A DNA stretch of 41,589 bases from Candidatus Kuenenbacteria bacterium (lineage in GTDB: Bacteria > Patescibacteriota > Patescibacteriia > UBA2196 > GWA2-42-15). This document shows, one piece after another, positions 1-41,589 of the stretch. Within the stretch, counting starts at the first letter, position 1; the number at the start of each line of letters is the position of its first letter. A model generated the notes under the pieces. The model did not search any database and was not told the origin of the DNA. It worked only from the letters and a program-made list of their open reading frames with translations. The stretch covers positions 1 through 41,589 of the forward strand of contig JAAZOM010000005.1 in assembly GCA_012797775.1 (NCBI GenBank), written 5' to 3'. The translations under genes and the position numbers were made by a program.

Positions 1-2702
1 GTCGCGGCATTAATGGTCGCGCCAGTATTCACGGTTAGGTTATCAATCTTTGAGGTGGTGGAATTCAACATGGCGATTCGGGCATCACCACTAAAGATAT
101 ATGAGCCAGTGCCTGTGTCTCCGGTGTTGAGAAGATAATTGTCACTCACAGTTAAAGCGCCAGCTGAGATTGAGAGTCCCGTCCCGGTCAGATCAGTCAG
201 GTAATCAGAACCAACACCGAGTGTCGTGGTATAGAGATTGGTGGAGGTCGCTTGGGTTACTACTAGGGTAGCCAGATCTAGTGTTGTGGTGGCATTGAGA
301 GCGTCATTAAAATAATTATTGAAATTGGCTGTCGCTAGATAATTTGCTGGGGTAAATCCATTTAAAGTCGTTGTCGCATTATAATTCCTCTCCCAATTAC
401 TATCATAAGCTGTCCAGGTAGTTGTGTTATTCCAAAAATATTGTTCACTAGATGTTGCCCAGCCACTTGTTGATACTCCGGTCAATCTACTGCCATCACC
501 ATAAATATACCCGCCCACGGTCAGATCACCACCCACATATTGGGCTCCGGTCGTGGTGGCATTGCCATCCACTCGGAAATTCGCCGCAATCGTTGATGAC
601 CCCGTCACAAAAATCCCAGCCGTGCTGGAGGTTGGCGTGAGAGTATTGGTAAAAATATTTTCCCATGGTCCGCCACTGCCACTCGTCGGCCAAGCACTCT
701 GGCAGTCGCCATTGATACAAATCTGGTTTGCCGCTAGGCTTCCAGTTGTTGTCGCATAGGCCACTGTCAGATAATCAACATTTGTCGTTGTCGCATTGAT
801 CGTGCTAAATGTTGCCGGACCAGAAAAAGATGACCCCCCGGCAAAGGTCACTCCCCCGCCAAAACTCGCCGCGCCAGTCGTCGTCAGCGTCCCGCCGATG
901 GTTGTATTTCTACCCACGGTCAAGTCTTCGCCAATCGAGGCCATTTTAACGACCAAAGTCTCTCCGCTCAAATTCATCGCGGAAAGACTGGTAGCATTGT
1001 GTGGATCAATTGTCGGCTGAGCAATGATGTTTGGGTAGACATAGGTTGTCCCTCCTCCTGCTCCTGATCCATTACTTGTCCCCGGTGGACCTTCTTTGCC
1101 CGGTGGACCAGTTGGGCCGACCGGTCCCGTTGGCCCTATCGGACCTTGAGGCCCAGGCACCTGCCTGTAAACTATTTCTCTTTGGATTATTTGCGTCTTA
1201 GTCGGGGCCTTCGTTATTGTTCCCTTCCCCCCAATCACTAGAACTTCTTTTTGTCTCTCTATTCCTCCGAGCCGACATTGACCATTGTCATACACCACCA
1301 ACTTTGTTTCTTCCTTCTTCGGGAAAATTATATTTCTTATTTCCCTACCAAATATTTCAACCCTATTTGTCGTCTTGTCCCACCAATTGGCTGCTATCTT
1401 TGTCCAGCTGACAGTCGCCTCGCCGGCCACCAATCCCTCTGTCGCAACTTTTTGCTCTTTTCTCTCTCCCTGCTTTGCATAAAAATCAGCCGCCAAAGCC
1501 AACACTCTGTCTGTACCAATACTTGCTTTGTTTATTGTTGACCCTGCCTTGCTTTCCACTGCTGCGGCCACAGTCATTACTTCTCTTCTAGCGCTATTAT
1601 AACCACGTACAATCTGTCCGCTGTCTGCTAATCGAGCCAAATAACTATCCATCTCGTTGCTCGCTCTGACCAATATTCTGTCCTGCCAATTATTAAATTC
1701 TGTATTTACCCCTCTCCACCAAATCACCAGATTCTGCCCCTGATCTTTTGCCATGTTTTCTACTCCCTCATATTTGTTCGCCACGATCGGCCCGTTCACC
1801 TGACACAAACCAATAAAAGCCAAAAATATTATTGTCACTGTGCTAAAAGCAAACGCTCTAAATTTATAACCAAAACTCAATCCGCCCCAATGCTTTGCTG
1901 CCACCATTGGTGTTCTCGTGATACTCACTGCCTCTACCCTTGCCGCCCATATCAGTCCCTGAACTTTATCTTCAATAAATTCTTTCAGCCAGCTGATCAC
2001 ATCTACCCTTACCTCAATATCTTTTTGTACCAGTTCTTTTATATTCTCAAGCACCGCCCTATTTAGACCTGCTTGCATAGGACGACACTCCTCTGGTATT
2101 GACCCTTCCACCTCTTGGGTTTCTTTATCTCCCTGTTTAGAATATAAATTATTTTCTGTAACTTTTCGCTCCAGCTCACTTATGATGCTTTGTATGATCG
2201 CATGCCTATCAAAAATCTTGGCTGTTTTGGCTACTCTCAATCCACCAACAATTTTTGCCAAAAATTCAATTCCGACTTTTTTGATGCCGAGCAATTTTTC
2301 CATTATTCTTTTGTCGGCCGCTGGTCGTCTTATTAGTTTTGTCGCCACCTCTTCTTTTTGCGTGATTGCTTTTTTTATTTCCCTACTTGCTGTTGTTTTC
2401 TGTTCCGCCAAAATCACTACTGGAGTTTCTTTTTTTACCGGCTCGCTTGTTTTTTGTTTTGCCAAAAGTGAATGCTCGCTGATATATTCATCCAGCCATT
2501 CACTGGTGGTGTACCAGTTGCGTCCAAATTTCGTGGCTTTCAATTCTCCCTTTCTTGCTAGCAACGAGAGATACTCCTGCGAATACTCACAGCGCTTTTC
2601 CATTTCTGACAACAAAAAATAGCCACGGGGAATTTCCCGGCTATTTTTATAACCACCTTGGGTAGTAATAATATTATATTTATTATTATCCTTATAAGCC
2701 AT
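1..2702 (-). CDS. HTH / transmembrane / collagen-like fibre protein, C-terminus cut by window edge
   Basis: At least 900 codons are open from ATG 2702 to the left window edge, so the 3' end is missing. Order of parts: an excisionase/MerR-like winged-helix segment (about residues 25-70, with the motif KFGRNWYTTSEWLDEYI), a charged linker, one hydrophobic segment (about 279-301, FSTVTIIFLAFIGL), an alpha-helical extracellular-type stretch, eight G-P-X type collagen triplets (about 515-541), then a Thr/Asn/Gly-rich repetitive region full of ATTT tetrapeptides and a DGSRLTGV motif typical of trimeric fibre beta-repeats. Known family feature: CPR genomes often carry such HTH plus fibre fusions. 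Inferred role: membrane-anchored cell-surface fibre or adhesin whose cytoplasmic domain may bind DNA or protein. An internal Met at residue 34 would cut the HTH, so the ATG at 2702 is preferred. No Shine-Dalgarno; the leader is A-rich. Confidence 0.85.
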   Translation of the reverse strand, partial: MAYKDNNKYNIITTQGGYKNSREIPRGYFLLSEMEKRCEYSQEYLSLLARKGELKATKFGRNWYTTSEWLDEYISEHSLLAKQKTSEPVKKETPVVILAEQKTTASREIKKAITQKEEVATKLIRRPAADKRIMEKLLGIKKVGIEFLAKIVGGLRVAKTAKIFDRHAIIQSIISELERKVTENNLYSKQGDKETQEVEGSIPEECRPMQAGLNRAVLENIKELVQKDIEVRVDVISWLKEFIEDKVQGLIWAARVEAVSITRTPMVAAKHWGGLSFGYKFRAFAFSTVTIIFLAFIGLCQVNGPIVANKYEGVENMAKDQGQNLVIWWRGVNTEFNNWQDRILVRASNEMDSYLARLADSGQIVRGYNSARREVMTVAAAVESKAGSTINKASIGTDRVLALAADFYAKQGERKEQKVATEGLVAGEATVSWTKIAANWWDKTTNRVEIFGREIRNIIFPKKEETKLVVYDNGQCRLGGIERQKEVLVIGGKGTITKAPTKTQIIQREIVYRQVPGPQGPIGPTGPVGPTGPPGKEGPPGTSNGSGAGGGTTYVYPNIIAQPTIDPHNATSLSAMNLSGETLVVKMASIGEDLTVGRNTTIGGTLTTTGAASFGGGVTFAGGSSFSGPATFSTINATTTNVDYLTVAYATTTGSLAANQICINGDCQSAWPTSGSGGPWENIFTNTLTPTSSTAGIFVTGSSTIAANFRVDGNATTTGAQYVGGDLTVGGYIYGDGSRLTGVSTSGWATSSEQYFWNNTTTWTAYDSNWERNYNATTTLNGFTPANYLATANFNNYFNDALNATTTLDLATLVVTQATSTNLYTTTLGVGSDYLTDLTGTGLSISAGALTVSDNYLLNTGDTGTGSYIFSGDARIAMLNSTTSKIDNLTVNTGATINAA

Positions 2703-2736
2703 TTGATTTTTGTTTTTGTTTTTGTGCCCTTGGGGC

Positions 2737-2786
2737 ATCCGCCGCTCCCGGGAGACAAAACTCTCCTCTTAGAAAATCTGGCGGAT
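2737..2786 (-). promoter_or_regulatory. Structured 5' leader of the fibre gene
   Basis: Thirty-five bases upstream of the fibre-gene start lies a nested inverted repeat: ATCCGCC (2737-2743) pairs with GGCGGAT (2780-2786), enclosing GGAGA (2751-2755) paired with TCTCC (2762-2766). There is no T-run, so it does not read as a terminator. It may act as an mRNA leader structure controlling translation or stability; function is not known. Confidence 0.4.
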
Positions 2787-2975
2787 CATCCTTGGGATAT
2801 TGCGTCAACTGAAAAATTTTGTTCCACTTGACGGGTTTTTGTACTCTCGGCTTTTTGCCAAAAATACTTTTTATTCATGTCCGCTTTTTGCGAGCCTGAA
2901 TATCTTTGTTTTTATTTTTGCTTGCCTCGTCGTAGCTCATTGAGCGAAGACGGATTTTTTCTCACGAACTACGGA

Positions 2976-3004
2976 TTGATTTTTAGTTCATTTCGTGCTA
3001 TACT
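2976..3004 (+). promoter_or_regulatory. Sigma70-type promoter for a candidate small RNA
   Basis: TTGATT (2976-2981), a 17-base spacer, and TATACT (2999-3004) form a good housekeeping promoter reading rightwards. Transcription would start near 3011. No protein gene follows; the structured block at 3031-3140 does. Confidence 0.5.
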
Positions 3005-3010
3005 TACTCT

Positions 3011-3140
3011 GTAGCTAATTTTCAGCTAATAAAAAACAACCCCAAAATTAAAGCGAGTTACTACTCGACTTTAAAAAAATATAAAATCCATAGCCTAATA
3101 GAATTTATATTTTAATAACCCTTCCCGGGGTTGTTTTTTT
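3011..3140 (+). ncRNA. Candidate structured small RNA
   Basis: Following the promoter at 2976-3004, an outer 13-bp stem joins AAAAAACAACCCC (3031-3043) to GGGGTTGTTTTTT (3127-3139). Inside it sit two further helices: TTAAAGCGAGT (3048-3058) with ACTCG plus CTTTAA (3063-3074, one bulged A), and AAAATATAAA (3076-3085) with TTTATATTTT (3104-3113). This gives a three-way-junction-like fold of about 130 nt ending in a T-run. An alternative short hairpin at its 3' end acts as terminator. I do not recognise it as 6S, SRP or RNase P RNA. The helices are AT-rich, so conservation data would be decisive. Confidence 0.4.
3117..3140 (+). terminator. Intrinsic terminator, alternative to the outer stem of the candidate RNA
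   Basis: AACCC (3117-3121) can pair with GGGTT (3128-3132) around a short loop, followed by GTTTTTTT. The same GGGGTT segment also pairs with CAACCCC at 3037-3043, so two mutually exclusive folds exist, as in attenuators. Confidence 0.45.
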
Positions 3141-3186
3141 ATTTTTTAAATGTTCGGTGAAACGAACTGTTGCTTTTCAGATCTGG

Positions 3187-3225
3187 GCCCTATAATGATT
3201 GCCTATAATCATTATAGGGCTTTTT
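3187..3225 (+). terminator. Strong rho-independent terminator
   Basis: A perfect 14-bp stem, GCCCTATAATGATT (3187-3200) with its complement at 3207-3220, a 6-base loop and then TTTTT. It reads rightwards and would back up the terminator at 3117-3140. Its right half resembles the promoter region at 3426-3454. Confidence 0.6.
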
Positions 3226-3313
3226 GCCTTTTGCCCGGGGCCTATCTGGCCTTGTTGCCTTCCCTCCCAAAAATCCTCAACCCTCCTAGCCAGCCCCGAT
3301 AAATAATTAAATT

Positions 3314-3394
3314 TTAATATCCTTTACCACTTACTGATGACTTTTTCGGTAAATCTCTCCTATCCGATATTCTTTTTCCCTTATTTTTGAGCAA
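3314..3394 (-). CDS. Possible 26-residue leader peptide behind the operator-flanked promoter
   Basis: A TTG start at 3394 is preceded by a strong AAGGAG (3400-3405) at 5-base spacing, which is notable because most genes here lack a Shine-Dalgarno. The 26-residue product is very basic (MLKNKGKRISDRRDLPKKSS...) and ends at TAA 3314. It lies directly downstream of the promoter at 3426-3454 and contains a further TATCCGATA site. Too short to judge by codon use; it may be a leader peptide, a tiny regulator, or chance. Confidence 0.22.
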   Translation of the reverse strand: MLKNKGKRISDRRDLPKKSSVSGKGY

Positions 3395-3675
3395 TCTATC
3401 TCCTTTTTTACTATCCGATACTATCATTATAGCGCATTTTTTGCCTTTTGTCAAAGTATCGGATAGCCATTTTTTGATATTTTTTCAATCACCCTTACCC
3501 GCTAGAAACATCTTGGGGCTGAAAATGAAACAATGCCCCTCCGGATAACCCTTAACAGCCATCCGACTAATCACTCTGCATCTATTACTACTAGGTTTTT
3601 CCACTGACCAATAATCCTTTGTTGATCACTCTTACTCTATACCCCAAGAACCTCTACCCATACTCCTATCCGATA
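3361..3675. repeat. Four copies of a palindromic TATC-S-GATA site
   Basis: The palindrome TATC-C-GATA occurs at 3361-3369, 3412-3420 and 3667-3675, and as its complement TATC-G-GATA at 3457-3465. All four share a C or G immediately outside (CTATCCGATA). Copies 2 and 3 bracket the minus-strand promoter at 3426-3454. Four copies of a 9-base odd palindrome in 315 bases is far above chance and looks like an operator set for a dimeric repressor. I cannot name the regulator. Confidence 0.55.
3426..3454 (-). promoter_or_regulatory. Near-consensus sigma70 promoter flanked by operators
   Basis: On the minus strand TTGACA (3449-3454), a 17-base spacer and TATAAT (3426-3431) match consensus exactly. 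One TATC-S-GATA palindrome sits 2 bases upstream of the -35 (3457-3465), the other covers the expected start site (3412-3420). This is the classic geometry of a repressed promoter. The transcript would run left towards the 26-codon ORF at 3314-3394 and possibly the fibre gene at 2702. Confidence 0.65.
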
Positions 3676-3721
3676 CTCTTTTGAGCTATAATTTGAGCTC
3701 AAACTTAATTATCTATAACAC

Positions 3722-3931
3722 CCCCGCCTTTCACAAAAGCAGATTAAATCCAAGTGGGAAGAAGTACCAACTGTCTGTAACCGAGTCAGAATCTACCTGC
3801 CTCTCTGGGGCGAGCATTTGAATAAAAAAGTAAAAATCAAGTGGAGTGAGGTTAAGAAAATATATGGGAGCGGTCCCGCCCTTCGCGAAGAGCGGGATTC
3901 TTTGCTTACTTTCTTTCACGAAAGAAAGTAA
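3722..3931. other. Gene-poor stretch with perfect hairpins
   Basis: No convincing gene. It ends in two strong inverted repeats: CCCGC-c-CTTCG (3875-3885) with CGAAG-a-GCGGG (3886-3896), and a perfect 12-bp hairpin TTACTTTCTTTC (3906-3917) with GAAAGAAAGTAA (3920-3931). The arrangement resembles the element at 6699-6860, suggesting a family of intergenic structured elements. A 62-codon ORF crossing it is probably chance. Confidence 0.35.
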
Positions 3932-4020
3932 TACAGCCCATCAAACCAATAAACAGCCAGGTACATTCCAGAGACCAATACAATCGCAAACTAAAACCCT
4001 TATAGCGTCTGGCGAAACTT

Positions 4021-4045
4021 TGGTTCAATCTGCAAGATTGAACCA
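4021..4045. other. Perfect 10-bp hairpin
   Basis: TGGTTCAATC (4021-4030) pairs with GATTGAACCA (4036-4045) around a 5-base loop. No T-run follows on either strand, so it is not a standard terminator. The stem core resembles the hairpin at 33501-33525. Confidence 0.35.
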
Positions 4046-4097
4046 ACCCCAAGTTTGACCTATCTATAAAGTCCAACCCACACTCTCTAAAACCAAA

Positions 4098-4118
4098 GAA
4101 CAGGCCATTGGCCTGTTC
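4098..4118 (-). terminator. Rho-independent terminator of ppsA
   Basis: GAACAGGCC (4110-4118 read on the minus strand) pairs with GGCCTGTTC around a 3-base loop; the minus-strand tail is TTTGGTTTT. It lies 55 bases past the ppsA stop. Confidence 0.6.
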
Positions 4119-4172
4119 CTACAAAAATTTATTTCTATTCCTACCTCCCTACCCACCTACTTCCCTACCCTT

Positions 4173-6635
4173 CTATTTCTTCCCAATCCTCTTCTCCAAT
4201 TTACTAATCGCCATTGTTGTTTTTATCACGGTATCAGGATTTAGTGAAATTGAATCAATCCCCTCTCGCACCAAAAATTCTGCGAAGTCTGGAAAATCGC
4301 TTGGGCCCTGCCCACAGATTCCAATTTTTCTTTTGTTCTTTTTTGCTCCCCTGATCGCCATAACGATCAATCTCTTGACTGCCTCATTTTTTTCATTCCC
4401 AATAAACGAGAGTGTCCCCGCATCTCTATCCAACCCCAGGGTCAATTGAGTTAGATCATTTGAGCCAATCGAGAAGCCATCAAAATATTTTGAGAACTCA
4501 TCTATCAAAATCACATTCGACGGGATCTCTGTCATCACATAAACTTGCAGTGGCCGCATCTTATTATTTTTTAATTTACCACCACCTTTATCATCTTTTG
4601 TTTTTATTATCTTCGCCTCTCCCCTCTTTAGTCCGTGCGCCACCATTACCCCCAACACCTGTTTTGCTTCTTCTACTGTCCGGCAAAACGGTACCATCAC
4701 AATTACATTATCAAGACCCATCACTTCTCGCACCTTCTTTATTGCTTCGCACTCCAGACCAAACGCTTCTTTAAAGTCTGGAGAATAATATCTCGATGCG
4801 CCCCTCCAGCCAATCATCGGGTTTGACTCCACCGGCTCAAATTGTTTACCGCCGATGAGCTCAGCATATTCATTTGTTTTAAAATCGGACAAACGAATAA
4901 TCACATCCTTTGGATAAAAAGCCGCCGCGATTTGCCCAATACCCTCGGCTAGCTTGTCTACAAAAAATTGTTTTCTGTCTTTATAATCAGCTGTCATCTT
5001 CAAAATCGCCTTCTTCGCCTTTTCATCTTTTAGCTTTCCAAATTGCAAAAGAGCATTGGGGTGAATTTTGATATAAGAATTAATAATAAACTCTTCTCTA
5101 GCCAAGCCCACCCCATCATTGGGAATAAGGCTCTGTGCAAAAGCATTTTCCGGTATGCCCACATTCATCATTATTTTTGTCCTAGGCCTTTTGATATTTT
5201 TTAAGTCAGTCTTTTTTATCTCAAATGGCAATATACCAGCATATACAAAGCCATCCTGACCTTCAGCGCAAGACACCGTCGCCTCCTGGCCTGTTTTTAT
5301 TTTTCTGGTAGCCTCGCCCGTACCCACCACACATGGTATGCCAAGTTCCCTGGATACAATGGCCGCATGACAGGTCCTTCCGCCCTGATTGGTCACTATC
5401 GCCCCAGCTATTTTCATAATCGGTTCCCAATCAGGATCAGTCACATCGGTCACCAATATTTCACCTTGTTGAAAATCTTTCATATTTTTGGCATCCAATA
5501 TCACCCTCGCCTTACCTGCACCGATCTTGTTCCCCACGCTTATACCTTTCGTTATTAGCTTCTTTTCGCTCTCTTTAACTTTTAAAATATATTCCTCTAG
5601 CATATTCTGCTTGGCCGAAAAATGCACTGTCTCAGGCCGAGCCTGCACAATAAACAATTCTCCAGTCAGCCCATCCTTGGCCCACTCTATGTCCATACTT
5701 TTTTTATAATGCTGCTCTATCATCACTCCCCATTTGGCCAACTGTATTATTTCCTTGTCAGACAGACACAGCCTGTTTCTGTCTTTCTCGGAAACCTTTT
5801 CCTGCTTGGTCGGCTGAATTTCTGAACCACTATAAACCAACTTTATTTCTTTGGTGCCCAACTTTTTAGAAACTATTGATTGGAAACCCTTATTCAAAGT
5901 TGTCTGAAAAACACGAAACTCATCCGGCGTCACAACGCCCTTTACTACATATTCTCCCAACCCATAACTACCATTTATCACCAACACCTCTCTAAATCCC
6001 GATTCAGTATCAGCTGTAAACATTACACCAGAGACCCCCTTGTCTGAACGCACCATCTTCTGCACCCCCACCGACAAAGCTATCTTGAAATGATCAAATT
6101 TTTTATCCACCCGATAAGATATCGCCCTATCTGTAAATAAGGAAGAAATGCATTTCTTTACTGCCAAAAGTACAGCTTTGTCACCCATTACATTCAAATA
6201 AGTCTCCTGCTGCCCAGCAAAAGAAGCATCTGGCAGGTCTTCGGCCGTCGCCGAGCTCCTGACTGCCACGCTAATATCTTTTTTACCAGATAATTTCTTA
6301 TAAGCCACTACTATTTCTTTTTCTAGGTCTCCTGGCAAATTAGCAGACAATATCAACTCTCTCACCTTCTTCCCCCTTTCCTTTAAATTCATGACATCCT
6401 TGGTATCCAAATCGCTAAGTATTTCTTTTATGCGCTTCTTAATACCTGCTGCCTCCAAAAAATAACGGTAAGCGCTCGCCGTCACCGCAAAGCCATCTGG
6501 CACCCGAATACCTTTTTTTGTTAAATTAGAAAACATCTCACCAAGTGAGGCATTTTTACCTCCCACCAACGGTACGTCCTTTATGCTTGTCTCATTATAA
6601 TGAAGCACAAACCTCTTGTTTCTTGCCTTAGCCAT
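4173..6635 (-). CDS. ppsA: Phosphoenolpyruvate synthase
   Basis: Makes phosphoenolpyruvate from pyruvate and ATP (giving AMP and phosphate), feeding gluconeogenesis in the cytoplasm. The 820-residue product has the full family layout: N-terminal ATP-grasp domain (VGGKNASLGEMF at about 24-35; RSSATAEDLPDASFAGQQETYL at about 126-147), swivelling phosphohistidine domain with GGRTCHAAIVSRELGIPCVVG and catalytic His near 423, and C-terminal PEP/pyruvate TIM barrel with GSNDLTQLTLGLDRD and the ICGQGPSD catalytic Cys motif. Length is close to the usual 790-820. I chose ATG 6635; an upstream in-frame TTG at 6650 has no better support. A minus-strand TATAAT at 6694-6699 may be the -10, but no good -35 accompanies it. 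Pyruvate phosphate dikinase is the main alternative; the ending and length fit the synthase better. Confidence 0.93.
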   Translation of the reverse strand: MAKARNKRFVLHYNETSIKDVPLVGGKNASLGEMFSNLTKKGIRVPDGFAVTASAYRYFLEAAGIKKRIKEILSDLDTKDVMNLKERGKKVRELILSANLPGDLEKEIVVAYKKLSGKKDISVAVRSSATAEDLPDASFAGQQETYLNVMGDKAVLLAVKKCISSLFTDRAISYRVDKKFDHFKIALSVGVQKMVRSDKGVSGVMFTADTESGFREVLVINGSYGLGEYVVKGVVTPDEFRVFQTTLNKGFQSIVSKKLGTKEIKLVYSGSEIQPTKQEKVSEKDRNRLCLSDKEIIQLAKWGVMIEQHYKKSMDIEWAKDGLTGELFIVQARPETVHFSAKQNMLEEYILKVKESEKKLITKGISVGNKIGAGKARVILDAKNMKDFQQGEILVTDVTDPDWEPIMKIAGAIVTNQGGRTCHAAIVSRELGIPCVVGTGEATRKIKTGQEATVSCAEGQDGFVYAGILPFEIKKTDLKNIKRPRTKIMMNVGIPENAFAQSLIPNDGVGLAREEFIINSYIKIHPNALLQFGKLKDEKAKKAILKMTADYKDRKQFFVDKLAEGIGQIAAAFYPKDVIIRLSDFKTNEYAELIGGKQFEPVESNPMIGWRGASRYYSPDFKEAFGLECEAIKKVREVMGLDNVIVMVPFCRTVEEAKQVLGVMVAHGLKRGEAKIIKTKDDKGGGKLKNNKMRPLQVYVMTEIPSNVILIDEFSKYFDGFSIGSNDLTQLTLGLDRDAGTLSFIGNEKNEAVKRLIVMAIRGAKKNKRKIGICGQGPSDFPDFAEFLVREGIDSISLNPDTVIKTTMAISKLEKRIGKK

Positions 6636-6698
6636 ATTATAAATCTTCAATTATTAATTTTATATTAATTATTTATCTATTTAATAAAGCCACATTAT

Positions 6699-6860
6699 AA
6701 AAATGTAGATTCAAATGAGCCGAAGCAAGGGAATACGAAAGGCAACTGTTTGACCCCGAACTTGTGTCGGGGGAGTTTTGCCTTTCGCCCGAGCGGAGGC
6801 GAAATTTGACTACATTTTTATTAAGTGGCGATTTTTGCGCCACTTTTTCTAAAAAAGTGG
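6699..6860. other. Highly structured intergenic element
   Basis: Nested inverted repeats: AAAAATGTAG (6699-6708) with CTACATTTTT (6810-6819); TCAAAT (6711-6716) with ATTTGA (6804-6809); CGAAAGGCAACT (6736-6747) with AGTTTTGCCTTTCG (6774-6787); CCCCGA (6754-6759) with TCGGGG (6767-6772). This folds almost end to end into a 120-nt rod. Two competing hairpins follow: AAGTGGCG (6823-6830) with CGCCACTT (6838-6845) and CCACTTTTT with its complement (6840-6860). From memory, similar elements recur between genes in CPR genomes. A 70-codon ORF across it is a by-product. Role unknown; it may be a dispersed palindromic repeat or an RNA. Confidence 0.55.
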
Positions 6861-6920
6861 CAAATAGAAAGAAACCACCCACCAAAAAAATCTTTTTTAT
6901 TATATAATTTATATTATCAT

Positions 6921-6949
6921 AAAAACACGGTTTTTAAAACCGTGTTTTT
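6921..6949 (-). terminator. Bidirectional terminator after the Tic20-like gene
   Basis: AAAAACACGGTTTT (6921-6934) is complementary to 6936-6949, giving A-rich and T-rich flanks on both strands. It lies 13 bases past the stop of the gene at 6963-7292. Confidence 0.6.
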
Positions 6950-6962
6950 GTAGATTGAAATC

Positions 6963-7292
6963 CTATAAATTTATCTTTCTTGCATAACCACCGGCAAAGG
7001 GCATTTCCCACTTATTGCCCTGCCAAGCATTGATAATACCGAGCAAAGACAAAACTACTATTATAAACCAACCAACCGGCAAAACTATAAACCAACCAAT
7101 AATCGGCACCATCCCCAGAAACATCACTCCGAAAGAAGCAACAAATAGTACCACCCCCTGCTTGGCATGGAACTGGCAAAACTCACTATCCTTTTTGGCA
7201 AATAATACAAATAAACATAAAACCCAAAGATAAGATAAAGCCCCCATCATTCTCTCGTCTTGGCTCACCTCTTTTTTGTTTCCCGTAGGCAT
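6963..7292 (-). CDS. Tic20/DUF4870-like small membrane protein
   Basis: A 109-residue protein with a short polar N-terminus (MPTGNKKEVSQDERMMGALSY), then about three hydrophobic segments (residues 18-32, 46-66, 68-90) and a basic tail. The layout and the SQFHAKQG-like motif, here CQFHAKQGVVLF, match the Tic20/DUF4870 family of small bacterial membrane proteins, whose function is largely unknown. It sits alone between terminators at 6921-6949 and 7340-7369, so it is probably its own unit; a minus-strand TATAAT occurs at 7325-7330 without a convincing -35. Confidence 0.7.
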   Translation of the reverse strand: MPTGNKKEVSQDERMMGALSYLWVLCLFVLFAKKDSEFCQFHAKQGVVLFVASFGVMFLGMVPIIGWFIVLPVGWFIIVVLSLLGIINAWQGNKWEMPFAGGYARKINL

Positions 7293-7339
7293 ATATTTTT
7301 ATTTAATAATAATGTATATATTACATTATAACATGTTTT

Positions 7340-7369
7340 AAAAAGGGCGGGTATCAACCCGCCCTTTTT
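7340..7369 (-). terminator. groEL terminator
   Basis: AAAAAGGGCGGG (7340-7351) pairs with CCCGCCCTTTTT (7358-7369) around a 6-base loop. It is symmetrical but placed 33 bases past the groEL stop, with a T-run in that direction. Confidence 0.75.
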
Positions 7370-7402
7370 CATTATTATTCCTTCCACCTTTGCCCTTTTG
7401 GT

Positions 7403-9043
<1,641 letters not shown>

Positions 9044-9052
9044 TTATAAAAA

Positions 9053-9343
9053 TTATTTTTCTATTATCGCAATGATCTCCGACTCCGATAAAACCAAAAA
9101 ATTTTCACCGTCAATTTTTATCTCATCCGGTGCATATTTCTTAAATAATATTTTTTCTCCTACTTTTACCGACATTGGCAATTTGTTACCATTATCGAGC
9201 ACCCTACCCTCGCCTACGGCCACCACTTCTGCCTGTTCTGGCTTTTCTTTGGCTGTATCGGGCAAAACTATTCCCGACCTTGTTGTTTTGTCTTCCGCTA
9301 TTGGCTTGGCAATCAGATGATCGCCCAGAGGTTTTAATTTCAT
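9053..9343 (-). CDS. groES: Co-chaperonin GroES (10 kDa)
   Basis: Heptameric lid of the GroEL chamber. The 96-residue product begins MKLKPLGDHLIAKPI and carries the mobile loop (EDKTTRSGIVLPDTAKEKP, about 17-35), GEGRVLDNG and VGEKILFKKYAPDEIKIDGENFLVL, all standard. It has one of the few strong ribosome sites of the window: AAAAGGAG (9349-9356) 5 bases before ATG 9343. First gene of the heat-shock operon; regulation is through the CIRCE site at 9402-9428. Confidence 0.97.
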   Translation of the reverse strand: MKLKPLGDHLIAKPIAEDKTTRSGIVLPDTAKEKPEQAEVVAVGEGRVLDNGNKLPMSVKVGEKILFKKYAPDEIKIDGENFLVLSESEIIAIIEK

Positions 9344-9401
9344 AAATACTCCTTTTCTCCCTACCGGGTATTTGCCCCAGTATGGTTATTTAATTTATAA
9401 T

Positions 9402-9428
9402 TTAGCACTCTAATTACTCAAGTGCTAA
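9402..9428 (-). promoter_or_regulatory. CIRCE operator (HrcA-binding site)
   Basis: TTAGCACTC (9402-9410), 9-base spacer, AAGTGCTAA (9420-9428). This differs from the consensus inverted repeat at one base. It lies between the promoter at 9444-9472 and groES, where bound HrcA would block transcription. hrcA itself is not in the window. Confidence 0.93.
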
Positions 9429-9443
9429 TTTCTATCTTATATT

Positions 9444-9472
9444 ATCTTAAAACAACAAAAAAAACCTGTCAA
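9444..9472 (-). promoter_or_regulatory. groES-groEL promoter
   Basis: On the minus strand TTGACA (9467-9472), a 17-base spacer and TAAGAT (9444-9449). Transcription would start just before the CIRCE site, the usual arrangement. Confidence 0.75.
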
Positions 9473-9525
9473 GGCCAACAGGCGTTCCTATCTTTTTATA
9501 ACAAAAAATGGCTAAAATAAAACAA

Positions 9526-10806
9526 CTATACTTCTCTTGCGAATAATCCCAACCCCAAAAATACGCCATATAAACCTGCTGGTAAGGTCCAAAAATAATG
9601 GTCCCACAAACCCAAAAATAAAAAACTCATAAAAAGCACCAGCAAAAAATACCTCTTTCTTTGATAAAGATAAAATAATAAATAAAAAAAGATTATCACC
9701 AAAATTAGAAAACCTACAATCCCCAATTCTACTATCACCAACAAATAAACATTGTGCACCGGCTGGACCTCCCAGATTTTATCTATTTTGTAATAATCTT
9801 TAATTTTAAAAGCATAGTTGCCTATTCCTACCCCCATAATATTCTTACTAAAGATTTCCACTGCCTGATGGTGGCCCAATACCCTTTCTGTGTTTGATTT
9901 TATTTCCAGCCGGCCTTCGCCCCCAATCCCCAACCTAGTAGCCACCAGGGGCCTATATATGATTAACATAATTATCATTATCATTGCCGTCCCGACCAAA
10001 AAATTTTTTGCCTTAATATTTGGCATTTTTCTATTTATATAAAACCAGCTCCATAAATACAATATTAGGAAAACCAACCATGCTCCCCTTGAAAAACTCA
10101 AAAAGATTCCTGAAATTATAAAAAAACCAGTAATCAAAATAAACCTTTTTTGATATTGATCCTTCACCTTACCGAGTAAATAAACCCAAAAAACAAAAGA
10201 TACAACCAAAAAACCCCCTAAAATATTTGGATGCGGCCAGGATCCGTAAGCCCTGAGCCAACGTTCCTCCCCCACTCCCACCACAGACACGCCCAACTCG
10301 TTTACCCTTTGAGCCGCCATTCCCAGCCACTTTGAAGACCATACCGACTGATTTATAAACTGCCACCAAGATAAAAAACCCTGGACAAAGCCAGCACCAA
10401 CAATAGTAATCGCCAGTCTTATCTTAGAAAAATTTATCCCTTGCATTAAATAAAACGCGCCCCAAGCCAAAAACATCCTTACCGCCCAATAAAATGCCAC
10501 GAATTTTTCCGCTGCCCAACTTATCGTTACAAAACAATAAATAGCCAAAATTAAACTAACAACAATCGCCTTATTATTAAATTTATTCTCCGCTTTTTCT
10601 TTTTTAAAAATAAAATAACTCGACCATGAAACAATAAACAATATTATCAAAACAATATCAAAAGCATAAAGGCTAATTCTCCCATATTCAAAAGCCACCC
10701 CGCCAAAATTATGGTCTCTCGCTATCCATCTGACCTGCCAAGGCAAAACAAAAACCAAGATATAAAATAAATATTCTTTAATTTTTTCCAAAGATATTCT
10801 AGGCAT
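9526..10806 (-). CDS. O-antigen-ligase-like polytopic membrane protein
   Basis: A 426-residue protein with about ten to twelve hydrophobic segments. A long loop (about 300-345) holds a conserved-looking GVGIGNYAF followed by HNVYLLVIVELGIVG, as in the Wzy_C/WaaL O-antigen ligase family, where the periplasmic loop and His transfer glycan chains from undecaprenyl diphosphate. The mid-protein HPNILGG and RGAW motifs are also typical. Inferred role: ligation or polymerisation of a surface polysaccharide, or protein O-glycosylation; the acceptor cannot be told. It overlaps the upstream nucleotidyltransferase-like gene by 8 bases, so the two are probably translationally coupled. uppP and a membrane glycosyltransferase further on fit the same envelope pathway. 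Confidence 0.8.
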   Translation of the reverse strand: MPRISLEKIKEYLFYILVFVLPWQVRWIARDHNFGGVAFEYGRISLYAFDIVLIILFIVSWSSYFIFKKEKAENKFNNKAIVVSLILAIYCFVTISWAAEKFVAFYWAVRMFLAWGAFYLMQGINFSKIRLAITIVGAGFVQGFLSWWQFINQSVWSSKWLGMAAQRVNELGVSVVGVGEERWLRAYGSWPHPNILGGFLVVSFVFWVYLLGKVKDQYQKRFILITGFFIISGIFLSFSRGAWLVFLILYLWSWFYINRKMPNIKAKNFLVGTAMIMIIMLIIYRPLVATRLGIGGEGRLEIKSNTERVLGHHQAVEIFSKNIMGVGIGNYAFKIKDYYKIDKIWEVQPVHNVYLLVIVELGIVGFLILVIIFFYLLFYLYQRKRYFLLVLFMSFLFLGLWDHYFWTLPAGLYGVFLGLGLFAREV

Positions 10807-11716
10807 TTATTTTATTATTAAAAACTTGATTCCTTATTTCCTCTCTCTTGTCGTTAAGGTGTAGTTTTAAAATTTTGTCACTGATTATTACTTTTTTGTC
10901 TTCCTTGTTGGCGGCGGCTATTAATCGCTTTGGCATTATTTTATACTGTATTTTCCTATACCAACTCTCTGGCAGAATAAAAAATATTCTTTCAAAAAAC
11001 CTCTTTAAATACCCCCTGCCTTCTCCAATCATAAATTTTTCCGCCTCCTGTTGGTAGATAAAATTTGGCAAATAATATTTTATCCAATTATTTTCTCTGA
11101 TAAATTTTTTCCACAATCCTCCCTCCGAATATATCAAGAGGTGTTGCGCCGTCAAATAAACCAAATGAATATCATCATCTCCTATTTTTGTTTTTTCAAA
11201 ACCCAGGGAATCTTCATCGGCAAAATAACTCAAACAAACCTTATTTCTTGAACCATTTGGACTTGGCCTTTGGCGAAAAACTTTCATCAAAAACACTGAC
11301 CAAAATCTGGCCGTCCAGATTCTCCCCCTCTTTGTCACTATAAAAAAATCTATATCAGACTCATTATCGGCGTTTAAATAACCCAAATTACTGCAAACTG
11401 CCACCATTAAAATACCCGGCAATAAACTAAAAACCCTGCTCACGACCCTGGCTTTTTTTATTTTATTGACGGCGAATTGTTCTCTCTCTCTTCTCTTTTT
11501 GAGCAGTTCTCTGCGCCCAAATAAAAAATAAAAATCTCCGCTTCTTTCTATCTTTGCGCGCTTCTCTAGCACTGACAGCCCTCCATTAATCTCTTGGTGA
11601 CCGAAAGTATGAGTCGCAAACAAATACCTAAAAATTTCCTCTTCTTTTAGAGGATAATCAAATAAGTCAAAATAATGAAATGTTATTAAAAGACTCTTTT
11701 CAAGTTCTACTCCCAT
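10799..11716 (-). CDS. Nucleotidyltransferase-fold protein
   Basis: A 305-residue protein. An N-terminal winged-helix-like stretch (FDYPLKEEEIFRYLF, about 19-33) is followed by an NTase-fold core with SNLGYLNADNESDIDFFIVT (about 109-128), where D121 and D123 would bind metal. The C-terminal half is helical and basic. NTase proteins of this form are common in CPR, often beside envelope glycan genes; the substrate is not predictable. It overlaps the ligase-like gene by 8 bases (ATG of the latter at 10806 inside this gene's end), implying joint expression. No TM segment is clear. Confidence 0.65.
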   Translation of the reverse strand: MGVELEKSLLITFHYFDLFDYPLKEEEIFRYLFATHTFGHQEINGGLSVLEKRAKIERSGDFYFLFGRRELLKKRREREQFAVNKIKKARVVSRVFSLLPGILMVAVCSNLGYLNADNESDIDFFIVTKRGRIWTARFWSVFLMKVFRQRPSPNGSRNKVCLSYFADEDSLGFEKTKIGDDDIHLVYLTAQHLLIYSEGGLWKKFIRENNWIKYYLPNFIYQQEAEKFMIGEGRGYLKRFFERIFFILPESWYRKIQYKIMPKRLIAAANKEDKKVIISDKILKLHLNDKREEIRNQVFNNKINA

Positions 11717-11794
11717 GTCTTAAGTTTAACCCAAAGCTTTGCAATTAACAACAAGGGCATTAAAAATAGAAAATCGGTTAGGGCGCCATAAACA

Positions 11795-11826
11795 AAAACG
11801 GGAAACCACTTCGGTTCCCTATTTTT
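11795..11826 (-). terminator. uvrA terminator
   Basis: GGGAA-a-CC (11800-11807) pairs with GG-TTCCC (11813-11819), extended by flanking A and T runs on both strands. It lies just past the uvrA stop. Confidence 0.6.
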
Positions 11827-11830
11827 GTCG

Positions 11831-14635
11831 TTATTTTTTACCTGCTTTCAAAATGTCCTTCAAATATTGGCCAGTATAACTCTTTTTAATATTAGCCACC
11901 TGCTCTGGCGTACCCGCCGCCACTATTTCGCCTCCTTTATCCCCGCCCTCTGGCCCCAAATCAATTATGTGATCTGCACATTTTATCATCTCCATATTGT
12001 GTTCCACCACCACTACCGTATTCCCCTTGTCCACCAATTTATTCAAAATATTTAACAATTTTCTGACATCCTCAAAGTGTAAACCAATTGTCGGCTCATC
12101 TAAAATATATAAAGTCCTACCAGTATCTCTCCTAGAAAGCTCTGTGGCCAATTTTATTCTTTGCGCTTCTCCACCAGACAGTGTTGGTGCTGATTGACCC
12201 AGATGCAAATAACCAAGGCCCACATCGTTCAAAACTTTTAATTTGTTTTTAACCAGCGATATATCATCAAAAAACCTCAAGGCTTCTTCTACTGTCATTT
12301 CTAATACATCAGCAATGTTTTTCCCACGCCAATAAATTTCCAAGGCCTCACTATTATATCTTCTGCCATGGCAATCCTCGCACTCTAAATATAAATCCGG
12401 CAAAAAATTCATCTCAACACTCATCGTGCCATCTCCCTGGCAAGCTTCGCATCTTCCACCTTTTACATTAAAAGAAAAATATCCCTGATCAAATCCTTTT
12501 ATTCTTGCCTCCGGCACCCTCGCAAATAAATCACGAATATTTGTGAAGACACCGGTATATGTTGCCGCGTTCGACCTTGGTGTCCTGCCAATAGGCGACT
12601 GATCTATCGTCACCGCCTTATTTATATTTTCTAAACCGTCTATCCCCTTACATGCTCCCGGCTGATCTTTAGTATTATAAAAATAATTGGCCAGATATTT
12701 TGACAAAATATCCTCCACCAATGTCGACTTGCCTGAACCGGAAACACCAGTAATACAGACCATGGTTCCGAGCGGAATATCTATATCTATCTTCTTTAAA
12801 TTAAATTCACTTGCTTCTTTTATTGTTATTTTTTTGCCGTTTCCCTTCCTCCTGATTTTTGGTATCTCAATATTTTTTCTTCCCGACAGATAATCACCAG
12901 TTAGAGATCCTTTGTTTTTTATGATCTCTTTTGGCCCACCCTCTGCTACCACCATCCCTCCGTGCCTGCCAGCGCCCGGGCCCATATCCACTACCCAATC
13001 AGCCTCCCTAATAATTGTCGCATCATGCTCTACTACCACCACGGTATTTTCCAGATCTCTTAATTCTTTTAAAATATAAATCAACTTTTGGTTATCCCTC
13101 TCGTGCAACCCTATAGATGGCTCATCAAGTACATACAAAATTCCAGACAAATCAGAAGTAATCTGGGTCGATAAACGTATCTTGGCTGCCTCTCCCCCAG
13201 ACAAAGTAACCGCTGACCGGTCAAGCGTCAAATAATCCAAACCAATATTTATCAAAACACCTACTCTTTCTTTTATCTCTTTTACTAGTGGCTCAGCTAT
13301 TTGTTTGGCTCTAGCTGCCAATTTTAAGTTAGCCAAAAATTCCAACATCTTTGGCAAATCCATCTGTGCCACATCGCTAATATTTTTTTCTCCTATTTTT
13401 ATAGACAAAACCTCCTTTTTTAATCTTTTACCCTGGCAGTCACTGCATTCTTTTTTCCTCATATACTTCTCTATCTCCCCTCTAATATAATCAGATTCCG
13501 TCTCTTTATAACGCCTCAGGAGATTGTTTGCCACCCCCTCATATTCACCGCCCATTTCTCTATCCCCATAAAACAAAGCCCCCTGCTGTTTTTTATTTAA
13601 ATCCTTTATTGGTGTGTCGACAGAAAAACCATATTTCTTACTTATTTCAACCAATTCCGGCATTTGGCTTTCTTGTATGTTGCCGCTCATTCTGCTCCAT
13701 GGTCTTATTGCCCCCTCAGCCAAAGACAAGTTCTTATTCGGCACCACCAAATCAGGCTCTACTTCTAATTTCACCCCCAGGCCGCCACAGGCACGACAGG
13801 CACCAAGCGGAGAATTAAAAGAAAAAATATTATTTTCAATTGGCATTAACCCAATATTGCATCTGGGGCAAACTAAATTTTCAGAATAATTATAATCTCT
13901 CTGTTTTTCAATATCATACACCACCACCTCGCCATCACCGATTTCCAGTGCTTTGTCGAGCAATTTTAAAAATTCTTCTTTCTTTTTATCGTCGCTGTCT
14001 TTTTCTTTGTCTCCGACTATAACCTCTATTGAGTGCTTCCTATTTTTGTCCATATCCATTTCCAACGCCTCATCCAAAGAACAGAAATAGCCATCTGCTC
14101 TAACCTGACTATATTTTGCTTCCTTTACTCTCTCCAAAATATTTTTTTGAGCGCCCTTCTTGTTTCTTACCACCGGCGCCAACAAAAAAACAGATTCTGC
14201 TCTATGCTGACGCCAGATCTGTTCTTTGATTTGCTCTTTATTTTTCTTGGCAATAGTTTGGCCGCAGCTAGGACAGTGTGCCTCGCCGGTTTTGGCAAAA
14301 AGTATTCTTAAATAATCATAAACCTCCGTCATTGTCCCCACGGTTGATCTTGGATTATTGGTGGCTGGCCTTTGGTCAATGGCGATTGCCGGTGACAGCC
14401 CCTCTATTTTATCCACCTCTGGTTTGTCTTTCAATCCTAAAAATTGCCGAGCATAAGTTGATAAGCTTTCCACATAAAGTCTTTGTCCCTCGGCAAAAAT
14501 AGTATCAAATGCCAGACTAGACTTGCCCGAACCAGAAAGCCCGGTTATTACTACCAACTTATTCTTTGGTAAATCAATATTTATATTTTTTAAATTATGA
14601 ACACGTGCTCCCCTTATTTTGATCAACTTGCCCAT
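11831..14635 (-). CDS. uvrA: UvrABC excision nuclease subunit A
   Basis: Damage-sensing ATPase of nucleotide excision repair, acting as a dimer that loads UvrB. The 934-residue product is full length. Two ABC-type halves are visible: Walker [10 protein letters not shown] (about 33-41) and GVSGSGKST (about 640), signatures [15 protein letters not shown] and [15 protein letters not shown], and the [10 protein letters not shown] Walker B. Zinc-finger cysteines are kept: CPRC...CRACGG in the first half and CEAC...CEDCHG in the second. The start ATG 14635 gives the standard beginning ([17 protein letters not shown]). Its promoter at 14661-14689 faces away from priA. No lexA-type operator was recognised upstream. 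Confidence 0.97.
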
Positions 14636-14660
14636 AAATACTATAAATTAGCTTGGGAGC

Positions 14661-14689
14661 ATTATACTACTTTTTACCAGCATAGTCAA
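14661..14689 (-). promoter_or_regulatory. uvrA promoter
   Basis: Minus strand: TTGACT (14684-14689), 17-base spacer, TATAAT (14661-14666), 26 bases ahead of the uvrA start. Confidence 0.75.
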
Positions 14690-14762
14690 TCTGTAGCCGC
14701 CACCGGCCAAAAATACCGCCCCAAATTTTTATATTTTTGTGTTTTAATGATATATTTATCTT

Positions 14763-16586
14763 ATGATTGCCGATATAATACCCTGTCAAAAAATGCCCCG
14801 TGCCCTGTCTCTACTCAGCTACCAAATTCCCCAAGAATATGAGGATGTTATTAAAATTGGACAAATTTGGGAAATTCCACTTAGACAATCTACTACCCGC
14901 GGCATAGTGGCTGATATCAAAAAAAATGCCCGCCATGGACTAAAATTAAAATGGCTCAAAAAAATAATAAACAAAAAAACCATATTTACAGAACAACAAC
15001 TCAAATTATTTATTAACCTCGGCGATTATTACGGTGTTTCCGCCTCTCTTTTTATACACTGCAACCTCCCAAAAATTATAAAAAATGAGTGGGACCAATT
15101 TTTGGAACCACAAAAACCAATCGATCGGCCAGAACAAAAAAAAGAGAATATTGAATATTTTTGGTGGGGCGAACGAAAACAAAAACTTTCTCATTATCAA
15201 AAAAATATCCACCGCTATTCTAAACTTGGCCAAGTGCTCATAGTCGTCCCACAAATCTCTGATATTGAAAATATCGTCTCTACTCTAAAAATATATCCCG
15301 AGGATCTTTGTGTAATCAACAGCCAGATCTCTCGCTCGGCCCAAATTAAGGCATGGCAATCAGCCCTAAACGGCAATAAAAAAATATTTATTGGCACTCG
15401 CCTTTCTTGCTTTCTTCCTTTTACTAATCTTCAACTTATCATTGTTGATGATGAACATGCCCCTGACCACAAACAATACGATATGGCCCCTCGCTACGCT
15501 GTAAAAAAAGTTTGCCAGCTAATAAGCTCTGAACAAAAAACTAAAATTATATTTTTATCGCCCTCTCCTTCGATAGAAAACTACTACGAGTTCTCACCGC
15601 ATTATCACTCAATAAAAAATACCGAGCCAGATATTATCAACCTAGAAAATGAGTTAAAAAACAAAAATTATACCTTCGTCTCCGACCGCCTAAAAAAAGA
15701 AATACAAACGACTATTGATAGTGGCAAAAAAACCTTTCTCTTTGTGAATAAAAAAGGTGAGTCCAACCACAATTATTGTACTGATTGTGGCCATACTTTT
15801 AATTGTCCTTCTTGCCTGTTATCACTTATTAAAACGAAAGAGTCTAAATTGGCCTGCTATTACTGCCACTACGAGGAAGATTTTCCTCCTTTCTGCCCAA
15901 AATGCCACGGGCCCAATTTCCGGTCTCTCGGCCTTGGCATAGAAAAAATAGCAAAAAATATAAAAAAAATTCTACCCGAAACAACAATCTCTTACCTCAC
16001 CAAAGAAAGCCCAGACAAAACAATCAACAACGCTCAAATAATAGTTGGCACAAAATTCGCTACAAACAAAATAAATTGGCCTCAAATAGGATTGATTGGG
16101 GTCATAAATGCCGACCAACTCTGGCAACATTCGGAATTTATGGCCAAAGAAAGAGCTTATCAGACACTTATAAATATCTTGACCAGAGCCCCAAAAAATG
16201 CTAAAATAATAATCCAAACATTCAGCCCTGAGAATACTATTATAAGATCAATTCAAAAAAACAAACCGGCTATCTTTTATCAAGAAGAGCTGACTTATAG
16301 AAAAAAATTTTTTTACCCGCCCTTCTCACGCCTCATAAAAATCAGCACTCAAAATAAAAACGAAAAACCTGCCCTCGACCAAGCAAAAAAAATATATGAA
16401 AATCTCCAAAAAATAAAAGGGGCTGAAATAAGTACTCCGCTGTCTATCGGCCGCCACATCCTCCGTGGACGCTATAAATTCAATATTATTATCAAACTAA
16501 AAGATATTTCTATCTTGCCCACTATATTCAAAGTATTACCAAATGACTGCCTTATCGATGTGGACCCGCAAACATTATTAAATTAA
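14763..16586 (+). CDS. priA: PriA-family primosomal protein with degenerate ATPase motifs
   Basis: PriA recognises stalled forks and reloads the replicative helicase. The 607-residue product (family norm about 730) aligns by eye along its whole length: N-terminal DNA-binding domain (start at M1 keeps the IADIIP...IWEIPL pattern), helicase core, eight zinc-binding Cys in four CXXC pairs (339/342, 348/351, 365/368, 378/381), and the C-terminal FFYPPFSRLIKI motif. Yet Walker A, normally GVTGSGKT, is absent (EYFWWGERKQ near 131-140); motif II reads DDEH (229-232) rather than DEEH; motif III reads LSPSPSIEN; motif VI, normally AGRAGR, reads LTRAPK (473-478). The ATPase is therefore probably inactive while the structural role remains. 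First gene of priA-def-fmt; 2 bases separate it from def. Confidence 0.85.
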   Translation: MIADIIPCQKMPRALSLLSYQIPQEYEDVIKIGQIWEIPLRQSTTRGIVADIKKNARHGLKLKWLKKIINKKTIFTEQQLKLFINLGDYYGVSASLFIHCNLPKIIKNEWDQFLEPQKPIDRPEQKKENIEYFWWGERKQKLSHYQKNIHRYSKLGQVLIVVPQISDIENIVSTLKIYPEDLCVINSQISRSAQIKAWQSALNGNKKIFIGTRLSCFLPFTNLQLIIVDDEHAPDHKQYDMAPRYAVKKVCQLISSEQKTKIIFLSPSPSIENYYEFSPHYHSIKNTEPDIINLENELKNKNYTFVSDRLKKEIQTTIDSGKKTFLFVNKKGESNHNYCTDCGHTFNCPSCLLSLIKTKESKLACYYCHYEEDFPPFCPKCHGPNFRSLGLGIEKIAKNIKKILPETTISYLTKESPDKTINNAQIIVGTKFATNKINWPQIGLIGVINADQLWQHSEFMAKERAYQTLINILTRAPKNAKIIIQTFSPENTIIRSIQKNKPAIFYQEELTYRKKFFYPPFSRLIKISTQNKNEKPALDQAKKIYENLQKIKGAEISTPLSIGRHILRGRYKFNIIIKLKDISILPTIFKVLPNDCLIDVDPQTLLN

Positions 16587-16588
16587 AT

Positions 16589-17047
16589 ATGGCCAGACTA
16601 AAAATTTTTACTATTACTCAAAATGAAGATATCCTCCGCCAAGTCTCCAAAGAGCTTGACCCCTCTTTATTATTTCAAAAAGATTGGCAAGAATTTATTA
16701 ATGATTTCAAAGAAACCATGTATGCCGCCGATGGCGTCGGTCTCGCCGCACCACAGGTGGGAAAAAATTTACGCCTTATCGCAATCGACATAGAAGGCGA
16801 GCCCTTAGTCATGGTCAACCCACAAATTACCAAAAAATCATGGCTCAGAGCAACCGCCGAAGAAGGATGCCTCTCCGTACCCAAAATCTATGGGCCAGTC
16901 AAGCGTCATAAAAAAATAACCGTCAAATTTATCGACGAAAAAGGCAAACAGCAAAAAAATATTTATCGCGACCTTGCTGCTCGAGTCATCCAGCATGAGG
17001 TTGACCACCTAGACGGTGTTTTGTTTATCGATAAAATTAGCAAATGA
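16589..17047 (+). CDS. def: Peptide deformylase
   Basis: Removes the formyl group from the N-terminal Met of new proteins; a metal enzyme near the ribosome exit. The 152-residue product has all three motifs: GVGLAAPQVG (49-58), EGCLSVP (92-98, metal ligand C94) and QHEVDHLDG (135-143, ligands H136 and H140, catalytic E137). It starts 2 bases after priA and its TGA stop overlaps the fmt ATG (ATGA), so the two formyl-cycle enzymes are translationally coupled. TGA used as stop here rules out the Gracilibacteria/SR1 code. Confidence 0.97.
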   Translation: MARLKIFTITQNEDILRQVSKELDPSLLFQKDWQEFINDFKETMYAADGVGLAAPQVGKNLRLIAIDIEGEPLVMVNPQITKKSWLRATAEEGCLSVPKIYGPVKRHKKITVKFIDEKGKQQKNIYRDLAARVIQHEVDHLDGVLFIDKISK

Positions 17048-17988
17048 ACATAACCAACAAACCCAAAATAATATTTTTTGGCACTTCTGAATTTGCTGCT
17101 ACAATCCTAAAAAAACTGCACCAATCCAACATCTGTGATATACCCCTTGTTGTCACTCAACCCGATGAGCCAAAAGGCCGCCAGCAGCTGCTTGCCCCTC
17201 CCCCGATAAAAGAAGCTGCCAGAAATCTTGACCTCAGTTTTATTCAACCCAAAAAACTAGATCATGATTTTGAAAAAATAATAAAAACAGTCAACGCTGA
17301 TGCTTTTATTGTCGTCGCTTATGGTAAAATAATACCAAAATCAATACTAGATTTGCCAACCCTTGGCTGTATAAATATTCATCCCTCTCTCCTACCTCTC
17401 TATCGTGGACCATCGCCCATCCAGACTTCCCTCCTCAATGGCGACAAAAAAACCGGTACAACCATCATGGTTTTGGACGAAAAAATGGACCATGGCCCAA
17501 TCTTAAAACAAATAGACTACCCTATTTCCCCAAACGATACTTTTATTACTCTTTCGAAAAAGCTAGCAGAAGCCAGCGCTGAATTATTAATTGATATATT
17601 CCTAGATTTTTATAATAATAAAATAAAACCGCAACAACAAGATCATACTCGCGCTACTTATACCAAAATTATTGAGAGAAAAGATGGTCAAATAGACTGG
17701 TCAAATACCGCCCAAAAAATCTACGATCAATGGCGCGCTTTTATTCTTTGGCCCAATATCTTTTCACATATTAAAGTTAACAATAAAAATATCCTCATCA
17801 AATTCAATGAACTAAAAATCAGCGACAACAAACCAAATAGTGATTATCCCCCAGGGCAACTTTTTGTCTATAATGAAAAACTCCTTGCCGCTTGTGGCCA
17901 AAATACTTATTTAGAAATTGCACAACTTCAACCCGAGGGTAAAAAAATAATGTCAGCGCTAGAGTTCATCAATGGCCATCTGAAATAG
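17044..17988 (+). CDS. fmt: Methionyl-tRNA formyltransferase
   Basis: Formylates initiator Met-tRNA with 10-formyl-tetrahydrofolate. The 314-residue product is normal length. The N-terminal Rossmann domain starts KIIFFGTSEFA; the catalytic triad region is complete: N111 and H113 in CINIHPSLLPLYRGPSPIQ, and D149 in MDHGPIL. The C-terminal OB-like domain (about 205-314) has DGQIDWSNTAQKIYDQWRAF. The gene overlaps def by 4 bases and ends before a strong terminator at 18000-18033. Confidence 0.97.
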   Translation: MNITNKPKIIFFGTSEFAATILKKLHQSNICDIPLVVTQPDEPKGRQQLLAPPPIKEAARNLDLSFIQPKKLDHDFEKIIKTVNADAFIVVAYGKIIPKSILDLPTLGCINIHPSLLPLYRGPSPIQTSLLNGDKKTGTTIMVLDEKMDHGPILKQIDYPISPNDTFITLSKKLAEASAELLIDIFLDFYNNKIKPQQQDHTRATYTKIIERKDGQIDWSNTAQKIYDQWRAFILWPNIFSHIKVNNKNILIKFNELKISDNKPNSDYPPGQLFVYNEKLLAACGQNTYLEIAQLQPEGKKIMSALEFINGHLK

Positions 17989-17999
17989 AAAAACCAAAT

Positions 18000-18033
18000 A
18001 AACACCGCCCCGATAAATATCGGGGCGGTGTTT
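18000..18033. terminator. Bidirectional terminator between fmt and the glycosyltransferase gene
   Basis: A perfect 16-bp stem (18000-18015 with 18018-18033, GC-rich core CCGCCCCG) between convergent genes. The plus side continues TTTATATATTTATA. Confidence 0.75.
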
Positions 18034-18073
18034 ATATATTTATATATTCGTAACTGATTAACATATTAGCAGA

Positions 18074-19564
18074 TTACTTCCGCACCTTCTTTGTCACATC
18101 AAACCCCAAATATTTACCCAATGCCAACCTCGTCTGCGCCTCTATCGCCGGCAAAGAACCAAAAGCTATCATTGTCACCGGAACCAATATCCATTGTAAT
18201 ATTATAAAAATCCAACGCCAAGCACCCTTTTTTTGAATTGGTCGTTTTGGCATCATAATAGTCGCCAAAAAACCACCCACCAAAATACCCACCATAGAAT
18301 AAGTCATTATCTGATCTAAAGCCAATGGCGCCTGCTGCACCAAAACCGCATCAATACCTTTCCAAGAAGCCACCTTGAGCGGCAACCAACCCATCACAGT
18401 AATAATTATAGGTGCCGTTGCCCAAGACAACTCACCCTCCACTAAAAGAAAAAGCATTCTCGCTTTTTTAAACCAACTAATCTTTTTATATTTAAACCAG
18501 CTGACCACCTCATACGGAAAATGTTCTACCGCTGAGGCCCACCGACGCATCTGTTTGTATTGATATTTTATTGTCTCCCAAATTGTCTCCCCCAAAACCG
18601 TATCCATATAAACTGGCACATATATTGGCACTGTTTTATAATCCCCTTCATAATGGTAAAAGCACTGCAAAAATATTCTTGAATCTTCTACTACTGACTT
18701 GGTATCCCAAAAATCCACAGCGTTGAGCGCTTCAAAACTCATGCTATGAGAAAAACAGGTGAGCAATCTTTCCGGCCTACCCATCTCTGCCATCAGCCAA
18801 AATGTCGTTGAGCTAGATACAACTCGACTAAAAGATGGGGCGTCCCAAATATTATTGAAATAAAAAGTTATTGGCTGGTAAGCAGTCTGAGCAGGCTTTT
18901 CCTGCTGCAAATAAGTATATGACAAACAAGCAAAATAATTGTCATGTGCTATAGTGTCGCTATCAAACAAAGATAAAATTATCTTATCAAAGGAAATATT
19001 CGCCGGCTTTATAATTTCTTCTCTGGCCTTTTTGGCCGCCCATTTAGCATTTGATCCCTTGCCCTTCAGCTCTGTCGGCGGCGGGATGGGATGCACATAA
19101 AATTCTAGGGCATAAAAAACACCCCTATATTTTTCCTTTAGCTCTTCTGCCCATTTTTTATATTCCTCAGTTTCCTCGCCCCGTTCTTCTCTTGTCCATA
19201 CAACAATCATCTTTCTTTTATCATAATTAGCCCTAGCCAAAGACTCTATTGCTGAATAGATCACTTCCTTTGGCTCCTTGTAGGTTGGTAAAAGAATAAA
19301 ATGATAAAGACTTTCATAGCCCTTCATCTCTTCTAATTTCTGATTCCAATTCATCTTTATGGCTCGCCTATAATGCATCCACGAATATGATAAATAAAAA
19401 ACATAATAGATAATTCTAACCAACCACAAAAAATCAAAAATTATTATAATATAAATGGCGGTTATTGGATCAACAAAAGACAAAATTATCACCACAAAAA
19501 AAACCAGCCAAACCAAAGTGGCCGGTATTACCTCCAATATTCTATATTTAGTCCTATATTCCAT
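18074..19564 (-). CDS. Membrane glycosyltransferase, family 2 / cellulose-synthase-like
   Basis: A 496-residue processive-type GT-A enzyme. Two N-terminal TM segments (about 10-32 and 36-60), a cytosolic catalytic domain with LLPTYKEP (91-98), FDSDT (200-204, DXD), VVEDSRIF (291-298, TED-like base) and QMRRW (338-342, the Q(R/Q)XRW signature), then four or so C-terminal TM segments. The substrate is not predictable; the family makes beta-linked polysaccharides or transfers sugars to lipid carriers. It is co-oriented with uppP, 58 bases away, which recycles the undecaprenyl carrier, supporting an envelope glycan role. Confidence 0.82.
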
Positions 19565-19622
19565 CTTGTTTATGGCTTAATACCCACTATCTAACCATCT
19601 TTACCAAAATCTGTCTAGTTCT

Positions 19623-20414
19623 TTAAGCAAAAAAGATCAACAAAACAACCCCCAAAAATATCCTATAAATTACAAAAAAAATAAAATTAGCTCTTTCTGC
19701 CAACCACAACAAAAGCTTTAAACAAAAAACACCGGCCACAAAAGCACTAAAAAAACCGGCGAGCAGGGGCAACCACGAGCTTCCATTTATAAAGCCACCG
19801 CCAATAATGCCCTTCAACTCCCACAAACCAGCGCCAAATATTACCGGCAAACCGGCCAAAAAAGAAAAACTAACCGCTGTTTTTCTGTCTAAACCAGAAA
19901 ACAAGCCCCCGGTTATAGCCGCTCCAGACCTAGAAAATCCCGGCACCAAAGATAACACTTGCCAAAAACCAACTATCAAAGACCTCCTCTCGCCAACCAA
20001 CACGACCTCGTCTACCTTATTTTTTTTTCGCTCTACAATTTTCTCAGCCCAGAACAAAAACACTGCACCCATTATCAACGACCCAGCCACCACCTCTACA
20101 TATCTTAAATTATCCTCTATCTCACTTTTAAAAAACAAACCCACGATTGCGGCTGGCAATGAGGCCAAAAGCGCCAACCATAGTATTCTAAAATTTATTT
20201 TTCTTTTTGTATCTCTACTGCCAATTACAAAAATTTCTTTACCGAAAAAAAACAATATTGCCAATCCTGTTGCCAAATGTAAAACTGCATCAAAAGCCAG
20301 CCCCGGATCTTGCCACTTAAAAATGTGGGGTATCAATATTAAATGCCCACTCGAAGAAATGGGCAAAAATTCTGTAACTCCCTGGACAATACCAAGGACT
20401 ATTGCTTGCAGCAT
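19623..20414 (-). CDS. uppP: Undecaprenyl-diphosphatase
   Basis: Dephosphorylates undecaprenyl diphosphate to regenerate the lipid carrier for peptidoglycan and other glycans. The 263-residue polytopic protein has both family motifs: EFLPISSSGHL (about 15-25) and PGFSRSGAAIT (about 158-168), with about seven to eight TM segments. Length matches the BacA/UppP family. It starts 8 bases after the VirD4-like gene, so the two may be cotranscribed although unrelated in function. Confidence 0.96.
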   Translation of the reverse strand: MLQAIVLGIVQGVTEFLPISSSGHLILIPHIFKWQDPGLAFDAVLHLATGLAILFFFGKEIFVIGSRDTKRKINFRILWLALLASLPAAIVGLFFKSEIEDNLRYVEVVAGSLIMGAVFLFWAEKIVERKKNKVDEVVLVGERRSLIVGFWQVLSLVPGFSRSGAAITGGLFSGLDRKTAVSFSFLAGLPVIFGAGLWELKGIIGGGFINGSSWLPLLAGFFSAFVAGVFCLKLLLWLAERANFIFFVIYRIFLGVVLLIFFA

Positions 20415-20422
20415 AATAATCT

Positions 20423-22156
20423 CTATTCTAGTGTTCCTTTTATTTCAATATTCGGCATATCTTGGCCAGCATCCAATCCAACCTGCCCGGCTTGATTCAC
20501 GGATAAAATTGAAGGCTTAGCCACCTGCGGATAAATTATTTCTTCTTCTTTCTTGTCTTCAGCTTCAATATTTCTTTTTGGTATGACATTGGCATCTATT
20601 TCTCCGGCCTTAAATTTTTTCAGACAATCCTTACAAAACACATTACGTTTACTGTCTGGTTTAAATTTTATGCTCACCGCCTCACCGCAATTATCGCAAA
20701 TAGCGTTATTTTTATCTTTCTTTTTTTCTTCTTTTTTTTCTAGCTCTATCTCAACTTTTTTACCAAAATCTTTAGACACATAATTAGCTTTGAATATTGC
20801 CTCATCACCATCCAATTTAGCTTCTTTGGCCGCTGAACCCATAGTTTCCTCGAGCCCAGACCAACGCATTATTTTTTCCTCCACCTCTGATTTACTGTTG
20901 GCATATCTTTCTCGGGAGACCGCTATAACCTTCTCCCTAGCCGTCTTTTCTTCTTCCTGAATAGGTGGAAGGGTCTTGGCAGAAAATGGTTTTGAAGCCA
21001 CGCCGTCAATCATCAACTTGAGATATATATGATATTTAGTCAAATTGACCAGATCCTCCTCCACAAAATATGGTTCAAATTCTTTTATCAAGTCTTCCGC
21101 GTCAGGCGCTCCGATTCTAAACATAATAATCGTCCCTACATTACCAAACACTGCGTCCTTTACTTTTGTCACCCGTCCGCCGCCAGAGACGCTTGTCAGC
21201 TGTGCTATATACTGATGGGCCATTATTAAATTTAATCTATACTTCCTCGCTTCAGATAAAATATCGGCAAAAGACTCGGTAGCAAAATTTTGGAATTCAT
21301 CAACATACAAATAAAAATCCTTTCTTTCCGGTTCTGGTATGTCCACCCGACTCATAGCCGCCAACTGGATCTTGGTAATCATCATCGCCCCGAGCAAGGC
21401 CGAGTTGTCCTCGCCAATCCTGCCCTTTGACAAATTTAAAATTAAAATTTTTCTATTATCCATTATTTCCCGCATATCAATCGTCGACTTTGATTGCCCA
21501 ACAATATTTCTGATTACCGAGCTGGACAAAAATTGGCCAACCTTATTTTGAATAGGGGCTATCGCCTCTGTCCTGAATCTTTCATTATAATTAGCATATT
21601 CCTCCACCCAAAAGGCCTTTACTACTGGGTCTTTTATTTTACTCACAATCTTTTTGCGATATTCCTTGTCAACTAAAAGACGATTTATCCCAAGCAAAGT
21701 ATTGCCCGGTGAATCCAATAAGGCCAATATACAATTATTTAAAATATATTCCATTCTGGCTGACCACATGTTAGCCCAAATCTTTGTAAAAACACCCATC
21801 AGCCCGGAACTCACCAAATGTTTATACTCGTCGTCAACATTCTCCAAAATATTAAAAGCAATCGGATATTCTAGATCAGATGGATTAAAATAAACAACAT
21901 CATTTATCCTTTTGGGCGGAATAAACTCCAAAAGTTCCTCGACTAACTCACCGTGCGGGTCTACCACCGCCAGACCTTCACCCCGCTGAATGTCTTGAAT
22001 GATCATGTTGGAAAGCATGACGGTCTTACCCATACCAGTTTTACCAACAACATAAAAATGACGGCGGCGATCATCGCGCTTTATGCCAAATTTACGCCTC
22101 TCATTACGAAAATTGGTTTCTGCAAAATAAGTTATATCATTAGAATTTGTATCCAT
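20423..22156 (-). CDS. VirD4/TraD-like coupling ATPase with C-terminal zinc ribbon
   Basis: A 577-residue P-loop ATPase of the type IV coupling/DUF87 group. Walker A VVGKTGMGKT (36-45), DPHGE (66-70), Walker B FYLYVDEFQNF (281-291), and a following MAHQY sensor (312-316) are intact. The C-terminal extension holds a charged segment and two CXXC pairs (C487, C490, C508, C511) in a CDNCG...FCKDCLKKF zinc ribbon. No N-terminal TM is present, so anchoring probably comes from the upstream-encoded membrane protein (22165-23589), 8 bases before it. Inferred role: recruiting DNA or protein substrate to the secretion channel encoded at 26560-41589. ATG 22156 is preferred to TTG 22162. Confidence 0.85.
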   Translation of the reverse strand: MDTNSNDITYFAETNFRNERRKFGIKRDDRRRHFYVVGKTGMGKTVMLSNMIIQDIQRGEGLAVVDPHGELVEELLEFIPPKRINDVVYFNPSDLEYPIAFNILENVDDEYKHLVSSGLMGVFTKIWANMWSARMEYILNNCILALLDSPGNTLLGINRLLVDKEYRKKIVSKIKDPVVKAFWVEEYANYNERFRTEAIAPIQNKVGQFLSSSVIRNIVGQSKSTIDMREIMDNRKILILNLSKGRIGEDNSALLGAMMITKIQLAAMSRVDIPEPERKDFYLYVDEFQNFATESFADILSEARKYRLNLIMAHQYIAQLTSVSGGGRVTKVKDAVFGNVGTIIMFRIGAPDAEDLIKEFEPYFVEEDLVNLTKYHIYLKLMIDGVASKPFSAKTLPPIQEEEKTAREKVIAVSRERYANSKSEVEEKIMRWSGLEETMGSAAKEAKLDGDEAIFKANYVSKDFGKKVEIELEKKEEKKKDKNNAICDNCGEAVSIKFKPDSKRNVFCKDCLKKFKAGEIDANVIPKRNIEAEDKKEEEIIYPQVAKPSILSVNQAGQVGLDAGQDMPNIEIKGTLE

Positions 22157-22164
22157 AAACAAAA

Positions 22165-23589
22165 TTAAACTGGCAAATTACTGGGCGGCTCTACCTTGGC
22201 ACTACTTCCCCCGATAGCCACATAGTCTTCATCGTTTTTTATATTTTCATCTTCAAAAATAGTATCCGGCAAATCCACTGGCGGAGCTTCTTTCTTGGAG
22301 TCTACTCTTTTTATACCCTCGCGCAAAGCCTCTGGTACTGGGAAGTGAAAGATGGTCGCCAGCTCCTCTATGTTTAATATAAAGCCCGATCCCCAACCCC
22401 CAGTTTGGCTTCTATTTCTAAAATTTCTCAATATATTATTCTGCTTGTTTACTATTCTCCTTTTAACAAAAAAATAATTAGCCTTGGTCATTGTCTTCAT
22501 GATCGGCGTAAAAGAATTTAGATCTATAGCCGAGAACTGCTGTAACATACCGATTGAAGCTCCGGCGCCCTTGGGTTTTACCAATTTACCCTTTTTGCCC
22601 AAATAAATAATCCTGAGCTTTGTTTGATAGGCGATCTTACTTATCTTCATCGTTATTCCATCAACTACATTTCTCTCCTCCGGAGTTAAATAAAGCATTT
22701 TGTTCGGTACCCCCGAATCCTTCTGAGCCGCTTTCCCTTCTTCGCCGGGTTCATAGCCCAATCCATAAATTATCATCTCCTGTATCAAAGTAAAAAAATA
22801 ATAAAAAGGAGTAAGAATACCCTTGCCTTCTGCTTTCTCTTTCGCTCCTATCATTTTGTTTATTATCTTATAGCCAGCCTCTTTCCATTTATCTTTTATC
22901 GGGGTTATTACCAACTGAAACCACAACTCTTCATCCTTATTTATTTTATTAAAGACCTCCATCATAGACGCCATCGGGTCAGCGAACGTCTGAGTTAGAC
23001 TATCTTCGAAGGATGGGTAAGTTTTGATCGGGTATGGTGATGGCTTTATTAGCGTGAACTCTGAACCCCACAAATCATATTCTTCCGACGGAAACCGCAA
23101 ATCTTTATATCTCAAAGCATAGTCCTCTACCTCTGCGATCTCCGCTTTTGGATATTGAGCATAAATAGCGGCCTCCACAATATCCTTGTGGGTAACTGGC
23201 ACCCTTATTAAAAACTGGGTATAACCACCTATGCTCACTATCTCCAAACTAAACGCTTGCTGAAACATGCCGTAAACATATTTTTCCACCAAATTCTTAG
23301 ACTCATAAAAAGGCCACATTGCTGCGAATAGATGCTCAACCGCCTTTATCGCTTGCAAATTCTCTTTTGGTATATCAATCGCCAAAAGTGCCCACTTAAT
23401 ACTGGCTGCATACTTGTTCTGTATATTATCAACATATACCCACCACAAACCACGGATGATCACTATCACAAAAACAACCCAGCCACCCTTTAAAAACAAA
23501 ATCACCATTATTTCTGCTGGATGATGTTGCCCCAATTCCAATATAAAATTTTCAACATTTTGAACAATAGAATTAAAACTAAAAGACAT
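22165..23589 (-). CDS. Membrane-anchored partner of the VirD4-like ATPase
   Basis: A 474-residue protein not recognised by a named domain. The N-terminus (MSFSFNSIVQNVENFILELG) precedes one strong TM segment (about 27-50, VILFLKGGWVVFVIVIIRGLWW). The rest is soluble, with EIVSIGGYTQFLIRVPVTHKDIVEAAIYAQYPKAEI, a form also seen in the N-terminal parts of some TraD-like proteins in which membrane and ATPase portions are joined; here they look like separate genes. The tail is acidic and Pro-rich. I infer it anchors the adjacent ATPase. Start ATG 23589; a TTG 33 bases upstream is possible. The pair is conserved in CPR as far as I recall. Confidence 0.7.
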   Translation of the reverse strand: MSFSFNSIVQNVENFILELGQHHPAEIMVILFLKGGWVVFVIVIIRGLWWVYVDNIQNKYAASIKWALLAIDIPKENLQAIKAVEHLFAAMWPFYESKNLVEKYVYGMFQQAFSLEIVSIGGYTQFLIRVPVTHKDIVEAAIYAQYPKAEIAEVEDYALRYKDLRFPSEEYDLWGSEFTLIKPSPYPIKTYPSFEDSLTQTFADPMASMMEVFNKINKDEELWFQLVITPIKDKWKEAGYKIINKMIGAKEKAEGKGILTPFYYFFTLIQEMIIYGLGYEPGEEGKAAQKDSGVPNKMLYLTPEERNVVDGITMKISKIAYQTKLRIIYLGKKGKLVKPKGAGASIGMLQQFSAIDLNSFTPIMKTMTKANYFFVKRRIVNKQNNILRNFRNRSQTGGWGSGFILNIEELATIFHFPVPEALREGIKRVDSKKEAPPVDLPDTIFEDENIKNDEDYVAIGGSSAKVEPPSNLPV

Positions 23590-23667
23590 AATAATAAATA
23601 AAAAATACCACAATGGCCACAATCTCTGAAAAAATCATGGCAATTGTGGCATTTTAATTATACCACC

Positions 23668-24801
23668 TTAAGAAAGTTTTCTCAAAGTATATTTACCGTC
23701 TCTTGTCTTTTCATACAAATTCTTATCAGACAACGTCAAAGAGATGCTCCCCTCTTTCACCTTTCTACGTTTTAATACCTCTTCCACTATCTCCTGTTTG
23801 GCCATGGGGCTTCCATTCTCTGCCAAAACCTCGGTTATCACATCAGCAATCACCCCTGGCTTATATCCCCACTCTGCCAAAGCATAAATACCCCTACCAA
23901 CCAACACACACCTCTTATCTAAAATCAATTCGTTGTGCACTGTCGCTGGGTGAGATATTTTTTTATCAAAAACTTCCTCATTTATCTTTTCCGCTATCTG
24001 TCTATAGTGCATCGGTTGACCATATTTCAAAAGTACAAGATATATTTTATCCCTCATTCTCTTGGGGTTAACCGAACGCCAATCACTCAGGCCCCACTTA
24101 TCAAATAAATTTTTCTTAAAATGTTTGCTAACCTCAAGACACGAATGCACTGCCGCATCCCAGCTTTCCAGCTCAACCATCAAACTCTGCTGCTCTTGGG
24201 TTATTTCTCTCTCTAGTTCTCTTATAATGTCCACCAATCCCATTGGCTCGTTTTTATTCATCAACACATTCTTTATACTGTCGACCACTGGCTCATAGTG
24301 TTTTAAATCCTTACCCTTGACTTTCCAAGCTTTTTCCGTATGTACTATCTCCACCGGTTCCAGCTGTTCGTCAAAAAATCTCTCTAAAATAAAAAGCAAA
24401 CAATTCTTTTCCTGTATACTGCCATCCTCCCCCAAAAATTCAGCCAAAAGTGAGTCCTCCAAACTTACATAACCCTTTTTATTTATATATTTCAAAATCA
24501 AAGAAGCCAAATCAGTCAACTTTTCCTTCCAGTCACCGGCTTGTTTTATTTTTAAAATAGAATTATTTTCTATTTGGCGCACTCTTTCTCTCGTGATATT
24601 TAACCTTTTGCCTATTTCCTCTAATGTTTGTCTCTCTTCCCCGGACAAACCGTATCTTGCGCTCAAAACGTCTTTTTCTCTTTGATTTAGGCCATTTAAA
24701 AGAAAATCAACCAACTCTATTGGATTTAGGTCAGCTTTCTTTTGCTCATCTTGAGACTTTATAATCTTCTCTAAAATATTGTCTTGTGCCTTGCTTTGCA
24801 T
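23668..24801 (-). CDS. Sigma-70 region 4 fused to HARE-HTH domains
   Basis: A 377-residue protein. Residues 35-90 are a sigma region 4: LNQREKDVLSARYGL, then TLEEIGKRLNITRERVRQIE, the -35-recognition helix-turn-helix. No region 2 is present, so it cannot act as a complete sigma factor. The C-terminus carries one or two winged-helix HARE-type domains like RNA polymerase delta: LKYGQPMHYRQIAEKINEEVF (about 255-275) and LAENGSPMAKQEIVEEVLKRR (about 322-342). Inferred role: transcription regulator that contacts RNA polymerase or -35-like DNA. It has its own promoter (24882-24910) divergent from tmRNA. Confidence 0.82.
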   Translation of the reverse strand: MQSKAQDNILEKIIKSQDEQKKADLNPIELVDFLLNGLNQREKDVLSARYGLSGEERQTLEEIGKRLNITRERVRQIENNSILKIKQAGDWKEKLTDLASLILKYINKKGYVSLEDSLLAEFLGEDGSIQEKNCLLFILERFFDEQLEPVEIVHTEKAWKVKGKDLKHYEPVVDSIKNVLMNKNEPMGLVDIIRELEREITQEQQSLMVELESWDAAVHSCLEVSKHFKKNLFDKWGLSDWRSVNPKRMRDKIYLVLLKYGQPMHYRQIAEKINEEVFDKKISHPATVHNELILDKRCVLVGRGIYALAEWGYKPGVIADVITEVLAENGSPMAKQEIVEEVLKRRKVKEGSISLTLSDKNLYEKTRDGKYTLRKLS

Positions 24802-24881
24802 AAAATAATTATTTGGCTAATATTGGTGTAATAAAAAACTTTATTAAAAAATAAAAAATACTTTTTTATGTACTTTTCTTA

Positions 24882-24910
24882 AGTATATCAAAATAGGCTA
24901 TATTTGTCAA
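24882..24910 (-). promoter_or_regulatory. Promoter of the sigma4-HARE gene
   Basis: Minus strand: TTGACA (24905-24910), 17-base spacer, TATACT (24882-24887). The untranslated leader would be about 75 bases, A/T-rich. Confidence 0.72.
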
Positions 24911-24938
24911 ATCATGCTAACTCTAACCCAATTGTTTC

Positions 24939-24967
24939 TTGACCAAAAAAGCATTATTCTATATAAT
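24939..24967 (+). promoter_or_regulatory. ssrA promoter
   Basis: TTGACC (24939-24944), 17-base spacer, TATAAT (24962-24967), 13 bases before the mature tmRNA 5' end. Confidence 0.8.
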
Positions 24968-24980
24968 AACAACAAATTAT

Positions 24981-25378
24981 GGGGATGTTCATAATCGACT
25001 AGAAAATCCCTTAATAATTGCTAATCAAGTTGTTAATCTTGTAAAAATTATCACACTCCAATAAGTGTCAAAAATATTACGGGCGCTGTGAGGGAAAAAG
25101 TCAGCAATTTTATTGCTTCCTTATCACCAAACTTCGCTCCTGCATTAGCTTAAATACTATTGCCATCCCCCTTGTAAACCTGTGCCAAGATCGGGATGTT
25201 ATATATCCGGGTGTAGGTTCTCTTTGCCGCTTGAGCCAAGAAGCCGAATAAATTTCAAGCTATGGTTTAAAAATTTTTGCCTATTTCTATTTTTAAATCA
25301 AAACTTAAACAGGCTATATTAGTAGAAAATTATTAATGGCTTTCTAAAACGCGGGTGCAATACCCGCCATCTCCACCA
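24981..25378 (+). ncRNA. ssrA: Transfer-messenger RNA (tmRNA)
   Basis: Rescues ribosomes stalled on broken mRNA by acting as tRNA and then mRNA. The 5' GGGGATG (24981-24987) pairs with CATCTCC (25368-25374) as an acceptor stem with one G-U, and the molecule ends in ACCA at 25378. The T-arm is GCGGG/CCCGC (25351-25355 with 25363-25367) with a 7-base loop TGCAATA, which keeps T54, C56 and A58 but has G at 55. The 5' side has ATCGAC as in the D-loop-like part. Length 398 nt, normal. A tag reading frame lies inside (25100-25153). The 3' end is only 12 bases from infC. Confidence 0.95.
25100..25153 (+). other. tmRNA proteolysis-tag reading frame
   Basis: Within ssrA, an open frame ends SNFIASLSPNFAPALA before TAA (25151-25153). 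The hydrophobic ALA ending is typical of tags recognised by ClpXP-type proteases, though it has one terminal Ala rather than two. The resume codon is not certain; GTC at 25100 or AGC at 25103 are candidates. Confidence 0.75.
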
Positions 25379-25390
25379 CTAAATTATTTT

Positions 25391-25933
25391 ATGCAAAGAC
25401 GCTATCGCAAACCAAAACCGCAGAAAGAAACCATCAAAGAAATGCGGGTCAATGAAAAAATAACCGCCCCGGAAGTGCGCCTCATTGATGAAACTGGCGA
25501 CAATGTCGGCGTTGTTAGCTTAAACGAGGCCAAAAAACGCGCCATGGAAGCAGAGCTTGACTTAATAGAGGTTTTTCCTTTGGCCACTCCGCCAGTTGCT
25601 AAAATAATGGATTATGGTCAATACAAATACGAACTGGAAAAACAATCACGTAAAAATAAAGCCCATCAAAAAATTTCTGAGTTAAAATCAGTAAGACTAA
25701 CCTTCAGAATTAAAGGTCAAGATCTGGAAACCAAAAAGAAACAAGCCATTTTCTTCCTTTCCGAGGGGCATAAAGTAAAAATTGAAACTATTCTTAAGGG
25801 TCGTGAAAAAGCCCACCGAGATATCGCCCTAGAAAACATCAAAAATTTTATAACTTCCCTCGGAGAAAATATAAAAACAATTCAACCGATCTCCCAACAG
25901 GGCGGTCAGATAACTACTACAATCTGCAAATAA
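25391..25933 (+). CDS. infC: Translation initiation factor IF-3
   Basis: Binds the 30S subunit, keeps it apart from 50S and checks initiator tRNA. The 180-residue product has the N-domain (RVNEKITAPEVRLIDETGDNVGVVSLNEA, about 17-45), KIMDYGQYKYE (about 75-85), and the C-domain (SVRLTFRIKGQDLETKKKQAIFFLSEGHKVKIETILKGRE, about 101-140). I chose ATG 25391. A longer frame from 25355 begins inside the tmRNA T-arm and is rejected. No Shine-Dalgarno. Head of the conserved infC-rpmI-rplT set, and apparently transcribed through from ssrA. Confidence 0.97.
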   Translation: MQRRYRKPKPQKETIKEMRVNEKITAPEVRLIDETGDNVGVVSLNEAKKRAMEAELDLIEVFPLATPPVAKIMDYGQYKYELEKQSRKNKAHQKISELKSVRLTFRIKGQDLETKKKQAIFFLSEGHKVKIETILKGREKAHRDIALENIKNFITSLGENIKTIQPISQQGGQITTTICK

Positions 25934-25955
25934 TTTTATTAATTATTATACAAAT

Positions 25956-26150
25956 ATGGCCAAACAAAAAACCATCAAATCTCTTTCCAAGCGCTTCAAG
26001 TTGACCAAGAATGGTAAAATTATAAAACCCAAAGATAGCCGCAATCATTTTAATGCCAAATCTTCCGGCCAGAAAAAAAGAAACCGCAAAGTTGATTTGA
26101 CATTGGCGGAAACTGATGCTAAGGTTATCAGGAAAATTATCCAATATTAA
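25956..26150 (+). CDS. rpmI: Ribosomal protein bL35
   Basis: Small basic protein of the large subunit. The 64-residue product has the family pattern KTIKSLSKRFKLTKNGKI at the start, then KDSRNHFNAKSSGQKKRNRK and a short helical tail. It lies 22 bases after infC and 8 before rplT, the usual operon order. Confidence 0.96.
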   Translation: MAKQKTIKSLSKRFKLTKNGKIIKPKDSRNHFNAKSSGQKKRNRKVDLTLAETDAKVIRKIIQY

Positions 26151-26158
26151 TAAACAAT

Positions 26159-26503
26159 ATGCCAAGAGTCAAAAGAGGTGTTATCCACAATAAAAAAAGA
26201 GCACGTATCCTAAAATTAACAAAGGGCTACCGCTGGGGCAGAAAAAGTCTCATAAAACAAGCTATCACAGCCAGCCACTTAGCTGGCGCCCACGCTTTTG
26301 TCGACCGGCGCAAGAAAAAAAGAGTCAACCGGGCTCTTTGGCAAACCAAGATAAACGCTGCTCTCAAAAAAGAAGGTCTTTCCTATTCTAAGTTTATCTA
26401 CTCTCTAAAAGCAAAAAATATTGAGCTCGACCGCAAAGTTTTATCCGCGCTGGCTGAAAAAAATCCTGAAATATTCCAAAAAATTGTTACTTTTTGCAAA
26501 TAG
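26159..26503 (+). CDS. rplT: Ribosomal protein bL20
   Basis: Early-assembly protein of the large subunit, and in many bacteria a translational repressor of this operon. The 114-residue product starts MPRVKRGVIHNKKRARILKL and contains KGYRWGRKSLIKQA and DRRKKKRVNRALWQTKINAAL, all canonical. It ends just before a strong terminator (26517-26549). No L20 autoregulatory mimic was identified upstream of rpmI. Confidence 0.97.
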   Translation: MPRVKRGVIHNKKRARILKLTKGYRWGRKSLIKQAITASHLAGAHAFVDRRKKKRVNRALWQTKINAALKKEGLSYSKFIYSLKAKNIELDRKVLSALAEKNPEIFQKIVTFCK

Positions 26504-26516
26504 TTGTTGTTCACAA

Positions 26517-26549
26517 AAAACTGCCCCGGGGTTACCCCGGGGCAGTTTT
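26517..26549. terminator. Terminator after rplT, shared with the convergent DsbA-like gene
   Basis: A perfect 15-bp stem, AAAACTGCCCCGGGG (26517-26531) and its complement (26535-26549) with a 3-base loop. A-rich and T-rich flanks serve both directions. Confidence 0.8.
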
Positions 26550-26559
26550 AATTTCTTTA

Positions 26560-27267
26560 TTATTTTAATCTACTCTCAATTATCCCTTGCAGCTCCTCTT
26601 CGCTCAAGGCATAATTGTATACGCCATTACCAATAATCAGATAGGGGGTTGCGTCTACTCCCACTTTCTGTCCGTCTTCCAATCCTCCCCCTATCAGGTG
26701 GGCTGTCTCCTTACCATCTAAACATTTATTAAAAACGGACAAATCCAAATTTAGTTCCAAGGCAATCTTATTGTAAATCTCCCTAGATAAATCAGCTTGA
26801 GTTTCGAATAAATAGTCATGATATTCCCAAAACTTACCCTGGTTCTGAGCACAACGAGCAGCCATCGCCGCCGTCTTAGCTTCTGTATGTATAGGATTGG
26901 GGAAATCCTTCCAAACAAAAGCAACCCTTTCCCTATAGTCTGGCAAAACGACCTCTAAAACTTTTTTCATAGCCAGACAATATTGGCACTGAAAGTCTCC
27001 AAATTCAATAATTTTTAACTCCGCCTCGCTCGGACCAATTGTGGGATCCGTTTCTCTAATCAAACTCTCGTAAAAATCTTCGCTTTTTGTTATTAGCGGG
27101 TCTGAAACTGATTTGTTTATTTGTGGCACTTGGCTGACAGGCGCCTCAACACTGCCCCCTTCGATACCAGCATCCTTTATCCTACCAGCTATAGACAATA
27201 AAACAAAAAAACCCACCAGGGCCAAAACTGAAAAAATAACAAATAGAAAAACTTTATTTTTACCCAT
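26560..27267 (-). CDS. DsbA-like thiol oxidoreductase, membrane-anchored
   Basis: A 235-residue protein with an N-terminal signal anchor (VFLFVIFSVLALVGFFVLLSI, about 6-26) and an extracytoplasmic thioredoxin fold of the DsbA/Thioredoxin_4 type. The active site is CQYC (94-97) in EFGDFQCQYC, and the cis-Pro loop is ATPYLIIGNG near 206. The core LVFKDFPNPIH-like motif is WKDFPNPIH. It would form or shuffle disulfides in exported proteins. It is the last gene of the minus-strand run that includes the Cys-rich proteins at 37279-38217 and 39087-41589, so these are plausible substrates. Spacing to the previous gene is 3 bases. Confidence 0.9.
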   Translation of the reverse strand: MGKNKVFLFVIFSVLALVGFFVLLSIAGRIKDAGIEGGSVEAPVSQVPQINKSVSDPLITKSEDFYESLIRETDPTIGPSEAELKIIEFGDFQCQYCLAMKKVLEVVLPDYRERVAFVWKDFPNPIHTEAKTAAMAARCAQNQGKFWEYHDYLFETQADLSREIYNKIALELNLDLSVFNKCLDGKETAHLIGGGLEDGQKVGVDATPYLIIGNGVYNYALSEEELQGIIESRLK

Positions 27268-27270
27268 ATT

Positions 27271-28545
27271 TTATTTCAATTTCATATAATAAACCTTGCC
27301 AGTAAAGTTATCCCAAAAATACAATTTACTATTGTCGTCACTCACAAATAAACGCTGGGCCTGAAACTTTTCTAAATTCGCTGACAATGTTGGGTAAGCA
27401 ATCATTTTACTTATCCCTGTTTCCAAATTTATTTGATAAAAAACGTCTTCACTTGTATTTAATAGTTCCGGATAAAGACCCGCCCCCTCTGGCAAATTAA
27501 TTGGCACGGCACAATACACTATTTTATTATCATTACTAAAAGTGCACTTTTCCGACCAGGTCGTGATACCAAGATTAAAATTATTCTGCCCAGAGATATT
27601 GCTTCCTATATCCACCGTCCACAACATAGGATTATTATTGTTTTCCGAAGTTACTATATTATAAATTATCCTATCACCTTTGGGTGACCAAATACCACTA
27701 AAATTATGGCCGTCAACAACAAACGACTTAAAATTTTCTCCACTAAGACCTACTGGAAAAATTTCTTCCTTTTCCAATCCTATCGGTTTCCTATAGAGAG
27801 CTACCATTTGATTGTTGGGGGACCAGGCCACTTCAACCTTATCACCCTGATCGCCAATTGGCTCTATCGCTTCAGCCTTACTGTTTATTGTGTCAGACAC
27901 AACCAACCAATTATCATCAGCATTGCCGCTAGTAAATTTATAAACAATATTGTTCGAACTTGGGTCAAAAGATGGGTCTTCCATCCCCCTCGGCAAAGTT
28001 GCCGTTTTGTTAGTAACAAAATCATAACTTATTGTTGCCCCATCAGGATATTGCAAAATCACCCTGTCGCCATCGGGCGACCAAATTACCTTATCGACAA
28101 AAGGAAATTCTTCTTGCGACAAAGGTAAAACTTCTCCATTGCTAGAAATAAAATAAAATTTATTATCCTTTGTACTCAAATAATTAAAGCCATTACTTAT
28201 CTTTGCCAAACCCCTAACTTCACCATCGATAAACCCGCTTACTTTGGTTAATGACCCCCTAGCCACGTCATCAATCTCTATCTGCGCACCATCAGTATCT
28301 CCTTCACCTTGCCCCCCGGTAGTTATGCTCCCTGGTAATTTTCCCCCTAGTCCTTGAATGTTTATCCCCCCGCTTCCTCCTGCACCTGGTAAATTTCCCC
28401 CACCGACCGGCTGATTATCCCCAGGCGTCACTTCACCAGTAGACCTAATAAAGACAAGCCAAATAATGCCATAAATCATGGCCACACTTATGGCGAATAA
28501 AAATATTGCCAATAAAATCCTTTTATAGTCCAAAGTCGGTAACAT
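27271..28545 (-). CDS. Membrane-anchored beta-propeller (TolB/WD40-like) protein
   Basis: A 424-residue protein with one N-terminal TM segment (about 10-32, ILLAIFLFAISVAMIYGIIWLVF), a Gly/Pro-rich linker (about 36-90), then repeats of the TolB/WD40-like kind: VIWSPDGDRVILQYPDG, VAWSPNNQMVALYR and GIWSPKGDRIIYNIV, each with a W-SP-(D/N/K)-G core. The propeller would lie outside the membrane. No catalytic motif seen; most likely a binding or structural part of the secretion cluster. Gaps of 4 and 3 bases to its neighbours show it is within the operon. Confidence 0.75.
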   Translation of the reverse strand: MLPTLDYKRILLAIFLFAISVAMIYGIIWLVFIRSTGEVTPGDNQPVGGGNLPGAGGSGGINIQGLGGKLPGSITTGGQGEGDTDGAQIEIDDVARGSLTKVSGFIDGEVRGLAKISNGFNYLSTKDNKFYFISSNGEVLPLSQEEFPFVDKVIWSPDGDRVILQYPDGATISYDFVTNKTATLPRGMEDPSFDPSSNNIVYKFTSGNADDNWLVVSDTINSKAEAIEPIGDQGDKVEVAWSPNNQMVALYRKPIGLEKEEIFPVGLSGENFKSFVVDGHNFSGIWSPKGDRIIYNIVTSENNNNPMLWTVDIGSNISGQNNFNLGITTWSEKCTFSNDNKIVYCAVPINLPEGAGLYPELLNTSEDVFYQINLETGISKMIAYPTLSANLEKFQAQRLFVSDDNSKLYFWDNFTGKVYYMKLK

Positions 28546-28549
28546 AAAA

Positions 28550-29137
28550 TTATTTCCAGTTTATACTGTCAACTTTCCATGAACCTGCATCTTTTATTAA
28601 ATAAACTTCAACTTGCTGATTGTAATCTACCTCCTGTTCGTTTTCAACTTTTGTTCTCCTTGTTTGTGCGCTTATCTTTGCTTTATTTTCATCAAAATCA
28701 ACCAGTTCTATCTGAGCGACTTTGGTGGTTATTTTCTCTCCCACGCTTTGTCCGCTGTTTCTTTTTATAAAATCATTAGACCAGTTTATCATCTTTTCTG
28801 TCATCATGGGTTGTAGGTCTATTATGTTCTGAAAATTTGCCTCCGGTGAATAAGAACCGATCATTTCTACAAAAAACCTAGCCAGATTCAAAGCGTCTAC
28901 TTCACTCTGGCTAGCATTATTCCGGTTGGTCTCAATTTGCGGCTGGTTGTCCGCCCCACCACCATCAGCAATATCATCCCCTTCCGGCAACTGACCAGCA
29001 TTATTAACGGCTGGCTGGTTTGTAATTAAATGTCCATTATTGTCCCCCGTCTTACTGAAAAACATAAAATAAAAAACTCCGCCCGCGCCCAGCACCACGA
29101 CTAACAAAATTATTAATAAAATTTTTTTATTTAACAT
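28550..29137 (-). CDS. Small anchored protein, possibly VirB8-like
   Basis: A 195-residue protein: short N-terminus, a TM segment (about 5-28, ILLIILLVVVLGAGGVFYFMFF), a disordered Asn/Gly/Gln-rich linker (about 30-80), and a compact C-terminal domain (about 85-195) ending VEVYLIKDAGSWKVDSINWK. The last motif and topology fit the NTF2-like fold of VirB8/TcpC-type assembly factors, but this is inference from position and form, not from a clear motif. It stands between VirB4 and the beta-propeller gene. Confidence 0.5.
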   Translation of the reverse strand: MLNKKILLIILLVVVLGAGGVFYFMFFSKTGDNNGHLITNQPAVNNAGQLPEGDDIADGGGADNQPQIETNRNNASQSEVDALNLARFFVEMIGSYSPEANFQNIIDLQPMMTEKMINWSNDFIKRNSGQSVGEKITTKVAQIELVDFDENKAKISAQTRRTKVENEQEVDYNQQVEVYLIKDAGSWKVDSINWK

Positions 29138-29157
29138 ATTTTTTGTTTAAATTATAA

Positions 29158-31050
29158 TCATCCACCGCTGCTACTTTGTTGTTCTTGATCAAACTCTTCT
29201 TTCGCCTCCTGAATCTCCAGTAACTGTCTCGGGTCAGTTGTGATGATCTGATCCTCGGCATAAGAAGCAACTATTTTTATAGCTACATGCTTTGAGCCGG
29301 CAAAAAATATTCCTTCACCTACACCCGACTCCAAGAGCAGATATCTTTCTCCCTGAGTCAACATAAAAGTCTCTGCTACTGAATCAATTGCCGCTGTTGA
29401 TTGACGAAGTAAAAGCTGAAGAGCTGAATTTGTCACGATTGATTTGCCATATGGTGAACCCAAAAAATCGCTCACATCTTGAGTGATGGTGGTCAAGCCC
29501 AAATAATATTTCCGGCATCTCTTTGCCAAAGCATGAATAAATTTAGCGCTGTCCTCATACTGCAAAAGCCACCAAGCTTCATCAACCACCAATATCCTTT
29601 TTTTCATCTCGCTTCTTACTAAATTCCAAATATAATTAACAATTGTATAAATGGCTATTGGCCTGAGTTCATCCTCCAGGTCTCTGACTGAAAAGACCAC
29701 CAATTGATTATTTACATCAATATTTGTTCTGGCGTCTATCAAGCCAGAAAATGTCCCCCTAGTATATTTCTCAAGCCTCTTAGCCATATCTGCCCCGCCC
29801 TCAAAACCCTCCAGTATCGCTTGCAAATCGGACATTACCGGTGGCGTTATTTGAGACAAATCTGATGAAGCTGTAATATCATTCTTGGCATAAGTTTCAA
29901 TAATAGCCCTATCTAAAATCGAGTCTTCTTCGTGGCTCAATTCTCCAATCATCAACCGAACCAACCCCTTTAGGGTTATTACTGCTGAACGAATCAAGTC
30001 ACTGGCCTTATTTTCTTCGTCAGCTCTCTTGGGAAGATCAAACGGATTTATCCGACTATCAGAATTTAAAGATATATTAATATAAACACCACCTACTGCC
30101 TCTGATAAATATTTATATTCTCTTTCCGGATCGATAATAATAACGTCAGTTCCCTGCATCAAAGAGCGCAACACTTCCAGTTTTATCGCATAACTTTTGC
30201 CGGCTCCCGAGGTGGCGAAAACCACAAAATTAGCATTCTGCATAGAAAAACGGTCAAACAATATCAAACTATTATTATGCCTGTTTATCCCATACAAAAT
30301 CCCGTCATCACTTGTCAACTCTGATGAGGTAAAGGGAAAAGTCGAAGCAATGGGTGAAGTGTTTAGGTTGGCGTAAACCTGCACCCAATCTTTTGCTAAA
30401 GGTAGGGTAGTATTAAAGCCCTGTTCTGTCTGCCAAGACGCCCTCCTAGTGTAAACCATTTTTGAACCTATATTTATCTCCAATGTTTCCACCGCCTCTT
30501 CCAATTCTTTTAGGCTATCGGCATAAACGGTCACATAAAGCCCAAATTGAAAAAAATGCTCAATACCCTGAGTCAAATCATCTCTCAATTTTTCAATATC
30601 CTGGTAAGCTGTCTCCTGGAGCGGGTCACGCGCTGCTCCCTTTTCTTTATCTGCAATGAGTTGAGCTCCAATATTGCCAAGTTTCTTTTTTAGTTGTTTT
30701 AAGACAATTGCTGAAGAGATAGGAAAAAAATACATTGCTATATCCATGGCCATGCTGGCATTAATCACCGAATCAAACCAACCCACAGATATATATCTAG
30801 GATACGTAGTCACAAAAAGAGTCGTGGCAAATTTGCCATTTAACTCCAAATGTCTCGCATCTATCTTCATCGAAGACGGCGCTATGAGATCGCGTAGACC
30901 CACCACCCCCTGACGATAAACCCTCTCCGCTTCCAGAGCCTCTCTTTCTTGCCGCCCCTTCAACTCTTCCATCTCTTCCTGCTCCCTCAATGATGGCTGC
31001 TTCGCCTCATCTTCGACCGCTGTTTGTTTGATTTCTCCCGGATTAAACAT
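29158..31050 (-). CDS. virB4: VirB4/TraC-family type IV secretion ATPase
   Basis: A 630-residue motor ATPase that powers pilus or channel assembly at the inner face of the membrane. Walker A TSGAGKS (280-286), DPEREY (308-312), Walker B RILVVDEAWWLL (485-496) and the later TQDVSDF region are intact, and the N-terminal VirB4 domain (about 60-230) is present. The N-terminus is charged and without TM, and the C-terminus is Gln/Ser/Gly-rich. The family is typically 800 residues or so; this one is shorter at its front, and a related small gene (31121-31789) lies upstream. Assignment to VirB4 is firm; the biological substrate is unknown. Confidence 0.9.
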   Translation of the reverse strand: MFNPGEIKQTAVEDEAKQPSLREQEEMEELKGRQEREALEAERVYRQGVVGLRDLIAPSSMKIDARHLELNGKFATTLFVTTYPRYISVGWFDSVINASMAMDIAMYFFPISSAIVLKQLKKKLGNIGAQLIADKEKGAARDPLQETAYQDIEKLRDDLTQGIEHFFQFGLYVTVYADSLKELEEAVETLEINIGSKMVYTRRASWQTEQGFNTTLPLAKDWVQVYANLNTSPIASTFPFTSSELTSDDGILYGINRHNNSLILFDRFSMQNANFVVFATSGAGKSYAIKLEVLRSLMQGTDVIIIDPEREYKYLSEAVGGVYINISLNSDSRINPFDLPKRADEENKASDLIRSAVITLKGLVRLMIGELSHEEDSILDRAIIETYAKNDITASSDLSQITPPVMSDLQAILEGFEGGADMAKRLEKYTRGTFSGLIDARTNIDVNNQLVVFSVRDLEDELRPIAIYTIVNYIWNLVRSEMKKRILVVDEAWWLLQYEDSAKFIHALAKRCRKYYLGLTTITQDVSDFLGSPYGKSIVTNSALQLLLRQSTAAIDSVAETFMLTQGERYLLLESGVGEGIFFAGSKHVAIKIVASYAEDQIITTDPRQLLEIQEAKEEFDQEQQSSSGG

Positions 31051-31120
31051 AAATTAAATTACTATATAATTTTATATTCTTAATTCTTAATTCTTAATTC
31101 CTAAATCATAAATCTCTTCT

Positions 31121-31789
31121 CTACTCCACCTGCAATTTGCCGACCTCGGCCATTTTCTGCTGATCTGATATGTCTGGATTATAAGTATTATAAAAAAGCT
31201 CTATCAAACTTTGAGTGTCCAGCTGCTGGCTATTTATCATCATGCCCTGCAAACCACTCTGTACGGTTTCTACTCTTCTGTCGATCTCCTGCCTATACTT
31301 CAAAAATTTCTCTTTTCTCATATTAACGATCTGTACCGCTTGAAAAGAATTAAAAAATTTAGTCACCAAGCCCTGCTTTTTCATTCCCTCTTGGGGGTTA
31401 TATGGCACCACTACATAAAATTTCTTTGACATTATATCACCAAGCTCAACCAACTGTTTTATATATTGTCCGTATTCTCTTATTTGTATCTTTAATAATT
31501 CATTGGTCTGTTCCTTCTCTTTAATTTTTAATTTAGCTAAATAACCCTCTATATTCAATTTACGCGACTGCACCACAATCTGTACCGGAAAACTCAAAGA
31601 ATTTATAAAAGAAATATACCCCTGTATTATTGCGTTCTGCTCCTCACCAGATTTTAAATCAAAATTTACCGAAGCCACCAAAAGTATGGCTACCAGTGTA
31701 TTGTCTTTCATTATCACCAAATCATCATGAACTTCCGCTATGTCTATATAATTCTGTGTTGGTGTTTTTGGTCTCGCATTTTTCATCAT
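31121..31789 (-). CDS. VirB4-N-terminal-like (TraC-like) accessory protein
   Basis: A 222-residue soluble protein starting IAEVHDDLVIMKDNTLVAILLVASVNFDLKSGEEQNAIIQGYISFINSL, the form of the N-terminal domain of VirB4/TraC proteins, including the short FPVQIVVQSRKLN strand. It lacks a P-loop. A coiled region lies in the middle (about 87-115). It stands directly before virB4 (70-base gap) and after the PrgI-like gene, so I read it as a detached VirB4 front domain that docks to the ATPase or PrgI. Start is ATG 31789 or the next codon. Confidence 0.7.
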   Translation of the reverse strand: MMKNARPKTPTQNYIDIAEVHDDLVIMKDNTLVAILLVASVNFDLKSGEEQNAIIQGYISFINSLSFPVQIVVQSRKLNIEGYLAKLKIKEKEQTNELLKIQIREYGQYIKQLVELGDIMSKKFYVVVPYNPQEGMKKQGLVTKFFNSFQAVQIVNMRKEKFLKYRQEIDRRVETVQSGLQGMMINSQQLDTQSLIELFYNTYNPDISDQQKMAEVGKLQVE

Positions 31790-31835
31790 ATTTTTACACC
31801 CATTTTATTATTTATTTTTAAATCATAAATCTTCT

Positions 31836-32264
31836 TTATCCTTTATACCTCCCGCCAGTGTCAACTATCAAGGCCAACTCTGACAAATGATTGAAAAGCA
31901 TCGTTTTCCGGCTTGGCAGAAAATCAGTCTTCACCTCTTTTGTTGCCTCCCTTTTTCTTTGATTAATAATTTCTGCAATTGAAACTCTTTTATACCACAC
32001 TCTGGCTCTCGGCCTCCTCATCGCCTCCACTACGCTCTTCATGAAATCATAAAAATTCCTACCTTGAATCTTTATAAAACCAAAAACTATTATAAAAATA
32101 ATTACCAAAAAAGCAACCAAGGCCCACGAAGCATCGTCTAAAACTTTTCTGGCAACAAAAACGATTATCCCCCCTATCACCATCATAATAAACTGCCTGG
32201 TGGTAATCGGGCCGATAATCCTGTCCTCTACATCAATAAATTGTGGTGCGACAAACTGTTCCAT
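31836..32264 (-). CDS. PrgI/VirB3-like membrane protein
   Basis: A 142-residue protein beginning MEQFVAPQFIDVEDRIIGPITTRQF, the PrgI family pattern, then two TM segments (about 25-45 and 50-70) and a cytoplasmic basic tail. PrgI proteins fill the VirB3 slot beside VirB4 in Gram-positive-type systems. ATG 32264 is chosen; the longer frame starts at a TTG with nothing in its favour. It is the first of the three VirB3/VirB4 set genes (46-base gap to the next). Confidence 0.85.
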   Translation of the reverse strand: MEQFVAPQFIDVEDRIIGPITTRQFIMMVIGGIIVFVARKVLDDASWALVAFLVIIFIIVFGFIKIQGRNFYDFMKSVVEAMRRPRARVWYKRVSIAEIINQRKREATKEVKTDFLPSRKTMLFNHLSELALIVDTGGRYKG

Positions 32265-32360
32265 ATTTTTTATGTAATTTATTCCGAGCAAAGTCGGGGT
32301 ACACCGTCTAAATCCGCACGGACCTTAATTCACGCTATCCGAATAATTTTTCGCCTATGC

Positions 32361-33377
32361 CTAATAAATCAACCTGCTATTCAAATCAGCGATGGCATTA
32401 AATTCCTCCGGCAACAAAAAACTCTGGCCACTCGCTTTCCTCTCATTTATCACCTGCTCAACCGGTTTCTTTTCCGCCATACTGATCGCCCCAATGGTCA
32501 AATAAAGCCGACAAATTTCCGACTGACGCCATGCCCTTATGCCCTCATCTTTTTTTATGAGCGATTCATCCTCAAGCAAATTTATTTTTTGCCATATCCG
32601 TCCGGCCGCCTCCATTGGATTTGCCCCCAATTTTCTAAAATCTTTCAGGGTCAAATTTTGTATTTCTTCTACCGGCCCAGTAATAATATGTCGGTAATAC
32701 TGCTCTTCTCCTCCACCTTCTCCATATTTCACCCCAAAATCCCTAGGTGGCTCTTCTCTTTTAGGCTCTGGCCTGACCGGCTCTTCTTTTATTTTAGCTG
32801 GTTCTGGCTTGCTTTCCTCTTTTACCTCCGACAATGTCCCCGTTACTCCAGTCCGAATCACCTCTTCTACTTTTACTCTCTGTTTCTCTACCAAAGTCAA
32901 TAAAATATCAATCTCTCTTTTTCCTAACGGCTTACTCCTCATAATCAAAGGACTCGCCAAGGCCTCTTTTGCCTCCGCCAGCGTCCTAATATCTTTCAGT
33001 CTGGAAAAAATTATTTTCCTCACCGGCTCGTCTTGACCAGCCACCGTTATTACCCCTGCGTCTATCGCTACTCGGATGATTCCCTCGACTGTTTTATCTA
33101 TAAATTCTCTAATCCTCCTATTTTTCTCTTCTGATTCCCTACTTTTTAGGTCGCGTATTTCTTTCTCGTCATCGACCGCAAAATAAAAATTGGCTGTTGC
33201 CCGCCTTTCTGCCGGAGTGGTATTGGGCACGACCGGATCTTTTTTTACTAGCACTTCTTTTTTTTCTTTGGCGACTATATCGTCCGTTAAATCCTGCAAT
33301 TGACCATTTTTGAGCAACTTAAAAACTCCATCTTTTGTTTTGACCACTATACCGTCTTGTAAACTACTATTGAGCAT
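32361..33377 (-). CDS. Unknown soluble protein in the secretion cluster
   Basis: A 338-residue product not recognised. Features: an N-terminal VVKTKDGVFKLLKNGQLQDL segment (about 8-28), a charged helical region with a long stretch of Glu and Lys, a Pro/Glu/Lys-rich linker (about 190-230), and a C-terminal module with LTLKDFRKLGANPMEAAGRIWQKINLLEDESLIKKDEGIRAWRQSEICRLYL (about 245-295). No TM or signal peptide, so probably cytoplasmic. Start at ATG 33377; TTG 33 bases earlier is possible. Orientation and packing place it with the secretion genes, 96 bases ahead of the PrgI-like gene. Confidence 0.6.
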   Translation of the reverse strand: MLNSSLQDGIVVKTKDGVFKLLKNGQLQDLTDDIVAKEKKEVLVKKDPVVPNTTPAERRATANFYFAVDDEKEIRDLKSRESEEKNRRIREFIDKTVEGIIRVAIDAGVITVAGQDEPVRKIIFSRLKDIRTLAEAKEALASPLIMRSKPLGKREIDILLTLVEKQRVKVEEVIRTGVTGTLSEVKEESKPEPAKIKEEPVRPEPKREEPPRDFGVKYGEGGGEEQYYRHIITGPVEEIQNLTLKDFRKLGANPMEAAGRIWQKINLLEDESLIKKDEGIRAWRQSEICRLYLTIGAISMAEKKPVEQVINERKASGQSFLLPEEFNAIADLNSRLIY

Positions 33378-33410
33378 GAATATTACTTTAATCTCTTTTA
33401 AGTATAGCAA

Positions 33411-33589
33411 AAATAATCATTAACCACCAAAAAATATTAATAACTCTTTGAATATCAAAATTCTAATTTCCAATCAAGCCAAAAGTTAAAAAACTCCGTT
33501 GATTCAATCGCCCTTCGATTGAATCAGGGCTTTTTTGCCATTTGAATTTTGGATTTAATTTAACATTGGAAATTTAGATTTGGGAATTA
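33411..33589. other. Short intergenic region with nested inverted repeats
   Basis: The 179-base gap contains the terminator-like hairpin at 33501-33525 and, around it, an imperfect outer pair: CTAATTTCCAAT near 33462 and ATTGGAAATTTAG near 33564. No gene is visible. The symmetrical outer arms could belong to a small palindromic element. Confidence 0.35.
33501..33525 (-). terminator. Hairpin, probable terminator inside the secretion cluster
   Basis: GATTCAATCG (33501-33510) pairs with CGATTGAATC (33516-33525), loop of 5. On the minus strand a T-run (GTTTTTT) follows six bases later. It would separate the genes at 33590-41589 from the downstream part. Confidence 0.5.
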
Positions 33590-34864
33590 TTATATGTTCC
33601 ACCGGAACTCTCCTGTCTCCATATCACCATAAGCCAAGGCCTTATACACCAATTCCCCGGCTTCTCTGGCCAAGTTGGCCGTCAAAATACCCAGCATCGC
33701 CGCCTCCTCTGGCTTCATTTTTAATCTGCCCTCTAAAATATATTTCAAAAATCTTGCCAAATCGCGACCATTGGCCGGATCTTTGTCAAACCCTGATTTA
33801 TCCAAATTATTTTTCACCAAATAATCACTCCAAAATTTTACAAACCTTTCATCGCCGGCAAAAGCCTCTTTCAACTTTCCATTCTCTGCCAAAAGGAACA
33901 ACGCCGCCACTGCCTCTTCTGCTTTCAAAGCATTCACTGCCTGATAAAAATAACTCCGGCTATTTTTTACCTCTTCCAACTTCTGTTCGTGCAACTTTTC
34001 TCTTATGGCCAAAGCTTTGACCATCAAACCGCTCTTGATAAAATTATCCACTTTTACTCTTAACTCCTGATTTTGACTTAACATTTTTTCAGCTGTTTTC
34101 TCCACTTCTTTTTTCTGCCCGCTGCCCTGTTCGCTCCCTCCGGCGACTCTAATTTTAGTCAGCTTACCCTCATTCGCAATATAGGTTTCTCCGTCTATCA
34201 AAACTATCTCCACCCCATCATCGCCACCAAATTCGCCGGAACGACGCTTCAGATATTCATAAAAATCGATCAATCTTTCCACTTTTTCTTTGTCTTCTTT
34301 GACCAGCCTGTTGATCAAATCATTCTGGAAAAAATATTGTGCCTTTAGCATCACCTGGTCCATGCCCTGATTATCGTTTTTGAATCTCAAATAATCCTTA
34401 ACCCAATTGGCGACTGTCCCCATCTCTTTACCTAACCGCCCAACGGTTAAAAGCTCTTTATTGCTAGCAATGACGTTCAAAAGCCGGTCTTTGGTTGCCA
34501 CTACTGCTTCATAAGGCCAATCCACGAAACGTTTTTTGAAAAAACCTTTCAAGCTCCCAGTCTCGGAGTTTATCTTTAAATAATCAACCAAGTGCTCCCG
34601 CGCGATACTCGCCAATTCCTCCTCCTTGAGATAAGGTATGGCCCAAAATCGCAACTCTTGTATCAATTGCAAATATCTCTGTCTTTGATCCACATCCCCC
34701 ATCCCCAAGATATCTTGTCTGATTTTTATCATTGACAAATAAATATCATTGGCTGCCCGGTGGTCCGCCTCATCCTCTATTCTCCTCACTTCCTCGGACA
34801 GCTGTTGCCAGCCACCCTGACTCATAAAAAAATCTTTATTTATGTTTTTAAAATCAAATCCCAT
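33590..34864 (-). CDS. Unknown helical soluble protein in the secretion cluster
   Basis: A 424-residue product with no recognised domain. It is almost entirely charged and helical (for example EEVRRIEDEADHRAANDIYLSMIKIRQDI at about 24-52), with a short beta-like insert VEIVLIDGETYIANEGKLTKIRV (about 218-240) and a Gln/Lys linker. No TM, no signal. It lies 31 bases after the VirB6-like gene and just before a terminator-like hairpin (33501-33525), so it closes that transcript. Probably cytoplasmic. Confidence 0.6.
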   Translation of the reverse strand: MGFDFKNINKDFFMSQGGWQQLSEEVRRIEDEADHRAANDIYLSMIKIRQDILGMGDVDQRQRYLQLIQELRFWAIPYLKEEELASIAREHLVDYLKINSETGSLKGFFKKRFVDWPYEAVVATKDRLLNVIASNKELLTVGRLGKEMGTVANWVKDYLRFKNDNQGMDQVMLKAQYFFQNDLINRLVKEDKEKVERLIDFYEYLKRRSGEFGGDDGVEIVLIDGETYIANEGKLTKIRVAGGSEQGSGQKKEVEKTAEKMLSQNQELRVKVDNFIKSGLMVKALAIREKLHEQKLEEVKNSRSYFYQAVNALKAEEAVAALFLLAENGKLKEAFAGDERFVKFWSDYLVKNNLDKSGFDKDPANGRDLARFLKYILEGRLKMKPEEAAMLGILTANLAREAGELVYKALAYGDMETGEFRWNI

Positions 34865-34895
34865 ATTAAATATTTATTTATCTCTCGGCCACTGC

Positions 34896-37274
34896 CTATA
34901 TTTTTGTGTTTTCTTCATCTTCCTCATCCTCCTCGTCATCATCGGGGTTCGCCGCATCAGAAGATCCACCACCCATTGGACTAGAGCCGAGCGGCCGCTT
35001 GCTCGCTTCCTTCATCCTTGAGGCCAATACTGATAAATTCGGACCAGTACCACTAGGGCCACTACCAGTTGGACCAGTACCTTGACCACCCCCACCTCTT
35101 CTGCCGCCATAACCACCAGCCGGGCCACCTGTCGGACCAGTACCACTAGGGCCACTACCAGTTGGACCAGTACCTTGACCACCCCCACCTTGGCCGCCGC
35201 GTTGTCTTTTGTAACCGGTTGAATTAAAATATTCCAAAGACTCCAAAGCACTAATAGCCAAATCATATTCTCTTGGCTCTATTTCTCCGTTTTGAAGCGC
35301 CGCCCTCAACCCATTTTCTAAAAATCCACGCCCAGCCGGCGAAACTGCCCACTCCCTTGTTTTTTTCTTCGAGGAGCCAGGGTTCGCTATATATTGAGCA
35401 GCATCAATAGTAAAACGCTTGGCTCCTCCCTCCTCAAATTCATTAGTCGGATTTCCATGTTCATCAACTTTTACATATCGATTCGGGTTGGCTACCCTTA
35501 TACTGATGTTCCCCGTCCCTTCCTCCGCTATAGCAATCCCCTCACGTACCCTTTCGTCCCTATCGTCGACCAAAACTATTTGGGCTTTTCCATCCTTGAA
35601 CTGTGCTCCATATCTTGTATATTGTATGCTACCATTTTCTTGAGATATTCTTTGAGCCCTTGAACCAATCTCGTCCGCGTACTTCTGATCGTGGGGTATA
35701 AGTCTTCTAAATAATTGTTCAAAATTCTCATTGTTCAAAGCTTCCCCAAAAATATCTGCGTGTGCTGTGGCCAACTCTCCTTGTTTTGCCAATTCCAAAA
35801 GAGATGCTGCTACCGCCGGCGCGTCGCTGTTGTCTTTCAACGTAAATTGACCATTTTTTTTAATTAACTTTGATTTTATCTGCGCAATCTGCATCTTTGG
35901 GTTATTGGCCCCGGGCATACTGCTCATTTCTTCTCTTTCTTTTCTCTCCTTCTCGGCTCGATAGCCCCTATAGGCCTTACCCGCATCTTCTTTTGCTGCC
36001 AATTTATCTGTCATGCCGGCAGTAACCGCCCCATAAAGGCGCTTTTCCTTACGTTCGCTTCTGTCTGCCCATGCTTTTTTCCAAATAGATGGCCTTAGAG
36101 ATATTCTCTTATTTTCATCCCGACCTCCCTGCAATTTCAAAAAACCCCTGTCAGCCGCCCTACCCAAACCCAAGGCTGAACTCTTGAGCATCTTTTTACC
36201 GCCCTGTTGCAGTTTCCCTGCCATCTCTCCTGCAAATTTACCACCAGCCGCTCCCATTTGAGAGGCCATCATGAGAGACGTCACCAACAATCCTATCACC
36301 ACTATAAAATTTAATATTCCATCAACCGTGCTTATACTTGAAGCAAAAGCCTGAAACTGTACTGGCGTTGTTTGATTACTAACTAAAATTGGCTCCGTCG
36401 AATTTTTCAAAACATTCATAATCAAAAACGACAACCACAAAAAGAAAGCTACCACCGGCCCACTAAACAACTGTTTTGTAACCATGTTCCAAATCTGGGA
36501 TGAAAATTTGTCACCCGATGGGATCACCGGTAATACAAAAAGTAAGGGCGATACTATAATTGCCACCCATAATATTACGATACGACCCACAAAATAAACG
36601 ACCAAAGCTACTATTATTGCCACGGTGACCACCAAAACCACAATACCGAGCAAAAGAGAAGACAAAACCGACAAAGCAGCATCATCCCCCCCTGCCCCCA
36701 TAATAGACAAATCTCCCATCCTCAAAGATAACATCTTGTCAATTCCAATAGCGCTAACCAGATTTCCAGCCGCTATCTGCTCAAAACCATGAACAAAGGT
36801 TAAAGTAATAACTTGACTAATGTCTATCAAAAAGCCGATCAACATCTTTGAAAAGTTGACCGCCACGGCCGCCAATATCAATTTTGGTAAAAGCTTTTTG
36901 TAACTGTAAGTTTCTAAATTAAAAAGCGTACCCACTCCAATAGCCAAAATCCCCAAAACCACAAACATATTGGCTAGATCTCGGACAACCGTCCAGCCTA
37001 TTGTCACCCCCTGTTGATCCAAAAAACTATTATATTTTGCCACCGTGACCAAAGCTATTATCAAAAGAGAGGTCAATTTGCCCAAAAAGTGTATTGGCCA
37101 GTATAAAACAGTACTAACGATAGTATAGATAGTTGATGTCCCAAAATCATATAGCCAGCCCAAAACTCCACTTGCCGCAAAAACACCCCTTGGCACCAAA
37201 AAAAACATCAAAGCCAAAGAAAAAACAAATAAACTTATATTTCTAATTTTTGATTTTTTAAACATCCTAAACAT
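34896..37274 (-). CDS. VirB6/TrbL-like polytopic channel protein
   Basis: A 792-residue protein. The N-terminus looks like a signal or first TM (LFVFSLALMFFLVPRGVFA, about 15-33). About six to seven further hydrophobic segments lie between residues 50 and 350, with a run VLVVTVAIIVALVVYFVGRIVILWVAIIVSPLLFVL, the pattern of VirB6/TrbL channel proteins. From about 370 on it is soluble, basic and Glu-rich, then Gly/Pro/Thr-rich with a duplicated unit (see 35039-35190), ending in an acidic tail DDDEEDEEDEE. Inferred role: inner-membrane conduit of the secretion apparatus. It is 4 bases after the pilin-like gene. Confidence 0.8.
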   Translation of the reverse strand: MFRMFKKSKIRNISLFVFSLALMFFLVPRGVFAASGVLGWLYDFGTSTIYTIVSTVLYWPIHFLGKLTSLLIIALVTVAKYNSFLDQQGVTIGWTVVRDLANMFVVLGILAIGVGTLFNLETYSYKKLLPKLILAAVAVNFSKMLIGFLIDISQVITLTFVHGFEQIAAGNLVSAIGIDKMLSLRMGDLSIMGAGGDDAALSVLSSLLLGIVVLVVTVAIIVALVVYFVGRIVILWVAIIVSPLLFVLPVIPSGDKFSSQIWNMVTKQLFSGPVVAFFLWLSFLIMNVLKNSTEPILVSNQTTPVQFQAFASSISTVDGILNFIVVIGLLVTSLMMASQMGAAGGKFAGEMAGKLQQGGKKMLKSSALGLGRAADRGFLKLQGGRDENKRISLRPSIWKKAWADRSERKEKRLYGAVTAGMTDKLAAKEDAGKAYRGYRAEKERKEREEMSSMPGANNPKMQIAQIKSKLIKKNGQFTLKDNSDAPAVAASLLELAKQGELATAHADIFGEALNNENFEQLFRRLIPHDQKYADEIGSRAQRISQENGSIQYTRYGAQFKDGKAQIVLVDDRDERVREGIAIAEEGTGNISIRVANPNRYVKVDEHGNPTNEFEEGGAKRFTIDAAQYIANPGSSKKKTREWAVSPAGRGFLENGLRAALQNGEIEPREYDLAISALESLEYFNSTGYKRQRGGQGGGGQGTGPTGSGPSGTGPTGGPAGGYGGRRGGGGQGTGPTGSGPSGTGPNLSVLASRMKEASKRPLGSSPMGGGSSDAANPDDDEEDEEDEENTKI
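35039..35190. repeat. 59-bp perfect direct repeat within the VirB6-like gene
   Basis: Bases 35039-35097 and 35132-35190 are identical (59 of 59), start to start 93 bases, a multiple of three. They encode two copies of a GGGGQGTGPTGSGPSGTGP block. Perfect identity, including synonymous positions, points to a recent in-frame duplication or a length-variable tract. Confidence 0.9.
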
Positions 37275-37278
37275 AATA

Positions 37279-38217
37279 CTAATAACAATGGACTATATTA
37301 TAACTGCCGACCACAGTATCTTCATCTTTTATGCTTATACTATTTCTTGTTTTTGTTATATTATAACCGCCAGCTGGATCTATAACACATATTTGGCTAT
37401 CACCGCAATAGGTGCCCACATATAAAAAATCATCGACTACACCATTCCAAAAAAATATCCACCCACAAACAGCCTTACCGCCCAAGGCGCCCACCTTCCC
37501 CTCCCTAATCCTTATATCATTTTCATGAAGTAAATCTTTTGGACTATACCCATAAGTTTTTACGCCCTCCAAAAGAGCCAAGCTATAACTCTTGATACAA
37601 GTGTCTGTATTGCCACTAAAACACAACCCATCATCACAAACTGCTCCCTTACAAAAACTTGTTGATGACCCCTCTAAATTATATTTAACGCCGCACTTCG
37701 CAGTCTCGCCCAATATACCTCCAGCCAACTTAGTTGTCTTTGAACAATAGCTCTCCCCCCCAGGAGCATCTTGTCCTGTAATAGTGCCCCATTGATTTAT
37801 GTCCAAACTAAACTTTGTCAAATCAGGATTGATCAAGTTTAATATCAAATATGATGACAACATTAGGGCCAGCCCAGCTAGAGCTGAGAGTATTGTCACC
37901 TTGGCTATTGAAATTTTGGAAGGATTACCGCCAGCTACCAACCACTGAAATCCCCCATACATCATCATAATAACCGCCAAAATCCCCACCACGGAAATAA
38001 AAAAATTATAAATCCGCTGGACATAATCCGGAAATCCACTAACGCAAAAATCATTTTGGCCACCAGGCACCGGTATCGGCACCTGCAAAGCAATATAACC
38101 ACTTTGACATTCATAAGCCAAGGCTATTTTGGGCAAAACGAAAAACGCCAAAACCATCATTAAAACTATTATTGTTACCCTCTTCGACATTTTTGTTTTT
38201 ATAAAAAATTTAATCAT
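37279..38217 (-). CDS. VirB2/TrbC-like pilin with Cys-rich C-terminal extension
   Basis: A 312-residue product. A signal peptide (about 12-34, ending IALAYE) is followed by two TM segments in a short loop (about 70-95 FFISVVGILAVIMMMYGGFQWL and 103-125 VTILSALAGLALMLSSYLIL) with GGNPSKI between them, exactly the TrbC/VirB2 pilin pattern. Normal pilins stop near residue 130; this one continues for some 180 residues with most of the 12 cysteines of the protein. Start ATG 38217, or ATG 38190 which would shorten the N-terminus. Immediate neighbours are VirB6-like and an anchored unknown protein. Confidence 0.78.
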   Translation of the reverse strand: MIKFFIKTKMSKRVTIIVLMMVLAFFVLPKIALAYECQSGYIALQVPIPVPGGQNDFCVSGFPDYVQRIYNFFISVVGILAVIMMMYGGFQWLVAGGNPSKISIAKVTILSALAGLALMLSSYLILNLINPDLTKFSLDINQWGTITGQDAPGGESYCSKTTKLAGGILGETAKCGVKYNLEGSSTSFCKGAVCDDGLCFSGNTDTCIKSYSLALLEGVKTYGYSPKDLLHENDIRIREGKVGALGGKAVCGWIFFWNGVVDDFLYVGTYCGDSQICVIDPAGGYNITKTRNSISIKDEDTVVGSYNIVHCY

Positions 38218-38223
38218 CAAAAA

Positions 38224-38322
38224 TTATTTAATATTTACCCCGTCTACACTTTCTTCCCCCTCCTGCTCAATGGGAGAGCTTTGAAAGTCTTGGGGACTTT
38301 TAAGTGAGTAAGGATTATTCAT
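38224..38322 (-). CDS. Small ORF overlapping the preceding gene's end
   Basis: A 32-codon frame starts at ATG 38322 inside the last codons of the gene at 38315-38956 (AATGAATAA overlap) and ends 6 bases before the pilin-like gene. The product is hydrophilic and acidic (MNNPYSLKSPQDFQSSP...). It fills an otherwise empty gap of the operon, and stop-start overlap suggests translational coupling, but it is too short to be sure. Confidence 0.35.
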   Translation of the reverse strand: MNNPYSLKSPQDFQSSPIEQEGEESVDGVNIK

Positions 38323-38956
38323 TCTGCTGACTTTTGAACTTCAGATATGCCACCGTTATTGACCAGGTCGGCAAAAATCCCAAAATTGGTATTGCCTCCA
38401 AAACCGCCGGCCCGATACTCTTTAAAAACCTGGCAGGCTTTCGCACGCCCGTACCCAATAAAATGAAAAGAATGGCTCCGAAAATTAAATCTATAATCCA
38501 ATCTGCTCCTGATAATGCCTCCACTGTGGCTATATCCAGCAAGTCTTTGGCAATCGCCACCACCAATGCTAGTGTCCAAGCTCCTTCACTGCGCTCGGTT
38601 GTTTTAAATTTTTTGTCATTCTTGCCCAAAACCCCTCTAAACTTATCACGTGTCTCTTTGTCCGCCAATTTTCCTGCTTCCCTGCCAATCGCTCCGGCAT
38701 TGGCCCCCAAGTTACCCCTTACCATATTCTGTCTTGTTCGATCTTCCAAAAATTTCTTATCATATTCCTGTTTCCAATTTTGTTCTCTCTCTGCCGTTCT
38801 CTCTCCCCCAAAAGCAGACAACCTCCCACCCATACCCTGAACCGCCGTACGGTTGGACAAACTAGCCTTAGCCCTCTCGTCAAATTTTTCCTGTCTTGTT
38901 TTTTTTATTGCGCTTAAGTCCAACTTTCTCAGCTTCTTCTGTACTTCTCCAACCAT
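38315..38956 (-). CDS. Unknown anchored basic protein in the secretion cluster
   Basis: A 213-residue product not recognised. A long basic, charged N-terminal half (VQKKLRKLDLSAIKKTRQEKFDERAKASL and further Arg/Glu/Gly-rich parts) is followed by C-terminal hydrophobic segments (about 135-165 ALVVAIAKDLLDIATVEAL..WIIDLIFGAILFILLG and a weaker 180-205). No signal peptide: a tail-anchored, cytoplasm-facing protein is likely. A GTG at 38998 would add 14 residues; ATG 38956 is preferred. Follows the large Cys-rich gene by 130 bases, a stretch without a clear gene. Confidence 0.6.
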   Translation of the reverse strand: MVGEVQKKLRKLDLSAIKKTRQEKFDERAKASLSNRTAVQGMGGRLSAFGGERTAEREQNWKQEYDKKFLEDRTRQNMVRGNLGANAGAIGREAGKLADKETRDKFRGVLGKNDKKFKTTERSEGAWTLALVVAIAKDLLDIATVEALSGADWIIDLIFGAILFILLGTGVRKPARFLKSIGPAVLEAIPILGFLPTWSITVAYLKFKSQQNE

Positions 38957-39086
38957 ATTTTTCTTGATTAATATTTTTCTTTTATCTTTTATTTGCACTT
39001 TACCTTGCTAATACTCCTCCCACTTTTGCCTTTTTACTTTTTAGCCAAAGGCGAACCCACTCCTGGCGAAAATTTTCCCTTATTAA

Positions 39087-41589
39087 TTATTTCACTACCA
39101 TGTTAACTTTGACCTCCTTTGTCTTTAATGTGCAAACGCCCGCTATCCCGCATTCACTGCTTTGAGTACAAACAAAGCCTATATTTGCTCCAGCTGTACA
39201 TGTACCATTGGTCATGTCCTGGACTTCTATAATCACACTATAATTATTTGGTGGCATGGTAGATTTATTCAAAATTTCCAAATCTACTAATTTTGAATTA
39301 CCGGCCGCAGTAGTCACTATCTCTCCCCTCTTTACACTCATTGTCGCCGCGTTTCTAGTAGAAGACATGAGCAGCGTCAAAAAATTTGGCACCGTCGATA
39401 CCACTGATCTTATATCGCTTATCCTCCACATCAAATCTTTGTCACCTGAATTTTTTACTATAAATGTTTGTTTGCTCGGCAAACTGGCCGAATCATAATT
39501 CAATGTGTCCGGTGCCACTTCCATTATTGCCCCCGTCTCTACCACCTGCTCTTTCTCGTAGACCTTGATCGTCCCGGCATATTGCTTCCAAGCGCTAGCG
39601 CTACTACAATCTCCGTCATTGCACCTACCCCAATTATCTTCCACTTGCACCTCTGGCTTAAACTCACAATAGCCTTTACCGCTAGGATCACATTCTGGAT
39701 CATATTTATAATAATGCACCAAAATATGAGGATTACTCACATCTCGGCCAGAAATACTCAACCCCGACTCGGTGGTTTGATTCCCGTCATCCCAATCTAC
39801 TGTATAGCGGACCAATGGCTTCTGATTCTCATCTATCCACGAACCAAAATACAAAGTCACTGCGCCCGCCTTGGTCCGGAGAACCTCATCTTCGTTGCCC
39901 ATGGCGCCCGCATACATAAAAGGCACCTTGGGATTTATTCCTACCCCGGTCGAATCCCAGCCACTAGAGACTTTTATATATTTCCACCTGCCAGAATCAG
40001 TATCATATTTCCAATCCCAAATACCATAAGACCTTACAAACAACTCTTTTATTTGTTTCTCTCCCTTGTTTTGTATCATCAAAGAATTTATCTCTTGCCA
40101 ACTTTTTTTACCAGTATTATTAAAACCAACGCATTCACCATAAACAGAGCTCCCTTCTATCATACCACAGTCCTGCCTGCCATTTGGACAATTCGCACCC
40201 ACCTTGCCAGAAACGCACACTGCTGGCCCAAAATTATTATTCCCAACCACAAATTGAGGACCGCTAGGGTCTATCCCCTTACTAGACAAAGTGCAGACAC
40301 AACTTGGATTTCTCGCATCAGCTAAGCCCTCACCGCACAATTTACATGGTTCATAAGTATCTGGGAAAACCCCCTCAGACACCTCTTCTACGCAATAAAA
40401 ATCACCCCCGGTACTTATCCTCATACAAAGCGCCCCTTTATACCCAGTCCCATCGGACCACATGCCATATTTTGTTTCACAATAATTATTTCTAGCCGAA
40501 AAAATTAACCCATTAAATTCTGTGCTGTCTGCGCACTTAAATCTCTCTGGATATCTTGGTGCACACTTGCCAGCCGCATCAACTCCGACATCCGCCGCTT
40601 TTAGACACTGACCGCTATCCCAATCAGTACCTGTCCCCGACGATGATTTGTTTAAAATACCATAAGGCGTCCCAGCTCTCACCTGATATGGAGCAATAAA
40701 TCCACTACTAGCATCAGGCGGCTCTACCAAAAGCGGCCCCCCCAAAATATCGCCCCAAGCTGTCGGATCCCAGCTCGGCTCTGGCACCAAAGACGACCCA
40801 TAAGGTGTATAATCCTGGCCTTTTGTGTACCCCGGCCAATATTCCGGTGCATTGGTAATTGTTTGACTATTTATCCTTTCTATCCTCGGCACCGCATTGC
40901 CATCATAATCCACCACCTGCGCTATTTTCATACACGGCTCCCGCAAATAATAATATATATGAAATCTCATATACTCTGTGTCTTCTCCAGAATCGTCCTT
41001 CCCATCAACATATAATTCTTCTAGCCCATTCATTTTATCAAAGACAAATTTTACAAAAATTTTATCTTCAGTCCAGCTCCCAACTGGTTGGAATGTCCAC
41101 GTCACCTTACCAGTGGTCCCGCCCCCAATCTCCTCCCTCTTGTACTCATATGTTGCACCGTTATCAAGATCCAACTGTGTACCAAATTTAGACTGATCAA
41201 TATAAACATCATTAATTGGGTTGTTATGAGCTGCTATTCTATGAAGTTGGATATAAGCAATCTCATATTCTTTTATCCCATATTCAGCATGAACGCCACT
41301 TTTTAATGATATCTTCCTGTCTGCGTCAGAACTCCAACTCTGTTTACAAAAATAAAAAGCATAATCATCGCCATAGGATGGGCCATCATCATCACAGTCC
41401 TGGCTCTCTCGCTTCTGGTATTTTGTACTAATTTTATATTTATCACTGGTTGAGAGTGAGCCAGTCCGACTATAGTTACCTGCTGCCTCCAGACAATAAT
41501 ACAATGGCTTCCTGCCCGTATATCCTATAGCAGTCGGGTCCTTGTAAAATATATTCGATTCTCCATTAATAATATCCACTGGCCACCAC
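39087..41589 (-). CDS. Large Cys-rich exported protein, N-terminus cut by window edge
   Basis: The frame is open to the right edge (no stop before 41589), so the start and any signal peptide lie outside; a GTG at 41579 is internal. The visible 830 residues hold 26 cysteines, many in short repeats such as CAPRYPERFKC, CKLCGEG and CTAGANIGFVC-QSSECG-AGVC, the last resembling Cys-knot short repeats. A PKD-like piece (VRYTVDWDDGNQTTESG...ILVHYYKYDPECD) stands near residues 600-630, and an ASH/BACON-like beta domain (TLNYDSASLPSKQTFIVKNSGDKDLMWRI) near 690-720. It reads as a cell-surface or exported structural protein made disulfide-stable, first in the series that continues with the pilin and VirB6 genes. 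Function not predictable. Confidence 0.75.
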   Translation of the reverse strand, partial: WWPVDIINGESNIFYKDPTAIGYTGRKPLYYCLEAAGNYSRTGSLSTSDKYKISTKYQKRESQDCDDDGPSYGDDYAFYFCKQSWSSDADRKISLKSGVHAEYGIKEYEIAYIQLHRIAAHNNPINDVYIDQSKFGTQLDLDNGATYEYKREEIGGGTTGKVTWTFQPVGSWTEDKIFVKFVFDKMNGLEELYVDGKDDSGEDTEYMRFHIYYYLREPCMKIAQVVDYDGNAVPRIERINSQTITNAPEYWPGYTKGQDYTPYGSSLVPEPSWDPTAWGDILGGPLLVEPPDASSGFIAPYQVRAGTPYGILNKSSSGTGTDWDSGQCLKAADVGVDAAGKCAPRYPERFKCADSTEFNGLIFSARNNYCETKYGMWSDGTGYKGALCMRISTGGDFYCVEEVSEGVFPDTYEPCKLCGEGLADARNPSCVCTLSSKGIDPSGPQFVVGNNNFGPAVCVSGKVGANCPNGRQDCGMIEGSSVYGECVGFNNTGKKSWQEINSLMIQNKGEKQIKELFVRSYGIWDWKYDTDSGRWKYIKVSSGWDSTGVGINPKVPFMYAGAMGNEDEVLRTKAGAVTLYFGSWIDENQKPLVRYTVDWDDGNQTTESGLSISGRDVSNPHILVHYYKYDPECDPSGKGYCEFKPEVQVEDNWGRCNDGDCSSASAWKQYAGTIKVYEKEQVVETGAIMEVAPDTLNYDSASLPSKQTFIVKNSGDKDLMWRISDIRSVVSTVPNFLTLLMSSTRNAATMSVKRGEIVTTAAGNSKLVDLEILNKSTMPPNNYSVIIEVQDMTNGTCTAGANIGFVCTQSSECGIAGVCTLKTKEVKVNMVVK

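What the first reader, a model, noticed from the sequence alone, without database searches (positions are those of the whole stretch)
3400..3470. Consensus promoter bracketed by two palindromic operators
Minus-strand TTGACA-N17-TATAAT lies between TATC-G-GATA (3457-3465) and TATC-C-GATA (3412-3420). Two more copies at 3361 and 3667. This is the geometry of a tightly repressed promoter, but no repressor gene is seen in the window and I do not recognise the site as a known LexA, ArsR, MarR or HrcA operator. What it drives is unclear: a basic 26-codon ORF with a real AAGGAG, possibly the fibre gene 700 bases on.
Basis: partly seen in the sequence, partly recalled or inferred. Interest (0 to 1): 0.62.

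Follow-up and report, generated by a model that had tools for sequence, protein, structure and literature searches.

The report
Surface fibre carrying its own repressor
In a tiny uncultured bacterium, the repeated palindrome around one promoter is very probably the binding site of a DNA-reading domain fused to the inner end of the cell-surface fibre which that promoter makes, so the fibre appears to regulate its own gene from the membrane.

Summary
TTGACA-N17-TATAAT lies on the minus strand at 3454-3426, with TATCSGATA at 3361, 3412, 3457 and 3667. These four are the only intergenic copies in the 930-kb genome (closest named relatives: Candidatus Kuenenbacteria, Patescibacteria). The cluster and promoter are conserved upstream of the same gene in the family.

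The fibre gene (2702 to <1, minus strand) starts with a winged HTH of excisionase/MerR type, followed by one predicted TM helix and a collagen/tail-fibre-like ectodomain. Across 115 genes with this HTH, TATCSGATA lies upstream of 50 of 68 whose predicted recognition helix reads SQEYLS. It lies upstream of none of 27 reading SAKYLN; 24 of those carry a different operator, AATATGGT...ACCATATT, found in 0 of the other 88. The pairing holds on two unrelated architectures (membrane fibres and Fic enzymes), so the HTH-operator link is strong. A search with the HTH profile finds only this gene in the genome.

Inferred: membrane-tethered negative autoregulation. The 26-codon ORF is probably not a gene. 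A family-specific small RNA gene on the opposite strand lies between promoter and fibre gene. No binding or expression was measured.

The parts
3426..3454 (-). Consensus sigma-70-type promoter TTGACA-N17-TATAAT; predicted start about 3419
   Evidence: conserved block in family genomes
3457..3465 (.). Operator A, TATCGGATA, abutting the upstream side of the -35
   Evidence: equivalent position in G001, G002, G004, G005, G012
3412..3420 (.). Operator B, TATCCGATA, over the predicted transcription start
   Evidence: same position in G001 and G002
3361..3369 (.). Operator C, TATCCGATA, about 50 bp downstream of the start
   Evidence: retained in G001, G002, and as core ATCSGAT in G003-G005
3667..3675 (.). 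Operator D, distal TATCCGATA; a distal copy also in G001, a second promoter module in G002, G004, G005
1..2702 (-). Fibre gene (900 aa, truncated by the contig end): wHTH - one predicted TM - collagen-like / tail-fibre-like ectodomain
2472..2624 (-). Winged helix-turn-helix domain (residues 27-77), recognition helix [10 protein letters not shown]
   Evidence: A5 profile E 1.1e-29; AF2 pLDDT 86; Foldseek to excisionase/MerR folds; Pfam HTH_17 below cut-off
1797..1853 (-). Predicted single transmembrane helix (residues 284-302), basic N-terminal flank
   Evidence: hydropathy only; same layout in most N-terminal-HTH homologues
1071..1154 (-). Collagen-like Gly-X-Y segment starting the fibre ectodomain
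   Evidence: (weak here, stronger in G001, G004, G005)
2976..3140 (+). Candidate small RNA gene antisense to the fibre leader: promoter TTGATT-N17-TATACT (2976-3004) and a structured element (about 3030-3140) closed by a GGGGTTG-TTTTTTT terminator, invariant loop ATCCATAGCC
   Evidence: (z -7.1, minus strand)

Best explanation
The palindromes are the operator of the fibre protein's own N-terminal winged HTH. The promoter at 3426-3454 drives leftward transcription, through a roughly 700-nt leader, into the gene for a single-pass surface fibre (HTH inside, collagen/tail-fibre-like part outside). The cytoplasmic HTH binds TATCSGATA copies just upstream of the -35, over the start site and about 50 bp downstream, and blocks initiation. 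The fibre's membrane abundance thus limits its own synthesis, and a change in the ectodomain (assembly, contact) could relieve or strengthen this. Shown here: the sites, the conserved promoter, the conserved downstream gene, the HTH fold prediction, and the tight co-occurrence of this HTH subfamily with this operator, including an operator switch that follows a recognition-helix switch. Inferred: direct binding, repression rather than activation, membrane topology, any sensing.
For: (1) TATCSGATA ranks first of 768 palindromes in the 500 nt upstream of genes with this HTH: 30 of 54 loci, the next AAAATTTT 11; shuffles mean 0.24, max 2. (2) In loci not used to form the idea: 16 of 18 (shuffles mean 0.15, max 2). 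(3) Operator switch: SQEYLS-type HTHs 50 of 68 genes, 38 of 49 clusters at 75% identity; SAKYLN-type 0 of 27, of which 24 have AATATGGT...ACCATATT at 29-30 nt, found in 0 of 88 others. Within Fic proteins alone 5/8 against 0/26, p = 2e-4. (4) The same pair occurs on unrelated proteins: HTH-TM-fibres and Fic enzymes of archaea, Spirochaetes and WOR-1. (5) The HTH profile finds only the fibre gene in this genome at E<=10. (6) The specificity residues lie on predicted helix alpha2. (7) Site centres pile up at -40 to -60 and 0 to +30 relative to predicted starts. (8) Precedent: CccR, a Fic protein with C-terminal HTH, represses its own promoter through boxes near -35/-10 (PMC9755527).
Against: No binding, expression or localisation data. 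About a quarter of SQEYLS-type genes lack an exact site nearby. A terminator-like element and an opposite-strand RNA gene separate promoter and ORF, so how much transcript reaches the fibre gene is unknown. A 9-bp palindrome is short for a conventional wHTH dimer. Another, unrelated 94-aa HTH_17 protein exists in the genome. The TM helix rests on hydropathy alone. Start sites are predicted, and related genomes are not fully independent.
Confidence: 0.75

Rival explanations
1. The HTH activates rather than represses: bound just upstream of the -35 it recruits RNA polymerase when the fibre senses contact, as CadC/ToxR do at their targets.
For: A site abuts the -35 here and in several homologues; membrane-tethered wHTH activators of the ToxR/CadC type exist.
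Against: The promoter is already consensus and should not need activation; many homologues have sites only over or downstream of the predicted start (for example L093-L095, L072, L075, L129); CccR is a repressor.
Confidence: 0.12
2. The operator is read by a separate soluble regulator, and the HTH of the fibre has another role or none.
For: A second, unrelated HTH_17 protein (94 aa) exists in the genome; some SQEYLS-type genes lack sites.
Against: The site follows this HTH across unrelated protein architectures and many families and switches with its recognition helix; the 94-aa protein has an unrelated recognition helix.
Confidence: 0.08
3. Anchoring rather than regulation: the fibre's HTH ties its own gene, and so the chromosome, to the membrane (RacA-like) or to the site of fibre synthesis.
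For: The fold search lists RacA among MerR-type neighbours; a membrane-anchored DNA binder with sites at one place would physically tether it.
Against: Sites sit at promoter positions, and soluble Fic proteins with the same HTH also carry them at their promoters, where tethering makes no sense.
Confidence: 0.05

Closest known systems
Transmembrane transcription regulators (ToxR, CadC type; survey PMC10269533)
   Same: One polypeptide with cytoplasmic HTH, usually one TM helix, and an extracytoplasmic part
   Different: HTH here is excisionase/MerR-like; the ectodomain is a large collagen/tail-fibre-like structural protein, and the evident target is its own promoter
CccR of Yersinia pseudotuberculosis (Fic + C-terminal HTH autorepressor, PMC9755527)
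   Same: HTH fused to an effector, autorepression through boxes near -35 and -10; homologues of our HTH also sit at the C-terminus of Fic proteins
   Different: No Fic domain here; membrane protein; operator TATCSGATA instead of AGATAATCAT-N26-ATGATAATCT
HTH_17 / excisionase (Xis, RdfS) and MerR-type winged helices
   Same: Predicted fold and order of elements; weak HMM matches
   Different: Below Pfam cut-off in the members scanned; fused to TM and fibre; associated with a short 9-bp palindrome

Membership tests
Transmembrane transcription regulators (TTR) | DNA-binding domain and at least one TM region in one protein | tested here: met
   HTH at residues 27-77 and a hydrophobic segment 284-302; TM by hydropathy only
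Transmembrane transcription regulators (TTR) | Acts on transcription from the membrane | not testable with these tools
   no localisation or expression data
ToxR/CadC family | OmpR-type wHTH (Trans_reg_C) | tested here: not met
   No Trans_reg_C among Pfam matches; only weak HTH_17 and AbiEi_4; fold search favours Xis/MerR types
HTH_17 (PF12728) | Score over the curated cut-off of 27 bits | tested here: not met
   12-17 bits for the window protein, at most 25.8 in the homologues scanned
MerR/Xis-type winged helix fold | alpha-turn-alpha followed by a beta wing and a third helix | tested here: met
   AF2 pLDDT 86; RdfS TM 0.64, prob 0.99, CarH, BmrR, RacA among hits, all E above 0.1
Fic-HTH autorepressors (CccR-like) | Fic domain | tested here: not met
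   No PF02661 in the window protein, although homologues of its HTH occur on Fic proteins
Known Rfam RNA families (leader element) | Score over the gathering threshold | tested here: not met

The most novel reading that the evidence does not exclude
A widespread Patescibacteria system in which giant surface fibres are themselves one-component regulators: an excisionase-like HTH on the cytoplasmic end reads a shared operator code (TATCSGATA) at the fibre's own promoter and couples the state of the fibre outside (assembly, possibly host contact) to its expression, with an antisense RNA as a second layer in the Kuenenbacteria family.
Probability: 0.4. Interest if true: 0.85.

Novelty: new variant of a known kind. 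Interest (0 to 1): 0.72.

Why it matters
How Patescibacteria control the surface proteins thought to contact their hosts is largely unknown, and nearly all are uncultured. A DNA-binding domain built into the fibre, matched here to its operator by sequence alone, gives a direct hypothesis that can be tested in E. coli with a small protein domain and a short DNA. The recognition-helix/operator switch also gives the start of a specificity code for an HTH subfamily shared by bacterial fibres and archaeal and bacterial Fic enzymes.

Tried and rejected
26-codon ORF as a leader peptide: RBS and TTG start missing in G001; in G002 the frame is broken. A genome-wide regulon: the other five sites in the genome are inside ORFs. 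The loose 11-mer with two mismatches: not enriched. A known RNA family for the leader element: no Rfam match. A ribo-attenuator on the fibre strand as the element's main identity: less likely, because an A-U to G.U change in the closing stem keeps pairing only on the opposite strand, which also has its own conserved promoter; not excluded. RNAalifold on the MAFFT alignment gave no covariation because the inner helices misalign. PDB sequence search with the HTH profile: nothing meaningful. Literature search for the string TATCGGATA: only incidental hits in the 20 papers listed.

Full report
Setting. The window is contig C5 of a 930-kb genome in 31 contigs. So it is a Patescibacterium with a small genome.

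Observation. The promoter and the four palindromes are as stated. Nine TATCSGATA occur in the genome; five are inside ORFs, so the four here are the only intergenic ones. Chance for four in 315 bp is about 3e-13. The exact promoter string occurs seven times in the genome.

Conservation. A DNA search of relatives aligned the block with the same-genus genome (86% over 116 bp) and another genus of the family (77% over 125 bp); the promoter alone matched more widely. In family genomes G001, G003, G004 and G005 the block lies upstream of the same gene; in G002 the contig ends before it. G002, G004 and G005 have two such modules in tandem. The gene encodes a large protein with a conserved N-terminal block [43 protein letters not shown], one hydrophobic segment at residues 284-302, and collagen/tail-fibre-like sequence.

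The HTH. Its profile finds one gene in this genome. AlphaFold2 on 67 homologues gives a compact winged helix, with helix alpha2 covering [10 protein letters not shown]. The nearest folds are excisionase RdfS and MerR-type domains, with weak E-values as expected for 63 residues.

Linking HTH and operator. Homologues were collected from 84,980 species genomes (39 loci), from relatives and from 381 genomes of the class, plus 40 fetched regions. In the first set TATCSGATA was the top palindrome of all 768 tested. In loci added later it was present for 16 of 18 SQEYLS-type genes. Overall 50 of 68 such genes have it, 38 of 49 clusters at 75% identity, against 0 of 27 SAKYLN-type genes. Those instead have AATATGGT...ACCATATT at 29-30 nt in 24 of 27 cases, seen in 0 of 88 others. 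Because the HTH occurs at the N-terminus of membrane fibres and at the C-terminus of Fic enzymes, shared ancestry of one promoter cannot explain the pairing.

Geometry. Against the best predicted promoter in each locus, site centres pile up at -40 to -60 and 0 to +30. In the window they lie at about -42, +3 and +54. In three Moranbacteria loci (L093-L095) two abutting sites lie just after the start. This favours blocking of initiation. CccR, a Fic protein with a C-terminal HTH, is an experimentally shown autorepressor with boxes near -35 and -10 (PMC9755527). Membrane-tethered regulators are widespread (PMC10269533). I found no report of one built into a surface fibre, but the paper library covers open-licence papers only.

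Leader and antisense RNA. Between promoter and ORF lies a structured element (z -7.1 folded on the fibre strand). It is found once per genome at this place in all six family genomes; matches elsewhere are weak. It has its own conserved promoter on the opposite strand (TTGATT-N17-TATACT here). In G003-G005 one stem pair changes from A-U to G.U on the plus strand, which would be A.C on the minus strand. I read it as a small RNA gene antisense to the fibre leader; its effect is unknown.

Limits. Everything is comparative. Binding, sign of regulation, topology and start site are unmeasured. The fibre gene is truncated by the contig end. The first-stage remark that no repressor gene is in the window is answered: the candidate regulator is the fibre gene itself.

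Noticed in passing
window 2976-3140, plus strand; L171-L176: Family-specific structured RNA with own promoter and invariant ATCCATAGCC loop, antisense to the fibre leader; no Rfam match.
   Followed up: partly
L131-L137, L139-L141, L145-L150, L153, L154, L156, L157, L160, L169, L048, L049, L051, upstream of HTH-bearing (mostly Fic) genes: SAKYLN-type HTH genes carry a different conserved operator, AATATGGT-N21-ACCATATT, overlapping the apparent -10; a second HTH-operator pair.
   Followed up: partly
L093, L094, L095: Moranbacteria minimal HTH-TM proteins (about 150 aa) with two abutting TATCSGATA sites directly followed by an intrinsic terminator before the ORF.
   Followed up: no
L054, L116, L111, L115, L055: Some proteins carry two HTH copies in tandem.
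   Followed up: no
window 3187-3220: 14-bp perfect inverted repeat GCCCTATAATGATT/AATCATTATAGGGC in the leader; half of it resembles the promoter's -10 region (3423-3440).
   Followed up: no
window 24981-25378, plus strand: tmRNA found by Rfam but missed by ARAGORN.
   Followed up: no
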